A stretch of 64,000 nt of DNA, taken from Nocardiopsis sp. FR4. Its GTDB lineage: Bacteria; Actinomycetota; Actinomycetes; Streptosporangiales; Streptosporangiaceae. Below are positions 1-64,000 of the stretch, in pieces (position 1 is the first letter of the stretch; the number at the start of each line of letters is the position of its first letter). The stretch lies in contig NZ_VWVV01000026.1 of assembly GCF_009830945.1 (NCBI RefSeq), positions 1 through 64,000 on the forward strand, read 5' to 3'. The notes beneath the pieces were generated by a model that was given only the letters and a program-made list of their open reading frames with translations, was not told the DNA's origin and searched no databases. The position numbers and the translations under genes were made by a program.

Positions 1-74
1 CCCGGTCGTTAAGTCTCTTTGCGCTGATGGTACTGCCCTGTGGTGGGGTGGGAGAGTAGGTTGCTGCCACGGTT
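1..74 (+). rRNA. rrf: 5S ribosomal RNA, 3' part (5' end outside the window)
   Basis: The first bases contain the conserved 3' half of bacterial 5S rRNA: GATGGTACTGCC at about 25-36 and GGGAGAGTAGG at about 50-60. The 5' half lies before the window. The exact 3' end is uncertain by a few bases. A strong intrinsic terminator follows directly, as expected for the end of an rRNA operon. Confidence 0.9.
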
Positions 75-82
75 TGTTGTGG

Positions 83-117
83 GGGGGTCGTCCTTTGTGG
101 GCGGCCCCCTTTTTTTT
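83..117 (+). terminator. Rho-independent terminator of the rRNA operon
   Basis: An 11-bp stem (83-93 with 99-109, two G-U pairs) closes a 5-base loop and is followed by eight T residues (110-117). A long T-tract is rare in this high-GC genome and marks a true intrinsic terminator. Confidence 0.9.
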
Positions 118-565
118 GTGTGTTTTTTGTTGTGTGCCGGGGGGTTGTCCGGTTGTGAAAAACCGGAATACACACCGCTCCACGCGCAAATCCCGGGACA
201 GCATCCCGGAGCGAGGAACCCGAGCGGAACTCCTCCACAGGCGGAACCGCGGCTGGGGACGCGCGGTCACATCCCCCGGCCCTTCGGGCCATCCCTGGCG
301 CGACGCACGCCGCTGGGAGCGCCCGGAGCGGCCCTCGGTCTCGCCCGGCCGGCCTCTGGGAGCACGGGGGCGGGCAGCGCGACGGGAGACGGCACACCGC
401 CTGGAGCTCCTGCCCGGGGCATGGCGCGGGGACGGCAGGTCCACCCGGCTGCCTCAGGCGTCTCAGGAGCCGGTGCCAGGGCGGCGTGCAGCCCTGACCG
501 CAGGAGGTCCCGGGGGTGGAACTCCCGCTGACGAGGGTCGTGTCAGAACCTCGGGGGATGTCGGC
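118..565. other. Stretch without a recognisable gene
   Basis: Open frames here (for example 40-531 and 74-694 on the plus strand) run through the terminator or rRNA, have low-complexity translations and no ribosome binding site, so I do not call them. No RNA gene or repeat was recognised. Confidence 0.5.
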
Positions 566-661
566 CTAGTCTTCGTCAGCCTCGGGGGTCTCGATGAGCT
601 GCCGCAGCAGCGCAACGAAGTCCTCTTCGCTCATCGCCGACCAGTCCACGTGCTCGTTCAT
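566..661 (-). CDS. Possible small acidic protein (31 aa)
   Basis: Starting at ATG 661, the frame encodes a 31-residue peptide that begins MNEHVDWSAMSEEDFVALL and ends in an acidic tail, TPEADED. It looks like a single amphipathic helix. No strong ribosome binding site is visible upstream and I recognise no family. It lies on the same strand as the small zinc-motif gene at 791-1099, about 130 bases downstream of it. The even, non-repetitive composition is the only support for coding, so this is a tentative call. Confidence 0.4.
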   Translation of the reverse strand: MNEHVDWSAMSEEDFVALLRQLIETPEADED

Positions 662-790
662 GTTCTGCGGTTTTCCCCGACCAGGGGCCGATAAGCCTGT
701 GTTGGCCCTATTGGTTTGAGAAGTCTCGGTTAACGAGGCGTTAGCGCAGCTAGTCGGCTCAGAAGTGCTGGCTCAGATCCGCTGGCGCGC

Positions 791-1099
791 TCAGACCCGC
801 TGTTGCAGGGCGCCGCGGCACTCGGGGCAGCGGCAGCGCTTGTTGTAGCCCGTGACGGTGCCGTGCGGCAGGGACGGGTCCCGCTGCTCGGTCAGCGTGA
901 AGTCGAGCTGGTCGCCGAAGGCGGTGAGGATGCGGGCGGTGGAGAAGACCTGTGCGGGGCTGACGCCCAGTTCTCCCGCGGCGTCGTCGATGTGCCTCCC
1001 CATCCGGAGTTTCGCGATGAGACGGGACCGGGTGCTCGGAGGCATCTCCGCCTCCGCGTTCGCGATCAGCTGCTCTGCGTCGTCAATGGGGTAGCTCAT
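791..1099 (-). CDS. Small helix-turn-helix protein with C-terminal His/Cys cluster
   Basis: 102 residues. Residues about 37-58 (IDDAAGELGVSPAQVF) read as a helix-turn-helix. The C-terminus holds HGTVTGYNKRCRCPEC (residues 79-94): H79, C89, C91 and C94 could bind zinc. Similar H-G-T...Y...C-x-C-x-x-C tails occur in short proteins of actinobacteria and their phages. The gene is transcribed away from the Scr1-type regulator at 1322, with which it shares a 220-bp intergenic region. A role in DNA binding is inferred from the motifs only. Confidence 0.65.
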   Translation of the reverse strand: MSYPIDDAEQLIANAEAEMPPSTRSRLIAKLRMGRHIDDAAGELGVSPAQVFSTARILTAFGDQLDFTLTEQRDPSLPHGTVTGYNKRCRCPECRGALQQRV

Positions 1100-1240
1100 G
1101 GATTTCCTCTACGTGTGTGGTTACGCCCGCCGAAACAGGCGCCTCAAGCATCGTACGCGGTTTCCTCAGGTGGACGGTGGACACCGTCCACGGGGGCCGC
1201 GTTTTCGGCCGCCCTAATGCATCGAATCGGCAGCTGTTTT

Positions 1241-1266
1241 CTAGAAGTGCATTGCTAGATGCTAGA
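1241..1266. promoter_or_regulatory. Triple CTAGA repeat upstream of the Scr1-type regulator
   Basis: CTAGA occurs at 1241-1245, 1255-1259 and 1262-1266, about 60 bases before the start at 1322 and between two divergent genes. The density of this AT-rich, restriction-like word in a GC-rich genome suggests an operator, most simply for the adjacent XRE protein. No binding data are implied. Confidence 0.4.
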
Positions 1267-1321
1267 CGCCATGTTTCGCTGGTGGTACACCTCCGCCACT
1301 CTGTGTCATGGGAACAGCGTT

Positions 1322-2155
1322 ATGACCAGCCCCACGGTCCGCCGTCGGCGACTGTCCGCCGAACTCCGTCGTCGCCGCGTACAGGCGGGGATGACCCTCA
1401 GCGATGTCGCCGACGAACTGGAGTGGTCCCCCGCCAAGCTCGGCCACATCGAGACCGGCATCCGCAAGTGGCCCTCGGTCATGGAGATCTCGGCCCTGCT
1501 CCAGCTCTACGGGGTGACCGGCGGACAACGCGAGGCGATCCTGACCCTCGTCCGCGAGTCGCGGCTGCGCCCGTGGTGGACCGAGTACGAGGACGTCCTG
1601 TCGTCCGCGTACGTGGGCAACGAGGCCGGTGCCGTCTCCGTGCAGGCCTACGCGGGCATCCTGGTCCCCGACCTCCTCCAGGTCCCCGACTACACCGCCA
1701 CCGTGGCCCGGGCCCTGGGACACAACGGGCGCGCGGTCGAGCGCATGGTCGCGGCCTACCTCAAACGGCAGGAGATCCTCGACCAGGGCGGCCTGGTCCG
1801 CTACCACGCCATCGTCGAGGAGGACGCCCTGCAACGGGTGTCCGGCGACCTGGGGCTCCTGCGGACCCAGACCACCCGCATCCTGGAGCTCGCCACGGGC
1901 TCGGACCGTGTCACCGTGCAGCTGCTGCCCACCTCGGCCGGTCCGCACGCCGGTGTCGCCGGGCCCTTCTCGGTGCTGGAGTTCGACGAGGACGAGTCGG
2001 CCCTGGCCTACGTGGAGGCCACCCAGGGAGGGACGATCGTGGAGGCCGAGGAGTCGGTGGCGGCCTGCAAGCGCGTGTGGTCGGCACTCACCCGGACAGC
2101 GGCGTCTCCGCAGACCACGCTGGGTATCCTGCGGCGCATGGCATTGTTGACCTGA
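1322..2155 (+). CDS. Scr1/XRE-family transcriptional regulator (HTH + DUF5753)
   Basis: 277 residues from ATG 1322. Residues about 10-65 form a Cro/C1-type helix-turn-helix (AGMTLSDVADELEWSPAKLG, then the E-G-I-R-K-W motif common in this family). The remainder, with WWTEYEDV and the segment YAGILVPDLLQVPDYTATV, is the DUF5753 domain. Such regulators are numerous in filamentous actinomycetes and are often paired with a DUF397 partner; no DUF397 gene is present here. The frame is open further upstream to 1259, but that part reads as non-coding and includes the CTAGA repeats, so I prefer 1322. Confidence 0.88.
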   Translation: MTSPTVRRRRLSAELRRRRVQAGMTLSDVADELEWSPAKLGHIETGIRKWPSVMEISALLQLYGVTGGQREAILTLVRESRLRPWWTEYEDVLSSAYVGNEAGAVSVQAYAGILVPDLLQVPDYTATVARALGHNGRAVERMVAAYLKRQEILDQGGLVRYHAIVEEDALQRVSGDLGLLRTQTTRILELATGSDRVTVQLLPTSAGPHAGVAGPFSVLEFDEDESALAYVEATQGGTIVEAEESVAACKRVWSALTRTAASPQTTLGILRRMALLT

Positions 2156-2328
2156 GGACACGGAAGCACATCACTCCGAGAAGTTGGTGGAAATCCGTCC
2201 ACTGTGGCGGGGACCGCCCCCAACAGCTTGCTAGTCTGCTTGGTGACAACCTCATAAAGTTCTCTGCGGAGCCCCGTCGCGGACGGGTGCCCGCGTGTAC
2301 GCATCGAATTACCGAAAGGGTCCAGACA

Positions 2329-2451
2329 GTGAAGAAGATCATCGTCCTGGCGCTGGTGGCCCTCGGGGCTTTCGCCGTCTACCGCAAGATCCAGGCGGAC
2401 CGCGCCGAGCTCGACCTGTGGACCGAGGCCACGGCGGCCAGCGAGAGCTGA
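2329..2451 (+). CDS. DLW-39 family protein
   Basis: A 40-residue protein from GTG 2329 (MKKIIVLALVALGAFAVYRK...). It has one N-terminal membrane helix (residues 3-18), a basic stretch, and the diagnostic segment ELDLWTEA near the C-terminus, which gives the family its name. DLW-39 proteins are short, conserved in Actinobacteria and usually encoded near gyrA and the tRNA-Ile/tRNA-Ala genes close to the origin. The tRNA-Ala gene follows about 190 bases later, which fits that context. Molecular function is unknown. Confidence 0.85.
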   Translation: MKKIIVLALVALGAFAVYRKIQADRAELDLWTEATAASES

Positions 2452-2645
2452 CCGAACGGTGCGGTGCGCACCGTCCCGGCCAGTTCCTGAGTGACACGAA
2501 GACGTGGGTGGGCCGACGATCCCGGGGTGCGACCCACGGCTTTGTGCTGCTTTTGGACCCGAGCGCGGCCCCGCTCGGTGAGCGGGACCACCTTCCGATG
2601 AAGGTATGCTCTGCATAGTGGCCAGGGCTTGTGCCCGGGTTCCGA

Positions 2646-2718
2646 GGGGCCATAGCTCAGCTGGCAGAGCGCCGGTTTTGCATACCGGAGGTCAGGGGTT
2701 CGACTCCCCTTGGCTCCA
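2646..2718 (+). tRNA. tRNA-Ala (anticodon UGC)
   Basis: A 73-nt cloverleaf: acceptor GGGGCCA pairs with TGGCTCC (one G-U pair), discriminator A, D-arm AGCTCAGCTGGCAGAGC, anticodon loop with TGC, and T-arm AGGGGTTCGACTCCCCT. No CCA is encoded. Its 3' part from 2677 is the attachment core of the integrated element; the element therefore leaves the tRNA intact. Confidence 0.97.
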
Positions 2719-2719
2719 C
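2677..2719 (+). other. attL: left attachment site of the AICE (43-bp core)
   Basis: Bases 2677-2719, from the anticodon loop to just past the 3' end of tRNA-Ala, are repeated exactly at 12794-12836. The copies diverge immediately outside (g before and t after here; a before and a after at the other end). An integrase gene starts its reading frame end 93 bases away, as is usual for tyrosine-integrase elements in tRNA genes. Confidence 0.95.
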
Positions 2720-2749
2720 TCCCATTTCCGCAGGTTACAGACATGACGA

Positions 2750-2780
2750 CGGCCACCCAGACGTACAGCTTGGGTGGCCG
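2750..2780 (-). terminator. Hairpin downstream of int
   Basis: Perfect 10-bp inverted repeat CGGCCACCCA / TGGGTGGCCG (2750-2759 and 2771-2780) with an 11-base loop, about 30 bases after the int stop codon on the minus strand and between int and attL. Likely terminator of the element's long operon; it could also be a recombination-protein site. Confidence 0.6.
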
Positions 2781-2781
2781 T

Positions 2782-2797
2782 TGCACATTTAGTGCAC
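2782..2797. promoter_or_regulatory. Palindrome near attL, candidate arm-type Int/Xis site
   Basis: TGCACATTTAGTGCAC: two TGCAC arms in inverted orientation. The same 16-mer with one difference (TGCACATTCAGTGCAC) lies at 12681-12696 beside attR. Presence next to both ends of the element suggests a binding site for the integrase or excisionase. Confidence 0.55.
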
Positions 2798-2812
2798 ATT
2801 GCCGGAGTTTCG

Positions 2813-4012
2813 TCAGGCGGCACGACCGCGCTTCTTCGTCTCCGCGGCTTTGGCCTTTCGGAGGGACGCGGCGCGCTTGTCACCCATCTTCCGGGCCACC
2901 TCGTCCAGCCGGTCGGGGAAGAGGTGCCCGTAGGTGTCGAGCGTCATCGTCGCGGTCTTGTGACCGAGCATCGTCTGTACGACCTTGACGTCAGCCTCAG
3001 CGGCGATCGCCAGCGACGCGGCGGTGTGCCGCAGCTTGTGAACCGTCACGTCCAGTTCGGCGAGACCGGCATCCTTCACAGCCGGAGTGAAGACGCGTCG
3101 TCGGAAGTTGTCGTAGTGCAGCGGCCCGCCCATCGGAGCGGTGAACGCGAGATCGTCAGCCGCTTTGCCCCCGCACAGGGCACGGAGCTCCTTGAGGAGG
3201 AAGCCCGGAATCGGCACGGCACGCTGTTCGTGGTTCTTCGGAGTCTCCAGGTACAGCTTGCCCGACTCCCGACCGAAGGTCTCTTCGACGTGGACCCGTC
3301 GACGTCTCAGGTCGATTCGGCCGACCTTCACGGCGGCGACCTCACCCCAGCGGAGACCGGTGTAGGCGAGCAGCAGCACCAGGACCCGGTACTCACCGGA
3401 GCAGGAGGCCAGACGTTCCACCTGGACGTGATCGAGGTACACGTGTTTGCCGGGAACGATCATCGGCAAAGCCACCTCTTTGGCGGGATTCACCATGATC
3501 CGACCGGATTTCACCGCCCAGGCCAGGACCTGAGAGAGTGCGTAGTAGACCTTGCGCACATAGGAGGGGCTCAACTTGCCCCCGCGCTTTCCCGGTTCGT
3601 TGATCAGACGATTAACCCAGTCGGACACCGCTTCGAAACGCACCTGGTTCACGGGCACGTCTCCCCAGGCGGGAAGGACGTAGTTGTCCAGGTATTCACG
3701 GTAATCACGTCGAGTCGACCGTTTGAGGTGGTGTTGGGCTTCTAGCCACTTCTCCGCGATCTCTCCGACCGTCATCTTCCCGGCGGATGGATCCCGGAAC
3801 GTGCCCGAACTCAGCTGGCCCTCAAGTTCGACCTGTCGTCTCTCCGCGTCGGGCTTCTTCTTGAAGGTGCCACCGCTCTTCATCCTTCCAGCAGGGTCGT
3901 AGTAGCGGACCATCCAACGGGCCGGAGGGGTACGTCTGGCCTCCTTGGCCTTCTTCACCGCCTCGTTGTAGGACTTCTCCTTGGTGCGGTCGTAGACCCA
4001 TGCGCGAGCCAT
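2813..4012 (-). CDS. int: Tyrosine recombinase/integrase of the AICE
   Basis: 399 residues from ATG 4012, with a purine-rich ribosome binding site (GGAAAGGAA) upstream. It catalyses site-specific integration into, and excision from, the tRNA-Ala 3' end. Residues about 30-75 form an arm-binding-like N-terminal region, 80-175 a SAM-like core-binding domain, and 190-375 the catalytic domain. The catalytic residues are all present: R221 (TGLRWGE), K259, H325 and R328 (HKLRHT), H351 (LGHK) and Y361 (TLDTYGHLF). The basic C-terminal tail ends KKRGRAA. The frame is open further upstream to 4135 but that part overlaps xis, so the later start is chosen. It is the last gene of the operon, after xis. 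Confidence 0.95.
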   Translation of the reverse strand: MARAWVYDRTKEKSYNEAVKKAKEARRTPPARWMVRYYDPAGRMKSGGTFKKKPDAERRQVELEGQLSSGTFRDPSAGKMTVGEIAEKWLEAQHHLKRSTRRDYREYLDNYVLPAWGDVPVNQVRFEAVSDWVNRLINEPGKRGGKLSPSYVRKVYYALSQVLAWAVKSGRIMVNPAKEVALPMIVPGKHVYLDHVQVERLASCSGEYRVLVLLLAYTGLRWGEVAAVKVGRIDLRRRRVHVEETFGRESGKLYLETPKNHEQRAVPIPGFLLKELRALCGGKAADDLAFTAPMGGPLHYDNFRRRVFTPAVKDAGLAELDVTVHKLRHTAASLAIAAEADVKVVQTMLGHKTATMTLDTYGHLFPDRLDEVARKMGDKRAASLRKAKAAETKKRGRAA

Positions 4013-4038
4013 AAGGCCGTTTCCTTTCCAAGTGGGGG

Positions 4039-4248
4039 TTACTGGGAACGGACCCAGGCGTGCACTTCGGAGGGCACATAGCGGACGTACCGGCCGACGC
4101 GGTGGGAGGGAGGGCCGTCGCCCTTGTATCGCCATTCATAGAGCGTTTTAGGTGGAATGCGTAGGTATGTGGCGGCGTCCTTCACCGACCACAGGGATTG
4201 CTCACGGCGGTGTTCAGTAACGGCTACAGCAACCGTCTTCGTTCTCAC
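4039..4248 (-). CDS. xis: Excisionase, helix-turn-helix type
   Basis: 69 residues from GTG 4248. The segment LWSVKDAATYLRIPPKTLYEWRYKG (residues about 19-43) is a MerR-like winged helix-turn-helix of the HTH_17 type, followed by RVGRYVRY, the usual wing of such excisionases. Its start overlaps the rep stop as GTGA, and int begins 26 bases after its end; the order rep-xis-int is that of pSAM2. It should bend att DNA and direct Int toward excision. Confidence 0.9.
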   Translation of the reverse strand: MRTKTVAVAVTEHRREQSLWSVKDAATYLRIPPKTLYEWRYKGDGPPSHRVGRYVRYVPSEVHAWVRSQ

Positions 4249-5927
4249 GCGACCCTGCCTTCCTGAATTGCCGAGTGTTCGGGGGTACGTGCTGCGTCGA
4301 GCTGTGCGCGGCGTTTGAGGGCTTCGCCCACCGCGCGGAGGAGTCGTTGCTCCCGAGGGGCCACGTCGGGGTCAGTTGGACGGGCCAGTTCCCAGGCGAA
4401 GGAGCCCGAGGCGACCGAGGACAGCACGGGAGGCCGGTTCTCCTCGTCGCCCTGGTCCTCGTCGGTGGGGTTGACGCCGAGGGATTCCAGGACCCAGGTG
4501 AGCCGGTCCGCCTTGTGGTCGGCGAGGGTCTTTCCCGACCACTTGCGCGAGACCAGGGCGCGACGGCCCGCGTAGCCCAGGTGTTCGCGGCGGTGTGCCT
4601 TGGAGCGGCAGAACCCCGGGCGCATCCCAGCCTTTGCGCCCTCAGGTTGGATGCCGTAGCGCAGCCAGTTCGAGCACCGGGGCGAGCACGGTTCGAAGCG
4701 GAGCGCGTCCAGGAGCCGGTCCACGTGCTGTTCCTGGCGAGTCGTCTCGGCGGCGTGGCACTCGGCGATGTCCTTGGTGAGGTACTTGGCCAGGTAGCGC
4801 ACACACCGGGACGCGTCTTCGGACCCGGCCACGACCCCTTTGGCGTCGACCTGACGGCCGAAACGCACCACGTGATGGGGTTCCGCCCCAGGGTCGGCGT
4901 CCACCAGGTCCAGCGCCTCATCCCAGGTGGGCAGGACTTCACCCGTGGTCGGGTCGAGGAAGGTCTCCGCGGATTCGTCCCACACCGGCAGGTGGTCGCC
5001 CTCGAAGAGCACCCGGTTCGCCGGGGGCCACCACACCTGGTGGTAGGTGGCGGCTGCGATCTGGCGCAGCTCCGCCCGGGGGATCGTGCCCCGGGTGGCC
5101 ATGTGCAGGTGCGGAGCCAGGCGCCGTTGGGGTTCCACGGCCGCGAAGTACTGGACATCGAAGCCCGCGACCCGTCGAAGGTTCTGCACGAACCGGTCCA
5201 CCAGTTTGGAGAAGTGCAGCGCGTCCCGTGCGGCCCGCCGGTAGTCGTACGTGGAGGGGTCGACGGGGGTACCGTCCGAGCGGACCCGACCGTAGGAGTC
5301 CAGGGTCAGAGTGATGAACAGGGAGGGCCGGAACACCTTGCCCGTGTTGGGGTCGGTGAAGGCCCGTCCGACCGTCTTCCTCGTCATGGGTCGCTTAGGA
5401 AGGTCGGGTACGTCCTGTCGGCGTTTGGTCGAGCGCACCCGACGCGACCCCGGCGAGGAAGAAGCGGAGCGGGTGACCGAGCCTCGAAGGCCGGAGGCTG
5501 TGATCTCCTCGTCCAGGTCCGCGATCGCCGCGTCCAGCGCGGCCAGGTCCTCAGCCGACGCCATTCCCGTGGCGGCGAGCCGGTCCCGTTCGGCGGTGAC
5601 CACGGCCCGCTGTTCCACCCAGGAGCGTTGCACCTCGGTCGGCGGGTCGGGTTCCACCACGGGTTCGGTGGCCAGGTGCCAGCCCTCTTCGCACTGGGTC
5701 CGCCGAAGCGACCTCTTACGACGAGCGCAGGCCGGACACCGGGATTCCAGCGTGGACCCGCACGGAACGTCGATCACCTCAGTCTGTCCGGTGGCGATGC
5801 CGGTTCGCCGGAGCGAGACAGGCCGGATGCACACGCCGTGGTCGGCGGCGACCTGTTCGGCCACCTCACGGGCCAGCGGTTGCGCGAGGCGTTCAGCCCG
5901 TGTCGTCTTTCCGGTGGGAGTGGGCAT
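4245..5927 (-). CDS. repSA: RepSA-like rolling-circle replication initiator
   Basis: 560 residues. The HUH endonuclease motifs are visible: FITLTLDSYG (about 204-213), the metal-binding PHLHMATRG (H273, H275) and CVRYLAKYLTKD with candidate nicking tyrosines Y378 and Y382. An N-terminal cysteine cluster (C56, C64, C67, C79) may bind zinc. This protein nicks the double-strand origin of the excised circle and allows the AICE to replicate before transfer. The start ATG overlaps the TraSA stop (TGATG), and the stop overlaps xis, so translation is coupled. RepSA homologues in AICEs are of similar size. Confidence 0.93.
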   Translation of the reverse strand: MPTPTGKTTRAERLAQPLAREVAEQVAADHGVCIRPVSLRRTGIATGQTEVIDVPCGSTLESRCPACARRKRSLRRTQCEEGWHLATEPVVEPDPPTEVQRSWVEQRAVVTAERDRLAATGMASAEDLAALDAAIADLDEEITASGLRGSVTRSASSSPGSRRVRSTKRRQDVPDLPKRPMTRKTVGRAFTDPNTGKVFRPSLFITLTLDSYGRVRSDGTPVDPSTYDYRRAARDALHFSKLVDRFVQNLRRVAGFDVQYFAAVEPQRRLAPHLHMATRGTIPRAELRQIAAATYHQVWWPPANRVLFEGDHLPVWDESAETFLDPTTGEVLPTWDEALDLVDADPGAEPHHVVRFGRQVDAKGVVAGSEDASRCVRYLAKYLTKDIAECHAAETTRQEQHVDRLLDALRFEPCSPRCSNWLRYGIQPEGAKAGMRPGFCRSKAHRREHLGYAGRRALVSRKWSGKTLADHKADRLTWVLESLGVNPTDEDQGDEENRPPVLSSVASGSFAWELARPTDPDVAPREQRLLRAVGEALKRRAQLDAARTPEHSAIQEGRVA

Positions 5928-7336
5928 CAGGCCACCCCCGTGCCGTAGGCGGCGGCCATGGCGGTGATGTCGTCATCGGAGACGTAGGCGGCCCGGACGC
6001 GGACCGGAGTCGGTGAGCCTTCCAGGCGGACGTAGGCGACCCCGGGCAAGGACGGGTCGATGAGGTGGGCCCCAGCCCCGTGTTCCCGGGCGCCCTCACC
6101 GAGGACCATGTCCACCTGCGATGCCTCGTCCAGCCTCAGGGCGACCTTGTCCGGGAACAGGTTGCGCAGGTTCATGACCTCCTTGCGCGGGTCCTGCAAG
6201 GCGACCAGGACGCAGAAGCCGACCGAGCGGCCCTGTGAGGTCAGGGTGGCGATCGCATTCTCCGCCCGCTTCCGGATGTCCCGGTCAGGGTGGTACGCGG
6301 TCAGGAACGCCACCTCATCAAGCAGCACCAGGACGAAAGGGTCCTGCGTGGTGGGAGTGTGCGAACGCTGTCGCCCCGCGTACCGGGACGCCCGGTCCTG
6401 CATGTCGGCCACGGCCCGCTCCAACACGGCCACCGCGGATTCACCCGTGTCCGCGTACTGGGCGAACAGGTCGCGACCGTAGGACAGTTCCATCCGTTTG
6501 GGGTCGATCGCCCACACCTGCGCGGTACCGGCCTTGACGGCGGGGAGCAGGGCGCGCACCGCCGACCAGAGCACCGAGCCCTTGCCCGCACCGGTCACCC
6601 CGGCCACCAGGACGTGCGTGCCGTGCAGCCGGAGAAACCAGGTCGAGCCGTCCTCACACCGCCCCACCGGAAGCGCCCCCAGGTCCGGGGAATCGGGGAT
6701 GTCCAGGGCTTCCAGGGGTTCGGACAGGGTGTCCCTGCGCGGGAACTCCAGGGTGATGTCCCGGGGACCGTTGACGATCACCCGGCAGGAGGGCGCGGCG
6801 AACCCGTGCGCCAGCTCTACCACCCGCGTTTCGAAGTCCGCCGGAGCGGTTCCGGCCACGAGAGCCACCCGGACCCTGTCCGCCCAGGTGTCGCACGTGA
6901 CGCGGCGGATGCGCGGCAGGTAGCGGCGTTCCTGGTAGGACTCAGCCAACCCGGAGATCACCAACACCGGCTGCCAGTGACGGCGGTAGACGAACACATG
7001 TCGCCACCAGGCCAGCAGCCGCAGGAGCACACAGCGCCGGTAGGAGTCGGGCCAGGTGCGCCACCACACCAGGGACACCACGGCGGCCAAGCCCCAGAGC
7101 GCGGCCAGTCCGTGCCAGTCCAGCCACCACCAGGCCCCGACCGAGGAGGTCAGGCAGGCGACCATCACGGGGAAGCGGAAGGGCAGGGTGAGAAGGAACC
7201 GGAGCAGGCGCCAGATCCAGGAGGCCAGGACCACGATCCCCGGGGTTTCCACGATGGGTGTCGTCCAGCGCACCCCTTGGGCCGGAGTCGGCAGGGTCGG
7301 GGAGGTCTGGGTGGCCCCGATCTTGGGCTGTCGCAT
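5927..7336 (-). CDS. traSA: TraSA-like FtsK/SpoIIIE DNA translocase (conjugative transfer protein)
   Basis: 469 residues. Two or three N-terminal membrane segments (about 34-92) precede an ATPase domain with Walker A GVTGAGKGS (about 246-254) and Walker B VLVLLDEVAF (Asp about 340). Proteins of this family form a hexameric pump that moves double-stranded AICE DNA between hyphae; a single Tra protein is enough, unlike type IV secretion. In-frame GTG codons at 7342 and 7339 precede ATG 7336; I choose ATG 7336 because it overlaps the upstream stop as TGATG, the same pattern as between this gene and rep. Confidence 0.93.
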   Translation of the reverse strand: MRQPKIGATQTSPTLPTPAQGVRWTTPIVETPGIVVLASWIWRLLRFLLTLPFRFPVMVACLTSSVGAWWWLDWHGLAALWGLAAVVSLVWWRTWPDSYRRCVLLRLLAWWRHVFVYRRHWQPVLVISGLAESYQERRYLPRIRRVTCDTWADRVRVALVAGTAPADFETRVVELAHGFAAPSCRVIVNGPRDITLEFPRRDTLSEPLEALDIPDSPDLGALPVGRCEDGSTWFLRLHGTHVLVAGVTGAGKGSVLWSAVRALLPAVKAGTAQVWAIDPKRMELSYGRDLFAQYADTGESAVAVLERAVADMQDRASRYAGRQRSHTPTTQDPFVLVLLDEVAFLTAYHPDRDIRKRAENAIATLTSQGRSVGFCVLVALQDPRKEVMNLRNLFPDKVALRLDEASQVDMVLGEGAREHGAGAHLIDPSLPGVAYVRLEGSPTPVRVRAAYVSDDDITAMAAAYGTGVA

Positions 7337-7587
7337 CACCACTCACCCCTGTTCTCGTTCTCGATCCGGGCCAGGAGCCGGTCACGGTCAGCGCGGGCAC
7401 GAGCGGCGAACCGGGAGGCGGCGGGGTTGCCGTCCCGGTCGGCGATCATGGCGAAGACACGGGCCTTGAAGTCGAAGAAGTCCGCGCGTTCGGCATCGGT
7501 CAGGGGCGGGGTACGGGTCGCGTCCAGCAGCAGGCGGACCAGTTCCGGGCCGCTGAGCCCGGACAGGTCACGGGGGTAATCGGACAT
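7336..7587 (-). CDS. Small conserved-type AICE protein, function unknown
   Basis: 83 residues, ATG 7587 with AGAGGTG upstream. The sequence is charged and helical (LTDAERADFFDFKARVFAMI) and has no membrane segment, so it is unlike the hydrophobic Spd spread proteins. It sits between the Pra-like gene and traSA and is translationally coupled to traSA by the TGATG overlap. This placement suggests a helper of transfer or replication, but no function can be assigned. Confidence 0.75.
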   Translation of the reverse strand: MSDYPRDLSGLSGPELVRLLLDATRTPPLTDAERADFFDFKARVFAMIADRDGNPAASRFAARARADRDRLLARIENENRGEW

Positions 7588-7691
7588 ACTGAAGACACCT
7601 CTTCACGAAGCTTGAGCAAGGGCTTGCAGGAGGGGTTCAAGGGGCGGCCGAGGTGTTGGCGCACCAGGCCGCCCCGTCTTGCGTGTGGGGG

Positions 7692-8099
7692 TCAGGCGGC
7701 GTCCTTCGCCGCCGGGGCACGGCGACTACCCGAAGCGCCGGGAGCCTTCACACCACGGGCCCGCAGCGAGTACGCGACCCGGGGGCGACGGCCGTTGTCG
7801 TCGACGTAGGGCATGACCGCCATGGACTCGAACTCGATCGGTCGGAAGGGCAGCCCCGGAACCTCGTCCGGCAGGGTCGGGCAGACCTCGGCGGCAACTT
7901 TGACCTTGACCGACTTGGCCTTGCCCCGCGCTTCGGGGTCGGCGTCGATCACGTCCACCGCCCACAGCGGAAGGCCCGTGTCCTTGTCGAGCTGGGGCCG
8001 CTTGGTCTCGAAGTCGGTGATCGCCTCCACGCCCAGAGCGAAGGCACCATGCGGGAACACCGTCCCGAACGCGACGGGCAACGCACCCTGAATAGCCAT
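7692..8099 (-). CDS. pra: Pra-like replication, integration and excision activator
   Basis: 135 residues from ATG 8099, with AGGAC as ribosome binding site. The start MAIQGALPVAFGTVFPHGAF and the motifs DKDTGLPLWAVDVIDADPEAR and GLPFRPIEFE match, as I remember them, actinomycete proteins annotated as plasmid replication, integration and excision activators, the family of pSAM2 Pra. Pra switches on the rep-xis-int operon. Here it is the first gene of the minus-strand operon, directly behind the divergent control region with the ACATG palindrome, which suits a switch protein. Family assignment is from memory of the pattern, not from a search. Confidence 0.72.
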   Translation of the reverse strand: MAIQGALPVAFGTVFPHGAFALGVEAITDFETKRPQLDKDTGLPLWAVDVIDADPEARGKAKSVKVKVAAEVCPTLPDEVPGLPFRPIEFESMAVMPYVDDNGRRPRVAYSLRARGVKAPGASGSRRAPAAKDAA

Positions 8100-8177
8100 A
8101 AGAGCAGTCCTGTTCTTCTCGTTTGAGCTGTTCACGATCCCGGAATGATCGACACGCGATCATCCGCACCAGGGATA

Positions 8178-8198
8178 GATACATGTATAGCATGTATC
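8178..8198. promoter_or_regulatory. Perfect palindrome in the pra / HTH-PLD control region, candidate operator
   Basis: GATACATG-N5-CATGTATC, an uninterrupted 8-bp inverted repeat in an AT-rich island between pra (start 8099) and the divergent regulator (start 8385). A related sequence stands at 11472-11494 before the second HTH-PLD gene, and ACATG-N5-CATGT at 10154-10168. In pSAM2, KorSA (GntR) represses pra through such a site; the GntR protein encoded at 10175 is the obvious candidate here. Confidence 0.65.
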
Positions 8199-8319
8199 GA
8201 AATTGGCGACCAGTGGTCACCGCACGCCTTGTCTGTGGTTGTCGTGTCCGCCGCCACTCTGGGTTGCGGCGACGGTTCCACCATCCCCGGAAGGGCCGGG
8301 ACGAGATCACTACATGGCT

Positions 8320-8345
8320 GGACGTGTTCAGGACGTCTCGATAAT
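8320..8345 (+). promoter_or_regulatory. Promoter with tandem GGACGT repeats for the first HTH-PLD gene
   Basis: GGACGT at 8320-8325 and 8331-8336 (11-bp period) stands directly before a -10-like GATAAT (8340-8345). The same arrangement precedes the paralogue at 11565. Transcription would begin near 8352, which makes ATG 8385 the likely start codon and rules out the in-frame GTG at 8346. Confidence 0.5.
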
Positions 8346-8384
8346 GTGAGCGCGTCCCAAGACATCCTGCGAATCCCGGGGTAC

Positions 8385-9122
8385 ATGCCGAACGAGAGGT
8401 TGCGAGCCGCGCTGTTGCAGCGTGGGGCCACACCGGTTGATCTGGCCGAGGAGATCGGCGTGGACGCCAAGAGCGTGGAGCGCTGGATCACCCAGGGGCG
8501 CACCCCCTACCGCCGGCACCGCTACGCGGCCGCGGCCTACCTCGGCGTGGAGGAGACCTACCTCTGGCCCAAGGCCCTGTCCCCCGAGCAGAGCAAGGCC
8601 GCCTCACAGAGCGAGATCGTCCAGATCTACCCGCACCGGTGGAGCGTGCCCACCGACCTGTGGAAGCGGCTGTTCCAGGAGGCGCAGCAGGAGATCTCGA
8701 TCCTGGTTTTCAGCGGATTCTTCCTCGCTGACGACCCGAGCATGATCACGTTGCTGGCGGACAAGGCCAAGGCCGGGGTTCGCGTGCGCGTCCTGCTGGG
8801 AGACCCCGACAGTGAGGCGGTGGCCCAGCGCGGCCGGGACGAGGGGTTGAACGAGCTCCTGGCCGCGAAGATCCGCAACGTCATCGTGCTCTACCGGTCG
8901 TTGCGCCAGGTGGAGGGCACGGAGTTCCGACTCCACGGGACGACGCTGTACAACTCGATCTACCGCGCCGATGATCAGTTGATCGTCAACACGCACGTCT
9001 ACGGCGCGATGGCCTCGGAGGCCCCGGTCTTCCACCTGCGCAAGATCCCGGGCGGGACCCTGGTCGGCACCTACCTGGAGAGCTACGAGAAGGTCTGGAC
9101 CGAGGCGACCGCACTCGACTGA
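8385..9122 (+). CDS. Regulator with helix-turn-helix and PLD-like (DUF5919-type) domain, copy 1
   Basis: 245 residues from ATG 8385. Residues about 3-35 (RLRAALLQRGATPVDLAEEI) are a Cro/C1-like helix-turn-helix. From about 85 the protein has IYPHRWSVP, LVFSGFFLADDP, VRVLLGDPDSEAVAQRGRDE and LHGTTLYNSIYRADD, a phospholipase-D-like fold in which the catalytic HxK signature is changed to H-G-T, so it is probably a ligand-binding rather than a catalytic domain. A paralogue lies at 11565-12299. The Nudix gene follows after 12 bases in the same operon. Likely role: a sensor-repressor of the AICE. This is inference from domains and context. Confidence 0.82.
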   Translation: MPNERLRAALLQRGATPVDLAEEIGVDAKSVERWITQGRTPYRRHRYAAAAYLGVEETYLWPKALSPEQSKAASQSEIVQIYPHRWSVPTDLWKRLFQEAQQEISILVFSGFFLADDPSMITLLADKAKAGVRVRVLLGDPDSEAVAQRGRDEGLNELLAAKIRNVIVLYRSLRQVEGTEFRLHGTTLYNSIYRADDQLIVNTHVYGAMASEAPVFHLRKIPGGTLVGTYLESYEKVWTEATALD

Positions 9123-9134
9123 GGGAAAGAGTCC

Positions 9135-9608
9135 ATGGGTAAGCGGATTGACTACTACGACGACCCCGAGGCCCCAGCCGCCAACAGCCTCGTCCCGTCG
9201 GTGAACGTGTTCGTGGTCAACCACCGCGATGAGGTGTTGATGATCCGCCGCACCGACAACGACAACTGGGCTGTCCCCGGGGGCGCCGTCGACCTCGGCG
9301 AGTCAGTGCCGCAGGCCGCCGTCCGGGAAACGCTGGAGGAGACCGGCGTCACCTGCGAGATCACCGGGATCATCGGGATCTACAGCGACCCGAGGCACAT
9401 CATCTACTACACCAGCGACGGCGAGGCCCGCCAGGAGTTCTCCATGGCCTTCTCCGCCCGCCCGCTCGCAGGAGAGCCCACGCCGAGCGACGAGTCCAAG
9501 GAAGTCGTCTGGGTACCCAAAGACGAACTGGCTGGATACCGGATGGACCGGTCCATGCGGATGCGCGTGGACCACTTCCTCAGCGGAGGTCCGACCCACA
9601 TCGGATGA
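9135..9608 (+). CDS. Nudix hydrolase of the AICE (Pif-like context)
   Basis: 157 residues. The complete Nudix box GX5EX7REUXEEXGU is at residues 50-72 (G50, E56, R64-E65, E68-E69), so it should hydrolyse a nucleoside-diphosphate-linked substrate with Mg2+. It lies 12 bases after the HTH-PLD regulator and is probably co-transcribed with it, using GGGAAAG as ribosome binding site. pSAM2 encodes the immunity factor Pif, also a Nudix protein, which prevents transfer between cells that both carry the element; the same job is possible here. The substrate cannot be read from the sequence. Confidence 0.9.
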   Translation: MGKRIDYYDDPEAPAANSLVPSVNVFVVNHRDEVLMIRRTDNDNWAVPGGAVDLGESVPQAAVRETLEETGVTCEITGIIGIYSDPRHIIYYTSDGEARQEFSMAFSARPLAGEPTPSDESKEVVWVPKDELAGYRMDRSMRMRVDHFLSGGPTHIG

Positions 9609-9612
9609 GCGG

Positions 9613-10164
9613 TCAGCCGACCTCAGCCAGGCGGTGTTCCACGGCCCGCACCGACGCAGTCAGCAGCGGTGAGGAACGGCTGATGGAGCGGTGGACCAGG
9701 TCCTCAGGGGCGTAGCGCTTCAGGATCTCCGACAGGCGACGTTCTACCGGCAGGTGGGCACCGTCCGGGCCGGTGGTCATGTCCGCGTAGGTGAGCGCGT
9801 CTAGCAGATCCTCCGGCGGAGCGTCGAACTCGTCCTTGAGCGCGGTGAGCAGGCCCCGTTCCTCGGCCTCCACCACGGCGCAGGAGTGGTAGGCCACCAG
9901 GGAGACCAAGGTTTCGTCCGCCTCCTGGACCTCGCGCAGGTACCGGGCACCGTCAAGGGGATGGAAGCCCGTGGTCGCCAACTCAGGGGAGTATCCGATG
10001 TCGTGCAGCCAGGCGGAGGCTTCCACCAGGTCGGCATGTGCGCCGAGCATGGAACGGAGGGAGCGCGCCTGTTCGGCTACCCCCTGGGAGTGCGCCCAGC
10101 GTCGGGGTAGCGGCTGTTCGAGCAGTTCTCGCGCGAGATCCCGCGCCCAGTGAACATGTCCCAC
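9613..10164 (-). CDS. HD-domain phosphohydrolase
   Basis: 183 residues from GTG 10164. The HD metal ligands can be placed at H25, H54-D55 (WLHDIGYS) and D128 (TYADMTTG), with H93 nearby, so the active site seems intact. Such small HD proteins cleave nucleotide or phosphate monoester bonds. The start is 10 bases after the GntR stop, so the two are one operon; the stop converges on the Nudix gene with 4 bases between. Two nucleotide-type hydrolases back to back in a mobile element suggest a common small-molecule signal. Confidence 0.85.
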   Translation of the reverse strand: MGHVHWARDLARELLEQPLPRRWAHSQGVAEQARSLRSMLGAHADLVEASAWLHDIGYSPELATTGFHPLDGARYLREVQEADETLVSLVAYHSCAVVEAEERGLLTALKDEFDAPPEDLLDALTYADMTTGPDGAHLPVERRLSEILKRYAPEDLVHRSISRSSPLLTASVRAVEHRLAEVG

Positions 10165-10174
10165 ATGTACCAGG

Positions 10175-10660
10175 CTAGCCTGCGGTCGTCTCGGCCCCTT
10201 TGACGAACCGTCCCTTACCGTGCACGGCGACGACGAGCCCGGTCCCTTCCAGTTCGGAGAGGGCTTGCCGAGCTGTCCCCCGTGACACCCCGTATTGGTC
10301 TACCAACGCGGCCTCACTGGGCAGGGCGTCCCCCGGGGCAAGGTGTCCGCTGGTGATGCGTTCCCGTAGGTCAGCGGCGATGCGCCGGTATTGGGCAAGC
10401 GGGGTTTCCTCCGCAGGTGCGCTCTTACGCTCCTCAGCGGTGCACACGACACGACCGGTCCCGGGAAGGGCCTTGATCAGGCGTTCCGCCTCCAGTTCGG
10501 CCAGAGCACGGCGCACGGTCGTACGTGAGACGCCGAACTCCTGGCGGAGTGCCGCTTCGGAGGGAAGCGTGTGCCCCGGGGCGAGGTCCCCGCTGGTGAT
10601 GCGAGCGCGTAGGGACTCCGCGATCTGGTGATAGGTCCCCCATGGGGTACGCGGACTCAA
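10175..10660 (-). CDS. GntR-type regulator made of two tandem winged-helix domains (KorSA-like position)
   Basis: 161 residues. Two complete GntR DNA-binding domains follow one another: IAESLRARITSGDLAPGHTL... (about 9-70) and IAADLRERITSGHLAPGDAL... (about 91-152), each with PSEAAL and a GVSR helix. There is no effector domain, unlike ordinary GntR proteins and KorSA. TTG 10660 is chosen as the start because GGAGGA stands 6 bases before it; the frame is open to 10687 but without a better signal. It is followed by the HD gene. It probably represses pra and its own operon. Confidence 0.85.
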   Translation of the reverse strand: MSPRTPWGTYHQIAESLRARITSGDLAPGHTLPSEAALRQEFGVSRTTVRRALAELEAERLIKALPGTGRVVCTAEERKSAPAEETPLAQYRRIAADLRERITSGHLAPGDALPSEAALVDQYGVSRGTARQALSELEGTGLVVAVHGKGRFVKGAETTAG

Positions 10661-10703
10661 ACAGGTTCCTCCGAAGCGAGTTCGCAAAGCGAAAGACGGT
10701 TTA

Positions 10704-10729
10704 TTGCACGAACTCTAACCAGTGTGCAA
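10704..10729. promoter_or_regulatory. Inverted repeat upstream of the GntR gene
   Basis: TTGCAC (10704-10709) and GTGCAA (10724-10729) form a perfect 6-bp inverted repeat with a 14-base spacer, 44 bases before the GntR start on the minus strand. The TGCAC half-site also makes up the palindromes beside attL and attR. Possible autoregulatory operator. Confidence 0.4.
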
Positions 10730-10745
10730 CTCGAAGCTCATGGAC

Positions 10746-10803
10746 GTCCGCCGGTGTCGACCCAGCCCGAGGGCTCCTCCCCTTCGATCGACATCCGGCG
10801 GAC
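10746..10803 (-). terminator. Hairpin between the small-gene pair and the GntR gene
   Basis: GTCCGCCGGTGTCGA (10746-10760) can pair with TCGACATCCGGCGGAC (10788-10803), a 15-bp stem with one bulge and a GC-rich loop. It lies 60 bases after the stop of the minus-strand gene at 10865 and before the GntR promoter, so it probably insulates the two units. Confidence 0.5.
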
Positions 10804-10864
10804 GCCCCAACCGCAGAGCCAACGCCGATGAACGCGAACGGCGGCGCTGACCTACGGTCGGTCC

Positions 10865-11143
10865 TCACCCTTCGGGAGGACCGTCTTCGGTGGCCCCTAC
10901 GCGGAGCCCGTTCTCGGTGACGCGTTCACCGGTCAGCCCGGAGACGCCTATCCCCGCAGGCGGGTATTCGAGCTGGTGAACGAAGATCTCTACGTTCTCC
11001 TCGACCAGCGTCGGCGCGTGCGTGACGTCATGGCGTGTGGCGGTCGCGATCCACAGGCCCCCGTGGCGGCGGATCGACCACTGTTCCCCGTAGTGGCGCT
11101 GGAGAAGGAAGAGCAGGGTGTTCGGGGCAGGCTCACGGGTCAT
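10865..11143 (-). CDS. Small protein of unknown function, second of a coupled pair
   Basis: 92 residues. Its start overlaps the upstream stop as ATGA (11140-11143). The sequence begins MTREPAPNTLLFLLQRHYGE and has the pattern WSIRRHGGLWIATATRH, which could form a small beta-sheet; no membrane segment or known motif is seen. The pair is divergent from the second HTH-PLD gene and shares its control region, so it may be regulated by it. I do not recognise a family. Confidence 0.6.
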   Translation of the reverse strand: MTREPAPNTLLFLLQRHYGEQWSIRRHGGLWIATATRHDVTHAPTLVEENVEIFVHQLEYPPAGIGVSGLTGERVTENGLRVGATEDGPPEG

Positions 11144-11382
11144 GCCGCTACGACCTCCCTCCGGGAGATCTCAAGGAGCAGTTCCAGGCCCAGGCGGGAA
11201 GGGTCGATCGTCACCGGCCGGTGCCCCTTGTGCAGGACGTACGGGCGTACCACCCGCGCGAGAGGGGCGACGGGATGAGCCGGAGGCGGAGGGGTGAACG
11301 GAAGCCGCGCGTGCGGCTTGGCCCGGGAAGACCGGTGTGTTGTGGGTCCGCGCGTCCGCAGGTGCGGGATCAGATTCCGCAT
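11140..11382 (-). CDS. Small proline-rich protein of unknown function, first of a coupled pair
   Basis: 80 residues from ATG 11382, with AGGGAGA 5 bases upstream, a good ribosome binding site. The N-terminus is basic and proline-rich (LPFTPPPPAHPVAPLARV) and the C-terminus reads VRPYVLHKGHRPVTIDPSRLG, which looks folded. Pairs of such small genes near XRE-type regulators are common in Streptomyces relatives. Function unknown. It overlaps the next gene by 4 bases and is divergent from the HTH-PLD gene at 11565. Confidence 0.6.
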   Translation of the reverse strand: MRNLIPHLRTRGPTTHRSSRAKPHARLPFTPPPPAHPVAPLARVVRPYVLHKGHRPVTIDPSRLGLELLLEISRREVVAA

Positions 11383-11471
11383 GGTTCTCCCTGATGAGTC
11401 GGGCGAGGCCCCGGCGGGAACGCTCGCTGCGCCGGAGCCCTCTTACATGCGGAAACGATGCTCTGAGTGAG

Positions 11472-11494
11472 CGGACATGTGTACCACGTATCGG
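11472..11494. promoter_or_regulatory. Degenerate copy of the ACATG palindrome upstream of the second HTH-PLD gene
   Basis: Aligned with 8177-8199, this stretch keeps ACATGT, TA, CA and GTATCG in the same spacing. It lies between two divergent genes, so a shared regulator of both AICE control regions is plausible. Confidence 0.4.
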
Positions 11495-11502
11495 ACAACT
11501 TC

Positions 11503-11530
11503 AGGGACGTCTAGGGACGTCTTCTGTTAT
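11503..11530 (+). promoter_or_regulatory. Promoter with tandem AGGGACGTCT repeats for the second HTH-PLD gene
   Basis: AGGGACGTCT is repeated directly and without gap (11503-11522) and is followed by a -10-like TGTTAT (11525-11530), 35 bases before the start codon. Copy 1 has GGACGT repeats at the same distance from its -10 box, so these are likely operators of the HTH-PLD proteins themselves. Confidence 0.55.
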
Positions 11531-11564
11531 CGTCGGGGTTCCGCACCCCCCGGAGGGCACCGAC

Positions 11565-12299
11565 GTGAACACCGCACTGCGCAGGGCACTGGCCGCGTCC
11601 CGGCTCACGGAGACCGACGTGGCCGCACACCTCGGCGTCGACCCCAAGACCGTGCGCCGCTGGATCTTCGGCCAACGGCCCTACCCCCGGCACCGCTGGG
11701 CACTGGCTGATCTCCTCCAGGTTCAGGAGGATCGTCTCTGGCCGCTGGACGGCCAGCTCCGCGAGGACCGCGCACCGCTTTCCGAGCACGCCCACCGCGT
11801 CTACCCGCACCGCTGGGAGGTACCCCGTCAGGTCTGGCACGATCTGTTCAGCGAAGCGGAACAGGAAATCGGCATCCTGGTCTACAGCGGCCTGTTCCTG
11901 GCGGATGACGCGGGAATCCTGCACGTTCTCGGAGCGCGGGCACGTGACGGCGTGAGCGTTCGCATCCTCCTGGGAAATCCCGAATCCGAGCAGGTCAAAC
12001 AACGGGGAAGAGACGAGCGGATAGGCGAGGCGTTGGCGGCCAGGGCGAGCAATGCGCTGCTGCTCTTCCGAACGCTTCTGGAGGTCGACGGTGTCGAGAT
12101 CAGGAAGCATTCGACCACGCTGTACAACTCCGTCTACCTGACGGAGAGAAAACTCCTCGTCAACCAGCACATCTACGGGCTTCCAGCGGCGAAGTCACCC
12201 GTGGTCGAGATCAACCGCGACCTGTCCCCGGCCATGGCCGAGACCTACGTTCGGAGCTTTGGCCTGGTGTGGCAGGACGCCGAGCCCGTGACCACATAG
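11565..12299 (+). CDS. Regulator with helix-turn-helix and PLD-like (DUF5919-type) domain, copy 2
   Basis: 244 residues from GTG 11565, with GGAGGG 7 bases upstream. The helix-turn-helix is at about 3-35 (LAASRLTETDVAAHLGVDPK). The PLD-like part shares with copy 1 the blocks YPHRW, YSGLFLADD, LLGNPESE, QRGRDE and H-S-T-T-L-Y-N-S-V-Y; again the HxK lysine is replaced by threonine. Both copies have almost the same length, so they arose by duplication or by recruitment of two related genes. No Nudix gene follows this copy. It stands alone, next to the structured region before attR. Confidence 0.82.
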   Translation: MNTALRRALAASRLTETDVAAHLGVDPKTVRRWIFGQRPYPRHRWALADLLQVQEDRLWPLDGQLREDRAPLSEHAHRVYPHRWEVPRQVWHDLFSEAEQEIGILVYSGLFLADDAGILHVLGARARDGVSVRILLGNPESEQVKQRGRDERIGEALAARASNALLLFRTLLEVDGVEIRKHSTTLYNSVYLTERKLLVNQHIYGLPAAKSPVVEINRDLSPAMAETYVRSFGLVWQDAEPVTT

Positions 12300-12365
12300 C
12301 CAGCCGTACCGTTGCCGAATTGGGCTGTATGGGATCAAGGCGACGGCGCGAGCGCCGTCGCGCGG

Positions 12366-12420
12366 CCCGGCGCCCGTCTCGGGCTGCGGGCTGCCGCCCG
12401 GTCCCGAGACGGGCGCCGGG
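12366..12420. repeat. Perfect 18-bp inverted repeat with 19-base loop
   Basis: CCCGGCGCCCGTCTCGGG (12366-12383) pairs exactly with 12403-12420. It stands 67 bases after the second HTH-PLD gene and may be its terminator, or part of a replication origin together with the larger repeat that follows. No T-tract is present. Confidence 0.7.
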
Positions 12421-12506
12421 CGGAGCGGAGGAGCAGCGCCGGGGGTGATCCGACAGAGCCAGTGCCGGCCCCGGACGGCCCGCCTTGGTTGCTGGCGTGT
12501 TCGGTC

Positions 12507-12574
12507 CCGAGGCACCCGATAGCGCGACACGCACTGTCTCGGGTGACCGGCTCCGGCGCTATCGGGCACCTCGG
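12507..12574. repeat. Long 18-bp inverted repeat (16 of 18 paired) with 32-base loop
   Basis: CCGAGGCACCCGATAGCG (12507-12524) can pair with CGCTATCGGGCACCTCGG (12557-12574) except for two central bases. The region 12300-12793 has no credible gene. Rolling-circle AICEs need a double-strand origin, a single-strand origin and a clt transfer site, and such sites are rich in hairpins; this is a candidate for one of them. Confidence 0.55.
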
Positions 12575-12680
12575 CCCGGAACCGTGGTTGCCGAATACAG
12601 GGGTCGGGGGAGTCATGGCGGGCGTACTCTGAACGGGACATCCCACCTGGGGCGGAGGCGGATTCGGGGGTCCGGGACGA

Positions 12681-12696
12681 TGCACATTCAGTGCAC
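12681..12696. promoter_or_regulatory. Palindrome near attR, candidate arm-type Int/Xis site
   Basis: TGCACATTCAGTGCAC differs at one base from the palindrome at 2782-2797 near attL. It lies 97 bases inside the attR core, whereas the other copy lies 62 bases inside attL. Confidence 0.55.
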
Positions 12697-12793
12697 ACGA
12701 CCCCGGGAACCGGCGGGTAACGGTGGGAAGCGGTCGGATGCATCAGCGCAGGTCACTGGGGGTTCCGCAGGTCGGATGGCCGTGCTCAAGTGA

Positions 12794-12836
12794 TTTGCAT
12801 ACCGGAGGTCAGGGGTTCGACTCCCCTTGGCTCCAC
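12794..12836 (+). other. attR: right attachment site, tRNA-Ala 3' fragment
   Basis: Exact 43-bp copy of 2677-2719. It contains the T-arm and acceptor 3' strand of tRNA-Ala but no 5' half, so it is not a functional tRNA gene. The original tRNA terminator follows at 12844, which shows that the chromosome continues here. Confidence 0.95.
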
Positions 12837-12843
12837 ACCTTCC

Positions 12844-12890
12844 GAGGCGGCCCCGCCCGGCGGCTGACAGCCGCCGGGCGGGGCCGCCTC
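12844..12890 (+). terminator. Original terminator of the tRNA-Ala gene, displaced by the AICE
   Basis: Perfect 21-bp stem (12844-12864 with 12870-12890) and a TGACA loop. It starts 7 bases after attR, the position expected of the tRNA-Ala terminator before integration; insertion moved it 10 kb from the intact tRNA gene. Confidence 0.8.
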
Positions 12891-13539
12891 GCTGCTTTCC
12901 GGGCTCTTCGGTCTCTTCGGGGCCTTCGCCTGCAATTCCTGAGATATCGGACTCCAAGCCGCGAATAAGACAGCCCGGATAAACCACCTTGGTTACTAAT
13001 CAGTAGGCCTGTTCGGCCCTATCCGGGGCGATTTTGGTGTCCTCTGGGTCATGCGGGTTCTGGGGTCCGTATAGCCCGTTCGAGTGATGCGGATGACGCA
13101 GAGTCCTCTTCGCCCGGGGGTGTCCGGGCCGGGACCGACCTCCTTGCCGCGATGCGAAACCCCAGGTCATGCGCCTGCCGGGAAAAGGCCGGGATCCAAC
13201 CTTGCATTCTGGTTACGCGGACCCGTCCCTACCACATGCAGTGACTCTCCGTATGTGTATGATGACAGTTCCTCTTAGTGCAATGGTCCTAGTGGGCCAT
13301 ATGAGAAATAGGCCTCTTGGGGTCTGTTGGTGAACTGGGACGAACCGTAGTTTCGACACCAGCGACAACGAGGGAGACAGCGCGCCGAAACGAGCGACCC
13401 CCGGAGACGAGCCGTGCGGCCCCCCGCCCGGCGAGGTGACACCGTCCTCGGATCGGACCGCTTCTCCTCACCCCGCCGACGGTCGCGCCAGTCGGCGGGT
13501 TCCGATCACCACACATGCTGATCTTGGGAGTGGGGCAAC
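12891..13539. other. Long intergenic region upstream of the WhiB gene
   Basis: About 650 bases without a credible gene; open frames on both strands lack ribosome binding sites and family resemblance. A TATGAT at 13258-13263 could be the -10 box of the WhiB gene, giving a leader of about 270 bases. Long leaders are known for some WhiB-like genes. Confidence 0.4.
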
Positions 13540-13854
13540 ATGTGGAATGAGAAGATGGCGGCCCGCGCCAAATGCCGTGAGATCGACCCTGACGCACTGT
13601 TCGTGCAGGGTGCGGCCCAGAACCGCGCCAAGCTGATCTGCCGGGGCTGTCCGGTCCGGACCCAGTGCCTGGCCGAGGCGCTCGACAGCCGTATCGAGTT
13701 CGGCGTCTGGGGAGGCATGACCGAACGCGAGCGCCGCGCCCTGCTGCGCCGCCGCAAGGACGTGACCAACTGGTACGAGTTGCTCACCAGGGCGGAGCGC
13801 CGCTACGAGCGGGAGCGGGCCGACCAGCCTGTGCCCGTTCCGGCCCGCAACTAG
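13540..13854 (+). CDS. WhiB-family iron-sulfur transcription factor
   Basis: 104 residues from ATG 13540, with GGGAGTGGGG upstream. The four cluster-binding cysteines are C12, C34, C37 and C43 (C-x21-C-x2-C-x5-C), followed by the GVWGG turn (55-59) and the basic DNA-binding stretch TERERRALLRRR. WhiB proteins hold a 4Fe-4S cluster sensitive to O2 or NO and act with the principal sigma factor in development or redox response. The WGGMTERERRALLRRR segment is like the WblA/WhiB4 branch, but I do not claim the subgroup. A short GC hairpin at 13861-13880 follows. Confidence 0.93.
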   Translation: MWNEKMAARAKCREIDPDALFVQGAAQNRAKLICRGCPVRTQCLAEALDSRIEFGVWGGMTERERRALLRRRKDVTNWYELLTRAERRYERERADQPVPVPARN

Positions 13855-14002
13855 GGGCGGCCGGGGAAGGGGAGCCCCGGCACCGCAGACGAAAGTAGGG
13901 GCGTTCTCCGCCCTGAGGGGGAGTTCCGGATCAGGGGAGGATCAGGGTCGGCCCCGATGGCCCCGGCCGGCCCGATGGCGCATCATGAAGGGAGTACGGC
14001 CG

Positions 14003-14671
14003 ATGAGTGCCGTACTCCCGTCGCCGTTGGGAGTGGGAGTGTCCGTGCAGAATCCTCAGCACCCGGCGAGGCGTCCCTCGGAACCGCAGATCCGCCTCAC
14101 CGACGCTGAACGCGATGCCACCATCAAGGTCCTCCAGGAGGCCTACGGTCGCGGTCAGATCAACGAGCTGGAACTCGATGAGCGCACGGACAAGGCCATG
14201 CGGGCCAAGTTCGGCGCCGACCTGGTTCCGCTCACCGAGGACCTGGGAATGACGCCCGCGGGAGAGCCCCGGGCCTCCTCCCCCTTCGGCTCCTTCGGTG
14301 GCCGGGCGGGCGGGGAGAAGACCGACCCCCGCACGCCTTTGCCGAGCACCCCGGCCGAGCGGGCGGTGGCCGCCGTCGCGCACGGCGGGAACTACTTCTT
14401 CCCCGTCGTGGCGCCCCTGGTGCTCTTCGTGCTCAGCGACAGGGTCTCGCCCTACGTGCGGCGCCAGGCGATGGAGGCGCTCAACTTCCAGATCTTCTGT
14501 ATCGTCCTCGGCCTCGCGAGCGCGTTCCTGTTCTTCCTGCTGTTCCCGCTGCTGGTGACGGCGGCCGTCGCCCTGGGATGGGTGGTGCTTCCGGCCATCG
14601 CCACCATCGCCAGCCTCATGGGCCGGAACTGGCGCTACCCCATGTTCTTCCGCGCTCTCAAGGACAACTGA
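14003..14671 (+). CDS. DUF1707 / DUF4870 membrane protein
   Basis: 222 residues from ATG 14003, with GGGAG 10 bases upstream; ATG 13985 is an alternative without a ribosome binding site. Residues about 28-85 (IRLTDAERDATIKVLQEAYG...GQINELELDERTDKA) are the DUF1707 (SHOCT-like) domain found in actinobacteria. After a linker, residues about 110-215 form three or four membrane helices in the DUF4870 (Tic20-like) pattern with NFQIF and the G-R-x-W-R-Y-P end. Inner-membrane protein of unknown function. Confidence 0.85.
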   Translation: MSAVLPSPLGVGVSVQNPQHPARRPSEPQIRLTDAERDATIKVLQEAYGRGQINELELDERTDKAMRAKFGADLVPLTEDLGMTPAGEPRASSPFGSFGGRAGGEKTDPRTPLPSTPAERAVAAVAHGGNYFFPVVAPLVLFVLSDRVSPYVRRQAMEALNFQIFCIVLGLASAFLFFLLFPLLVTAAVALGWVVLPAIATIASLMGRNWRYPMFFRALKDN

Positions 14672-14706
14672 GCGGCCCGGCCGTGCCGCCGTCCCGGACA
14701 CGACGA

Positions 14707-14733
14707 AGCCGGGACGGAGGATCCGTCCCGGCT
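14707..14733. terminator. Bidirectional terminator between convergent genes
   Basis: AGCCGGGACGGA (14707-14718) pairs perfectly with 14722-14733 over a 3-base loop, between the stops at 14671 and 14784. Confidence 0.75.
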
Positions 14734-14783
14734 GAGGGGATGGGACCCGCCCCGCGGACGGGGTCCGTCTCTCGTCGTTCGGT

Positions 14784-15386
14784 CTAGCGGCCGGGCTGCC
14801 CGTTCTCCTGGGCCCGGTTCTCGCCGGCGGCCGTGCGCACGGTCTCCTTGGACTTGCCCTTGGCCGTCTTCGCGGTCTCCTTCGCGGCCTCCTTGGCCTT
14901 GTCGGCCGTCTCGGAGGCCTTCTCCTCCAGGTTCTCCCTGGTCTCGCGGACCTGGTCGCGCGCCTGGTCCAGGTGCTCCTGCCACTCGGCGTCCTGCGAC
15001 GCCTGACGCATCCGCACGAGCGAGTACACGACCAGACCGCCGATCACGGCGGCGCCCCCGACCAGGATTCCGCGGGGGACACGGCGGTTGCCCCGCCGGG
15101 TCAGCCGCAGCCCGCGGCGGCCCGGTTTCGGGTCGACACGGTGCGCCGCGGCGGTCAGCATCCCGGCCACGCGGGGCGCCACGGTGTTCTCCACGCGCAG
15201 CGCCGCGTTCTCCAACCGGGGAGCGGTCCAACCACGGGCCTGGAGGAGCTTCAGAGCGGCCTGGTCACGCGCCTGGTCCGCGTACGGACCGATCCGGTCG
15301 GCCTGCTCACGGGCCAGGTCCTGCAGGCGGGAGAGGGTGACCTCCGCCTCCTTGCGTGCCTTGTGTCGCTTGGAAGTGATAGGCAC
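14784..15386 (-). CDS. DUF5324-type membrane protein
   Basis: 200 residues from GTG 15386, GGAG 9 bases upstream. The N-terminal half is helical and charged, one membrane helix stands at about 105-123 (GILVGGAAVIGGLVVYSLV), and the last 70 residues are an Ala/Lys/Glu coiled-coil or LEA-like tail (ETADKAKEAAKETAKTAKGK). In actinomycetes a DUF5324 gene often stands next to the cyclophilin gene near crgA, as here, where it is divergent from ppiA. Function unknown. Confidence 0.75.
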   Translation of the reverse strand: MPITSKRHKARKEAEVTLSRLQDLAREQADRIGPYADQARDQAALKLLQARGWTAPRLENAALRVENTVAPRVAGMLTAAAHRVDPKPGRRGLRLTRRGNRRVPRGILVGGAAVIGGLVVYSLVRMRQASQDAEWQEHLDQARDQVRETRENLEEKASETADKAKEAAKETAKTAKGKSKETVRTAAGENRAQENGQPGR

Positions 15387-15674
15387 GTCGTCAGCTCCTT
15401 CGATCGTTCACCGGTTCTGCGTTCCCCACCCGGTGCGGCCGACGGTTGTCGCCACACGGGCGGCTTCTCCTACGTCGTCCTTCCCCGTTATCCGGGTGTT
15501 ATCTCAACATACGTCCTCTCCGTGTGTGATCTACGTATCGACACCGCCCGGCGGCATTTCTCCGTGGAACGGTTCCGCGGGCGCCGCCGACCGCGGCGAT
15601 CTGCCCGGACACCGGTCCCGGACCGCGGACGGGTAACGTGAGCACGTAAGCAAAGTCGATCGAAAGGCACGTAG

Positions 15675-16199
15675 GTGTCGGACTCCACGGGTCAGCCCAC
15701 CGCGCGGCTGAACACCTCCAAGGGAACCATCGTCGTGAAGCTGTTCGAGGAGGAGGCGCCGGAGACGGTCGCCAACTTCATCGGACTGGCCGAGGGCTCC
15801 AAACAGTGGATGGACCCCACCACGGGCAAGCCGTCCAACGACAGCCTGTACGAGGGCACCATCTTCCACCGGGTCATTGAGGGCTTCATGATCCAGGGCG
15901 GCGACCCGCTCGGCACCGGTCGCGGCGGTCCGGGCTACACCTTCAAGGACGAGATCCACCCGAGCCTGCGCTTCGACCGTCCCTTCCTGCTGGCGATGGC
16001 CAACGCGGGCCCGGGCACCAACGGTTCGCAGTTCTTCATCACCGTGGACAAGCCGTACTGGCTGGACGGCCGCCACACCATCTTCGGCGAGGTCGTCGAG
16101 GGCGACGACGTGGTCACCGCGATCTCCCAGGTGGCGACCGACTCCCAGGACCGTCCGCGCGAGGACGTGGTGATCAACAGCATCGAGATCACCCGCTAG
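15675..16199 (+). CDS. ppiA: Cyclophilin-type peptidyl-prolyl cis-trans isomerase
   Basis: 174 residues from GTG 15675. The cyclophilin fold is recognised by FEEEAPETVANFIGLAEG, FHRVIEGFMIQGGDPLGTGRGG (catalytic Arg in FHRV), LAMANAGPGTNGSQFFIT and LDGRHTIFGEVVEG. It has no signal peptide and should be cytoplasmic, catalysing proline isomerisation. Its place upstream of a rhomboid gene and crgA corresponds to ppiA near the origin of other actinobacteria. A rhomboid gene follows after 27 bases and is probably co-transcribed. Confidence 0.96.
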   Translation: MSDSTGQPTARLNTSKGTIVVKLFEEEAPETVANFIGLAEGSKQWMDPTTGKPSNDSLYEGTIFHRVIEGFMIQGGDPLGTGRGGPGYTFKDEIHPSLRFDRPFLLAMANAGPGTNGSQFFITVDKPYWLDGRHTIFGEVVEGDDVVTAISQVATDSQDRPREDVVINSIEITR

Positions 16200-16226
16200 G
16201 GAGACGCCCCGAGGAGGAACCCGCCC

Positions 16227-17144
16227 ATGACCGCATCCCCGCCGTCCGGAGCATCGTCCGAACCGGGCCCCCATGCCTCGCGCACCTGTTACCGCCACTC
16301 CGACCGGGAGACCGGGGTCAGCTGCCACAGGTGCGGGCGGCCCATCTGCCCGGACTGCATGGTGGAGGCGTCGGTGGGCTTCCACTGCCCGACCTGCGTC
16401 TCGGAGGGGAACCGCGGGGTGCGCCGGGCGCGGACCGCGTTCGGGGGCAGGCCGGTGGCCAAGCCCTACGTGACGTGGACGATCCTGGGGCTGATGGTGG
16501 CCGGGTTCATCGCCCAGCTGGGTACGTCCGACCCGGTCGGACGGGCGGGCTCCTCCCCGCTGGTGTGGGAGTTCGCCATGCTCGGCTTCGGCCACACGGA
16601 GGACGGGGCCCTCCTCGGCGTGCTCGGCGGTGACTGGTACCGGCTGATCACGGCGGCCTTCCTGCACGGCAGCGTCTTCCACCTGCTGTTCAACGGGTAC
16701 GCCATGTACGTGCTGGGCACCCAGCTGGAGAGCTGGCTGGGCCACGGCCGCTTCCTGGCCCTGTGGGTGCTCGGCGCCCTGGCCGGTTCGGTGCTCAGCG
16801 TCCTCGCGGCGCCCGCCCAGTTCTCCGTCGGGGCCTCCGGCGCGATCTTCGCGCTCTTCGGGGCGGTCTTCGTGATCGGTCGGCGCCTGCGCCTGGACCT
16901 GCGGATGGTCGGCGTCCTGCTGGCGGTCAACCTCGTGCTGACCTTCGTCGTTCCGCAGATCTCCTGGACCGCGCACATCGGCGGGCTGGTCGCCGGGTTC
17001 CTCCTCGGCGCGGTGTTCGCCTACCTGCCGGGCCGGTCCGCCGGGAACACGGCGCGGACCGTCACGCACGTCCTGCTGACCGCGGCCTTCGCCGCGCTGC
17101 TGGTGGCCCTGGTGGTCACCGCTCCGCTGATCGTCCTCAGCTGA
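16227..17144 (+). CDS. Rhomboid-family intramembrane serine protease with N-terminal zinc-binding domain
   Basis: 305 residues. A B-box-like double zinc site is formed by C21, H24, C33, C36, C41, C44, H53, C54 and C57. Six or seven membrane helices follow from about 83. The rhomboid active site is present: serine in VGASGAIFAL (S204), histidine in TAHIGGL (H250) and N156 in FHLLFNGYAM. The protein should cleave membrane substrates within the bilayer. Substrates are unknown. GAGGA stands before the start. Confidence 0.93.
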   Translation: MTASPPSGASSEPGPHASRTCYRHSDRETGVSCHRCGRPICPDCMVEASVGFHCPTCVSEGNRGVRRARTAFGGRPVAKPYVTWTILGLMVAGFIAQLGTSDPVGRAGSSPLVWEFAMLGFGHTEDGALLGVLGGDWYRLITAAFLHGSVFHLLFNGYAMYVLGTQLESWLGHGRFLALWVLGALAGSVLSVLAAPAQFSVGASGAIFALFGAVFVIGRRLRLDLRMVGVLLAVNLVLTFVVPQISWTAHIGGLVAGFLLGAVFAYLPGRSAGNTARTVTHVLLTAAFAALLVALVVTAPLIVLS

Positions 17145-17145
17145 C

Positions 17146-17189
17146 CGCGCCCGGGCCCCGGAGGAGTCCTCCTCCGGGGCCCGGGCGCG
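17146..17189. terminator. Bidirectional terminator after the rhomboid gene
   Basis: Perfect 20-bp stem (17146-17165 with 17170-17189) and 4-base loop, directly after the stop at 17144 and facing the convergent DUF1963 gene. Confidence 0.85.
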
Positions 17190-17226
17190 TGCGGATCCCC
17201 ACCGCGTGCGGCGGGGACCTCCGGTC

Positions 17227-18120
17227 TCAGGAGCAGTCGAACCAGTGCCCGACAGGGCGCCCGGGGCACGAGCGGCACTCGAACACGTACACGCCGCCCG
17301 CGTCCCCCAGCATGAGGCCCGCCGCCTCCCGGACCGGGCGCCCCCGCCCGGGGCGGGGCGCCTCCTCCCCGTCGACGACCGCCCGGTCCTCGGCCGGGAG
17401 CCAGGTGCGCCAGGAGTCCCCGCCGTACTCCCAGCTGGCCACGGTGAGCAGGTGCTCCATGCGCTGCCCGCACGACGCGCAGTCCGGCCACACCGGGTCC
17501 TGGGTCCAGCCCGGGTACCCGCCCAGCTTGATCCCGGGGGCCTCGGCGAGGTGGTACTCGTACTCCAGGCCCGTGTCCGCCTCCAGCCGGTCGAAGCGCT
17601 CCCGCAGAGCCCTGAAGAGTTCCGGGGGCAGGTCCCGGCCGGGGTACTCCGTCACCCGCTCGGGGTGGACCGCGCAGGGGTCGGGCACGGAGTCGGGAGG
17701 CGCCCCGGAGGGCGCGGGGGGTGTGGCGCGGACCGGACCGACCGCGTCGGCGGCGCGCCAGTACACGCGGGGCAGGGGGTAGGCGAACTCGCCGTGCTCG
17801 AAGGGGCACCACAGGACCTGGAGGAGGTCGCGCCCCTCGGGGAAGGGGACGCCGGGCGCGTCCTCCCGGTGGACCTGGACGACCGGGACGAGGGAGGCCC
17901 CGTCCTCGGGGGGCGCGCCGTAGCCCATGTCCTCGTGCTCCTCGGCGCACACCGGCCAGGGCGCGTCGGCGGGCCACAGCAGCGGGCCGCCGACCGAGCT
18001 GTCGCGGAAGGAGGGGTCGCCCGCGCGGGGGTGGAGGCGCACCGCCTCCCGGCGCAGAGGGACCAGTTCGGGGAAGAGTCCCTCCACGTCGACGGGGCGG
18101 GGCGGGGTATGACGGGTCAC
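17227..18120 (-). CDS. DUF1963-family protein
   Basis: 297 residues from GTG 18120 with GGAGG 5 bases upstream; the frame is open to 18255 but without signal. DUF1963 features are VGGPLLWPADAPWPVC near the N-terminus, LQVLWCPFEH, KLGGYPGWTQDPVWP and a C-x-x-C (CASCGQRMEHLLTV), ending with a further C-x-x-C pair (FECRSCPGRPVGHWFDC). The cysteine pairs may bind zinc. Cytoplasmic protein of unknown role. Confidence 0.85.
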   Translation of the reverse strand: MTRHTPPRPVDVEGLFPELVPLRREAVRLHPRAGDPSFRDSSVGGPLLWPADAPWPVCAEEHEDMGYGAPPEDGASLVPVVQVHREDAPGVPFPEGRDLLQVLWCPFEHGEFAYPLPRVYWRAADAVGPVRATPPAPSGAPPDSVPDPCAVHPERVTEYPGRDLPPELFRALRERFDRLEADTGLEYEYHLAEAPGIKLGGYPGWTQDPVWPDCASCGQRMEHLLTVASWEYGGDSWRTWLPAEDRAVVDGEEAPRPGRGRPVREAAGLMLGDAGGVYVFECRSCPGRPVGHWFDCS

Positions 18121-18328
18121 CTGTGCCTCCGGTGCTCGGGCCTGTGCCGGTGACGGGACCCTACGCACCGGGACGGACGTTCGCCCCGGGGTTGCGTACC
18201 CGCGTCGGAGACTGTGCGGGCATGCCGGGCAGAGCTGCCCACAGCCTGTGGACAACTTTGTGGAAAACGTGTGTCGGTGCTGTTCGGAGCGGGTGCGGGG
18301 GGCTACTCGGAAACCGTCCGCACCGCGG

Positions 18329-18583
18329 TCAGTGCCAGCGTGTGGACAGGATGACGGCCACGATGATGCCGCTGAACCCGATCAGCAGGTTCCAGTTCTG
18401 CCAGTCCTGCATGTAGGGGATCTGGGAACCCGCGATGTAGTAGACCGCGATCCAGAGAATGCCCAGGGCGAAGAAGCCCAGCATCGTCGGGACCAGCCAT
18501 CGCGGGCTGACCTTGGGCTTCTCCTTGGAAGGAGGCGGCGTGTAGACGGCCTTCTTCTTGCGATCGCTGCGGGACTTGGGCAC
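18329..18583 (-). CDS. crgA: Cell-division protein CrgA
   Basis: 84 residues from GTG 18583. It begins MPKSRSDRKKK and has two membrane helices (about 31-51 and 64-82) joined by a short loop, and ends LSTRWH, the CrgA signature. CrgA is an actinobacterial inner-membrane protein that binds FtsZ and septal penicillin-binding proteins and controls septation. Its position next to pknB is conserved in the phylum. Confidence 0.95.
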   Translation of the reverse strand: MPKSRSDRKKKAVYTPPPSKEKPKVSPRWLVPTMLGFFALGILWIAVYYIAGSQIPYMQDWQNWNLLIGFSGIIVAVILSTRWH

Positions 18584-18678
18584 GGTCGCTGCTCCAGTAC
18601 GTGGGGCGGTTCGTAAACGAGAACACAGTCTACGCCCCGGATGAGGCCCGCGTCACCGCCGGCCCCGTGTCCGGGTAC

Positions 18679-20523
18679 TCAGTCCCTGCGGACCGAGGGG
18701 AAGACGAACTGCTCCTCGTCGCCCTCGCCGTCACCCGGAGGCGGCTCCTCGGTGCCCGGCGGGGGTTCCTCGGTGCCCGGGCCGCCGCCGTTGCCGTTCC
18801 CGTTCCCGTTTCCGTTGCCGTTCCCGTTGCCGGGCTGCTCCTCGTTCTGCGGGGCCGCGGCGAGTACCACGTTCACCGTGGTCCCCGGGGCCACCGACTC
18901 CCCGCTCCCGGGGCTCTGCCGGATGACCGTGCCGACCGGTCCCTCCGTGGACTCCTCCTCCGAGAAGGAGGCGCCCAGACCCACCTGCTCCAGGGCGGAC
19001 TGCGCACCGGCCTGGGTCATGCCCTCCAGGTCGGGAACCTGTACGTCGTCCGGGCCGGAGGAGATCCGCAGGGTGATCTCGGTGTCCGGGGCGACCTCCT
19101 CGCCGCTGGCCGGGTCGGTCCCGATCGCGTTGCCCTCGGCCACGCTGTCGCTGGCCTCGGAGGCGGTGGTGACGTTCTCGAAGCCCGCGTTGCGCAGGGT
19201 GTCGCGCGCGGCGGACTCGCTCTGGCCCTCCACGGAGGGGATCCTGACGGCGTCCGGGCCGCTGGAGACGTACAGGACGATCTCGGTGTCCACCGGCACC
19301 TCCTCGCCGCCGGCCGGGTCGGTCTCCACGACCGTGCCCTCCTCGGCGTCGGGGTCCGCGCGCTGCTCGGTGGTGACGTTCGTGAAGTTCGCGTCCTCGA
19401 GGGTGGACTGTGCCTGCTCGACCGTCGAGCCGACCACGTCCGGCACCGCGGCCGTCTCCGTGTCCGGGCGGCCGTTCATGTTCATCAGGACGAACACCAG
19501 GACCAGGGAGGCGATCACGCCGAGGCCGAGCAGCACCCACAGCGCGGTCTTGCCCGCGTTGTTGCGCCTGCGGTCGTCGTAGTCGTCGTAGTCGTCGTAG
19601 TCGCCGTAGCGCTCGTCGGTGGCGGGCGGCATCGCCGTCGTGGCCCCGGCCGCCGCCATCGCCATCGTGCCCGCCTGCGTGGGCATCCCGGCGAGGCCGC
19701 GCTGGAGGTCCGCGCGCATCTCGGCGGCGTTCTGGTAGCGGTCCTCGCGGTCCTTGGTCATCGCCCGCAGGGTGATGTCCTCCAGCCACTCCGGGACCTG
19801 CGGGTCCACCTCGCTCGGCGGCACCGGCTCCTCGCGCACGTGCTGGTAGGCGATCGAGACGGGCGAGTCTCCGGTGAAGGGCGGCTGCCCGGTGAGCAGC
19901 TCGTAGAGCACGCAGCCCGTGGAGTAGATGTCGCTGCGCGGGTCCACCCGCTCGCCGCGCGCCTGCTCCGGCGACAGGTACTGGGCGGTGCCGATGACCT
20001 GCGAGGTCTGCGTCATCGTGGCCTGGTCGTCGTTCATGGCCCGGGCGATGCCGAAGTCCATGACCTTGACCTCGGCGTTGCGGGTCAGCATCACGTTGGC
20101 GGGCTTGATGTCGCGGTGGACGATCCCGTTGTCGTGGCTGTACTCCAGCGCCTTGAGGATGCCGTCGACCAGCTCCGCCGAACGCTCCGGCAGCAGTCGC
20201 CGGTCGTCGTCCAGCAGCTCCTTGAGGGTGCGGCCGTCCACGTACTCCATGACGATGTACGGGATGGACACGCCTTCGACCATGTCCTCGCCGGTGTCGT
20301 ACACCGCGATGATGTTCGGGTGGTTCAGGGAGGCGGCGGACTGGGCCTCCCGCCGGAACCTCGCCTGGAACACGTGGTCGCGGGCCAGGTCGTGCCTGAG
20401 GGTCTTGATCGCGACGAGACGGTCGAGCCGCAGGTCGCGTGCGCGGTAGACCTCGGCCATGCCGCCGCGCCCGACGATGGTGTCGAGTTCGTAGCGTCCG
20501 CCAAGGAGCCGGGGCTGGGACAT
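18679..20523 (-). CDS. pknB: PASTA-domain serine/threonine protein kinase PknB
   Basis: 614 residues. Kinase domain 11-275: glycine loop GRGGMAEV (18-25), K40, HRDIKPAN (136-143, catalytic D138), DFG (156-158) and the TQTSQVIGTAQYLSPEQ activation loop with threonines for autophosphorylation. Juxtamembrane YDDYDDYDD acidic run, membrane helix about 327-347, and three PASTA domains (about 360-425, 427-493, 494-560) that bind muropeptides outside. The tail has a run of Gly-Asn repeats and two GTEEPPP repeats. It is the last gene of the seven-gene cell-wall operon. The Gly-Asn tract is encoded by short tandem repeats that could slip. Confidence 0.95.
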   Translation of the reverse strand: MSQPRLLGGRYELDTIVGRGGMAEVYRARDLRLDRLVAIKTLRHDLARDHVFQARFRREAQSAASLNHPNIIAVYDTGEDMVEGVSIPYIVMEYVDGRTLKELLDDDRRLLPERSAELVDGILKALEYSHDNGIVHRDIKPANVMLTRNAEVKVMDFGIARAMNDDQATMTQTSQVIGTAQYLSPEQARGERVDPRSDIYSTGCVLYELLTGQPPFTGDSPVSIAYQHVREEPVPPSEVDPQVPEWLEDITLRAMTKDREDRYQNAAEMRADLQRGLAGMPTQAGTMAMAAAGATTAMPPATDERYGDYDDYDDYDDRRRNNAGKTALWVLLGLGVIASLVLVFVLMNMNGRPDTETAAVPDVVGSTVEQAQSTLEDANFTNVTTEQRADPDAEEGTVVETDPAGGEEVPVDTEIVLYVSSGPDAVRIPSVEGQSESAARDTLRNAGFENVTTASEASDSVAEGNAIGTDPASGEEVAPDTEITLRISSGPDDVQVPDLEGMTQAGAQSALEQVGLGASFSEEESTEGPVGTVIRQSPGSGESVAPGTTVNVVLAAAPQNEEQPGNGNGNGNGNGNGNGGGPGTEEPPPGTEEPPPGDGEGDEEQFVFPSVRRD

Positions 20524-20601
20524 GTCGTGTACTGATCCTCGTGTCTTCCGGAGGCCGCCCGCGGGCCGCCGCCTACCCTGAACGTCTCTCGCTCATGGCC
20601 T

Positions 20602-22098
20602 CTATCGTGTGGTGTTGCCTTCGCCTTCGCCCGGAGGTGTCACCACTCCGCCGCCTTCGCCGCTGTCGCCACCCCCGCCGTTGTTCCCGCCCGGGGGGTC
20701 CTGGGTGCCGGTGTCGGGCGGATCGGTGGCCTCCCCCTCCGAACCGCCGTCCTCGCCGTCGTCCTCCGGGGGAGTGGCGTCCTCGCCACCCTCCTCCTCG
20801 TCGACGGCGCTCTCGCTCGGCTCCGGATTCCGAGGCTGCGTGGGCCAGTCGTTGCCCCTGTCGGGGACGACCGGCGCCTCCTCGGAGGTGTCCTCCTCGG
20901 TCTCGAGCGTCCGCTGCGGTGACGGTGACGGCGTCGCGGCCGGAGCCTCGACGGTGTCGCGCACGTTGCCCGTCTCCGCTCCGCTTCCGGACCAGAGGAA
21001 ACCGGCCACCATGGCGGCCACGATCATGACCGTCGCACCGACCGCCGCCAGGACCACGGGAAGGCTGATCCGCCTCCTGGGCTCCTCGGCCAGACTAGCG
21101 GAGCCCCCCTGCTGTCCAGGCGGGACGGTCGGCTGTCCGGAGGTGCGCCGGGGCACGGCGCCCGGGGCCGCGTCGGGAACCGCGCCCACGACCATGGTCT
21201 GGGCCATGCCCTCGAAGCCCGCGCTGGGCGTCGGCGGCCCGGTGCCCGCGTTGGAGCGGATCACCGCCGCCATGTGCGCGACCTCGCTGGCGGAGGCGGG
21301 CCGTTCCTCGGGATCCTTCAGCAGCAGCAGGGAGACCAGGTACGCGACGTCGTCGGGGACGTCCTCGGGCAGCTCCGGCGGTTCGTCCCGGGTGTGCGCC
21401 AGGGCCAGCGCCACCGGGGTGTCGCCGGTGAACGGCGGCGTCCCGGCCAGGCACTCGTAGGCCACCACGCCCAGCGCGTACAGGTCCGAGGAGGAGGTCG
21501 CGGGCCTGCCCGAGGCCTGCTCGGGGGAGATGTACTGGGCGGTTCCCATGACCATGCCGGTCTGGGTCAGCGTGACCGACATGTCTCCCCGGGCGATGCC
21601 GAAGTCGGTGAGCTTGAGCTGCCCCTCCGGGGTGACCAGCAGGTTGCCCGGCTTGATGTCGCGGTGCACCACGCCGCGCGCGTGCGCCGCCGCCAGGGCC
21701 TGGGCGGCCTGGCAGACGAAGTCCAGCGTCTGGTCCGGGCTGAGGTGGCCCTGCTTCCGCAGCACCTGGGAGAGCGGTTCACCGACCACCAGCTCCATGA
21801 TCAGGAACGCGCGGCCCTCCTCCTCGCCGTAGTCGAAGACCTGCGCGATACCGGGGTGGGACAGGCCCGCGGTGATGCGGCCCTCGGTGCGGAACCGCTC
21901 CCTGGCCGTGGGCTCGGCCATCTGCGCGGGGTGCAGCAGTTTCACCGCGACGGGGCGGTTGAGCAGGGTGTCCGTGGCCTTCCAGACTGTACCCATGCCA
22001 CCGGAACCGATCTGCTCCTCCAGGCGGTAACGATCGCTCAGAACGGTCCCGGTGAGTCCACCGGGACCGTTCTGTGAAGATGGCTCGTAGGCGCTCAC
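20602..22098 (-). CDS. pknA: Serine/threonine protein kinase PknA
   Basis: 498 residues from GTG 22098; the start shares one base with the pbpA stop (TAGTG). Kinase domain about 24-285: GSGGMGTV (31-38), K53, HRDIKPGN (D147), DFGIARGDM and TGMVMGTAQYISPEQ. One membrane helix (about 346-369) is followed by an acidic, Pro/Gly-rich extracellular tail without PASTA domains. PknA acts with PknB in phosphorylating division and cell-wall proteins. The order pbpA-pknA-pknB is conserved in Actinobacteria. Confidence 0.94.
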   Translation of the reverse strand: MSAYEPSSQNGPGGLTGTVLSDRYRLEEQIGSGGMGTVWKATDTLLNRPVAVKLLHPAQMAEPTARERFRTEGRITAGLSHPGIAQVFDYGEEEGRAFLIMELVVGEPLSQVLRKQGHLSPDQTLDFVCQAAQALAAAHARGVVHRDIKPGNLLVTPEGQLKLTDFGIARGDMSVTLTQTGMVMGTAQYISPEQASGRPATSSSDLYALGVVAYECLAGTPPFTGDTPVALALAHTRDEPPELPEDVPDDVAYLVSLLLLKDPEERPASASEVAHMAAVIRSNAGTGPPTPSAGFEGMAQTMVVGAVPDAAPGAVPRRTSGQPTVPPGQQGGSASLAEEPRRRISLPVVLAAVGATVMIVAAMVAGFLWSGSGAETGNVRDTVEAPAATPSPSPQRTLETEEDTSEEAPVVPDRGNDWPTQPRNPEPSESAVDEEEGGEDATPPEDDGEDGGSEGEATDPPDTGTQDPPGGNNGGGGDSGEGGGVVTPPGEGEGNTTR

Positions 22099-23570
22099 TA
22101 CTGAACCACTGCCTCCATCATCTGGCGGGCGATGGGCGCCGCCAGTTCGTTGCCGCTACCGCCGCCGAACTCGACCACGACCGCGACCGCGATCTGCGGG
22201 TCGTTGGCCGGCGCGAAGCCGATGAACCAGTTGTGGGTGGGGCTGTCCGGGCCGGTCTCGGCGGTACCCGTCTTGCCCGCCACCTGGACCCCGGGGATGG
22301 CGGCGTTGGTGCCCGAGCCGCCCTGCTGGGTGACCAGGGTCATCATCTCCGTGAGGTCCTCGGCGGTGCTGGCGCTGACCGCCTGGGAGTAGGTCTCCGG
22401 GCTGGTCTGCGTGATCACCGACAGGTCGGAGTCGCGCACGCTGTCCACCACGTAGGGTCGCATGACCTCACCCGAGTTGGCCACACCCGCGGCGACCATC
22501 GCCATCTGGAGGGGGGTCGCCTCCACGTTGGACTGGCCGATCCCCGCGCGGCCCAGGATGTTGCGGTCCTCCTCGGGCGGGGCGTAGCTCGGGGTCACCG
22601 ACAGGGGGATGTTGAGCGGGTTGGCCTCGGCGTCCTCCACGGTGGGGTGGAAGCCGAACGCGCTGGCCTGCTCCGACAGGTTCTGGCCGCCGACCTCGAT
22701 CGCCCAGTTGGCGAACGAGGTGTTGCAGGAGATCTGGATCGAGTGCGCCAGGGTGTCCGGCTGGCCGCCGTTGCAGGTGCCTCCCGGGGTGGCGTTGGGC
22801 AGGTCGTTGCCCAGGGACAGCACGTCAGGGGCGTCCTGGGTGCTCTCCGGGGTGGCGTCCAGGTACTCCATGGCCGCCGCCGCGGTCACCACCTTGAAGG
22901 TCGAGCCCGGGGGGTAGCGCTCGTTGAGGGCCCGGTTCAGCAGCGGCTTGCGCGGGTCGTTCTCCATCGCCGTGTAGTTGTCCACGGCGGCCTGGGTGTC
23001 GGTGATGCTGACGACCTCGTTGGCGTCGTAGGAGGGGTAGGACACCGCGCCCAGGACCGCCCCCGTGTCGGGGTCGAGCGCGACCGCGGCGCCGTTCTTG
23101 CCGCCCAGGGCGGCGAAGGCCTCGTAGCCCGCCTTCTGCACGCCGGGGTCCAGGGTCAGCAGGACCTGGGCGCCCTCCGGCTCCCGGCCGGTGATGATGT
23201 CGCGGAAGTTGCGCACGGCCAGGCGGTCGTCGGAGCCGTCGAGCAGCGCGTTCTCGGTGTACTCGATGCCCGAGGCCCCGTAGGTGCGGAAGGAGCCGAC
23301 GATCGGCGTGTACAGCCCGCCGCCCACGTACTCGCGCTGGTACTTGGGGGGTTTGCCCTCCTCGGAGATGTCCTCCGAGTAGGCCACGTTCTCGCCCGCG
23401 ACCTGGATGGGGCCGCGCGCCTCGCTCAGGCGCTCGCTGAACTTGCGCGTGTTCAACGGGTCGTTGCGGATCGCCTCGGCCTGGAAGCCCTGGATCCAGG
23501 TGACGTTGAGCATCAGGACCACGAGCAGGAACAGGGCGAAGACGCTGAGTCTGCGGATCGGTGTGTTCAT
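22098..23570 (-). CDS. pbpA: Penicillin-binding protein PbpA (class B transpeptidase)
   Basis: 490 residues from ATG 23570, overlapping the rodA stop (ATGA). One N-terminal membrane helix (about 8-27) anchors it. Active-site motifs are STFK (223-226), SCN (281-283) and KTGTAE (433-438). It cross-links peptidoglycan together with the SEDS glycosyltransferase encoded just upstream. The long open frame that extends it to 24821 is read-through in the rodA region and not coding. Confidence 0.95.
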   Translation of the reverse strand: MNTPIRRLSVFALFLLVVLMLNVTWIQGFQAEAIRNDPLNTRKFSERLSEARGPIQVAGENVAYSEDISEEGKPPKYQREYVGGGLYTPIVGSFRTYGASGIEYTENALLDGSDDRLAVRNFRDIITGREPEGAQVLLTLDPGVQKAGYEAFAALGGKNGAAVALDPDTGAVLGAVSYPSYDANEVVSITDTQAAVDNYTAMENDPRKPLLNRALNERYPPGSTFKVVTAAAAMEYLDATPESTQDAPDVLSLGNDLPNATPGGTCNGGQPDTLAHSIQISCNTSFANWAIEVGGQNLSEQASAFGFHPTVEDAEANPLNIPLSVTPSYAPPEEDRNILGRAGIGQSNVEATPLQMAMVAAGVANSGEVMRPYVVDSVRDSDLSVITQTSPETYSQAVSASTAEDLTEMMTLVTQQGGSGTNAAIPGVQVAGKTGTAETGPDSPTHNWFIGFAPANDPQIAVAVVVEFGGGSGNELAAPIARQMMEAVVQ

Positions 23571-24976
23571 CGTCGGATCACCTGGGTCGCGCCCTCGTCC
23601 TGGATCGCCTGCGGTGCGGGTCGTCGGGCGTTGTCGCTGATGCGCAGGAGGATGCCCATCATGATCCAGCTCGCCATCAGCGCGGAACCGCCCGCCGACA
23701 TGAAGGGTGTGGTGGAACCGGTCAGCGGGATCACCCGGGTCAGCCCGCCCAGGACGATGAAGACCTGGTAGGCGAGGACGAAGGCGATGCCGCTGGCCAG
23801 CAGCTTGTTGAACACGCCGGTGGAGGCGAGCGCCATGCGCATGCCGCGTTCCACGAGCAACCCGAGGACCAGGAGGATGGCGAGCAGGCCGGTCACGCCC
23901 AGTTCCTCGCCGAGCGAGGCGAGGATGAAGTCGCTGTCGGCGGCGAAGATGTTGTGCGCCTGGCCCGCGCCCAGACCGGTGCCGAAGAGGCCGCCGTAGG
24001 CCATGCCGACCAGTCCCTGCACCAGCTGCTGGCTGCCGCCGACCTCGTAGTAGACCTCCTGGTCGAAGGCGTTCAGCCAGATGTTCACCCGGGCCTGGAC
24101 GTGCCAGAAGAGCAGGTAGGCGATGTAGGCGCCGCTGACGAACAGCAGCAGGCCGATGGTCACCCACGAGGAGCGCTGGGTGGCCACGTACAGCATGGCC
24201 AGGAAGGTGCCGAAGAGCAGCAGCGAGGTGCCCAGGTCGGTCAGCAGCACGAGCATGCCGATCGCGAGCAGCCAGCCGACCAGGATCGGCGCCATGTCCC
24301 GGGCCCGGGGCAGGTCGATGATCTTGAAGCGGCCGATCTTGATCGGTTTGCCCACGATCTGGAGCACCTGGCGCTTGTTCATCAGGTAGGAGGCCAGGAA
24401 GATGACCAGCGCGATCTTGGCGAACTCCGAGGGCTGGAGGGTGAACGGGCCGATGCCGATCCACAGCCGGGCGCCGTAGACCTCCTTGCCCAGGCCGGGA
24501 ACGGCCGGGAGCATCAGCAGCACGATCGCGACCAGGCCGCTGATGTAGGTGTAGCGCTGCAGGACCCGGGGGTCCTTGAGGAAGATGATGATGAGGAAGC
24601 AGCAGATCAGGCCGACGGCCGTCCAGACCAGCTGCATGCCCACGCCCGCGCGTTCGATGTCCTCGACGTCGACCGCGTTCAGCCGCCAGATCATCGCCAC
24701 GCCGATGCCGTTGAGGAACAGCGTGCACGGCAGGATCAGCGGGTCGGCGTAGGGCGCCACGAACCGCATGGCCACGTGCGCGGCGGCGGACAGGGCGCCG
24801 AAGGTCAGGCCCACCGTCCACATCGCGGCGGGGACCCGGCCGTTGAGGTTGATGCCGGCCATCGCGATGCCCGCCATGGTGATGCCGATGGCGAAGACGA
24901 TGAGGACCAGCTCGGCGTTGCGCCGCTTGACCGGCGGCAGCATGGTCGGCGCCTCGGGGGCGGATGCGCTACTCAC
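23567..24976 (-). CDS. rodA: SEDS peptidoglycan glycosyltransferase (FtsW/RodA/SpoVE family)
   Basis: 469 residues from GTG 24976, with about twelve membrane helices. Family signatures are GGSQQLVQGLVGMAYGGLFG, DSDFILASLGEELG and the final GGSALMASWIMMGILLRIS. SEDS proteins polymerise lipid II; the adjacent pbpA product is the cognate cross-linker. Whether its main role is septal or polar growth cannot be told from sequence; the locus corresponds to rodA next to pbpA in mycobacteria. It follows pstP after 6 bases. Confidence 0.93.
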   Translation of the reverse strand: MSSASAPEAPTMLPPVKRRNAELVLIVFAIGITMAGIAMAGINLNGRVPAAMWTVGLTFGALSAAAHVAMRFVAPYADPLILPCTLFLNGIGVAMIWRLNAVDVEDIERAGVGMQLVWTAVGLICCFLIIIFLKDPRVLQRYTYISGLVAIVLLMLPAVPGLGKEVYGARLWIGIGPFTLQPSEFAKIALVIFLASYLMNKRQVLQIVGKPIKIGRFKIIDLPRARDMAPILVGWLLAIGMLVLLTDLGTSLLLFGTFLAMLYVATQRSSWVTIGLLLFVSGAYIAYLLFWHVQARVNIWLNAFDQEVYYEVGGSQQLVQGLVGMAYGGLFGTGLGAGQAHNIFAADSDFILASLGEELGVTGLLAILLVLGLLVERGMRMALASTGVFNKLLASGIAFVLAYQVFIVLGGLTRVIPLTGSTTPFMSAGGSALMASWIMMGILLRISDNARRPAPQAIQDEGATQVIRR

Positions 24977-24982
24977 ACCTGC

Positions 24983-26335
24983 TCACCCGGACCCTTCCTC
25001 GTTCGCCGCGTTCTCGCGGAGCAGGCCGACCCGCTCGCGGGCGTCCTCCAGGTTCTCCGCGGGCAGGGTGTTCTCCACGGCGTCGCGGTCGGCCTCGGGG
25101 AGCGAGTCCAGGCGCAGCCCGGTGTCCTCGACCTCCTCGGACAGGCTCAAGCCCGCGAGGTCGGTGTTGATCCCCTGGTAGATGCTCACGGTCTCCCCGG
25201 CGGGGGAGGGGCCCACGTAGTACTGACTGTCCACGTACTGGCGGCCGAAGTAGTAGGTGGCGCCCGCGACGACGGCGACCACGACCAGGAACACCAGCAC
25301 CATCGGCCACCAGCGGCGGGTGCGGTACTCGGCCTCGGGTTCCGGACGGCCCCGCCGGCCGGCCGGCGGGGCCTCGTAGCCCTCGTAGTCGTCGTTGTAG
25401 GGGTCCGCGTAGCCCGACCCCGGCGCGGCCCCGTACGGGCCGTCTGCGGGCTCCTCGTCGCCTACCGGGTCCATCTCGGCGGTGTCGCCGGAGCCGCGTA
25501 GCTCCTTGGCCCGTCTGGCCGGGCTGTCGTCGCCCTGGTCGGTGATCTCGCGGCGCTGGTCGGCCGCGCCGACCACCTGGGCCGAGCGGGTGGGGCCGTC
25601 GCGGTCGGTGTCGGTCTCGATGACGTCGGCGATGACCGCGGTGATGTTGTCCGGGCCGCCGCCGCGGATGGCGAGTTCGATGAGTCTCTTGGCCGCGGTG
25701 CGCGGGTCGGCCTCGGTGGCGAGGGTCTCGTGGATGGTCTTCTTGCTGACCACGCCGGAGAGCCCGTCCGAGCAGAGCAGGTAGCGGTCGCCGACCTTGG
25801 CCTCGCTGATGGAGATGTCGGGGTCGACCGGGCTCTTGCCGTCCAGGGCCCGCAGGATCAGGGACCGCTGCGGGTGGGTGGCGACCTCCTCCTCGGTGAT
25901 CTTGCCCTCGTCCACCAGGGTCTGCACCAGGGTGTGGTCGTGGGTGATCTGCTCGAAGCGGGGGCCGCGCAGCAGGTAGGCGCGGGAGTCGCCGATGTGG
26001 ATGAGCGCTACCCGGGAGCCGGCCCAGAGCATGGCCGTCAGGGTGGTGCCCATGTTCTCCAGCTGGGGCTCCGCCATGATCCTGCGCGAGAGGGAGGCGT
26101 TGGCCTGCTCGACCGCGCGCTGGAGGACCTCGGCCATCTCGTCGGCCCGCGGCGACTCGGAGTCCAGCCGGCGGATGGTGGAGATGGCGATGGAGCTGGC
26201 CACCTCTCCGCCCGCGTAACCGCCCATGCCGTCGGCGACCGCGAGGAGGTGTTGGCCGGCGTAGCCGGAGTCTTCGTTGCCTTCGCGGAGGCATCCTACG
26301 TCGGAGTACGCCGCGTATCGGAGAGCGATGGTCAT
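24983..26335 (-). CDS. pstP: PP2C-family protein phosphatase PstP
   Basis: 450 residues from ATG 26335, overlapping the fhaB stop (ATGA). The PP2C domain (about 5-240) has the metal-binding motifs REGNEDSG, VADGMGGYAGG, LCSDGLSGVV and GGGPDNITAV. A linker rich in Gly/Tyr/Asp leads to one membrane helix (about 320-340) and an extracellular C-terminus. PstP removes phosphates placed by PknA and PknB on themselves and on cell-wall enzymes. Confidence 0.95.
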   Translation of the reverse strand: MTIALRYAAYSDVGCLREGNEDSGYAGQHLLAVADGMGGYAGGEVASSIAISTIRRLDSESPRADEMAEVLQRAVEQANASLSRRIMAEPQLENMGTTLTAMLWAGSRVALIHIGDSRAYLLRGPRFEQITHDHTLVQTLVDEGKITEEEVATHPQRSLILRALDGKSPVDPDISISEAKVGDRYLLCSDGLSGVVSKKTIHETLATEADPRTAAKRLIELAIRGGGPDNITAVIADVIETDTDRDGPTRSAQVVGAADQRREITDQGDDSPARRAKELRGSGDTAEMDPVGDEEPADGPYGAAPGSGYADPYNDDYEGYEAPPAGRRGRPEPEAEYRTRRWWPMVLVFLVVVAVVAGATYYFGRQYVDSQYYVGPSPAGETVSIYQGINTDLAGLSLSEEVEDTGLRLDSLPEADRDAVENTLPAENLEDARERVGLLRENAANEEGSG

Positions 26336-26835
26336 TTGCGCAGTTCCAGGACGGTTTTGCCGATACGGATGGGCTGACCCACCGTGATGGGCTGAGGGCG
26401 GTTCAGCTTCTGCTGGCCGAGGTAGGTGCCGTTGGTGGAGTTGAGGTCCTCCACGAACCAGCGGCCGTTGTCGGAGTAGACGCGCGCGTGGCGCCCGGAC
26501 GCGTAGTCGTCGGTGATGACGAGGGTGGAGTCCGGGGCGCGCCCGATGAGGATGGGTTGGGCGCTCAGGTCGACCGTGGTCCCCTTGAGCGAGCCCTGGG
26601 TCACGACCAGGGCCGTGGGCTCGTTGCGGCGCGCGCGCTGGGGCCGGGAGGAGTACGAGGGCGCGGAAGCCTCCCGGCGCTGGGCCGGACGCGGCGCGGG
26701 GCGGGGCTTGCGCCGCGGCTTCTTCTTGGACGGACCGAAGAGGTCCGTGCGGATCACACCGACCGCGAAGAGGACGAACAGCCAAAGCACCGCGAGATAC
26801 GCGATCTTGATCAGTATGAGGGTCAAGTTGGACAT
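26332..26835 (-). CDS. fhaB: FHA-domain membrane protein FhaB
   Basis: 167 residues from ATG 26835. The N-terminal membrane helix (MSNLTLILIKIAYLAVLW...) is followed by a basic linker and an FHA domain at about 85-165 with GRAPDST, SGRHA and LNSTNGT, which binds phosphothreonine. In mycobacteria the homologue (FipA) links PknA phosphorylation to FtsZ and septation. The frame is open to 26883, but the start at 26835 agrees with homologues. Confidence 0.93.
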   Translation of the reverse strand: MSNLTLILIKIAYLAVLWLFVLFAVGVIRTDLFGPSKKKPRRKPRPAPRPAQRREASAPSYSSRPQRARRNEPTALVVTQGSLKGTTVDLSAQPILIGRAPDSTLVITDDYASGRHARVYSDNGRWFVEDLNSTNGTYLGQQKLNRPQPITVGQPIRIGKTVLELRK

Positions 26836-27120
26836 CGAACTGCTCTTCAGCCCCTGTCGTGCTCCGGCCGGGGTGGCGGTCATCTACGCCGCCACCGTGT
26901 CTTCCCCACCTTCGGGTCGGTGAGTGTCGAGGTCGCCGACCGCGGCGTCCGGCCGCGGCCATTGTGCCCGATCGGTCAGGTCTTCGCGGAGACTACCCTC
27001 CCGGCCGGATATCCGACAGCGGATCCACATTCGGCCCGCCCGGGCTCGACCTGTCAGACGCCGGCGGGACGGCGTTGGTTGCGGTCCTTTCGGGTCTGAT
27101 CGGTCGGCTCCGCGGGGGCG

Positions 27121-27888
27121 TCAGTCGCGCCGGAACGTCATCGTGGTCCGGCCGAGGCTGATCCTGCTGCCGTCCACCAGGCGGGCCTGCCTGACCTGCT
27201 GGCCGTTGACGAAGGTGCCGTTGGTCGACCCCTTGTCCACCAGGATGGCCTCGTCGCCGTCCAGGCGGATCTCCACGTGGTGGCGGGAGACGCCGTTGTC
27301 GACCAGGCGCAGGTCGCAGTCGGTGCCGCGGCCCAGGAGCGTGACCGGCGTGGTCAGCTCGAAGGACTGCTGCATCCCGTGACTGGCGATACTGCCCTCG
27401 GCGGTGGCCCCGCCGGGGGAGATCAGCAGGCGCGGACGCCCGGTCTGCTGCTGGCCCGCGGCCTGGCCCGGGTCGCCGACCGGCTTGCGGACCTCGCCGT
27501 CCTTGCCGACCATGGTGCCGCGCACGACACCCGAGCGGATGCGGAAGCGGCCCGTCTTGAGGCCGTCGTCGGACCTGAAGTGCACACGGACCGGCCCCAC
27601 GAAGGAGTAGCCCTGCTCCGTGGCGTAGTCGCGCGCCAGCTTGGACAGCTCCTGTCCCAGGCTGTCGGCGTAGACTTCCAGGCGTTCCTTGTCGCTGGTC
27701 GCCAACTCGACGATGAAGTCGTTCGGGACCAGGGTGCGGCCCTGGGCCACGATGGCCGCCCGCTCGTCCATCTCGCGCTGGACGGCGCTCGCCACCTCGA
27801 CCGGCTGGAGCTCGGACTTGAAGGCCATCGCGAAGGTGCCTTCGATCATGCCCTCAAGCCTGCGCTCGAAGCGTTGGAGCACTCCCAC
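27121..27888 (-). CDS. fhaA: FHA-domain protein FhaA
   Basis: 255 residues from GTG 27888, chosen because AGGGAGG stands 6 bases before it and the protein then begins GVLQRFERRLEGMIEGTFA, the conserved FhaA start. Residues 1-125 form the N-terminal DUF3662 domain, followed by a Gly/Gln linker and a C-terminal FHA domain (GRGTDCD, SRHHVEI, GSTNGTFVNG). FhaA binds phosphorylated MviN/pseudokinase and PknB partners and regulates peptidoglycan synthesis. First gene of the cluster; 230 bases separate it from fhaB. Confidence 0.94.
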   Translation of the reverse strand: MGVLQRFERRLEGMIEGTFAMAFKSELQPVEVASAVQREMDERAAIVAQGRTLVPNDFIVELATSDKERLEVYADSLGQELSKLARDYATEQGYSFVGPVRVHFRSDDGLKTGRFRIRSGVVRGTMVGKDGEVRKPVGDPGQAAGQQQTGRPRLLISPGGATAEGSIASHGMQQSFELTTPVTLLGRGTDCDLRLVDNGVSRHHVEIRLDGDEAILVDKGSTNGTFVNGQQVRQARLVDGSRISLGRTTMTFRRD

Positions 27889-28123
27889 GAGGTACCTCCC
27901 TTTGTACTCCACTTCGTATGTGTAGACGATCGTAACCGGGCTGGGGTGCCCCTGGTTTCAGGCGCACCCCGCCAGGGCCCCCGCGGGGTTGCTCCCCAGT
28001 GGACCGAAATGCGTGTGCGACCCACCTCCAGAGCGTGCTAGCCTTATCCATGTCGCCAGGGGAACCGGACGAAAAGCCCGGATCACCTGGCAACACAACT
28101 GAAGAAGTGAAGAAGTGTCACTC

Positions 28124-28206
28124 GGGCGGGTGGCGGAACGGTAGACGCGCACGGTTCAGGTCCGTGTGTCCGAAAGGATGTGAGGGTTCAAATCCCTCCT
28201 CGCCCA
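28124..28206 (+). tRNA. tRNA-Leu (anticodon CAG)
   Basis: 83 nt with acceptor GGGCGGG pairing with CTCGCCC (one G-U), discriminator A, anticodon loop TTCAGGT, a long variable arm (GTCCGAAAGGATGT...) as in class II tRNAs, and T-loop GTTCAAAT. tRNA-Leu next to fhaA is also typical of the phylum. Confidence 0.95.
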
Positions 28207-28212
28207 CATGAA

Positions 28213-28255
28213 GCGGGCTGCTGCTCGGAGGCTGTGCCTCCTCGCGGCAGCCCGC
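28213..28255 (+). terminator. Terminator of tRNA-Leu
   Basis: GCGGGCTGC (28213-28221) pairs with GCAGCCCGC (28247-28255); an inner stem GGAGG/CCTCC strengthens it. A T-rich stretch (GTTCTTGTTG) follows. Confidence 0.8.
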
Positions 28256-28415
28256 CGTTCTTGTTGAGGGGCGATCCCCCGCACCTCCGGAGTCCGGGCA
28301 CGGTGGCGGGCCCGACGGCGATCGCCGGGCGGCCGCCGCCGGGCAGACTCCTCCGGGGCCGGACCCGGTCCGGACGCGCCCGCGGATCCGGGGGCGCGTC
28401 CGGGTTCCGGTTCGG

Positions 28416-29159
28416 TCAGTCGATCCTCGCGGCCCCGTCCAGATCCCACACCCGAAGGTGTCCGCACATGCCGTTGCGCAGCGGCCCGGACGGCACGTCG
28501 GCACCGTAGACGGCGGACTCCTCCAGGTGCGTTCCGTCGCCCCGACCCAGCGCCTCCAGGTGGCTCCTGGTGGTCCGGGCCTGGTGCACCGCTCCCCGTT
28601 CCACGTGGTGGTGCCACCCCGCGGCCCGCTCGCGGACCAGCTCGGTGGCCGCACGGTACAGTCCGCGCATCGCCCCGGGACCCTCGCTCTCCACCCGTTC
28701 GCGCAGTTCCAGGTAGCCCTGCACGGCGAGGTCCCGGCGCTCCCGGGCCGCCCGCTCGGCCGAGGTGACGGCCTGGGGCAGCACGGTGGCCCGGCGGTAG
28801 GCGTCCGGGTCGGCCAGCACCCGGCCGGGGTAGGTGAGCACGGCGTCCCCCGCCTCCGGCAGCCCCGCGTTCTGCATGACGACCAGGATCTCCAGGTCGC
28901 CGCTGTCGTTGACCAGCCGGTGCACGGTTCCGGGCGTGAACCACAGCAGGCTGCCCGGGCGCAGCGGGGTCCGCTGGAACCCGGCCCCGCTGAGGGTCTC
29001 CAGGAAGCCCTCGCCCCGCAGCACCACGTAGCCCTCCGCCGAGGCGGTGTGCAGGTGCGGCGAGCCGCCCGCGAGCCCGTCGGCGGCGGGCCAGTCGTAG
29101 ACCCGCAGGTGGGAGACGGCGGTGCCGCCGGGGAACCCCGGGATCCGGGGGCCGTTCAC
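28416..29159 (-). CDS. Cupin-domain protein of the sugar-catabolic operon
   Basis: 247 residues from GTG 29159, which overlaps the upstream stop as GTGA. A single cupin_2 domain occupies about 15-115: the metal-site histidines are in SPHLHTASAEGYVVL and GTVHRLVNDSGD. The C-terminal half is helical and ends with the sequence GMCGHLRVWDLDGAARID. It is the last gene of the operon. It could be an isomerase, epimerase or binding protein for a sugar acid; sequence alone does not decide. The open frame continues upstream but would overlap the DUF6807 gene. Confidence 0.82.
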   Translation of the reverse strand: MNGPRIPGFPGGTAVSHLRVYDWPAADGLAGGSPHLHTASAEGYVVLRGEGFLETLSGAGFQRTPLRPGSLLWFTPGTVHRLVNDSGDLEILVVMQNAGLPEAGDAVLTYPGRVLADPDAYRRATVLPQAVTSAERAARERRDLAVQGYLELRERVESEGPGAMRGLYRAATELVRERAAGWHHHVERGAVHQARTTRSHLEALGRGDGTHLEESAVYGADVPSGPLRNGMCGHLRVWDLDGAARID

Positions 29160-30175
29160 CGGGTCTCCCCGGTGCCGCCGTCCCCGGCCGGGTCCGCCGC
29201 GGAGCCCTCGGCCGCCTCCCGCTCCAGCTCGGCCAGGCCCAGGTCGGCGAGGGCCTTGGAGCCCTCCCCGCCCCGGTCCCCGTCCGCGACCACGACCGCG
29301 TACCGGAAGGCGAGGGTCTCCCCCGCGCCGACGGTCACGACCTCGTCGAAGAAGGGCGCCGGGCACACGCACGCGAAGATCCCGCTGCGCACGAACCACT
29401 TCACCGGGTGCCCGGGGTTGTCCGGGGCGTCCACGAACACCAGCGTGGAGGAGGAGTCCGTGCCGTCGTGGCGCCCCACGAAGCCCATCCACGGCGAGCG
29501 CGTCCCCATGAGGTCGTCGCCGCCCTCGCGCCCCTCGGCGTGGACGCGCCCCCCGCTGAAGGAGCGGGGACCGCGCCAGAACAGCCCGCCGTACCCGGCG
29601 TTGGGCCGGCCCTCGGTGGTGGGGCTGCCGAAGGGGACGTCCCCGCCGGTCAGGTTGGTGAACGAGGTGGTGAACACCAGGGTCCACGCCCCCCGGTCGG
29701 GGGCCGCGGTCACCCGCAGCCCCCGCCGCTCGGAGAACCAGGTCTCGCCCTGCTCGGTCACCCACTCCAGCCGTTCGCCGATCGAGACCCGTTCCGGTGA
29801 GGCCTCGATCCGGTCGAAGGACCGGTGCTGGGTGGAGCCGTCGTTGGCGAGCTGCTGGTACCCCGCGTCCCGGAGGTAGGTGGGCCCGCCCCAGAAGTTG
29901 GCCGATCCCACGTTGGGCAGGGACCAGGCGATCCCCTTGTGCCACACGTGGTCGTGCGGCCGGTACAGGCTGACGGTGTCTCCGCCCAGGGTGCGGAGGG
30001 GGTGGAGGTAGGGGCGCGGCGCCTCCAGCTGCGCGTCCCAGGGGCGGTACACGTAGCGGAAGAGCTCGCCGCCGTCGTGGGTCAGGCGCAGCGAGCGTCC
30101 CTGCTCGTGCACCAGGCCCAGACCGCGCGCGGCGGGCTCGCCGTCGGCCGTGGTGGTCGTGGTGTTCGCGGACAT
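29156..30175 (-). CDS. DUF6807 (PmoA-like) family protein
   Basis: 339 residues from ATG 30175 with AGAAGG 9 bases before it; GTG 30184 in frame is less likely. It contains RPYLHPLRTLGGDTVSLY, RPHDHVWHKGIAW and ANFWGGPTYL, the histidine-rich hallmark of this family, long called PmoA-like although unrelated to methane oxidation function. DUF6807 genes are usually found beside Gfo/Idh oxidoreductases and glycosidases, as here. A role in sugar modification is inferred from that company. Confidence 0.85.
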   Translation of the reverse strand: MSANTTTTTADGEPAARGLGLVHEQGRSLRLTHDGGELFRYVYRPWDAQLEAPRPYLHPLRTLGGDTVSLYRPHDHVWHKGIAWSLPNVGSANFWGGPTYLRDAGYQQLANDGSTQHRSFDRIEASPERVSIGERLEWVTEQGETWFSERRGLRVTAAPDRGAWTLVFTTSFTNLTGGDVPFGSPTTEGRPNAGYGGLFWRGPRSFSGGRVHAEGREGGDDLMGTRSPWMGFVGRHDGTDSSSTLVFVDAPDNPGHPVKWFVRSGIFACVCPAPFFDEVVTVGAGETLAFRYAVVVADGDRGGEGSKALADLGLAELEREAAEGSAADPAGDGGTGETR

Positions 30176-30251
30176 GTCCTTCACCCTTCTGTGGCCGGGA
30201 ACCGGTGTGGTCGGCGGGGCGCGGGGGAGCGGGCCCCGCGCCCCGCCGGGA

Positions 30252-32207
30252 CTACTCCTCGATGAAGTACTGCTCCGGGTTGGTCGGGCCGGGGTCGTTG
30301 TAGTTTCCGGAGGAGTACATGCTGTCGGGCACGTTGTGGAAGGTGTCCGCCACGATCCCGTAGCCGGGCGGGCTCAGGCTGATCCCGATGGCGTAGAACT
30401 GCTCCTGCGTGACCGCCAGGAAGTCGTGCATCAGCTCCTCGCGGGCCTCGGGGTCGGGCTCCTCCTGGATGGCGTCGTACATCTCCAGGTGTTCGCGCAC
30501 CTCGGCGGGCGGCTCCTGGGAGCGGGGGTCCTGGCCGTCGGAGACGTACCACTGGGCCCACGGGATGCCGAAGTTGGACTCGCCGCTCTGCGTGGGCGCG
30601 TACCAGCGCGGGTCGTACATCGCGTCCATCATCCCGTTGTCGCCCGACCACACGTTGGCGTCGTGCTCGTTGTTCTCCCGGCGGGTCTGCCAGAGGGAGC
30701 GGTCCTCGGTGTTGAGTTCCACGTCGATGTCCAGCTCGCGCCAGAAGCCGACGACCATCTCCATCGAGTCCACGATGTCGGGGCGGAAGTCCGTGGGCAC
30801 CGACAGGGTGAAGCGCACCGTCTCGCCGCGCGGGCTGGTCCGGAAGCCGTCGGAGCCGCGCTCGTCGTAGCCCGCCTCGTCGAGGATCTCGTTGGCCAGG
30901 TCGAGGTCGTACTCGGTGTACTGCTTGGCCAGCTCCTCGTTGAAGAACGGGCTCTCCTCGCGCGGTGCGCCCTGCCAGGGCTCGCCCTGGCCGCGGTAGA
31001 CGACGTCGATGATGTCCTGGCGGTTGATGGCGTGGGAGAGCGCCACCCGGAAGTCGCGGTCGTTGAAGGTCTCGCGCAGCTCCTCGTCCTCGTGGGTGAG
31101 GTTGAGGGAGATCATCGCCGTGTTCATCTCGGCGGGCTGGAGCTCGAAGAAGTCGTAGCCCCCGGACTCGCGTCCCTCTGCCAGGGTGGGCCGGTTGGCC
31201 AGGGTGTTGAAGTGGCGCGAGTGCATGTCGATCTCGCCGTTGAGCGCGCGGACCAGCATGACCTCCTCGTCGGGGAGGATGTCGAAGACCACCCGGTCGA
31301 TGTAGGGCAGCTGGTTGCCCTCGGTGTCGACCTTCCAGTAGTAGGGGTTGCGCTCCAGGACCATGCGTCCGGAGTCGGCCAGCGGCTCCACGACCTTCCA
31401 GGGGTACATGGTGGGGATGTCCGGGTTCTGCCAGTACCGGGAGCTGTCGATCACGCCCGCCTTGGCCTCGAACATCTCGACCCAGTCGGTGAAGCCCTCC
31501 TCCCGTGCCAGCTCGTCGGCGTCCGGGTTGTGGTCGATGTGGAACTGCTCCAGGTAGTGCTTGGGCTTGGTCACCACCTGGTACTGGAGGAGGTCGTACC
31601 CGGCCCACAGGGCGTCGGGCTCCTCGAAGGTGATGGTGAAGGTCTGCTCGTCGATCTTCTCGGCGGTGCCGGGGCCGGCCGCCGCGACGGGGGTGAGGTC
31701 GTGGTTGTTGAAGATGTCGTTGAAGGCGAACACGACGTCGTCGGAGGTGAACGGCTCCCCGTCGGACCAGCGCAGGCCCGCGCGCAGGGTGAAGGTCAGC
31801 TCGGTGGCGTCCTCGTTGTACTCCCAGGACTCGGCGAGGTTGGGGATCACCTCCTCCCAGTCCGTGCTCCAGCGGGTCAGGTTCTCGTAGCCCACGGTCC
31901 GGCCCAGCCAGGGCCAGTCGCCCACGCCCAGGATGGCGGTGTTCCACTCCCCGCCGTAGACGCCGACGCGCTCGTGGGGCTCGACCACGAGGGGTTCGTC
32001 GGGCAGCCGTTCCTCCAGCGGGGGCAGGTCGCCCGACTCCACCAGGGCGGCGAGCATCGGCGCCTCACCGGTGCCCTCCACCTGCTCCCCGCCCTCGACG
32101 TCGGGGTCGAAGGAGAAGAAGGAGCAGCCCGTGGCCATCACCACCGCCGCCGTGCCAGCGGCGGCTCCCAGCCACCGCCGTCTGCCGCCTGTCATCCGTT
32201 GCCTCAT
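30252..32207 (-). CDS. ABC transporter substrate-binding lipoprotein (SBP_bac_5, Opp/Dpp type)
   Basis: 651 residues. A lipoprotein signal peptide ends in MATGC (C28 to be lipidated). The family 5 binding-protein pattern is seen in NLTRWSTDWEEVIPNLAESWEYNEDATELTF-like segments and in LRAGLRWSDGEPFTSDDVVF. Although the family is named for peptides, members near glycosidases bind oligosaccharides. It is preceded by GGAGAAGG and stands between the ATPase genes and the DUF6807 gene. At 651 residues it is longer than usual (about 550). Confidence 0.93.
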   Translation of the reverse strand: MRQRMTGGRRRWLGAAAGTAAVVMATGCSFFSFDPDVEGGEQVEGTGEAPMLAALVESGDLPPLEERLPDEPLVVEPHERVGVYGGEWNTAILGVGDWPWLGRTVGYENLTRWSTDWEEVIPNLAESWEYNEDATELTFTLRAGLRWSDGEPFTSDDVVFAFNDIFNNHDLTPVAAAGPGTAEKIDEQTFTITFEEPDALWAGYDLLQYQVVTKPKHYLEQFHIDHNPDADELAREEGFTDWVEMFEAKAGVIDSSRYWQNPDIPTMYPWKVVEPLADSGRMVLERNPYYWKVDTEGNQLPYIDRVVFDILPDEEVMLVRALNGEIDMHSRHFNTLANRPTLAEGRESGGYDFFELQPAEMNTAMISLNLTHEDEELRETFNDRDFRVALSHAINRQDIIDVVYRGQGEPWQGAPREESPFFNEELAKQYTEYDLDLANEILDEAGYDERGSDGFRTSPRGETVRFTLSVPTDFRPDIVDSMEMVVGFWRELDIDVELNTEDRSLWQTRRENNEHDANVWSGDNGMMDAMYDPRWYAPTQSGESNFGIPWAQWYVSDGQDPRSQEPPAEVREHLEMYDAIQEEPDPEAREELMHDFLAVTQEQFYAIGISLSPPGYGIVADTFHNVPDSMYSSGNYNDPGPTNPEQYFIEE

Positions 32208-32259
32208 GTGTCCTTCTCCTGCTTCATGGGGGGTTTCCCGCCTCGGGCGGGCCGGGGGG

Positions 32260-33366
32260 TCAGGTACGGGAGCTGCCGGGGCCGCCGTTCGCGGTGATCC
32301 CGGTGAGGTCGAGTTCCTCGGCGCGGTGGCAGGCCACCGTGCGGCCCGGCGCGGTCCCGCGCGCCACGGGCGCCTCGGTGGCGCACAGGTCGACGGCGTA
32401 CCGGCACCGGGGGTGGAAGGGGCAGCCGGACGGCGGCCGCGAGGGGTCGGGCACCTCGCCGGTGAGCCGCACGCGCTCGCGGGTGCCGCGCAGCCGCGGG
32501 TCGGGGATCGGCACCGCGGAGATCAGCGCCTCGGTGTAGGGGTGCAGCGGTTCGGCGAACAGGTCCTCGGTGGGCGCCACCTCCACGATCCGGCCCAGGT
32601 ACATGACCGCGACCCGGTCGCACACGTGCTCCACCACCGACAGGTCGTGCGACACGAACAGGTAGGTCAGTCCCAGCTCGTCCTGGAGGTCCTGGAGGAG
32701 GTTGAGGATCTGCGAGCGGACCGAGGTGTCCAGGGCGCTGACCGCCTCGTCGGCCACGACCAGGCGCGGCCCGGCGACCAGCGCGCGGGCGATGCTCACC
32801 CGCTGGCGCTGGCCGCCGGAGAACGCGTGCGGGAAGCGGCGCAGGTGGTCGGGGTGCAGCCCGACCCGCTCCATGACCTCGCGGACGCGTGCCTCCAGTT
32901 CCTCGCCGCGCAGGCCCAGCAGCGTGCGCAGGGGTTCGCCCACGATGTCGCGCAGGGTCATCCGCGGGTTGAGCGAGGACTGCGGGTCCTGGAAGACCAT
33001 CCGCACCTCGCGGTGGTAGGTCGCGGCGTCGGAGGCGGACAGGTTCAGGGCGTCCAGGACGCGGCCGTCGGCGGTCCGGTAGCGGATGTGCCCGGTGGCC
33101 TCCGGGCGGACCCGCATGACGCTCGAACCCAGGGTGGTCTTGCCGCAGCCGGACTCCCCGACCAGGCCCAGGGTCTCGCCCTCGTACACGTCCAGGTCCA
33201 CTCCGGCCACGGCCCGCACGCGGCGAGGGCCGCGCCGGGACCGCCGTCCGCGCACGGGGTAGCTCACCTCCAGGTCGCGGACGCTGAGGACGGGGGCGGT
33301 CGCCGCCGCGTCCGAGGCGGGACCGGTCCGCTCGGCCGGCGCGGGGGCCGGGGTCTCAGTCGGCAT
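32260..33366 (-). CDS. Opp/Dpp-type ABC transporter ATP-binding protein (OppF-like)
   Basis: 368 residues. Walker [11 protein letters not shown]-loop [14 protein letters not shown], signature FSGGQRQR, Walker [13 protein letters not shown] and the switch histidine in FVSHDLS are complete. The C-terminal oligo_HPY region has the four cysteine-type pattern [15 protein letters not shown] that often carries an iron-sulfur cluster or zinc. It overlaps oppD by 11 bases. It powers uptake with the two permeases of the operon. Confidence 0.94.
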
Positions 33367-34489
33367 CGGGGGCCTCCTCGCCGTTCGGGGTGTTCTCCTG
33401 CGGGCGCGCGCCCGCCGCGGGTGCGCCCGTGTTCGCGCCGCTCCCGGTACCGCCGGCGGCTCCGGCCGGAACCGGTTCCCCCACCAGGAGGCAGCGCACG
33501 CGGCGGCCGGGTCCGGGCGCGGTGACCGGGGGGACGGTGGTGTCGCACAGCCCCTCCACGGCCTCGGGGCAGCGGGTGCGGAACACGCAACCCGTGGGCT
33601 GGTTCCCGGGGTCGGGGATGGTGCCCCGGATGGTGGGCAGGCGGCGCGAGCGGGAGGCGCCCATCCTGGGCACGGCCTCCAGCAGGGCCCGGGTGTAGGG
33701 GTGGCGGGGGTCGTGGAAGACGTCGTCCACCGGGCCCTGCTCGACCACCGTGCCCAGGTACATGACCGCGACCTCGTCGGCGATCTCGGCGACCACGCCC
33801 ATGTCGTGGGTGATGAAGAGCAGGCCCATGCCGGTGTCGTGGCGCAGGTCGGCGAACAGGTCCAGGATCTGCGCCTGCGTGGTGACGTCCAGGGCGGTGG
33901 TGGGCTCGTCGGCGACGAGCACGCGGGGGCCGCACGCCAGGGCCATCGCGATCATCACCCGCTGGCGCATCCCGCCGGAGATCTGGAAGGGGTAGGAGTC
34001 CACGACGCGCTCCGCGCCGGGGACGCGCACGCGTTCGAGGAGTTCGACGGAGCGCTTCCTGGCCTCTCGGCGCGACACCCCGTGGTGCACGCGCAGGGAC
34101 TCGCCGATCTGGTCGCCGACGGTGTGCACCAGGGACAGCGAGGACATGGGCTCCTGGAAGACCATGGCCACGTCGCGGCCGCGCACCGCGCGGATCTCCC
34201 TGCCGGTGGGGCGCAGCGCGGCCAGGTCCAGGGGCTCGCCCGGGCCCTCCGCCGGGTACAGCAGGATCCGGCCGCCCACCACCTCGCCGGGTGGATCCAC
34301 CAGCCGCAGCACCGAGCGGGCCATGGCGCTCTTGCCGCAGCCGCTCTCGCCGACCACGCACAGCGTGCCGCCCCTGCGGACGGTCAGGTCCACCCCGTCC
34401 ACGGCCTTCACCACGGCGTCGTCGGTGGTGTAGTACGTGCGCAGGTCCCGGATGTCCAGGACCACGTCGTCTCGGGTGTGGGTCACCAC
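33356..34489 (-). CDS. Opp/Dpp-type ABC transporter ATP-binding protein (OppD-like)
   Basis: 377 residues from GTG 34489; GGAGG lies 8 bases before it. An in-frame GTG at 34498 would start directly on that ribosome binding site. Walker [39 protein letters not shown] and the FITHDMG switch are all present, and [16 protein letters not shown] marks the C-terminal cysteine motif. The C-terminus carries a 40-residue Gly/Ala/Pro tail not found in most homologues. Confidence 0.94.
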
Positions 34490-34502
34490 GGTGGCCACCT
34501 CC

Positions 34503-35678
34503 CTACCGGTAGGGGTCGGCGGCGTCGCGGACGCCGTCGCCGACGAAGTTGAGCACCAGCACCGCCACCGTCACCGCTGCCCCGGGCAGCAGGAGCCAGG
34601 GGGCGCCGGCGATCGAGTGGATGTTCTGCGCCTCCTGCAGGAGCACGCCCCAGCTCACGACCGGGGCCTGCAGGCCCAGTCCGAGGAAGGACAGCGAGGT
34701 CTCGGCCAGGATCACGAACGGCACGGCCAGGGTGAGGGAGGCGATGATGTGGCTGGTGAAGGAGGGCAGCATGTGACGGCCGATGATCCTGCCGGTGCCG
34801 CAGCCGTCCAACCGGGCGGCCGTCACGAAGTCCTCCTGCCGCAGGGACAGGAACCGCCCGCGCACCACGCGCGCCAGGTCGGTCCAGCCGATGAGGGAGA
34901 GGATCACGGTGATGGCCAGGTAGGTCTGCACCGGTCCCCAGTCGCGGGGCACGGCGGCGGACAGGCCCATCCACAGCGGGATCGTGGGGACGGACATCAG
35001 GAACTCGATGACGCGCTGGATGGCGGTGTCCACGCGTCCGCCGAGGTAGCCGGACAGGCCGCCGAGGACCAGCCCCAGCACGAAGGACAGCGCCACCCCG
35101 GCCAGCCCGATGGACATCGACACCCGGGTGCCGTAGATGAGCCGGGAGGCCATGTCGCGGCCGTTGCGGTCGGCGCCCAGCAGGTACACGCGCTGCTGCG
35201 GGTCGGCGGCACCGATCAGGTGGCGGTCGGAGGGGAACAGACCCCACATCTCGTAGGGTTCGCCGCGCACGAACAGGCCGACGGGGATCTTCACGGACTC
35301 GTCGACGGTGAAGGTGTTGGCGAGCGTATCCGGGTCGCGCTCCACCTGGTAGCCGTACACGTACATGCCCAGGTCGAAGCCGTCCTCGGTGTCCACGAAG
35401 TGCAGCCGCTGCGGCGGGGCGTAGGTGTGCTCGGCGCTGTAGGCGCTCGGTGTGCTGGGTGCGAGGAACTCGGAGAACACCGAGACCAGCAGCAGCGCGC
35501 ACAGCACCAGCACACCGACGACGGCCAGCTTGTTGCGGCGGAAGCGCCGCCAGACGAGCGTTCGCTGGGGGAGGTCCGGGGCGGTTCGCGCCCTCCCGGG
35601 GGCGACCGTGCCGGTCGCCGCGGGGTCGGCCGCGGGCTCGCGGCCGGTGGGGGCGGGGCGGTCGGGCAGTGCTCCCAC
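34503..35678 (-). CDS. Opp/Dpp-type ABC transporter permease (OppC-like) with enlarged external loop
   Basis: 391 residues from GTG 35678. After a Pro/Ala-rich N-terminus the first membrane helix is at about 54-75 and the five others lie between 200 and 385; the EAA motif is DFVTAARLDGCGTGRIIGRHMLP. Between helix 1 and 2 lies an extended region (about 76-195) with NTFTVDESVKIPVGLFVRG and LLGADRNGRDMASRL; the last segment is the usual OppC motif but the preceding 80 residues are extra. Such loops occur in transporters of this branch that carry oligosaccharides. It starts 3 bases after oppB. Confidence 0.92.
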   Translation of the reverse strand: MGALPDRPAPTGREPAADPAATGTVAPGRARTAPDLPQRTLVWRRFRRNKLAVVGVLVLCALLLVSVFSEFLAPSTPSAYSAEHTYAPPQRLHFVDTEDGFDLGMYVYGYQVERDPDTLANTFTVDESVKIPVGLFVRGEPYEMWGLFPSDRHLIGAADPQQRVYLLGADRNGRDMASRLIYGTRVSMSIGLAGVALSFVLGLVLGGLSGYLGGRVDTAIQRVIEFLMSVPTIPLWMGLSAAVPRDWGPVQTYLAITVILSLIGWTDLARVVRGRFLSLRQEDFVTAARLDGCGTGRIIGRHMLPSFTSHIIASLTLAVPFVILAETSLSFLGLGLQAPVVSWGVLLQEAQNIHSIAGAPWLLLPGAAVTVAVLVLNFVGDGVRDAADPYR

Positions 35679-35681
35679 GGG

Positions 35682-36683
35682 TCACACCCTCTCGACGTGG
35701 GGGTGGCGGATGCGGGGGTCCCACCAGGCCAGCAGCAGGTCGGACAGCAGCGTTCCGATGACGGTCAGCGCGCCGAGGACGAGGATGACGCTCCCGGCCA
35801 GGTACATGTCCTGGTTGCGCAGGGCCTCGACCAGGAGCGGGCCGGTGGTCTCCAGGCTGAGCACGATGGAGACCAGGACCTCGCCGCCCACCAGGGTGGG
35901 CAGGATCCAGCCGATGGTGCTGATGAAGGGGCTGAGCGACATCCGCACGGGGTACTTGAGGATGACCCGCCACTCGGGAAGTCCCTTGGCGCGGGCGGTG
36001 GTGACGTAGGGCTTGCGCAGCTCGTCCAGGAGGTTGGCCCGCAGGACCCGGATGAGCGCCGCCGTACCCGCGGTGCCGATGATCAGGACCGGGATCCACA
36101 GGTTGGACACCACGTCCAGCACCTTGCCCAGGTTCCAGGCGGCGTCGGCGTACTCGCGCGAGACGATGCCGCCCACGCTCTGGCCGAAGTAGCGGTAGGA
36201 CACCCAGGCGAAGATCAGCGCGAGCATGAAGTTCGGGGTGGCCAGGCCGACGAAGCCGACGACGGTCACGGCGTAGTCGCCCAGCGAGTACTGGCGCACC
36301 GCCGAGTACACCCCGAGGGGGAAGGCGATCAGCCAGCTCAGCAGGAGGGTGGACAGGGCCAGGACCAGGGTGAGGCCGATCCGGTCCCACATGAGGTCGG
36401 ACACCTCGCGGTGGTACTGGAAGGACTGGCCGAAGTCGCCGTGCAGGACGATCCCCGAGATCCAGCGCCAGTACTGGACCAGCACGGGGTCGTTGAGCCC
36501 GTACCTCTCCTCCAGGGCGCGGATCTGGGCGCTGTCCACCCCCTGGCCCTGCGCGGACAGCTGGGCGATGTAGGCGGTCAGGAAGTTGCCCGGGGGCAGC
36601 TGGATGACCAGGAACGCCACGACCGAGATGGCGAACAGGGTCGGGACCATGTACAGCAGGCGGCGGATCACGTAGCGGCGCAC
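35682..36683 (-). CDS. Opp/Dpp-type ABC transporter permease (OppB-like)
   Basis: 333 residues from GTG 36683, with GAGGGGG 5 bases upstream. It begins VRRYVIRRLLYMVPTLFAIS, the normal OppB start, and has six membrane helices. The EAA loop is PYVTTARAKGLPEWRVILKY. It forms the channel with OppC. The open frame that extends to 37442 runs into the Gfo/Idh gene and is not used. Confidence 0.94.
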   Translation of the reverse strand: MRRYVIRRLLYMVPTLFAISVVAFLVIQLPPGNFLTAYIAQLSAQGQGVDSAQIRALEERYGLNDPVLVQYWRWISGIVLHGDFGQSFQYHREVSDLMWDRIGLTLVLALSTLLLSWLIAFPLGVYSAVRQYSLGDYAVTVVGFVGLATPNFMLALIFAWVSYRYFGQSVGGIVSREYADAAWNLGKVLDVVSNLWIPVLIIGTAGTAALIRVLRANLLDELRKPYVTTARAKGLPEWRVILKYPVRMSLSPFISTIGWILPTLVGGEVLVSIVLSLETTGPLLVEALRNQDMYLAGSVILVLGALTVIGTLLSDLLLAWWDPRIRHPHVERV

Positions 36684-36786
36684 GGTGTCCCCCTCCCCGG
36701 GGCCGCCGTGCGAAGGCCCCGCGCCCGGTCCGCGCGCTCCCGGCCCGTCGTCCGCTTCGCTGTCCGGCCCGGCCGCGTCCGGGGCG

Positions 36787-37902
36787 TCACCACCGGACGC
36801 CCCCGCCGTCCATGCGGGTGTGGAAGGGCGACTCCGGCCCCAGGTCGGCGGGGGTGACGGGCCGCCCCTCGAAGGCGGAGGCGTAGACCCCCGCGACCAG
36901 GCGCAGGGTCCGCAGCGCCTCGGCGGAGGTGACCGGCGGGGCGGTGCCCCCGCGCAGCGCGTCCAGCACCCGGGAGATCTGCGCGTGGTGGCCGCTGTCG
37001 GCCCCGTGCTCCCCGGCCTCCCACGCGGCGGTGAGCTCCTCCTCGCACCCCGGGGCCGGGGTGATCCGCCAGTCGGAGTCGCCGTAGCCGTAGAGGTGGA
37101 CGAGTTCGACGGTGGCCCGCTCGTAGTCGATCCGGATCCGGCTCTCCTCCTGGGGGGAGACCAGGCTGTTGACCACGCTGGCCACCGCCCCGTTGGCGAA
37201 GGCCACGTGGGCCAGGGACACGTCCTCGGTCTCGACGTCGCGGGCCTGGCGCCGGGCCACCGCCGACACCTCCGTCCACTCGCCGAGCAGGAAGAGCAGC
37301 AGGTCCATCTGGTGGATGCCGTGCCCCATGGTCGGGCCGCCGCCCTCGGTCTCCCACCTGCCGCGCCAGGGCACGTCGAAGTACTCCTGGGGCCGGAACC
37401 AGGTGGTGTGGCAGGCGGCCACCAGGGGACGTCCCAGCACACCGGCGTCGGCCAGGGCCCGCACCCGGCGGGCGCCCGAGCCGAAGCGGTGCTGGAACAC
37501 CGTGGCCAGCCACGGCCCGCGCGCGCCGCCCTCGGCCGCCGCCATCTTCTCCGCCTCGGCCAGGCTCAGCGCCGGCGGCTTCTCCACCAGCACCGACGCA
37601 CCCGCTCCCAGGCAGGCCTCCACCTGGGAGCGGTGCAGGCCGGGCGGTGTGCACACGTGCACCAGTTCGGGGCGTTCGCGCTCCAGCATCACGGCCAGGT
37701 CGCCGTATCCGGCCGGGATGGCGAAGCGGGAGCGGAACGCGGCCAGGGTGTCGGGCTCGACGTCCACGGCGGCGACGATCTCGGCGCGCTCCTCCAGGGA
37801 GCGCAGGGCCGAGGCGTGGAAGCGGGCGATGTTGCCGGTGCCCACGAGCGCGACGCGGATCCGGTCCGCCGGGGCGGCGGCCTCCGGTGAGGGGGTGTTC
37901 AT
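36787..37902 (-). CDS. Gfo/Idh/MocA-family oxidoreductase
   Basis: 371 residues from ATG 37902, with GAGGAGA 9 bases upstream. The Rossmann motif is IRVALVGTGNIARFHASAL and the catalytic lysine lies in VLVEKPPAL. The C-terminal domain has GGGPTMGHGIHQMDLLLFLLG, typical of the family (His of the active site). Members oxidise or reduce sugars and sugar acids with NAD(P). It follows the GH3 gene by about 80 bases and acts presumably on the released sugar. Confidence 0.93.
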   Translation of the reverse strand: MNTPSPEAAAPADRIRVALVGTGNIARFHASALRSLEERAEIVAAVDVEPDTLAAFRSRFAIPAGYGDLAVMLERERPELVHVCTPPGLHRSQVEACLGAGASVLVEKPPALSLAEAEKMAAAEGGARGPWLATVFQHRFGSGARRVRALADAGVLGRPLVAACHTTWFRPQEYFDVPWRGRWETEGGGPTMGHGIHQMDLLLFLLGEWTEVSAVARRQARDVETEDVSLAHVAFANGAVASVVNSLVSPQEESRIRIDYERATVELVHLYGYGDSDWRITPAPGCEEELTAAWEAGEHGADSGHHAQISRVLDALRGGTAPPVTSAEALRTLRLVAGVYASAFEGRPVTPADLGPESPFHTRMDGGGVRW

Positions 37903-37978
37903 GAAGGTGCTCTCCTCTGACGGGGGGTGCGGGGGGCGGTGTGCGAGGGAGGAGCGCCCGGGCCGGACGGCCCGGGGG

Positions 37979-40381
37979 TCAGCCGTGGGCGGCCACCTCC
38001 CCCTGGTCGACGGGGTCGAGCTGGACGACGCAGTCCATGCGGCGGGTGTGGTCCACGGTGCGCTCGGGTCCGTCGAGCCGGACCGCGACGGTGTGCCGCA
38101 CGTCCAGGCTGGAGGCGGACAGCAGCAGGTCCAGGTGGCCGGGGTCGACCACGCGCCGCCCGTCGGGGCCGGTGTAGGAGGACAGGTCGGCGTGGACGGT
38201 GAAGTCGACCGCCCGCGCCTCGCCGGGCTCCAGGTGCACCCGGGTGTAGCCGACGAGCCGCCTGCGCGGCCGCGCCACCCGGGCCACCGGGTCGTGCATG
38301 TAGAGCTGGACGACCTCGGTCCCGGCGACGGGGCCGGTGTTGCGGATGGTGCAGCCCACGGTGACCTCCCCGTCGGTGCCCAGCGCGGTGATCTCGCCGG
38401 GGAGCGCGGGGCTCCCGTCCACCCGCGGGTCCTCCCAGGCGAAGCGGGTGTAGGACAGGCCGTGCCCGAAGGGATGGCGGGGGGTGGGGTCCACCGAGCT
38501 GACCTCGCTGCGGTGCGCGAGGTCGGGGCCGAGGTAGGTGGTGGGCTGCCCGCCCGGACCGTTCGGCACGGACACCGGCAGGCGCCCGCTGGGGTTGACC
38601 CGGCCCGAGAGCACACCGGCCACGGCGGGCATGCCCTCCTCCCCGGGCAGGAAGGCCTGCACGAGGGCGGCGAGCCGGTCGGCGACCGGCCCGAGCGCGT
38701 AGGGGCGTCCGGACACCAGCACCGCGACCACGGGGGTCCCGGTCGCGACGAGGGCCTCCAGGAACTCCTGCTGGACCCCGGGCAGGCGCAGGTCCTCGGC
38801 GTCACAGCCCTCGCCGGAGGTCCCGCGGCCGAAGAGGTCGGAGCGGTCGCCGACCACGGCCACGCACACCCGGGCACGGGCGGCCGCGCTCACGGCCGCC
38901 TCGAAGCCGTCGGTGGAGTCGCCGTCCACTGAGCAGCCCTCGGCGTGCTCGATCCGCGTACCGGGCAGTTCGGCGCGCAGGGCCTCCAGCAGGGTGGGGA
39001 TCTCCACGCCGACGGGGGTGTCGGGGTGGCGCCTGCCCACGTGTGCGGGGAAGGAGTAGCAGCCGAGCACGGCGTCCCCGGTGTCGGCGAGCGGCCCGAC
39101 CAGGGCCAGGTCCCCGCCGTCGGCCAGGGGCAGGGCCTCCCGGGGGTTGGACAGCAGCACCACGGAGCGCTCGGCGAGTTCGCGGGCCAGGGCGCGGTGC
39201 TCGGCCGGGTCCAGGTCCACCGGCGCGTCGGGGTCCTCGGGGCCGGGGTCCCATCCGGCGTCGAGCAGGCCGAGCTCGCACTTTTGCAGCAGGACCCGCC
39301 GGGCGGCCAGGTCGACCGCCTCCTCGGGCACCTCGCCGGAGCGGACCAGGGCGGTGAGCCGGTCGCCGTAGCAGTGCACGGTGGGCAGCTCCACGTCCAC
39401 GCCCGCGGTCAGGGCCAGGGCCCCGGCCCGGTCGGCGGAGTCGGCGACCCGGTGCAGGGTCTGCAGGAAGGTGACGCCGAAGTAGTCCGAGACCACCGTG
39501 CCCTCGAACCCCCACGTGTCGCGCAGCAGGCCGGTGAGCAGACCGGGGTCGGCGGCGGCGGGCAGCCCGTCGTTGTCGTTGTATGCCTGCATGACCGAGC
39601 CCGCGCGGCCGTCGCGCACCGCCATCTCGAAGGGCGGGAGCAGCACGTCGGCGATCTCGCGCGGTCCCGCCGAGACGGGGGCCAGGTTGCGTCCGGCCCG
39701 GGAGGCCGAGTACCCCACGAAGTGCTTGAGGGTGGCCACGATCCCGGTGGACTGCAGGCCGCGCACGTAGGCGGTGGCGACCGTCGCGACCAGGTGGGGG
39801 TCCTCGCCGATGGTCTCCTCGGTACGGCCCCAGCGGGCGTCACGGCTCACGTCCAGGACGGGGGCCAGCCCCTGGTGCACGCCGACCCGGCGCATGCTCG
39901 TTCCGATCTGCGCTGCCATGCGCTCGACCAGGTCGGGGTCGAAGCTGGCGCCCCAGGCCAGGGGCACCGGGTAGATGGTCGCGGACCAGGCGGCGAACCC
40001 GGCCAGGCACTCCTCGTGCGCCACGGCCGGGATGCCGAAGCGGTTGGCGCGCATGATCTCCCGCTGGCTGCGGGCCAGCGACGCGCGTCCGGCGGCGGGG
40101 TCCACCGGCACGGTTCCGAAGGGGCGCGTGAGCTGGCCGAGGCCGTGCTCGATGACCTTCTCCCAGGCCGGCGGTTCCTGGGTGAGGTCGTGCTGGTGCG
40201 GTGCGACCGCCTCGCCGGAGGCGTCCGCGCTCACCCACACACCGTGCAGCTGGGCGACCTTCTCCTCCAGGGTCATCGACCCCAGCAGTCTCTCGACGCG
40301 CGTCGCCGCGGGCAGGGACGGATCCCGCCAGCCGTCGGCGGGTGCCTCCTGAGCGGCGACGTGGTCCGAGGGTCCGGTCAT
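37979..40381 (-). CDS. Glycoside hydrolase family 3 (beta-xylosidase/beta-glucosidase type)
   Basis: 800 residues from ATG 40381. N-terminal TIM-barrel with TLKHFVGY (K219-H220) and the nucleophile D299 in TVVSDYFGV; the second domain includes VVLLSNPREALPL and the C-terminal fibronectin-III-like domain spans about 690-790. No signal peptide, so it acts in the cytoplasm on oligosaccharides brought in by the transporter. Length and architecture fit xylan 1,4-beta-xylosidases and beta-glucosidases of actinomycetes; the sugar cannot be decided. First gene of the catabolic operon. Confidence 0.94.
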   Translation of the reverse strand: MTGPSDHVAAQEAPADGWRDPSLPAATRVERLLGSMTLEEKVAQLHGVWVSADASGEAVAPHQHDLTQEPPAWEKVIEHGLGQLTRPFGTVPVDPAAGRASLARSQREIMRANRFGIPAVAHEECLAGFAAWSATIYPVPLAWGASFDPDLVERMAAQIGTSMRRVGVHQGLAPVLDVSRDARWGRTEETIGEDPHLVATVATAYVRGLQSTGIVATLKHFVGYSASRAGRNLAPVSAGPREIADVLLPPFEMAVRDGRAGSVMQAYNDNDGLPAAADPGLLTGLLRDTWGFEGTVVSDYFGVTFLQTLHRVADSADRAGALALTAGVDVELPTVHCYGDRLTALVRSGEVPEEAVDLAARRVLLQKCELGLLDAGWDPGPEDPDAPVDLDPAEHRALARELAERSVVLLSNPREALPLADGGDLALVGPLADTGDAVLGCYSFPAHVGRRHPDTPVGVEIPTLLEALRAELPGTRIEHAEGCSVDGDSTDGFEAAVSAAARARVCVAVVGDRSDLFGRGTSGEGCDAEDLRLPGVQQEFLEALVATGTPVVAVLVSGRPYALGPVADRLAALVQAFLPGEEGMPAVAGVLSGRVNPSGRLPVSVPNGPGGQPTTYLGPDLAHRSEVSSVDPTPRHPFGHGLSYTRFAWEDPRVDGSPALPGEITALGTDGEVTVGCTIRNTGPVAGTEVVQLYMHDPVARVARPRRRLVGYTRVHLEPGEARAVDFTVHADLSSYTGPDGRRVVDPGHLDLLLSASSLDVRHTVAVRLDGPERTVDHTRRMDCVVQLDPVDQGEVAAHG

Positions 40382-40459
40382 GGGTGGGGTGCCTTTCTGT
40401 GCGTGGTGGGGATGCGCGGGGGGAGGGCGGCGCACGGGGGGTCGCGCGTACTCGACATT

Positions 40460-40490
40460 CGAAACTTTCGGTTTTTATATCGAAACTTAC
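40460..40490. promoter_or_regulatory. CGAAACTTTCG palindrome and half copy upstream of the GH3 operon
   Basis: CGAAACTTTCG at 40460-40470 is a perfect palindrome around C, and CGAAACTT follows at 40481-40488. Elements of the form CGAAANTTTCG stand upstream of xylanolytic genes in Streptomyces and relatives and are bound by a substrate-responsive repressor. Located 79 bases before the GH3 start, it likely controls the nine-gene operon. Confidence 0.7.
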
Positions 40491-40641
40491 TGATCGAGAA
40501 TGTACGTATTCTCCGTGTCCTGGTCAACCCCCCGGGGAGATATGTGTCACAAGCTGGCGGCAGCCTGCGCCGTTGTGGAATTCTCGCTGGTGGGAAAGAA
40601 AAAGGTTTCACGGGACGTTTCAGTGGGAAGCGCTTACCATC

Positions 40642-40652
40642 CGAAACTTTCG
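40642..40652. promoter_or_regulatory. Second CGAAACTTTCG palindrome
   Basis: Exact copy of the 11-bp palindrome, 182 bases from the first and 88 bases before the divergent TenA-like gene. Two copies may loop or may place the TenA gene under the same regulator. No repressor gene stands next to it in this window. Confidence 0.65.
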
Positions 40653-40739
40653 GTTCCACTGCTGGTCACGGGACGGCGGCGTGCTCCAGAGCCCGGGCGG
40701 ACACTTGGGTCCCGGGGCCACAGGTGCGACACTTCGGGC

Positions 40740-41363
40740 GTGAGACTTCCCGAACGACTCCACGAGCTCGGGCGGCCCCTGGTCGCCGAACAGCTGGCGC
40801 ACCCCACGGTCGCCGGCATCTCCCGCGGCGACCTCGACGAACGGGCCTTCCGCTACTGGCTGGAGCAGGACCACCTCTACCTGCTCGACTACGCGCGCGC
40901 CTTCTCCCGCCTGGCCTGGCAGGCACCCGACCACCACCTCGCCGACCTGGTGGGCATCGCGCACAGCACGCTCAACGAGGAACTCGAACTGCACCGCTCC
41001 CTGGCCGGGGAGTTCGGCGCCGACCTGGGCACCCGGGAGAAGGGGCCCGCGTGCGCCTCCTACACCGCGTGGCTGCTCGACGCCGCCGCCGACTACCGGG
41101 ACGGCCTCGCCGCCGTCTACCCCTGCATGTGGGGCTACAACCAGCTCGGGCTGGCCCTGGCGGAGAACCGCCCCGAGGAGCCGCGCTACCGCCGCTGGGT
41201 CGACACCTACGCCGACCCCGAGTTCACCGCCCTCACCGAGCACTACGGGCGGATGCTGGAGGAGGCCGCCCCCGACCCCGGGCGCGCCGAGCGGTTCTTC
41301 CTGGAGGGCATGCGCCACGAGGTGGCCTTCTGGGACACCCCGTACACCGCGCCCGCCTCCTGA
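40740..41363 (+). CDS. TenA/THI-4-family protein (thiaminase-II-like)
   Basis: 207 residues from GTG 40740. All-helical TenA fold; the residues used in thiaminase II are conserved: aspartate in EQDHLYLLDYARAFS, cysteine in YPCMWGYNQLG and glutamate in FFLEGMRHEVAFWD. It would hydrolyse aminopyrimidines in thiamine salvage. No other thiamine gene is near. The frame is open to 40500 but includes the operator palindromes. A terminator follows at 41381. Confidence 0.9.
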   Translation: MRLPERLHELGRPLVAEQLAHPTVAGISRGDLDERAFRYWLEQDHLYLLDYARAFSRLAWQAPDHHLADLVGIAHSTLNEELELHRSLAGEFGADLGTREKGPACASYTAWLLDAAADYRDGLAAVYPCMWGYNQLGLALAENRPEEPRYRRWVDTYADPEFTALTEHYGRMLEEAAPDPGRAERFFLEGMRHEVAFWDTPYTAPAS

Positions 41364-41380
41364 ACCCTCCCCGCGCGCAC

Positions 41381-41420
41381 GGCGGAGGGCGGGGGCCGGA
41401 CCCGGCCCCCGCCCTCCGCC
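41381..41420. terminator. Bidirectional terminator
   Basis: Perfect 18-bp stem (41381-41398 with 41403-41420) and a 4-base loop between the TenA-like gene and the convergent lipoprotein gene. Confidence 0.85.
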
Positions 41421-41432
41421 GGGGCGCACCGC

Positions 41433-41963
41433 TCAGGGGTTGAGCACCGTCTCCACGGTCTCGAAGCGGTCGATCTCGCATCCGTTGCGCTTGTTGAACT
41501 CGGTGTCGACCTCGGTTCCGCCCACGTGCCCGGTGACGTGGACGACCTCGGGGCCGCCGATCTGCATGGTGCACACCATGTCGGAGGTGTCGAGGACGAA
41601 CGGCTCCGCGCCGACCTCCTCGATCTCGGCGCACGCCGCCTCCGGGGCGGGGTGGCTACCGCCCTCGGGGCCGCAGGTGAGGGTCCATACGCCCTCCTCG
41701 TAGCCTTCCTCGGGGGACAGGGCCTCGTCGTCGCTCAGTGAGCGCTCGATGGTCAGCTCCACGTCGGCGCCGTCGGCGGACTCCTCCTCGGAGCCCTCCC
41801 CGGTCGTTCCGGGGGGCGGAGCGGTCTGGTCGGACTGTTCGGACTCGGGGGCGGGCGCGTTCACCTCGGCGGGCTCGTTGCCGCAGGCCGTGATAAGCAG
41901 GCCAAGGGCTGCGAGAGCGGCGAGGCGGGACGGCAGGGCCGCCGCGAGGGTGTACTCAGCCAT
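41433..41963 (-). CDS. Lipoprotein with subtilisin-inhibitor-like (SSI) domain
   Basis: 176 residues. A signal sequence ends in LLITAC (lipidated cysteine about 27), then an acidic Glu/Ser linker, then an SSI-like domain from about 70: WTLTCGPEGGSHPAPEAAC matches the LTC-P-GTHP-AC pattern of Streptomyces subtilisin inhibitor, MVC-TMQIGGP corresponds to the reactive loop, and VTGHVGGTEVDTEFNKRNGCE to the end. Four cysteines can form the two disulfides. Typical SSI proteins are secreted and free; a membrane-anchored one is unusual. Identity as inhibitor is inferred from the pattern. Confidence 0.82.
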   Translation of the reverse strand: MAEYTLAAALPSRLAALAALGLLITACGNEPAEVNAPAPESEQSDQTAPPPGTTGEGSEEESADGADVELTIERSLSDDEALSPEEGYEEGVWTLTCGPEGGSHPAPEAACAEIEEVGAEPFVLDTSDMVCTMQIGGPEVVHVTGHVGGTEVDTEFNKRNGCEIDRFETVETVLNP

Positions 41964-42041
41964 ACGGTTTGGACGCGGAGGGTCTCCGCCCGGTTCCCCG
42001 GTTCCTCACATTCTTCGAAGCACGCAGACACAGGGGGTCAC

Positions 42042-42374
42042 ATGTTCGGCAACGGTGTTCCGGAGGCCAACGTCACCGAGGTGCCCGAGGGCGCCTACCT
42101 GCTCGACGTCCGCGAGGACGACGAGTGGAACGCGGGCCACGCGCCCGACGCCACGCACATCCCGCTCGGCGAGCTGGGCCAGCGCGCCGCCGAGGTGCCC
42201 CAGGACCAGCGGGTCTACGTCGTCTGCCGCGTGGGCGGGCGCTCCGCCCAGGCCGTCGCGGCGCTGAACCAGGCGGGCTGGGACGCGGTGAACGTCGCCG
42301 GCGGGATGCGGGCCTGGGAGCACGCGGGCCGCACGATGGCGGCGGAGTCCGGAGCCGAGCCCCGGGTGATCTGA
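42042..42374 (+). CDS. Rhodanese-domain protein
   Basis: 110 residues from ATG 42042, with AGGGGG upstream. Single rhodanese domain: YLLDVREDDEWNAGHAPDATHIPLGEL, active-site loop VCRVGGRS with the catalytic cysteine and the end VAGGMRAWEHAG. It transfers sulfane sulfur in the cytoplasm. It stands alone in its unit, upstream of the sensor kinase. Confidence 0.93.
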   Translation: MFGNGVPEANVTEVPEGAYLLDVREDDEWNAGHAPDATHIPLGELGQRAAEVPQDQRVYVVCRVGGRSAQAVAALNQAGWDAVNVAGGMRAWEHAGRTMAAESGAEPRVI

Positions 42375-42462
42375 GGGGTCCGCGGGTCTCCTCCGGCCGC
42401 CGATTCGGCGCCGATTGCGCAAAGACCTGCCTTCGGGGGCGCGCGGGTGGCACTATGACGTC

Positions 42463-44499
42463 GTGAGTTCCGAGCGCGCGCCCCTCAGCGCCGAAGCCGT
42501 GCTGGCCTCCTCAGCGGACGCGGTGGTGTGTATCGACAGCGAACTCCGAGTCACCCTCTGGAACCCGGCCGCCGAGAGGCTGTTCGGCTGGCGGGCGGAG
42601 GAGGTGCTCGGGGAGGAGCTGCCGATCGTCCCCGCCGACCTGAGGGCCGAGTCCGGCGCGGTGCTCGAACACGTGCGCTCCGGCACCCCGCTGTCCATCC
42701 ACACCCGCCGCGTGCGCAAGGACGGCGGTGTCGTCGACGTGCGGGTCAACACCAGCCCGGTACCCGGCGCCGCCGGCGGAACCGCCGGGTGGGTGCTCAA
42801 CCTCTATCCCTCCGACAGCGACACGCGGGCCCAGTCCTCGGCGATGGAACGGGCCAGGCTGGTGCGGCGGCTCACCGACGTGGTGGTCGACATCAACGCC
42901 GACCTGAGCCTGCGGATCGTCCTGGACCGCATCTCCCGCGGCATCACCGAGCTCACCGGCGCCGACGCGGGCGGCTTCGTGCTGCTCAAGGAGGACCGCG
43001 TGGAGCTGGTGAGCATCTCGGAGCTGTCGGAGCAACTCCGGGGCTTCAGCTCGGCGCTGGACGACAGCCTGTTCGGCGAGCTGTTGCGCAGCGGCAAGTC
43101 CGTGCTGCTGGCCAACGAGGACACCCGCGGCCTGCAGGACCTGGTCTGGGCCGACCTGCCCGGGCTGCACACCATCGCCCTGGGCGTGTCCAACGTGCAC
43201 GGCCGCCCCTACGGCGCCCTCTACGCGCTCTACAGCCAGCGCAAGGTCGGCCACGTCGAGCTGGAACTCCTCGAACTGCTCGCCGCGCACGCCGGGGTGG
43301 CGATCGGCAACGCCCTGGCCTACGAGGAGCTCAACCGCCAGCGCGTCCACGAGCAGGCGGTGGCCGACTCCAGCGCCGACGGCATCGCGGTCCTGGACTT
43401 CGGCGGCCGGGTGCGCAAGTGGAACCGCTCGGCGGTCGAGCTCACCGGCTACCGGGCCGAGGTGGTGGAGGGGCGCCACCCGCCCTTCCCGCTGCCCGCC
43501 TGCCACGGCCAGCCCGTCAAGCACCAGCTCAAGGACGGCCGCTGGCTGGAGATCCTCATGGCTCAGATCCCGCGCACCCACGAGTGGGTGGTGGACTTCC
43601 GCGACATCACCGCGCAGAAGGCCATGGAGGACGAGCGCGAGGCCTTCCTGGCCACGAGCGGGCACGAGCTGCGCACCCCCATCACCGTGATCCACGGCTA
43701 CGCCACCACGCTGATGCGCAAGTGGGAGCGGCTCACCCCGGAGGCGCAGTACAAGGCCGTCGGCACCATCGCCGAGCGCTCCTCGGCCCTGGCCACGCTG
43801 GTGGACCGGCTCCAGCTGGGCTCGGACGTGGCGCGCGGGGACCTGCGGGTCAGCCACGACCGCTTCGACCTGTCCGAGGTCCTGCGCCAGGCGGTCAGCG
43901 CCTTCCGACCCCTGTCCGACCGGCACGACGTCACCCTGGGAGCGCTGCCCCCGCTGCCGCCCACCGCGGGCGACCCGCTGGCCACGGGCATGATCATGGA
44001 CCAGCTGCTGGACAACGCCCTGAAGTTCTCCCCCGGCGGCGGCCGCGTGCACGTGAGCGCGTACGCCGAGGAGGACGCCGTCGCCGTGGTGGTCGACGAC
44101 GAGGGCGTGGGGCTCCGGGCGGGCGACGAGGAGCGCATCTTCGAACGCTTCGTGCAGGCCGGGGTGCGCGGTGACGACTCCGGTTTCGGCGGGTTGGGCC
44201 TGGGGCTGTACATCGTCCGCCAGCTGGCCCGGGACCAGGGCGGCGACGTCACCGCCCAGCGGCTGGAGCGCGGGGCGCGGATGCGCTTCACGGTGCCGCT
44301 CCACCGCGCGGACGACCCGCCCTCCGGGGACGGCCCGCCCTCCGGGGACGGCCCGCCCTCCGCGGAGAGACGGCCGTCGACCCCCGACGAGTCGCCTCAC
44401 AAGCAACCTGAGTCCCAGGAGTCAACAAAAAACTCTTCAACACCAGAACCCCTGTCACGTCAGCGATCCCCGCGCCGACGTGCGAGTCGTACGCGGTGA
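42463..44499 (+). CDS. Soluble sensor histidine kinase (PAS-GAF-PAS-HisKA-HATPase)
   Basis: 678 residues from GTG 42463. No membrane segment. PAS at about 10-115, GAF about 135-285, second PAS about 300-390. The phosphoacceptor H401 is in SGHELRTPITVIHG; the N-box is DQLLDNALKFSPGG, and G-boxes are VDDEGVGL and GGLGLGLYIVRQLA. The C-terminal tail has repeated GDGPPS units and a basic Arg-rich end. There is no response regulator nearby; the next genes are an anti-sigma-like ATPase and a STAS protein, which suggests input to a sigma-factor network. Confidence 0.92.
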   Translation: MSSERAPLSAEAVLASSADAVVCIDSELRVTLWNPAAERLFGWRAEEVLGEELPIVPADLRAESGAVLEHVRSGTPLSIHTRRVRKDGGVVDVRVNTSPVPGAAGGTAGWVLNLYPSDSDTRAQSSAMERARLVRRLTDVVVDINADLSLRIVLDRISRGITELTGADAGGFVLLKEDRVELVSISELSEQLRGFSSALDDSLFGELLRSGKSVLLANEDTRGLQDLVWADLPGLHTIALGVSNVHGRPYGALYALYSQRKVGHVELELLELLAAHAGVAIGNALAYEELNRQRVHEQAVADSSADGIAVLDFGGRVRKWNRSAVELTGYRAEVVEGRHPPFPLPACHGQPVKHQLKDGRWLEILMAQIPRTHEWVVDFRDITAQKAMEDEREAFLATSGHELRTPITVIHGYATTLMRKWERLTPEAQYKAVGTIAERSSALATLVDRLQLGSDVARGDLRVSHDRFDLSEVLRQAVSAFRPLSDRHDVTLGALPPLPPTAGDPLATGMIMDQLLDNALKFSPGGGRVHVSAYAEEDAVAVVVDDEGVGLRAGDEERIFERFVQAGVRGDDSGFGGLGLGLYIVRQLARDQGGDVTAQRLERGARMRFTVPLHRADDPPSGDGPPSGDGPPSAERRPSTPDESPHKQPESQESTKNSSTPEPLSRQRSPRRRASRTR

Positions 44500-44622
44500 T
44501 TCATCTCGCGGTGGGTTTCCTCGCGAGTTGAACGGGGCATTTCCACCCCTGGTGGAATTCGCTGGCACACATCGGGCGGGTTCCGGACGGCCCGAGAAAG
44601 CACGATCGCGCAGGGATTCAAC

Positions 44623-45225
44623 GTGTCAGGAGACCACACCCCACTCGACGCGGGGAACCGCCCGCACAAGGTCGAGCGGAACGTCACGCTCCCCTACACC
44701 CCCGCCAGCGTGACCGGTGCCCGGCGGCGGATGTGCCGCGACCTGCGCGCCATGGAGATCGGGGAGGACCGCGTCGACGACGCCGCCCTCATCCTCAGCG
44801 AACTCGTCAGCAACGCCCTTCGCCACGCCAGCCCCCTGCCCACCCCCGGCAACCCCGAGAACAGCGTCGGCGTGTCCTGGCGCGCCGAGGTGGACCGCGG
44901 GCCGCAGTGCGGCGGCTGGGTGGAGATCGCGGTGCGCGACGGGGGCTCCAGCACGATGCCCCGGGTGGCCCGCCCCTCCGTCTCCGGCCTGGGCGGCCGC
45001 GGCCTGGGCATCGTCCAGTCCCTGTCCGGCCGCTGGGGCACCGAGATGGACGCGACCACCACCACGGTGTGGGCGGTCCTGGAGATCCCCGCCGAGGAGT
45101 CCGTCCACGAGGCGGGCGACACGGCCCGGGGCCTGCCCGAGGGCCTGGGCGGCGGTTCCGGCGACGTCGTCGAACTGCGGCTGCGCGTCCGGGAGGGCGC
45201 CAGCGCTCGGACCGCCATGATCTGA
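44623..45225 (+). CDS. ATP-binding anti-sigma-factor-like protein (RsbW/HATPase_c type)
   Basis: 200 residues from GTG 44623. The GHKL-type ATPase core has ILSELVSNALRHASPL (N-box), VRDGGSS and GLGGRGLGIVQSLSGRWG. The first 25 residues precede the family's usual start. Such small kinases phosphorylate STAS-type antagonists and, in some cases, bind sigma factors; the STAS gene 116 bases downstream is the likely partner. Confidence 0.88.
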   Translation: MSGDHTPLDAGNRPHKVERNVTLPYTPASVTGARRRMCRDLRAMEIGEDRVDDAALILSELVSNALRHASPLPTPGNPENSVGVSWRAEVDRGPQCGGWVEIAVRDGGSSTMPRVARPSVSGLGGRGLGIVQSLSGRWGTEMDATTTTVWAVLEIPAEESVHEAGDTARGLPEGLGGGSGDVVELRLRVREGASARTAMI

Positions 45226-45341
45226 CCGCTCCGGGATTCCCCGCGGGCGCCGCGCGGCGCCGTCCGCGGGTGTACCGCCGATGTCGCGAAACACCGCCAA
45301 CGAGGTGGCCCGCGGCCGGACCTGCCGCTACAGTCACGACT

Positions 45342-45698
45342 GTGGAGTTGAAGATATCAAGCCGATCTCAGGAAGACGTCGCGGTGGTAACCGTGGGCGG
45401 TGAGGTCGACCTGTACACGGCACCCCAGATGCGGGACGGTCTCCTCGGGGCCCTCGACGACGGGGCACGGCGGTTGCTCGTCGACATGTCGAGGGTGGAG
45501 TTCTGCGACTCGACCGGCATCAGCGTGCTGCTCTCCGCCATGAAGCGCGCCCGCGACAAGGGGGGCGACCTGGAACTCGTCGCGCCCCGGCCCGCGGTCA
45601 CCAAGGTGCTGGAGGTGACCGGGCTGGACGAGGTGTTCGTCGTCCACGCCGACCCCGAAGCGCTGCCGGTGGTCGCCGGGACCGGCGGCACCCCGTAG
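45342..45698 (+). CDS. STAS-domain anti-sigma-factor antagonist
   Basis: 118 residues from GTG 45342. The STAS signature FCDSTGISVLLSA carries the phosphorylatable S57, and the N-terminal strand VAVVTVGGEVDLYTAP is typical of SpoIIAA/RsbV/BldG-like proteins. It would bind the anti-sigma kinase when unphosphorylated. It is followed after 5 bases by a glycosyltransferase gene on the same strand. Confidence 0.93.
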   Translation: MELKISSRSQEDVAVVTVGGEVDLYTAPQMRDGLLGALDDGARRLLVDMSRVEFCDSTGISVLLSAMKRARDKGGDLELVAPRPAVTKVLEVTGLDEVFVVHADPEALPVVAGTGGTP

Positions 45699-45703
45699 AG
45701 CCC

Positions 45704-46546
45704 GTGTCCCGGGGTGAGGGCGGCGGCCCGGAGGAGACCGGCGTCGCCGTGGTGATCGCCGCCAAGGACGAGGCGCCGCGGGTCGGCAGGACCGTTCGGG
45801 CCGCCCGCGCCCTGCCCGGGGTGGACCTGGTCGTCGTGGTCGACGACGGCTCCACCGACCGCACCGCCGACGTCGCCCGCGAGGCCGGGGCCCGCGTGCT
45901 CCGGCACGCCCGCAACCGCGGCAAGGGGGCGGCCATGGAGACGGGCGCCGAGGGCGTCCGCCTCGCCGAGGCGAGTGACGGGAGCGCCGTCCGCCCGCCC
46001 CGGCACCTGCTGTTCCTGGACGCCGACCTGGAGGACACCGCCGCGGCGGCCGCCCCCCTCGTCGAGCCGGTCCTGCGCGGCAAGGCCGACATGACCATCG
46101 CGCTCTTCCCCGCCACCCGGATGCGCCTGGGCGGCCACGGGTTCGTGGTGAGCCTCTCCCGCGGCGGGGTCCGCAGGGCCACCGGGTGGGAGCCCGAACA
46201 GCCCCTCAGCGGACAGCGCTGCCTCACCCGGGCCGCCTTCGAGGCGGCACGCCCCCTGGCCGCGGGCTTCGGCGTGGAGACCGGGCTGACCATCGACGTG
46301 CTGCGCGCGGGCTTTCGCGTGCTGGAGGTGGAGGTGCCCCTGGAGCACCGGGCCACCGGCACCGACCTGCGCGCCCAGCTGCACCGGGCCCACCAGTTCG
46401 CCGACGTGGCGCGGGCGCTGGCGTTGCGCGAGCTGCGCCCCACCGCCCGGCGCCAGTGGGAGCGCACCCGGGCGCGTGCGCTCACCTCCGGACGGCAACT
46501 GGCGCGCAAAGTCGGGCACATGAGTCGGCGAAATCGCCCGAAGTAA
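45704..46546 (+). CDS. Glycosyltransferase family 2
   Basis: 280 residues from GTG 45704. The GT-A fold is shown by VAVVIAAKDEAPRVGRTV, VVDDGSTDRTADVA, HARNRGKGAAMETG and HLLFLDADLEDT (metal-binding DxD). The pattern resembles glucosyl-3-phosphoglycerate synthase-like and undecaprenyl-linked enzymes; acceptor unknown. The C-terminus is basic and helical. It overlaps no gene but follows the STAS stop by 5 bases, so it is probably in that operon. Confidence 0.88.
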   Translation: MSRGEGGGPEETGVAVVIAAKDEAPRVGRTVRAARALPGVDLVVVVDDGSTDRTADVAREAGARVLRHARNRGKGAAMETGAEGVRLAEASDGSAVRPPRHLLFLDADLEDTAAAAAPLVEPVLRGKADMTIALFPATRMRLGGHGFVVSLSRGGVRRATGWEPEQPLSGQRCLTRAAFEAARPLAAGFGVETGLTIDVLRAGFRVLEVEVPLEHRATGTDLRAQLHRAHQFADVARALALRELRPTARRQWERTRARALTSGRQLARKVGHMSRRNRPK

Positions 46547-46582
46547 CCCCATGGGTGCTCTGAGTAGTTGTACGCTCGCCCT

Positions 46583-47161
46583 GTGTTCACGACGATCCTG
46601 GCTTTGACCGGAATGCTCTCGGGTCTGGGCGCGCTCGCCCTCGGCGGGTACGCGTTGTCCAGGACCCGGGTGGCCGACAACGACTCCCAGACGATCGCCC
46701 TGCGGGCGGCGGAGGCCGGCGCCTCGGGCGCGGACCCGCTCGCCGTGCGCGACGTCGCACTGCTCCACTACGACGCCCTGGAGGAGATGTCGGGCGCCCG
46801 CTCCTTCTCCCTGGCGCTGCTCAACAGCGAGGGCGACGGAGTGGTCGTCACCTCCATCAACGGGCGCACCGAGACGCGCACCTACGCCAAGCCCGTGGTG
46901 GGCGGCGAGTCCGACATCCTGCTCAGCCCCGAGGAGTACCGCGTGGTCCGCGCGGCCCGGCTGGGCGAGGGGGTGGGCGCCACCGTGACCGCGGGGAGTT
47001 CCCCGCTGCGCACCGTGCCGCGCCCCGGCGGGGCCCGCGCCGCCGCGGAGGCCGACGCCCCCGGGAGGGAGCGGGAGCCCCTGGCCACCGTGCCCCGGGG
47101 CGCGGGGGAGGAGGCGCGCGGCGACGCCGGGGAGGACGCCCCGAACCAGACGGCCCCGTAG
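46583..47161 (+). CDS. DUF4446-family membrane protein
   Basis: 192 residues from GTG 46583. One N-terminal membrane helix (about 4-26), then the DUF4446 core: DVALLHYDALEEMSGARSFSLALLN, DGVVVTSINGRTETRTYAKP and LSPEEYRVVR. The last 60 residues are low-complexity and acidic. Family function is unknown. No ribosome binding site is seen, and a -10-like TACGCT stands just upstream, so the mRNA may be leaderless. It precedes pheA. Confidence 0.86.
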   Translation: MFTTILALTGMLSGLGALALGGYALSRTRVADNDSQTIALRAAEAGASGADPLAVRDVALLHYDALEEMSGARSFSLALLNSEGDGVVVTSINGRTETRTYAKPVVGGESDILLSPEEYRVVRAARLGEGVGATVTAGSSPLRTVPRPGGARAAAEADAPGREREPLATVPRGAGEEARGDAGEDAPNQTAP

Positions 47162-47224
47162 GCTCCGGGCCCGGGCGGACCCGAACCGCCGCGCCCGTGC
47201 CCCGGGTCCGTATAGCCTGGCCGT

Positions 47225-48172
47225 ATGCCCAAGCGCTACGCCTACCTCGGCCCCGAGGGCACCTTCACCGAAGCCGCCCTGCGGGATCTGCGCCCCGGGG
47301 CGGCCGACGAGGCCCGCGTCCCCTGCGAGGGGATCGCGGCGGTCTTCGACGCGGTCCGCTCCGGCGCGGCGGACGGCGGCGTCGTCCCCCTGGAGAACTC
47401 GGTCGAGGGCGGTGTCACCGCCACCATCGCCGAGCTGGTCAACGGCGCCCCGCTGCTCATCACCGGGGAGGCGGCCGTACCGGTGGAGTTCACCCTCTTC
47501 GCCCGGCCGGGGACGGTCCTGGAGGACGTCAAGCGGGTGGCCACCCACCCCCACGCCCTCGCCCAGTGCCGGGGCTGGCTCGCCCAGCACCTGCCCGAGG
47601 CCGACACGCACACCGTCTCCTCCACCGCCGCCGCCGCGCGCGCGGTGTCCGAACCCGGCTCGCCCTACGACGCCGCCGTCTGCGCGGTGATCGCCGGGGA
47701 GCGCTACGGCCTGCGCGCCCTGGCCTCCGGCATCGGCGACCGCTCCGACGCCGCCACCCGGTTCATCTACCTGTCCCGGCCCGGCGCACTGCCCGAGCCC
47801 ACCGGCTCGGACCTGACCTCGCTGGTCGCCTTCATCGCCGACGACCACCCGGGCGCCCTGATCGGGGTGCTCAACCAGTTCGCCGTGCGCGGGGTCAACC
47901 TCACCCGCCTGGAGTCGCGCCCCACCGGTGACGGGCTGGGCAGCTACTGCTTCTGCATCGACGCCGAGGGGCACGTGGCGGACGCCCGCGTCGGCGAGGC
48001 GCTCATGGGCATCCGGCGGGTGTGCCGGGACGTGCGCTTCCTCGGCAGCTACCCCCGCGACGGGAGGGCCGCCGTGGCCGACCCGCCGCTGCGTCCCCGC
48101 CCCACCACCGACGCCGACTTCGCCGAGGCCGAGCTGTGGCTGGCCCGGGTGCGCTCCGGCCAGGTGGACTGA
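47225..48172 (+). CDS. pheA: Prephenate dehydratase
   Basis: 315 residues. It converts prephenate to phenylpyruvate in phenylalanine synthesis. N-terminal catalytic domain: [27 protein letters not shown] and [10 protein letters not shown] (the TRF catalytic motif). The C-terminal ACT domain has [26 protein letters not shown] with the ESRP phenylalanine-binding motif, and ends about 35 residues later than usual. No chorismate mutase domain is fused. It stands just upstream of serS, the common order in Actinobacteria. Confidence 0.95.
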
Positions 48173-48254
48173 GCGGGCTCCGCCGCCTCCCGTCCACGCC
48201 GCGGTTGTGGAAAAGTTGTCGGCGCGTCCGGGACCGGGCGGTAACCTGCAAGAC

Positions 48255-49526
48255 GTGATCGACCTTCGCGCTCTTCGAGAAGACCCCGAACGACTCCGTG
48301 CCTCGCAGCGGGCCCGCGGTGAGGACCCCTCCGCCGCCGACCGCCTGCTCGAACTCGACGCCAGCCGCCGCTCCGCGCTGTCCCGGTTCGAGACCCTGCG
48401 CGCCGAGCAGAAGAGCGTGGGCAAGTCCGTCTCCAAGGCCTCCCCGGAGGAGCGCGAGGAGCTGCTGACCCGGGCCAAGGCGCTGGCCGCCCAGGTCAAG
48501 GAGGCCGAGGCCGAGGCCGGGCGCCTGGGCGCCGAGCTGGACACGGCCCTGGCCGGGGTGCCCAACCTCGTGGAGGAGGGCGCGCCCGAGGGCGGCGTGG
48601 ACGACTTCAAGGTCCTGGAGACCGTCGGCACCCCGCCCGCCTTCGACTTCACCCCGCGCGACCACCTGGAGCTGGGCGAGATGCTCGGCGCCATCGACAC
48701 CGAGCGCGGCGCCAAGGTCTCCGGGGCCCGGTTCTACTTCCTCACCGGCGTGGGCGCCCAGCTGGAGCTGGCCCTGCTCAACATGGCGATGAACCAGGCC
48801 GTCCAGGCGGGCTTCACACCGATGATCCCGCCGGTGCTGGTCAAGCCCGAGACCATGGAGGGCACCGGGTTCCTCGGCGCGCACGCCGACGAGGTCTACC
48901 GCCTGCCCGCCGACGACCTCTACCTGGTCGGCACCTCCGAGGTCCCGCTGGCCGGGTACCACGCCGGGGAGATCCTGCCCGCCGACGCGCTTCCCCACCG
49001 CTACATCGGCTGGTCGCCGTGCTTCCGCCGGGAGGCGGGCTCCTACGGCAAGGACACCCGCGGCATCATCCGGGTGCACCAGTTCAACAAGGTGGAGATG
49101 TTCGTCTACACCCACCCCGACCAGGCGCACGAGGAGCACAAGCGGCTGCTCGCCTGGGAGCGGGAGATGCTGGACAAGCTGGAGCTGCCCTACCGGGTGG
49201 TGGACATCGCCGCCGGGGACCTGGGCACCAGCGCCGCCCGCAAGTACGACTGCGAGGCGTGGGTCCCCACCCAGGAGACCTACCGGGAGCTGACCTCCAC
49301 CTCCAACTGCACCGAGTTCCAGGCGCGCCGCCTCAACGTGCGCTTCCGGGGGGAGGACGGCAAGCCCCGCTTCGCCGCCACGCTCAACGGCACCCTGGCC
49401 ACCACCCGGTGGATCGTCGCGATCCTGGAGAACCACCAGCGCGAGGACGGCTCGGTGGTCGTCCCCGAGGCGCTGCGGCCCTACCTGGGCCGCGAGGTCC
49501 TGGAGCCGGTCACGGCCGCCAGGTAG
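48255..49526 (+). CDS. serS: Seryl-tRNA synthetase
   Basis: 423 residues from GTG 48255. An N-terminal coiled-coil arm (about 25-105) binds the long variable arm of tRNA-Ser. Class II motifs: motif 2 in [19 protein letters not shown] and motif 3 in [16 protein letters not shown]; the TXE serine site is in [11 protein letters not shown]. The start fits the conserved beginning [15 protein letters not shown]. There is no clear ribosome binding site, only GTAACCTGCAAGAC, so translation may be leaderless or use a short leader. Confidence 0.97.
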
Positions 49527-49534
49527 CCCGAGCG

Positions 49535-49570
49535 CGAAGGCGCCCGCCCCGGCCGGGGCGGGCGCCTTCG
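49535..49570. terminator. Bidirectional terminator after serS
   Basis: A perfect 36-bp palindrome (18-bp arms 49535-49552 and 49553-49570, no spacer) 8 bases after the serS stop and facing bpa. Confidence 0.85.
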
Positions 49571-49580
49571 CCGTCCCGCG

Positions 49581-50117
49581 TCACAGGTAGGGGCCGGACC
49601 CGTGCCGCTCCTCGCCCGGGCCCCCGGGGCCCTGGGCCTGCAGACCCGCCACACCGGGCGGCAGGGCCTTGCGCATGTTCTCCAGCTGGGCGCGGGCCGC
49701 CATCTGCTGGGCGAACAGGGTGGTCTGGATGCCGTGGAACAGGCCCTCCAGCCAGCCCACCAGCTGCGCCTGGGCGATGCGCAGCTCGGCCTCGCTGGGC
49801 GCGGCCCCCTCCGCGAACGGCAGGGCCAGTCGTTCCAGCTCCTCGATGAGCTCGGGGGCCAGACCGTCCTCCAGCTCCTTGATGGAGGACGTGTGGATCT
49901 CCTTGAGGCGCGTACGGCTCGCCTCGTCCAGCGGAGCGGCCTTCACCTCGTCCAGGAGCTGGCGGATCATGCTGCCGATCCGCATCACCTTGGCGGGCTG
50001 CTCCACCATGTCCGCGAGGGTGCGCGGTTCCTCCGCTTCCCCATCGCTCCCGCCGCGCTGGTCGGCTCCCATCACCAGCATCTGGGGCTGCTCGTTCGGG
50101 TTGTCTGCGCTGCTCAT
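49581..50117 (-). CDS. bpa: Bacterial proteasome activator Bpa (DUF2587)
   Basis: 178 residues from ATG 50117, with AAGGGGA upstream. The helical core has VMRIGSMIRQLLDEVKAAPL, RTRLKEIHTSSIKELEDGL and AQAQLVGWLEGLFHGIQTTLF; the protein ends SGPYL, the HbYX-like tail that docks into the 20S proteasome and opens its gate without ATP. Proteasome genes are elsewhere. The homologous Bpa/PafE degrades unfolded proteins such as HspR. Confidence 0.93.
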   Translation of the reverse strand: MSSADNPNEQPQMLVMGADQRGGSDGEAEEPRTLADMVEQPAKVMRIGSMIRQLLDEVKAAPLDEASRTRLKEIHTSSIKELEDGLAPELIEELERLALPFAEGAAPSEAELRIAQAQLVGWLEGLFHGIQTTLFAQQMAARAQLENMRKALPPGVAGLQAQGPGGPGEERHGSGPYL

Positions 50118-50151
50118 CAGTCCCCTTACGTGGAATGTCACCGGCACGCCG

Positions 50152-51126
50152 TCAACGGGTGAGGAGGATCTTTCCGGTGTGCGCGCTCGTTTCCATGACG
50201 CGGTGCGCCTCCGCCGCGTTCCGCATCGGGATCGAACGGTCGACGACGGGGCGAACGACTCCCTGTTCTACCAACGGCCACACCTGCTCGCGTACTCCCG
50301 AGACGATGGCCGCCTTCTCCTCCAGGGGACGGGAACGCAGGGTCGTCGCGTGTACGGAGAGCCTTTTCGCGAGCATACGCCCCAGGTCGGCCTCGGCCCG
50401 GCGGCCGCCCATCAGCGCGATGATCACCAGGCGGCCGTTTGTGGCCAGGCAGCGCAGGTTGGCGTCCAGGTAGGAGCCGCCCATGATGTCGAGGACCAGG
50501 TCGGCCCCGCCCGCCTCGCGCACGCGCTCGGTGAAGTCCTCGGTCCGGTAGTTGACGGTGATCTCGGCGCCCAGCTCCCGGCAGCGCTCCAGCTTCTCCT
50601 CGCTGCCCGCGGTGACGGCCACCCGGGCGCCCAGGGCGCGGGCGAACTGGATGGCGAAGGTGCCGATACCACTGCCCCCGCCGTGCACCAGGACGGTCTC
50701 CCCGGCGCGCAGGCCGCCGACCATCACCAGGTTGGACCACACCGTACAGGCCACCTCGGGCAGCGCGGCGGCCTCGACCAGGTCCACCCCCCGGGGCACC
50801 GGCAGCAGCTGGCCCACCGGTACGGCGACCCGCTCGGCGTAGCCGCCCCCGGACAGCAGGGCGCACACGGGGTCGCCCACGGACCAGCCCGCGCCCTCGG
50901 TGCCGGGGCCGAGCGCGGCGACGGTACCCGAGCACTCCAGTCCCGGGTACTCGGAGGCGCCGGGCGGCGGCGCGTAGTTGCCCTGGCGCTGGGCGACGTC
51001 GGCCCGGTTGGCCGCGCTGGCGGCGACCTCCACCAGGACCTCGCCCTCGCCGGGAACGGGATCGGGAACCTCGGACCAGGACAGGACCTCGGGCCCGCCC
51101 GGTTCAGTGATACGGATCGCGTGCAT
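50152..51126 (-). CDS. NAD(P)H:quinone oxidoreductase (zinc-less MDR family)
   Basis: 324 residues. Medium-chain reductase fold: N-terminal GroES-like domain with EYPGLECSGTVAALG and Rossmann motif VHGGGSGIGTFAIQFARALG. There are no zinc ligands, and the AANRADVAQRQGNYAPPPG segment is that of the PIG3/quinone reductase group. Likely reduces quinones with NADPH. It is 34 bases from bpa on the same strand. Confidence 0.92.
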   Translation of the reverse strand: MHAIRITEPGGPEVLSWSEVPDPVPGEGEVLVEVAASAANRADVAQRQGNYAPPPGASEYPGLECSGTVAALGPGTEGAGWSVGDPVCALLSGGGYAERVAVPVGQLLPVPRGVDLVEAAALPEVACTVWSNLVMVGGLRAGETVLVHGGGSGIGTFAIQFARALGARVAVTAGSEEKLERCRELGAEITVNYRTEDFTERVREAGGADLVLDIMGGSYLDANLRCLATNGRLVIIALMGGRRAEADLGRMLAKRLSVHATTLRSRPLEEKAAIVSGVREQVWPLVEQGVVRPVVDRSIPMRNAAEAHRVMETSAHTGKILLTR

Positions 51127-51301
51127 GAGCCCGACAGTACCCGGGGAGGCTCCTCGGCAGACAGGGGATCACTCCCTCCCCCCGCCCCGGGAAAACGCCT
51201 CGGTGGCAGGGTAGGACTGACCCCAGGGAGCAGGTCCCGTCCCTTCCCCGCTGCGGTATCGCTCCCACCACACAACACCCCCTTCACGCAGGAGAACTCC
51301 G

Positions 51302-52909
51302 GTGGCACACCAGGAACACAACGGGTCAGGCCCAGGCTCCGAGGCGGGCCCGGAGGCCGAGGTCTGGGACCGTCCCGACGGCGACCCGGAGGAGCCCGGG
51401 GCGGAGCCGGAGGCTCCCGCGCCCTCCCCGAAGGAGCAGTGGTTCGGCGGGTTCGAGGGCACGGCCCCGCCCCCGCCGCCCTACGCCCGGCTGCCCGAGG
51501 ACACGCCGTTCCCGGTTCCGGGGAAGACCGGTCCGGCCGAGGAGGAGGACACCGCGCGGGAGGCCCCGGAGGAGCCGCGGCCGGCCGAGGAGCCCGGGGC
51601 GGTCGCCCCCCGGGAGGAACCGGACGGGGACGAGCCGCGGGGAAGCACGGTCCGGCTCGTGCCCGACCCCGTCCGCAAGCGCCCGCAACGGCAGCGCCTC
51701 CAGCGCCCCGCGCGACCGGGCGGGGAACCGGACCCGCTGGGCCCCCGCCGCCTGCGCCGCGACCCCGACGTGCCCGAACCCGAGCAGCTGCCGCCGCTGG
51801 AGACCGACCGCGCCGAGGACCCCGGGGAGCCGGGCGTCCCGGAACCCGCGCCCGCTCCTCCGGCGCCCGCTCCTCCGGCGCCCCCGCGCGAGCGGCCCGA
51901 GCCGCCGCGCACCCTTACCGGGCCCCGGGCCGAACTCGTTCCCGTGCCACCGGTCCAGCCGCCCCCCGAGCCGGACCGGGAGACCTCCGACTCCCTCAAC
52001 GCCGCCACCCTCGTGCGCAACCGGCGCCAGGGGCCCAGCGGCGGCTGGCGCCGGGCCGTGCACACCGCCACGCTGGGCCTGGTCAACCCGGGGGAGTCGC
52101 CCAAGGTGCTGCGCCGACGCGAACTGGTGGCCCGCGCCTGCACGCCCGTGGCCACCGGCCACCACCGCGTGGCCGTGCTCAGCCTCAAGGGCGGGGTCGG
52201 CAAGACCACCACCACGGTCGCCCTGGGCGCCACCCTGGCCTCGCTGCGCGGTGACCGGGTGCTCGCCGTGGACGCCAACCCCGACCGGGGCACGCTCTCG
52301 GACAAGGTGCGCCTGGAGACGGCGGCGACCATCCGCGACCTGCTCAACGAGCGCCACCTGGTCTCCCGCTACGCCGACATCCGCGGGTTCACCTCCCAGG
52401 CCCCCAGCCGCCTGGAGATCCTGGCCTCCGACCGCGACCCGGCGGTCTCGGAGGCCTTCAGCGACGCCGACTACCGCGAGGTCGCCCGGATCGTCGAGCA
52501 CTTCTACTCCATCTGCATCACCGACTGCGGTACCGGGCTGCTGCACTCGGCCATGCGCGGGGTGCTGGGCCTGGCCGACCAGGTGGTCCTGGTCAGCTCG
52601 GCCTCCGTCGACGGCGCGCGCAGCGCCAGCGCCACCCTGGACTGGCTGGAGGCGCACGGCCACGGGGACCTCGTCCGCAGCGCCGTGGTGGTGCTGTCGA
52701 TGGTGCGTTCCGACAGCAAGAGCAGCGTGGACCTCAACCGGCTCCAGGAGCACTTCGCCGCGCGCTGCCGCGACGTCGTGCGGGTGCCCTGGGACGGGCA
52801 CCTGGAGGAGGGCGCGGAGGTGGAGCTGGACCAGCTCGCCCCCGCCACCCGGGACGCCTACCTCCACCTGGCCGCGACCGTCGGGGAGGCCTTCGCCCGG
52901 CAGCCGTGA
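51302..52909 (+). CDS. MinD/ParA-family ATPase with long proline-rich N-terminus
   Basis: 535 residues from GTG 51302, AGGAG 8 bases upstream. The first 230 residues are low-complexity, rich in Pro, Glu and Arg. The P-loop LKGGVGKTTTTVALG is at about 295 (deviant Walker A), and VLAVDANPDRGTL and ITDCGTG follow. Proteins with this architecture occur in type VII secretion loci (EspI-like) and in Streptomyces; no ESX gene is present here. A role in positioning or regulation is likely, but the cargo is unknown. Confidence 0.88.
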   Translation: MAHQEHNGSGPGSEAGPEAEVWDRPDGDPEEPGAEPEAPAPSPKEQWFGGFEGTAPPPPPYARLPEDTPFPVPGKTGPAEEEDTAREAPEEPRPAEEPGAVAPREEPDGDEPRGSTVRLVPDPVRKRPQRQRLQRPARPGGEPDPLGPRRLRRDPDVPEPEQLPPLETDRAEDPGEPGVPEPAPAPPAPAPPAPPRERPEPPRTLTGPRAELVPVPPVQPPPEPDRETSDSLNAATLVRNRRQGPSGGWRRAVHTATLGLVNPGESPKVLRRRELVARACTPVATGHHRVAVLSLKGGVGKTTTTVALGATLASLRGDRVLAVDANPDRGTLSDKVRLETAATIRDLLNERHLVSRYADIRGFTSQAPSRLEILASDRDPAVSEAFSDADYREVARIVEHFYSICITDCGTGLLHSAMRGVLGLADQVVLVSSASVDGARSASATLDWLEAHGHGDLVRSAVVVLSMVRSDSKSSVDLNRLQEHFAARCRDVVRVPWDGHLEEGAEVELDQLAPATRDAYLHLAATVGEAFARQP

Positions 52910-52967
52910 GACTGGTTTTCCCGCGTCGGGTTTCGGACAGGGGAGGTAACGAGGGAAGGGGTTGGGG

Positions 52968-53876
52968 ATGAACGCACACGAACGCCCGCCCGCGATCGTG
53001 GTCGGCGTGGACGGCACACCCGCCTCCCACGCCGCCCTGGTCTGGGCCACCGAGGAGGCCGCCCGGCGCGTGACCCAGCTGCGGATCGTGCACGGCCTGG
53101 GGATGCCGGTGGTGATCGGCGCCTACGGCCCCCCGGCCCGCGGCGCGGTCGAGGACCTGCGGGAGGCCGGGCACGACCTGCTCACCGCGGCCGCCGCCTA
53201 CGTGCACCGGGCCCGGCCCGAGGTGGACGTGGCGACCGTCCTGGCCCCCGAGGACGCGCCCGCCGTCCTGCTCAACGAGGCCCGGCACGAGGACGTCATC
53301 GTGGTGGGTTCGCGCGGCCTGGGCGGGATCCGGGCGATCATGCTCGGCTCGGTCAGCGTGCGCGCCTCCTCGCACGCTCCCTGCCCCGTGGTGGTCGTCC
53401 CCGCCCTGGAGAAGCCGCCGCCGCGACGGGGGCGCGTGGTGGTCGGCGTGGACGGCTCCGACTCCTCCCGCCGCGCGCTGCGCTTCGCCCTGCACGAGGC
53501 CCTGGTCGGCGGCTCGGAGGTCGTGGTCGTCAACAGCTGGCAGGTGCCGCTGCCCGCGGACACCGGGGCGCTGGCCGAGGACGGACGTGAACCGCACGAG
53601 GAGACCTTCGACCGCCAGTCCGAGGAGGTGGTCGCGGGCCTGCTCGCGGACGTGGTCGACGACCGCACCGAACACCTGGAGATCAGCGCGGTGCGCACCC
53701 AGGCCGACCCGGTGGACGCCCTGCTGGAGGCCGCGCGGGAGGCGGACCTTCTCGTCGTGGGCTCGCGGGGCCGGGGTGGGGTTCGGGGCCTGGTGATGGG
53801 CTCGGTGAGCCAGGGGGTGCTGCAGCGCTCCCCGGTACCCGTCGCCGTACTGCCGCCGCACGCCGAGGACGAGTGA
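52968..53876 (+). CDS. Universal stress protein, tandem UspA domains (1)
   Basis: 302 residues from ATG 52968, with AAGGGG 6 bases upstream. Two UspA domains (about 8-143 and 154-298), each with an ATP-binding G-2x-G-9x-G(S/T) motif: VGSRGLGGIRAIMLGSVS and VGSRGRGGVRGLVMGSVS. It is followed after 13 bases by a second tandem UspA gene. In actinobacteria such proteins respond to hypoxia and stress. Confidence 0.94.
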   Translation: MNAHERPPAIVVGVDGTPASHAALVWATEEAARRVTQLRIVHGLGMPVVIGAYGPPARGAVEDLREAGHDLLTAAAAYVHRARPEVDVATVLAPEDAPAVLLNEARHEDVIVVGSRGLGGIRAIMLGSVSVRASSHAPCPVVVVPALEKPPPRRGRVVVGVDGSDSSRRALRFALHEALVGGSEVVVVNSWQVPLPADTGALAEDGREPHEETFDRQSEEVVAGLLADVVDDRTEHLEISAVRTQADPVDALLEAAREADLLVVGSRGRGGVRGLVMGSVSQGVLQRSPVPVAVLPPHAEDE

Positions 53877-53889
53877 CCGAGGAGACACC

Positions 53890-54801
53890 ATGGCAGACAA
53901 CGAGGAACGCACACCCCGGGTCGTCGTGGGGGTGGACGGCTCCGACCCCTCCCGGGCCGCGCTGGACTGGGCCGCGGCCGAGGCGGCCCGCAGGGGCGCG
54001 CCGATCCTGGCGGTACACGCGCTGGGGATGCCGCTGATCGTGCCGGTCACCGCCGGGCCCGCCCGCTTCGAGCCCACGGAGGAGATCGCGGACCAGGCCA
54101 CCGACGTGCTCACCCGGGTGACCGAACGGGTCCGCGACCTCCAGCCCGCGGTCACCGTGGAGACCGAGACCGCCCTGGACGAGGCGCCGCTGGCCCTGCT
54201 GCGGCACGTCCGCCCCCAGGACCTGCTCGTCGTGGGCTCGCGCGGACTCGGCTCGGTCGCGTCGGTCTTCGTCGGCTCGGTCAGCATCCGGGTGGCCGCG
54301 CAGGCGCCCTGCCCCGTCGCGGTGGTTCCCTCCCGGTGGCGGCACCGGACCTCGCTGGACCGGATCGTGGTCGGCGTCGACGGCTCGGACAACTCCCGCC
54401 GCGCCCTGCGCCTGGCGGTCGACCTGGCCGACGAGGGCGGGGGCGAGCTGGTCGTGGTCAACAGCTGGGAGGTTCCCTACCCCTACGACCCGGTCGCGAT
54501 GACCGCGATGGGCTACGAACCCCAGGAGCGGCTGTTCGACCGCAATTCCGAGGAGCTCGTGGACGAGATGCTGAACGAGGTCGCCGACGGGTTCAGCCGG
54601 GAGCGGGTCACCGTGGTGCGCACCCAGGACAGCCCGGTGAACGCTCTGCTCCGGGCGGCCGAGGACGCCGACGCCGTCGTCGTGGGATCCCGCGGCCGGG
54701 GAAGCGTGCGCGGCCTGCTCCTGGGCTCGGTCAGCCAGGGCCTGCTGCACCGCGCCGACATCCCGGTGGTGATCCTGCCCCACCGGGCCGAGGACGGCTA
54801 G
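53890..54801 (+). CDS. Universal stress protein, tandem UspA domains (2)
   Basis: 303 residues. Domains at about 9-147 and 158-300, with VGSRGLGSVASVFVGSVS and VGSRGRGSVRGLLLGSVS as nucleotide sites. It is a duplicate of the gene before it; both share the pattern NSWxVPxPxD in the second domain. The two are co-transcribed. The stop codon overlaps the convergent VOC stop by 4 bases. Confidence 0.94.
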   Translation: MADNEERTPRVVVGVDGSDPSRAALDWAAAEAARRGAPILAVHALGMPLIVPVTAGPARFEPTEEIADQATDVLTRVTERVRDLQPAVTVETETALDEAPLALLRHVRPQDLLVVGSRGLGSVASVFVGSVSIRVAAQAPCPVAVVPSRWRHRTSLDRIVVGVDGSDNSRRALRLAVDLADEGGGELVVVNSWEVPYPYDPVAMTAMGYEPQERLFDRNSEELVDEMLNEVADGFSRERVTVVRTQDSPVNALLRAAEDADAVVVGSRGRGSVRGLLLGSVSQGLLHRADIPVVILPHRAEDG

Positions 54802-55163
54802 CCGCCGTACTCCAGACAGAAAGGGTGCCCGGCGGGGTCGGCGTAGACCCGGAACAGGTCCTCGGGGTCCTCCTCCGCGACCGCGAGCCTGCGTGCTCCC
54901 AGCGCGAGCGCACGCGTTTCCGCCGCCTCGATGTCCTCGACCCAGATGTCCAGGTGCACCTGCTGCGGCCGCTCCGGGTCGGGCCAGTCCGGCGGGCGGT
55001 GGTCGGGGGCGTGCTGGAAGGCCAGGCGGGGCCACTCCTCGCCGACCACCACCCACCGCCGGCTGCGCCGGGTCACGGGCAGCCCCAGAAGCTGCGAGTA
55101 GAACTCCGCCAGAGCGTCGGGGTCGGGACAGTCCAGGGCCACGGTGTGCAGTCGCGCGTTCAT
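54798..55163 (-). CDS. VOC-superfamily protein (glyoxalase/bleomycin-resistance fold)
   Basis: 121 residues. The pattern HTVALDCPDPDALAEFYSQLLGLPV, QVHLDIWVEDIEAAE and VYADPAGHPFCLE shows two beta-alpha-beta-beta-beta modules with the possible metal residues H6, H and E. Members bind or transform small molecules. Its 3' end overlaps that of the Usp gene. It is preceded on the same strand by two small membrane protein genes 19 bases away. Confidence 0.9.
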   Translation of the reverse strand: MNARLHTVALDCPDPDALAEFYSQLLGLPVTRRSRRWVVVGEEWPRLAFQHAPDHRPPDWPDPERPQQVHLDIWVEDIEAAETRALALGARRLAVAEEDPEDLFRVYADPAGHPFCLEYGG

Positions 55164-55181
55164 GCGCCGCGTCCTTCCCCC

Positions 55182-55385
55182 TCACGCGGAAACGATGCCT
55201 TGCGGGGAGCCGTGTCCTGCGTGCGGGCCCTGACGAAGCACTGGACGGATGCCCGCCCACAGGATCCCGCACACGGCGTACAGCCACCCCCAGGGGCTCT
55301 CGACCACGACGAGCCCGACCGTGCCGAGGAGGAACCACAGGGCACTGGCCGCGAGGTTGAGGACGTCCATCGTCCGTGTTCTCAT
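55182..55385 (-). CDS. Small two-helix membrane protein
   Basis: 67 residues from ATG 55385, with GGGAGG 5 bases upstream. Two membrane helices: LNLAASALWFLLGTVGLVVV and WGWLYAVCGILWAGIRPVL. Its start overlaps the stop of the preceding small membrane gene (ATGA). Family not recognised. Confidence 0.7.
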   Translation of the reverse strand: MRTRTMDVLNLAASALWFLLGTVGLVVVESPWGWLYAVCGILWAGIRPVLRQGPHAGHGSPQGIVSA

Positions 55386-55618
55386 GCCGCCTCCCGCCTG
55401 GACTCGTCGCCGGCCGCCGGTGAGACGCGTCGGACCGCTGAGCGCCGGGACCGGAACAGTCGGGCGGCGAGCGGTCCCGCGCCCCCTCCGACGAGTCCGG
55501 CCAGTCCCCCGGTGACCCATGACGGCCACTCGGTCAACAGCCAGAGGGGGAGTGAGAGGGCCAGCATGACGACCACCGTCACGGCGATGCTCGTCATCAT
55601 CTGCGGCAGGGGGTCCAT
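55382..55618 (-). CDS. Small membrane protein
   Basis: 78 residues from ATG 55618, with GAGGAGG 6 bases upstream. Two hydrophobic segments (MMTSIAVTVVVMLALSLPLW and WVTGGLAGLVGGGAGPLAARL) and a basic C-terminus. It is coupled to the next small membrane gene. The frame is open to 55945 but crosses the tRNA-Ser region. Function unknown. Confidence 0.7.
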   Translation of the reverse strand: MDPLPQMMTSIAVTVVVMLALSLPLWLLTEWPSWVTGGLAGLVGGGAGPLAARLFRSRRSAVRRVSPAAGDESRREAA

Positions 55619-55825
55619 CCGAGGCCTCCTCGGGGGTGGGCGGGCCGTGTGTCGAAGCGGGCCTGCTTGGGGGCTGCCGGTCCCGGCTCGCACTACCAAC
55701 GGACCCGGGCCCACTGCTCCGACGCCCCGGACGGCTCCACGCCCGCCCGCGCGCGGGCGGGCCGCTGCCCGAGCCCTGGCGGCTCGCCGCAACCGATCAC
55801 AACGAGTAGAGGGCGGACACGGAGA

Positions 55826-55877
55826 GGGCCGCCCGGGCCGGGACGCGTCGCTGGCGACGTTCCGGGCCGGGCGGCCC
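55826..55877 (-). terminator. Terminator of tRNA-Ser
   Basis: GGGCCGCCCGG (55826-55836) pairs with CCGGGCGGCCC (55867-55877) just downstream of the tRNA on the minus strand. Confidence 0.75.
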
Positions 55878-55883
55878 CGTACG

Positions 55884-55972
55884 CGGAGGGTGTGGGATTT
55901 GAACCCACGAAGCCCCGTCAAGGACTTGGTGCTTTTCAAGAGCACTGCACTCGGCCGCTATGCGAACCCTCC
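55884..55972 (-). tRNA. tRNA-Ser (anticodon UGA)
   Basis: 89 nt on the minus strand. Acceptor GGAGGGT pairs with ACCCTCC, discriminator G, anticodon loop CTTGAAA (TGA anticodon), long variable arm (GTCCTTGACGGGGC), T-loop GTTCAAAT. No CCA encoded. Confidence 0.96.
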
Positions 55973-56103
55973 ATGCGGAGAGCGACTCTCCGCCAGTCAT
56001 GTTAGCCCACAGCCCTCCTCCGGCGGTGCCCGACCGGAAGGCCGGTCCCACAGGCGGCCGGCCGGGTTCCACCCTTGGGTTACTCGCTAGTAACATGAGG
56101 TTC

Positions 56104-56571
56104 ATGGCACACATGAACGCTGAGGCGGCCGAGACGGCCAAGGCCGGTTTCCTGGCCGCCGTGCCCTTCGCCCGCACCCTCGGACTGACCTTCACCGAGC
56201 TGGACCACGGGCGCGCCGTCATGCGCCTGCCCGACAACGCCGACCACCACAACCACGTCGGAGGCCCGCACGCGGGCGCCATGTTCACCGTGGCCGAGTC
56301 CGCCTCCGGCGCGGCCGTCATCGCCGCCTTCAGCGACCAGTTCGACCGGGCCGTCCCCCTGCCCACCACGGCCCGGATCGACTTCCTCAAGCTCGCCATG
56401 GGCGACCTGACCGCCGAGGCGACCCTGGGCCGCCCCCGGGAGGAGGTCGTCGCCGAGCTCGACGCCGGCACGCGCCCGGAGTTCCCCGTGGAGGCCGAGC
56501 TGCGTACCGGGGACGGCACCGTCACCGGCCGCATGAGCGTCACCTGGACGCTGCGCCCCGACCGGAGGTAG
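56104..56571 (+). CDS. Hotdog-fold thioesterase-like protein (DUF4442/PaaI type)
   Basis: 155 residues from ATG 56104. Residues 30-60 include MRLPDNADHHNHVGGPHAGAMFTVAES, the hotdog active-site region, followed by TTARIDFLKLAMGDLTAEATL. It likely hydrolyses an acyl-CoA. A -10-like TAGTAAC stands about 14 bases before the start and no ribosome binding site is visible, so the transcript may be leaderless from ATG 56104; ATG 56095 and 56113 are alternatives. It precedes dnaN. Confidence 0.85.
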   Translation: MAHMNAEAAETAKAGFLAAVPFARTLGLTFTELDHGRAVMRLPDNADHHNHVGGPHAGAMFTVAESASGAAVIAAFSDQFDRAVPLPTTARIDFLKLAMGDLTAEATLGRPREEVVAELDAGTRPEFPVEAELRTGDGTVTGRMSVTWTLRPDRR

Positions 56572-56648
56572 GTCCGTCGGACAGGGGCGTTTGTCGGCCT
56601 CGCTGGGTACGTTGACCGGTGGACCACAGCGACGAGGGAGGCCCCATC

Positions 56649-57803
56649 GTGAAACTTCGAGTGGACCGCGACGCGTTCGCCGACGCGGTCGCCTGGACGG
56701 CCCGGGCACTGCCCTCCCGGCCCGCCATCCCGGTGCTCGCGGGTATCCGCATGGAGCTCTCTCCGGACGGCTCCTCACTGCACCTGAGCGGTTTCGACTA
56801 CGAGGTCTCCACCCGCGCCTCGGTCGAGGTGCTCTCCGAGGAGGGCGGAGCCGCCCTCGTGCCCGGCCGCCTGCTGTCCGAGATCGTGCGCAACCTGCCG
56901 CCCGGCTCCGTGCACATCGACACCGACGGCCCCCGGCTGCGCGTCTCCGGAGGCGCGGCCCGCTTCACCCTCATCACCATGCCGCTGGAGGACTACCCCA
57001 CGCTGCCCGGCATGCCCGGCCGCATCGGCTCGGTCTCCTCCGACGCCTTCGCCGCCGCGGTGCGCCAGGTGACCCCGGCGGCCAGCCGGGACGACACCCT
57101 GCCCATGCTCACCGGCGCCTACCTCGACTTCCGCGGGGACACCCTGAGCGTGGTGGCCACCGACCGCTACCGCATCGCCGTGCGCGACCTGTGGTGGAAC
57201 CCCGACGGCCAGGGGCTGGACGTGGCCGCCCTGGTGCCCGCCCGCACGCTCAGCGACACCGTGCGGGGCCTGATCACCCGCTCCAACGTGGACATCGCCC
57301 TGTCCACGGTCCGCGGGGGCGACGGCGTCAGCCTGTCCCCGGGCGAGGGCATGATCGGCTTCGAGAACGGCGAGCGCCGCACCACCACCCGGCTGATCGA
57401 CAGCGAGTTCGTCAAGTACGCCGCCTGGTTCCCCAAGGAGTTCGCCGCGCGCGCCGAGGTGGCCGTGGCGCCCCTGGCGGAGGCGGTCAAGCGCGTGGCC
57501 CTGGTCGCCGACCGCAACACGCCGCTGCGTCTGGCCTTCGCCGGGGGCGAGGTCGTGCTGGAGGCGGGCTCGGGCGAGGACGCCCAGGCCGTCGAGGCGA
57601 TCGAGGTCGGCTACGAGGGCGACCCGATGCGGTTGGCCTTCCGCCCCGACTACCTCATGGACGGCCTGTCGGGCGTGGAGAGCGACACCGCGCACCTGAA
57701 CCTCACCGAGCCGACCAAACCCGCGGTGATCACCGACGTGCCGGTCAAGGAGGGCGAGAAGCCGTCCTTCCGCTATCTGGTTCAGCCTTTGCGGGTGTCC
57801 TGA
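56649..57803 (+). CDS. dnaN: DNA polymerase III beta subunit (sliding clamp), not beside dnaA
   Basis: 384 residues from GTG 56649; GAGGGAGG lies 8 bases before it. All three clamp domains are present (about 1-120, 125-245, 250-380): FADAVAWTARALPSRPAIPVL, RGDTLSVVATDRYRIAVRDL and RLAFRPDYLMDGL. The canonical dnaN of actinobacteria lies between dnaA and recF; here the neighbours are a thioesterase and DUF2786, so this is probably a second clamp gene. Four perfect DnaA boxes follow. It could also be the only copy in a rearranged locus; only the full genome can tell. Confidence 0.93.
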   Translation: MKLRVDRDAFADAVAWTARALPSRPAIPVLAGIRMELSPDGSSLHLSGFDYEVSTRASVEVLSEEGGAALVPGRLLSEIVRNLPPGSVHIDTDGPRLRVSGGAARFTLITMPLEDYPTLPGMPGRIGSVSSDAFAAAVRQVTPAASRDDTLPMLTGAYLDFRGDTLSVVATDRYRIAVRDLWWNPDGQGLDVAALVPARTLSDTVRGLITRSNVDIALSTVRGGDGVSLSPGEGMIGFENGERRTTTRLIDSEFVKYAAWFPKEFAARAEVAVAPLAEAVKRVALVADRNTPLRLAFAGGEVVLEAGSGEDAQAVEAIEVGYEGDPMRLAFRPDYLMDGLSGVESDTAHLNLTEPTKPAVITDVPVKEGEKPSFRYLVQPLRVS

Positions 57804-57841
57804 ACTGGGGTTTTGGTCCCTTTCTCTGCCGACCCGGCCCC

Positions 57842-58000
57842 TTATCCACAGAGTTATCCACAGGAAGGCGGCCTTCCTGTGGATAACCCGCGGTAACCGT
57901 GACCAACCGACACCCGAACCGCCCTCGCTGAACTCTCGCATTTCGGCTCTGACATGCGGAAACAGCAAAGAGGGCTGTTCTGTGCACAACCTGTGGATAA
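57842..58000. promoter_or_regulatory. Cluster of four perfect DnaA boxes including a 35-bp palindrome
   Basis: TTATCCACA at 57842-57850 and 57854-57862; TGTGGATAA at 57878-57886 and 57992-58000. The second and third lie in a perfect palindrome (arms 57853-57869 and 57871-57887). All are exact matches to the E. coli consensus, though high-GC actinomycetes usually use TTGTCCACA. A further near-match (TGTGCACAA) is at 57981-57989. It may be a DnaA-titration, regulatory or terminator site. Confidence 0.75.
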
Positions 58001-58027
58001 CTTCGGCCTCCGGTGGAGGAAAAGGTG

Positions 58028-58849
58028 CTAGTCGCTCTCCGCCAGCGCGGACGTGCCGCCGCCGCCCACAGGGGTGTCCAGTCCCAATTCCGCCTGGCGC
58101 CCCCGCCGGTAACCCGCCCGGTACCCCGCCGCGCTGTGCGTGCGCTCGGGACGGTGCTTGCGTAGCTGAGGGAACTGGCGGTGGAACTCCTCGTTCACCC
58201 GGTGCACGTCGTCCCGCAGCACCAGCTCGGCACCGCGCGCGGGCTCCTCGCCGCCCCCGACCGAGCCCTCCGGCGAGGCCATCTCCTGCAACCGGGCCCG
58301 GAACTCGCGGATGCGCTCGGCCACCGCCTGCCCGTAGGCGCGCACGAACGAGCGGTAGTAGCGCTTGCGCTCGGTCTCCAGCTCCGAACGCGTGTAGTTG
58401 CGCAGCTCCCGGATGTCGGACACGTGCGACGAGCTCATGAACTTCGCCGACGCCTCCATCTGCATCGAGATCGACGGCAGGAGCATCCGCAGCGCGTCCA
58501 GCGCGCTCACCGTGCCCACCAGGATCATGACGCGCTCGGTGTTCTCGGAGTTGTTGCCCCGTACCGCGGACTGGCAGCCGTAGGCGGCGGCGATGTCGGC
58601 CAGCGCCCGCACCCGTGCCTTGCCGTGTCCGCCCACTCCCGACACCGTGTAGTCCATACGGCTGATCGCGTCCGGAGCCTCGCCCCTCTCGGCGCGGGCC
58701 TCGGCCTCCGCGATCGCGTGGCGGGTCATCAGCTCGGCGGCCTTGGCGGTGAACGCCTGGCTCTCGGCATCAGTAACCGCGGGGTCCTCCGCCATGCGGA
58801 GGAGCCCGCGGACCCGCTCGACCATCTTCTGACGAGCAGATTCAGTCAT
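58028..58849 (-). CDS. DUF2786-domain protein
   Basis: 273 residues. The N-terminal DUF2786 domain (about 5-50: KMVERVRGLLRMAEDPAVTD...ESQAFTAKAAELM) is followed by a helical region with YTRSELETERKRYYRSFVRAYGQAVAERIREFRARL, probably a coiled coil. The C-terminus is Pro/Gly/basic. Function unknown; some members are found in phage-like settings. Its 3' end faces the DnaA-box cluster and dnaN. Confidence 0.86.
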   Translation of the reverse strand: MTESARQKMVERVRGLLRMAEDPAVTDAESQAFTAKAAELMTRHAIAEAEARAERGEAPDAISRMDYTVSGVGGHGKARVRALADIAAAYGCQSAVRGNNSENTERVMILVGTVSALDALRMLLPSISMQMEASAKFMSSSHVSDIRELRNYTRSELETERKRYYRSFVRAYGQAVAERIREFRARLQEMASPEGSVGGGEEPARGAELVLRDDVHRVNEEFHRQFPQLRKHRPERTHSAAGYRAGYRRGRQAELGLDTPVGGGGTSALAESD

Positions 58850-58912
58850 CGGCGCCCGGTTGTCTCCCTAGGTTGCGTGTCTCGCTTCCGCCAGCGGCGG
58901 AAAACACCGAGC

Positions 58913-59332
58913 CTAGGCGTTCTTGTTCCCGACCACCATCGCGATGAGACCCACGGTGACCCAGATGGCCGCCGCGACGAACAGTCCGCCGAACAGTCCG
59001 CCGAGGATCGAGCCCGTGAGGATGCTGACGAGGGCGTAGCCCGCGCCGCCGATCCCGGCGGGCACGGCCGCGTACCGGAACGGGTAGGTGGCCGCGTACC
59101 GCCTGCCCCGGCGGTCGGCCTTGCCTCTCATCACGCCGCCCACGCCGCCGATCAGCGAGAAGAAGATCACCGCGGCGGTCAGCCCGGAGGCGATGGCGCC
59201 CAGGCCCGAGCCCAGGTTGAGGAGGAAGAAGAGGGCCCCACCGGCGGCACCGCCCAGCACCGAGGTGGTCCAGGGCCAGATCATCGTCGCCGATGCGACG
59301 GGAGTGAATGCGTTGCCCCGTTCCAGCGTCAT
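58913..59332 (-). CDS. Small membrane protein of unknown family
   Basis: 139 residues from ATG 59332, with GGAG 8 bases upstream. Four or five membrane helices: WTTSVLGGAAGGALFFLLNL, ASGLTAAVIFFSLIGGVGGV, AAVPAGIGGAGYALVSILTG and GLFVAAAIWVTVGLIAMVV. A basic loop RGKADRRGRRY lies after the second helix. The frame is open much further upstream, which is read-through. Role unknown. Confidence 0.75.
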   Translation of the reverse strand: MTLERGNAFTPVASATMIWPWTTSVLGGAAGGALFFLLNLGSGLGAIASGLTAAVIFFSLIGGVGGVMRGKADRRGRRYAATYPFRYAAVPAGIGGAGYALVSILTGSILGGLFGGLFVAAAIWVTVGLIAMVVGNKNA

Positions 59333-59508
59333 GTCCACTGCTCCAGTCGAATAGCGTGACGACCGCTCTTCGCCGGGCCGTCCCCTCCAGCATGCGGGAC
59401 CGGGGGTACCGAGTACATCAGGGCCCGTCCCTGACATTCCCCTTACTCGCACGTGGTACCCCGCCAACGTTCGGGGAGGGGTCGCGGGTTCCGGGCGGGG
59501 CGTGCGGA

Positions 59509-59988
59509 TCACCCGGCCGCGGAGGCGGTCAGGTTCGCGTACAGGTGCGGCCACGCCGCGCGGAACGGGGGCAGCAGCGGAAGGGCGGGGGCCGACTCCA
59601 CCGGGACCCAGCGCACCTCGTGGCTCTCGGAGTTGCCCGGCCGGAACGGCGTCATCCCCGGAAGCCGCGCCATGAACGTGTCGTAGCGCCACACGGTCAG
59701 GTCCTGCTCGTGCACGCCCAGGAGCGTGTACTCGTCCAGGTCCCCGGCGACCTCCTCGCGGAACTCGCGCACGGCCGCCTCCAGCGGCGTCTCGTCCCGG
59801 TTGCGCGCTCCGCCCGGGATGCCCCAGGTGCCGCCCATGTGGGTCCACCCGGCCCGGTGCTGGAGCAGCACGTGGCCGGTTCCGGCCGTGTCGGTGGCGT
59901 ACAGCAGCAGACCGGCCGCGCCGTAGACCCCCCACCTGCGCGATCCGTCCGGCAGGCTCACCCAGCCGTTTCCGTCGCCGTCCAGCAT
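59509..59988 (-). CDS. Nudix hydrolase
   Basis: 159 residues from ATG 59988, with GGAGG 5 bases upstream; TTG 60000 in frame precedes it. The Nudix box runs from GGARNRDETPLEAAVREFREEVAG and contains all required residues. An N-terminal SRRWGVYGAAGLLLYA and HMGGTWGIPGG show the fold. It is typical of housekeeping ADP-sugar or (deoxy)nucleotide pyrophosphatases. It is not related closely to the AICE Nudix gene. Confidence 0.92.
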   Translation of the reverse strand: MLDGDGNGWVSLPDGSRRWGVYGAAGLLLYATDTAGTGHVLLQHRAGWTHMGGTWGIPGGARNRDETPLEAAVREFREEVAGDLDEYTLLGVHEQDLTVWRYDTFMARLPGMTPFRPGNSESHEVRWVPVESAPALPLLPPFRAAWPHLYANLTASAAG

Positions 59989-60661
59989 CACGTCCTCCAA
60001 CTCCGCACCCTCCAGGATCGCCGGTGCCGTCCATCCGGCTACTCCCTAGAACCTATGGCCCGGGCCGGTGCTTCCGCAGCCCTTCCGCCGATGTACCTGC
60101 CCGCAGTGGCCCGGTGCTACCGCGCTCCCGCGGCCGGGGTGGCCGGGGATCCGGGGCCACCAGGGGTTTACCCGGTCCGTTTCTCGGAAGTATTGAGCAG
60201 CGTGTGCGGTTTCGTGGGGCTTCGGCATTCCTCTTCCCGAGTCTTTCGCCAAATAGGACCAATGTACCAGGGGTATCGTTCGCATAACAGAAGAGCATCA
60301 TTTCCTGTTGTTGTCCGCAATCGGCCAGGCGCTGGTCACGGCGGGCGGCGGGGGTCAATGATGTCCCGGTCTCCAGAAACCCCTGCGGTTACGCCGTTTT
60401 CGGTGCTGAAAGAAGACTGAAAGCGGAGCAGAAGAGGATCTCTCTAGCGTGGAAGACGTTCGACGCGGCCGGTCCGCGAGAGGACGGCTCGCGAGGCCGG
60501 CCAGTGCGACGTTCGTTGGACACGAGCCACCCGTGGTGTGGTCTGAGGCGGAACTCACCACGGGTGGCCGGTCCGCCGGAAGGCGGGGTCCGTTGATGCT
60601 TCGTAGGAGGCGTAGGGCGACGTTGCGGCTCTACGCGAGTGCTGTCAGACGAGGAGTCCGA
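59989..60661. other. Intergenic region of about 670 bases without a recognised gene
   Basis: The stretch 60180-60420 has a lower GC content than the surroundings. Open frames there have no ribosome binding site and no family resemblance. A TCTAGCGT near 60441-60450 could be a -10 region for the small gene at 60662. Confidence 0.4.
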
Positions 60662-60832
60662 GTGCCGAAGATGCTGACCGTGGACGAGGAGTTCGAGGCC
60701 ATCGTCGCCGACGTGGCCCCTGAGGCGAAGCTCAGCCCGTTCCAGGAACCGGATCCGAGCAAGCCCGCTCCGGCCGAGGAGAAGCCCGCGGAGAGCGCGC
60801 CCGGCGAGGAGAAGCCCAGCCAGGAGAAGTAA
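60662..60832 (+). CDS. Small Pro/Glu/Lys-rich protein, unknown
   Basis: 56 residues from GTG 60662, with GAGGAG 5 bases upstream. The first half, MPKMLTVDEEFEAIVADVAP, could be a helix; the second half has AEEKPAESAPGEEKPSQEK repeats. No cysteine. It stands 117 bases before a large AfsR-like regulator with a TPR sensor and may be its ligand or target, but there is no direct evidence. Alternative start ATG 60671. Confidence 0.55.
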   Translation: MPKMLTVDEEFEAIVADVAPEAKLSPFQEPDPSKPAPAEEKPAESAPGEEKPSQEK

Positions 60833-60949
60833 CTCCGCGAAAAGTAGCCAGAAGGTCACTCCGGGTGCCTGGATTGAGGGGGTGCTCGGAGCCTTTGGCG
60901 TACCCGGATTCCCTTTTTCCGCCAATGACCCTTGCTAGGGTGGCTGTTT

Positions 60950-63925
60950 GTGGAATTCGGCGTCCTTGGCCCCATCACCGTCTGGTCCGACGGCCGACCC
61001 GTTCCGGTCGGCGGTCCGCGCCAGCTCTGCGTGCTGGGCGCATTGCTGGTGCATCTGGGGCGCGAGGTAACCATCGAACAGCTCATCGGTTACCTCTGGA
61101 GCGATGATCCGCCCCGTACCGCGCGATCGGTCATCCAGGTCCAGGTCTCCCACCTGCGCCGCGCCCTTCCCGGCATCATCGCCACGACGTCGGGCGGCTA
61201 CACCCTCGACGTCGACCCGGACTCCGTGGACCTCCACCGCTTCCGGCGGCTGCGGGAGGCCGCTGCTTCCTCCGACCCCGAGGAAGCGGTCGAGCTGCTG
61301 GAACGCGCCCTGGAGTGCTGGCGCGGGGTTCCCTTCTCCGGTGTCGGCTCGGAGTACCTGGACCACTCCGTGGTGGCCCCCCTGAAGGAGGAACGCTGGT
61401 CCTCCGTCATCGCCTGGGCCACCCGCGCCCTGGAACTGGGCAGATACTCCGACGTGGTCTCCCGCCTGACCCCCCTGATCACCGAGGAGCCGTTCCGGGA
61501 GCGCCTGCACCACCTGCTCATCACGGCGCTGTGGCGCGACAACGAACGCGCCAGGGCGCTCTCCGTCTACGAGGAGTTCCGGTCCAGGCTCGCCGAGGAA
61601 CTGGGCGTCGACCCGGGTCCGGAGCTCACCACCCTGCACACCCGCATCCTCCAGGACGACCTCCCGGAGGAGCCGGACGAACCGGCCGCCGAGCAGGGCA
61701 CGCGTTTCGTGGTGCGCAACGACCTCCCCCGGGACCTGCCCGACTTCACCGGACGCCACGATTCCCTGCGGCAGCTGGACGAGGTGGCCCGTGCCGGGGA
61801 GGACCGCGCCCAGGTCTGCGTCATCACGGGCAGCGGCGGCGAGGGCAAGACGACCACAGCGGTGCGCTTCGGTTACGAGGTGGCCAAACGCTACCCCGAC
61901 GGACAGCTGTTCATCGACCTGTACGGCTACACCCCGGACCGGGAGCCGCTGGACGCCGCGTCCGCGCTCGGCGCTCTGTTGCGCGCGGTCGGGGTCGAGC
62001 CCGAGGAGGTGCCCGAGTCCCTGGACGAGCGCTCGGCACTGTGGCGGGCCACCCTCATGGGACGCAGGGTGCTGGTCGTGCTCGACAACGCCTTCAGCTA
62101 CGCCCAGGTCAGCCCGCTCCTGCCGTCGTCCCCGGGGTCGCTGACCCTGGTCACGACCCGCAACGAGCTCTCCGGGCTCAGCGGCGCCCGCTTCCTCTCC
62201 CTCGGGGTGTTCGACGAGCGGTCCTCCCTGGAGCTCTTCGGACGTGTGCTCGGTGACGAACGCGTTCAGAGGGAGCAGGACCAGGCCCGAGAGATCATCC
62301 GCGTCTGCGGAGGCCTTCCGCTTGCCCTGCGCGTGGTCGCCGGCCGCATGCTCAGCCGTCCCAGATGGTCGTTCTCGCACGTGGCCCGGCGGCTCAACGA
62401 GCAGAACCGCAGGTTCCGGGAACTCCAGGTCGAGGGGCAGAGCGTCGAAGCCGCCATCGACCTGTCGTACCAGAGCCTCAACCAGGAACAGGGCCGGGCC
62501 TTCCTCCTCCTGGGCCTGATGATCGGCAGCACCATCGACCTCGGCGGGGCGGCGGCGCTGCTGGACATGTCGGTGGAGGACGCCGACGACATCCTCCAGG
62601 AGCTGGTCGGGATGTGCCTGCTGGAGGAACCCCAGGGGGACGTGTACCGCCTGCACGACCTCATCGGTGCCTTCTCCCGGGAGCGCGCGGCGACCACACT
62701 GGCCGCTGAGGAGATCGACGCGGCCAGGCTTCGTCTGGCGGAGCACTACATGGCGACCGCCCAGCAGGCCGCCGACCTCCTGGGACCGCGGGGACACGAC
62801 GACTTCGATGTCGTACCCAGCTACAGGACGGAACTGTCCGTCCGCGAGGACGCGGAGAACTGGTTCACCCTGCACCAGGAGAACCTGGCGGAGACGATCG
62901 AGTACTTCGCCTCGCATGACAACGGCGAGTACGCCTGGCGGATGGCCGACGCGGTGTGGCGCTTCTACGCCCTCCACGGCCAGATGGGCCTCTTGATCAG
63001 CTCACATCAGCGGGCACTCCAGATCAGCGACAAGCAGGGGAACCGGCGCGGGCGCGCGGTGACCCTCATCGGACTGGGCATCGCCCACTGTCTCTCGGGG
63101 CGCTTCGACGAATCGTTGCGTCTCCTCCTGGAGGCCCGGGACCTGCTTGACTCGCTCGACGACAACAGGGGCATCATCCGTGCCCTGGCGAATCTGGGCA
63201 TGGTCTACGAACGCGTCGGACGCCTCCAAGACGCGGCCGAGGCCATCCAAGGAGTGCTGGACTACGCCGTTCAACTGGACGACGCTCGGCTGGAGGCGCT
63301 CCAGTGGGGCAACCTCGCGGTGATGAAGCAGACGCTCGGGGAGCACGCCGCAGCGCTGCACTGCGCTGAGCGGGCCGTGGCGAAGGCGGCGGGCGGGGAC
63401 CAGAACGAGGCCCGGGCCCAGGCCAAGCGCGTCATGGGAGAGGCCCGGATCGGCCTGGGAGAACTGGAGCTGGCCTTCCAGGACCTGAACGAGGCGCTGG
63501 AGCTGTCCCTGCGTCTCCAACTGCTGGGCAACCAGGTCTACGTGCACAACGCCCTGGGCGTCGCCCACCGGGCCGCGGGGTCGTGGGACCAGGCGGTGGA
63601 GTCCCACACCGAGGCCCTGACCCTGGCGGAGAAGTCCGGCCACCGCAGCGGCGACGCCGAGATCCGCACCGACCTGGGGATCACCCACGCGGCCGCGGGG
63701 CGGCACGCGGAGGCCGCCGAGGAGCTGGAGCGGGCCCGGGCGATCGCGGTCGAGCGCAGTGAGCGCTACATGGTCGCCCGCGCCGCGCTGGCCCTGGGAC
63801 AGCTGCCGACCGTGGCGGGCGACCGGGCCCGGGACTTCCTGCGCGAGGCGGAGGAGATCTTCACCGACCTGGGTCTGTCCGAGGCGGCGCGGGCACGCCG
63901 GGCCCTGGATGAGCTGGAGTCCTGA
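60950..63925 (+). CDS. AfsR/SARP-family regulator (OmpR-type HTH, BTAD, NB-ARC, TPR)
   Basis: 991 residues from GTG 60950. Winged helix-turn-helix about 1-95 (MEFGVLGPITVWSDGRPVPV), BTAD about 100-245, NB-ARC ATPase about 265-520 with Walker A GSGGEGKTTTAV and VLVVLDNAF, then a winged-helix and TPR repeats about 640-985. Such regulators activate antibiotic or developmental genes after sensing phosphorylation or a ligand through their C-terminus. A -10-like TAGGGT lies 8 bases before the start, so the mRNA may be leaderless. No biosynthetic cluster is in view. Confidence 0.92.
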   Translation: MEFGVLGPITVWSDGRPVPVGGPRQLCVLGALLVHLGREVTIEQLIGYLWSDDPPRTARSVIQVQVSHLRRALPGIIATTSGGYTLDVDPDSVDLHRFRRLREAAASSDPEEAVELLERALECWRGVPFSGVGSEYLDHSVVAPLKEERWSSVIAWATRALELGRYSDVVSRLTPLITEEPFRERLHHLLITALWRDNERARALSVYEEFRSRLAEELGVDPGPELTTLHTRILQDDLPEEPDEPAAEQGTRFVVRNDLPRDLPDFTGRHDSLRQLDEVARAGEDRAQVCVITGSGGEGKTTTAVRFGYEVAKRYPDGQLFIDLYGYTPDREPLDAASALGALLRAVGVEPEEVPESLDERSALWRATLMGRRVLVVLDNAFSYAQVSPLLPSSPGSLTLVTTRNELSGLSGARFLSLGVFDERSSLELFGRVLGDERVQREQDQAREIIRVCGGLPLALRVVAGRMLSRPRWSFSHVARRLNEQNRRFRELQVEGQSVEAAIDLSYQSLNQEQGRAFLLLGLMIGSTIDLGGAAALLDMSVEDADDILQELVGMCLLEEPQGDVYRLHDLIGAFSRERAATTLAAEEIDAARLRLAEHYMATAQQAADLLGPRGHDDFDVVPSYRTELSVREDAENWFTLHQENLAETIEYFASHDNGEYAWRMADAVWRFYALHGQMGLLISSHQRALQISDKQGNRRGRAVTLIGLGIAHCLSGRFDESLRLLLEARDLLDSLDDNRGIIRALANLGMVYERVGRLQDAAEAIQGVLDYAVQLDDARLEALQWGNLAVMKQTLGEHAAALHCAERAVAKAAGGDQNEARAQAKRVMGEARIGLGELELAFQDLNEALELSLRLQLLGNQVYVHNALGVAHRAAGSWDQAVESHTEALTLAEKSGHRSGDAEIRTDLGITHAAAGRHAEAAEELERARAIAVERSERYMVARAALALGQLPTVAGDRARDFLREAEEIFTDLGLSEAARARRALDELES

Positions 63926-64000
63926 CGGCTCGGCGGCGCGCTTCCGGCCGGGGCGGCGCCAGCCAGCGCGGCCCCAGGGTTCCGCGCCGCATGGACCACA

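Follow-up and report, generated by a model that had tools for sequence, protein, structure and literature searches.

Two independent features probably adjoin each other in the DNA analysed here, which comes from the soil bacterium Nocardiopsis sp. FR4: an origin-proximal DnaA-binding element of the titration type, and a damage-inducible second sliding clamp gene, denoted dnaN2, that lies outside the control of the DnaA boxes. The window, i.e., the whole 64,000-nt stretch of DNA that was analysed, contains four exact copies of the DnaA box TTATCCACA, all of them within 159 bp (mean of 0.00 copies in 100 shuffles). These four boxes, and the position of two of them in a 35-bp palindrome, had been pointed out in an earlier sequence-only reading of this DNA and were both confirmed. 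The features of the region, in window coordinates, are as follows.

56591-56613, + strand: putative PafBC / RecA-independent DNA-damage promoter, TTGTCGGCC-TCGCTGGG-TACGTT (TTGTCGGCC-N8-TACGTT)
56649-57803, + strand: dnaN2, DNA polymerase III beta subunit, 384 aa, GTG start (TIGR00663, three PFAM clamp domains)
57807-57820, + strand: terminator-like hairpin followed by TTTCTCT, from a pattern scan alone (2 found in the region vs 0.5 expected)
57842-57850, + strand: DnaA box 1, an exact TTATCCACA of which part of the genus has a degenerate version
57853-57887, no strand: 35-bp palindrome with 17-nt arms and a 1-nt centre, in which a spacer separates two extended DnaA boxes of 12 bp each (GTTATCCACAGG)
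57854-57862, + strand: DnaA box 2, an exact TTATCCACA forming the left half of the inverted pair, variable only at the third position in 28 aligned species
57878-57886, - strand: DnaA box 3, an exact TTATCCACA forming the right half of the inverted pair
57948-57963, + strand: accessory motif TCTGACATGCGGAAAC (genus consensus TTTGACATGCGAAAAC), with TGAC..G..AA near-invariant in the alignment
57981-57988, no strand given: TGTGCACA half-site, which precedes box 4 and is kept in most of the 28 species; the dnaB cluster and the clusters of Streptomyces-like genomes (see below) show this arrangement too
57992-58000, - strand: DnaA box 4, exact TTATCCACA; relatives carry TTGTCCACA or TTTTCCACA
58028-58849, - strand: gene for a DUF2786 protein (PF10979, 6.8e-13), convergent with dnaN2; the cluster stays by its 3' end in sister genera

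DnaA boxes in the genome

The exact box TTATCCACA occurs 23 times in the FR4 genome, compared with three times in the reversed control. Eleven copies are at C11:144148-147015, four at dnaN2, three before dnaB at C29:78050-78184, and two at C2:300528-300551, and the other three are singles. The group on contig C11 flanks the canonical dnaN (C11:142669-143796). It contains the double box with DnaA-trios, in which CTACTACTACT comes after TTATCCACATTATCCACA; together with the position beside the canonical dnaN, this double box identifies the group as oriC. The strain assembly consists of 73 contigs, and the distance between the cluster and oriC in FR4 was derived from relatives. The two divergent exact boxes on contig C2 (L034:4529-4552) lie within a 713-aa ORF that adjoins a GntR-type regulator and is possibly the replication gene of an integrative element.

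The FR4 genome has three dnaN-like genes. The claim that the dnaN of the window lies outside the dnaA locus holds solely because the window gene is a second dnaN and not a displaced one; oriC and the canonical dnaN are on another contig. A displaced single-copy dnaN was rejected because the canonical copy is present at oriC.

Conservation of the box cluster and its separability from dnaN2

Judged by its alignment and gene neighborhood, the group of four boxes is a free-standing cis-element that is conserved as a unit across Nocardiopsis. Its parts follow one another in the order inverted box pair, TGAC..GCGAAAAC motif, TGTGCACA half-site, and, at a distance of 113 bp, another box. Spacing is constant in the genus, with 24-25 bp for the inverted pair and the distal box 112-114 bp on. 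In the alignment of 28 species, the box positions were invariant except for the third base, which varied within A/G/T, and this restriction fits recognition by DnaA and not a fixed sequence. The motif between the boxes was also near-invariant, reading TGAC(A/G)(T/A)G.(G/A)(A/G)AAA. The inner spacer symmetry of the palindrome is specific to FR4, and the inner pairs were unconserved or random across the 28 species.

The cluster and dnaN2 part company outside Nocardiopsis. The distance between the boxes and dnaN2 is 625-930 bp in Marinactinospora, Streptomonospora PA3, Allosalinactinospora, N. potens, YIM 96095, and others, and the gene inserted between them in Marinactinospora encodes a PPOX-class F420-dependent oxidoreductase. 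The boxes of the sister genera remain near the 3' end of the DUF2786 gene, not with dnaN2, and direct repeats replace the Nocardiopsis arrangement, indicating that the precise layout is not required everywhere. Furthermore, more distant family members (L222, L223, L225, L227, L228) have dnaN2 without adjoining DUF2786 or boxes. That the boxes keep to DUF2786 and that distant dnaN2 genes do without them argues that the boxes belong to the place and not to the clamp gene.

A genome search for TTTGACNTGCGAAAAC, with up to two mismatches, returned 12 sites (C11:144171, C29:78085, C10:108875, C12:99956, and others) and none in the reversed control. The oriC region, the dnaB cluster, and the window cluster account for three of these sites, and box-free sites were found close to cspA, a whiB-type gene, and an ndh-like gene. 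Other genomes have fewer exact copies of the motif, and these are not always located at clusters. A non-box motif common to clusters and oriC provides a testable lead to a partner protein. In addition, an inverted repeat, GAACCGCCCC/GGGGCGGTTC, flanks the TGAC motif; by eye it seemed to covary in some species, and RNAalifold does not predict the structure. The cluster was rejected as an RNA element, as Rfam had no match there and covariation in RNAalifold was negligible.

DnaA-box clusters near oriC

Where a complete or near-complete genome of a relative carries dnaN2 and the canonical dnaN on a single contig, the two genes are 59-255 kb apart. The dnaB cluster (L035:5038-5185) is flanked by a MATE gene and by a dnaB that contains an intein, and in relatives it lies 33-39 kb from oriC on the opposite side from dnaN2. 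It has the same parts as the cluster at dnaN2 in a different order, namely an inverted pair, TTTGACCTGCGAAAAC, TGTGCACA or TTATGCACA, and a single box. The window itself holds a second pair of boxes.

18247-18267, - strand: second DnaA-box pair, TTTTCCACA-N3-TTGTCCACA, downstream of crgA
18335-18583, - strand: crgA, cell division protein (PF06781, 7e-30), adjoining the second box pair

The end of crgA was located in 29 genus genomes, and 21 of these keep this 12-bp-spaced pair. A model built from the sequence of the window element alone matched, in Streptomyces-like genomes, a cluster that has crgA on one side and a rhomboid gene on the other (best E 1e-9). The crgA-rhomboid cluster has the part order of the window element, lies 15-28 kb from dnaN, and is fuller than the crgA pair of the window. 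These genomes have more clusters in the dnaB-MATE and pheA-serS gaps (gene identities confirmed), and their dnaB cluster is syntenic with that of FR4. From their gene order, we take the genomes with the crgA-rhomboid cluster to be Streptomyces. Going by cosmid names, the crgA, dnaB, and pheA-serS clusters presumably correspond to H69, H24, and D78, the DnaA-box clusters of S. coelicolor reportedly described in J. Bacteriol. in 2006. Our literature search returned nothing direct on D78.

dnaN2, a second sliding clamp gene

On the evidence of its phylogeny and distribution, dnaN2 is an old, vertically inherited, family-wide paralog. The protein is full-length with all three clamp domains, scores 232 bits (9e-69) against the TIGR00663 equivalog (cut-off 137.65), and has mycobacterial clamps as its closest solved structures. 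It is 57% identical to the product of the canonical dnaN. Besides the canonical copy, a dnaN2 match of 76-92% identity was present in 40/40 genus genomes (as gene pieces in one draft), and matches were found in 117 of the 120 family genomes, most of which have two copies. In the maximum-likelihood tree, second copies from several distant genera group with dnaN2 in one clade (94/92), separate from the canonical dnaN clade (89/93), which indicates that the duplication is old. The between-species identity of dnaN2 is 85-89%, compared with 91-96% for dnaN1, so that dnaN2 evolves somewhat faster. A recent duplication of the oriC-dnaN segment was rejected, since the boxes are 3' of dnaN2 but 5' of dnaN1 at oriC and the tree is old.

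All 29 listed dnaN2 proteins of the Nocardiopsis clade with an intact end terminate in YLVQPLR. The Q of this sequence is M in canonical clamps and in the dnaN2 of sister genera. In E. coli beta, the corresponding Met belongs to the pocket that binds partner proteins. A literature search found nothing direct on a second dnaN in Nocardiopsis.

The third dnaN-like gene of FR4 is divergent (C27:73703-74851, L003; 33% identity), and similar extra copies occur in some relatives. Located 4 kb upstream of dnaN2 is a gene for a ParA/MinD-like ATPase whose N-terminal part is long and rich in proline (51302-52909).

A putative PafBC-type promoter of dnaN2

The sequence upstream of dnaN2 suggests that the gene probably encodes a damage-inducible second clamp. 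RecA-independent DNA-damage promoters of mycobacteria have the consensus tTGTCRgtg-8nt-TannnT (PMC5656591). The FR4 motif fits this consensus at all upper-case positions with identical spacing, has gcc for gtg at three lower-case positions, and matches 7/9 positions in the first half. Among 45 dnaN2 genes, 42 have TGTC-N12-TANNNT upstream, other spacers from 6 to 19 occur in at most one of the 45 each, and the background is 0.0017 per 110 bp. No such motif precedes the canonical dnaN of FR4.

A search of the genome with one mismatch was noisy (83 hits vs 26 in the reversed control), and hence perfect matches alone were used. The perfect motif, TGTCRGTG-N8-TANNNT, occurs three times genome-wide, before an SSB gene (L259:1501-2125), a DnaQ-like exonuclease gene (L260:1501-2388), and a VOC/glyoxalase-like ORF; the dnaN2 match is weaker. 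No dnaN target of a PafBC-type promoter was found in our literature search. It is quite possible, and we propose it tentatively, that the family of Nocardiopsis has an old, vertically inherited second clamp which is induced by damage through PafBC and, with a second SSB and the DnaQ-like exonuclease under the same motif, forms part of an alternative repair replisome, the Nocardiopsis clamp having in addition fixed a Met-to-Gln change in the C-terminal M-P-(V/L)-R. The dnaN2 clamp may act at damaged forks.

Possible roles of the box cluster

The sequence-only reading had considered four roles for this locus, i.e., DnaA titration, a secondary origin, DnaA control of the clamp gene, and termination of dnaN by the palindrome. 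The titrating locus is the best supported of these. It is favored by the conservation of the cluster as a unit across the genus, by boxes being numerous elsewhere only at oriC and dnaB, by the origin-proximal place, and by the layout common to the crgA cluster. A review (PMC5742627) describes chromosomal clusters of DnaA boxes, in B. subtilis and in S. coelicolor, as analogous to datA and as repressing untimely initiation. The cluster in FR4 would bind DnaA in trans, and duplication of its region would leave less free initiator at oriC soon after, as reported for the S. coelicolor clusters. Expression of dnaN2 would come from its own PafBC-type promoter on DNA damage, not via the boxes.

Rather than holding DnaA passively, the cluster could switch its state as datA or DARS do, with DnaA oligomers occupying the inverted pair together with the distal box and another protein on TGAC..GCGAAAAC in the place of IHF or Fis, leading to hydrolysis or exchange of the DnaA nucleotide. 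Strict spacing within the genus, a non-box motif that is kept between the boxes and recurs at oriC and the dnaB cluster, and one opposed box as in DARS cores (PMC5742627) speak for such a switch; however, the motif is also present at several box-free places and sister genera differ in arrangement, and we regard an active switch as rather unlikely. Sequence alone does not distinguish titration from active switching of the nucleotide. An anchor for chromosome organization or segregation, at which bound DnaA helps to position the origin domain with no role in initiation, would fit the presence of several clusters on both sides of oriC within about 250 kb, but nothing specific favors it and it seems quite improbable.

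Regulation or termination of dnaN2 by the boxes, whether through a DnaA roadblock or a palindromic terminator, was suggested by their location 39 bp past the dnaN2 stop in Nocardiopsis and by the hairpin that the 35-bp palindrome could form. We consider it improbable on several grounds. The palindrome was rejected as an intrinsic terminator because its stem shows no covariation (the sole variable box position is mispaired in 7/28 species), it has no T-run after it, and the dnaN2 stop is followed directly by a separate terminator-like hairpin, ahead of the boxes. Control of the clamp gene by DnaA is countered by the downstream position of the boxes, by the gene that intervenes between dnaN2 and the boxes in sister genera, and by the distant members whose dnaN2 lacks boxes. 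The idea of a secondary replication origin drew on the four boxes of high-affinity type in an intergenic region of 58% GC, compared with 71% for the window, and did not hold up. DnaA-trios are absent at 57700-58100 and present at the true oriC, AT content reaches at most 52% in any 50 bp so that there is no AT-rich unwinding element, GC skew goes from positive to negative across the window with no negative-to-positive switch, and no initiator gene lies beside the cluster. A secondary origin is therefore extremely improbable.

Comparison with known systems

The promoter motif of dnaN2 resembles mycobacterial PafBC promoters in its consensus and in its equal spacing. As a second full-length dnaN in an actinomycete, dnaN2 is comparable to griR and mypR, self-resistance dnaN genes that encode second sliding clamps (PMC10817943). 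Unlike these, it is family-wide, vertically inherited, near oriC, and preceded by a damage-type promoter, and no antibiotic cluster is beside it in the listed region of the window. Such a clamp, present throughout the family and preceded by a damage-type promoter, would matter for DNA-repair replication and for antibiotics that target the clamp, such as griselimycin.

The cores of E. coli DARS1 and DARS2 have three boxes, with box I opposed to boxes II and III at a fixed spacing; the window cluster has one opposed box among three and may thus resemble them in number and orientation. The accessory motif of FR4 is, as far as known, unrelated to IHF or Fis sites. Like E. coli datA, the cluster is a non-coding group of DnaA boxes some way from oriC and would depend on early duplication. 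It differs from datA in box number and spacing, and another conserved motif fills the gap where datA needs an IHF site.

The S. coelicolor clusters are closer in kind, being several per genome, intergenic, origin-proximal, and composed of non-oriC boxes of high affinity. The window element is likewise clustered far above chance, origin-proximal, and conserved in layout. Its location between dnaN2 and DUF2786 is, in contrast, not among the crgA-rhomboid, dnaB-MATE, and pheA-serS gaps. Judged by these features, the window cluster is likeliest to be a new member of the kind of DnaA-binding locus described in S. coelicolor, which suggests that origin-proximal DnaA-box clusters, experimentally known in Streptomyces, recur as a module in another actinobacterial family.
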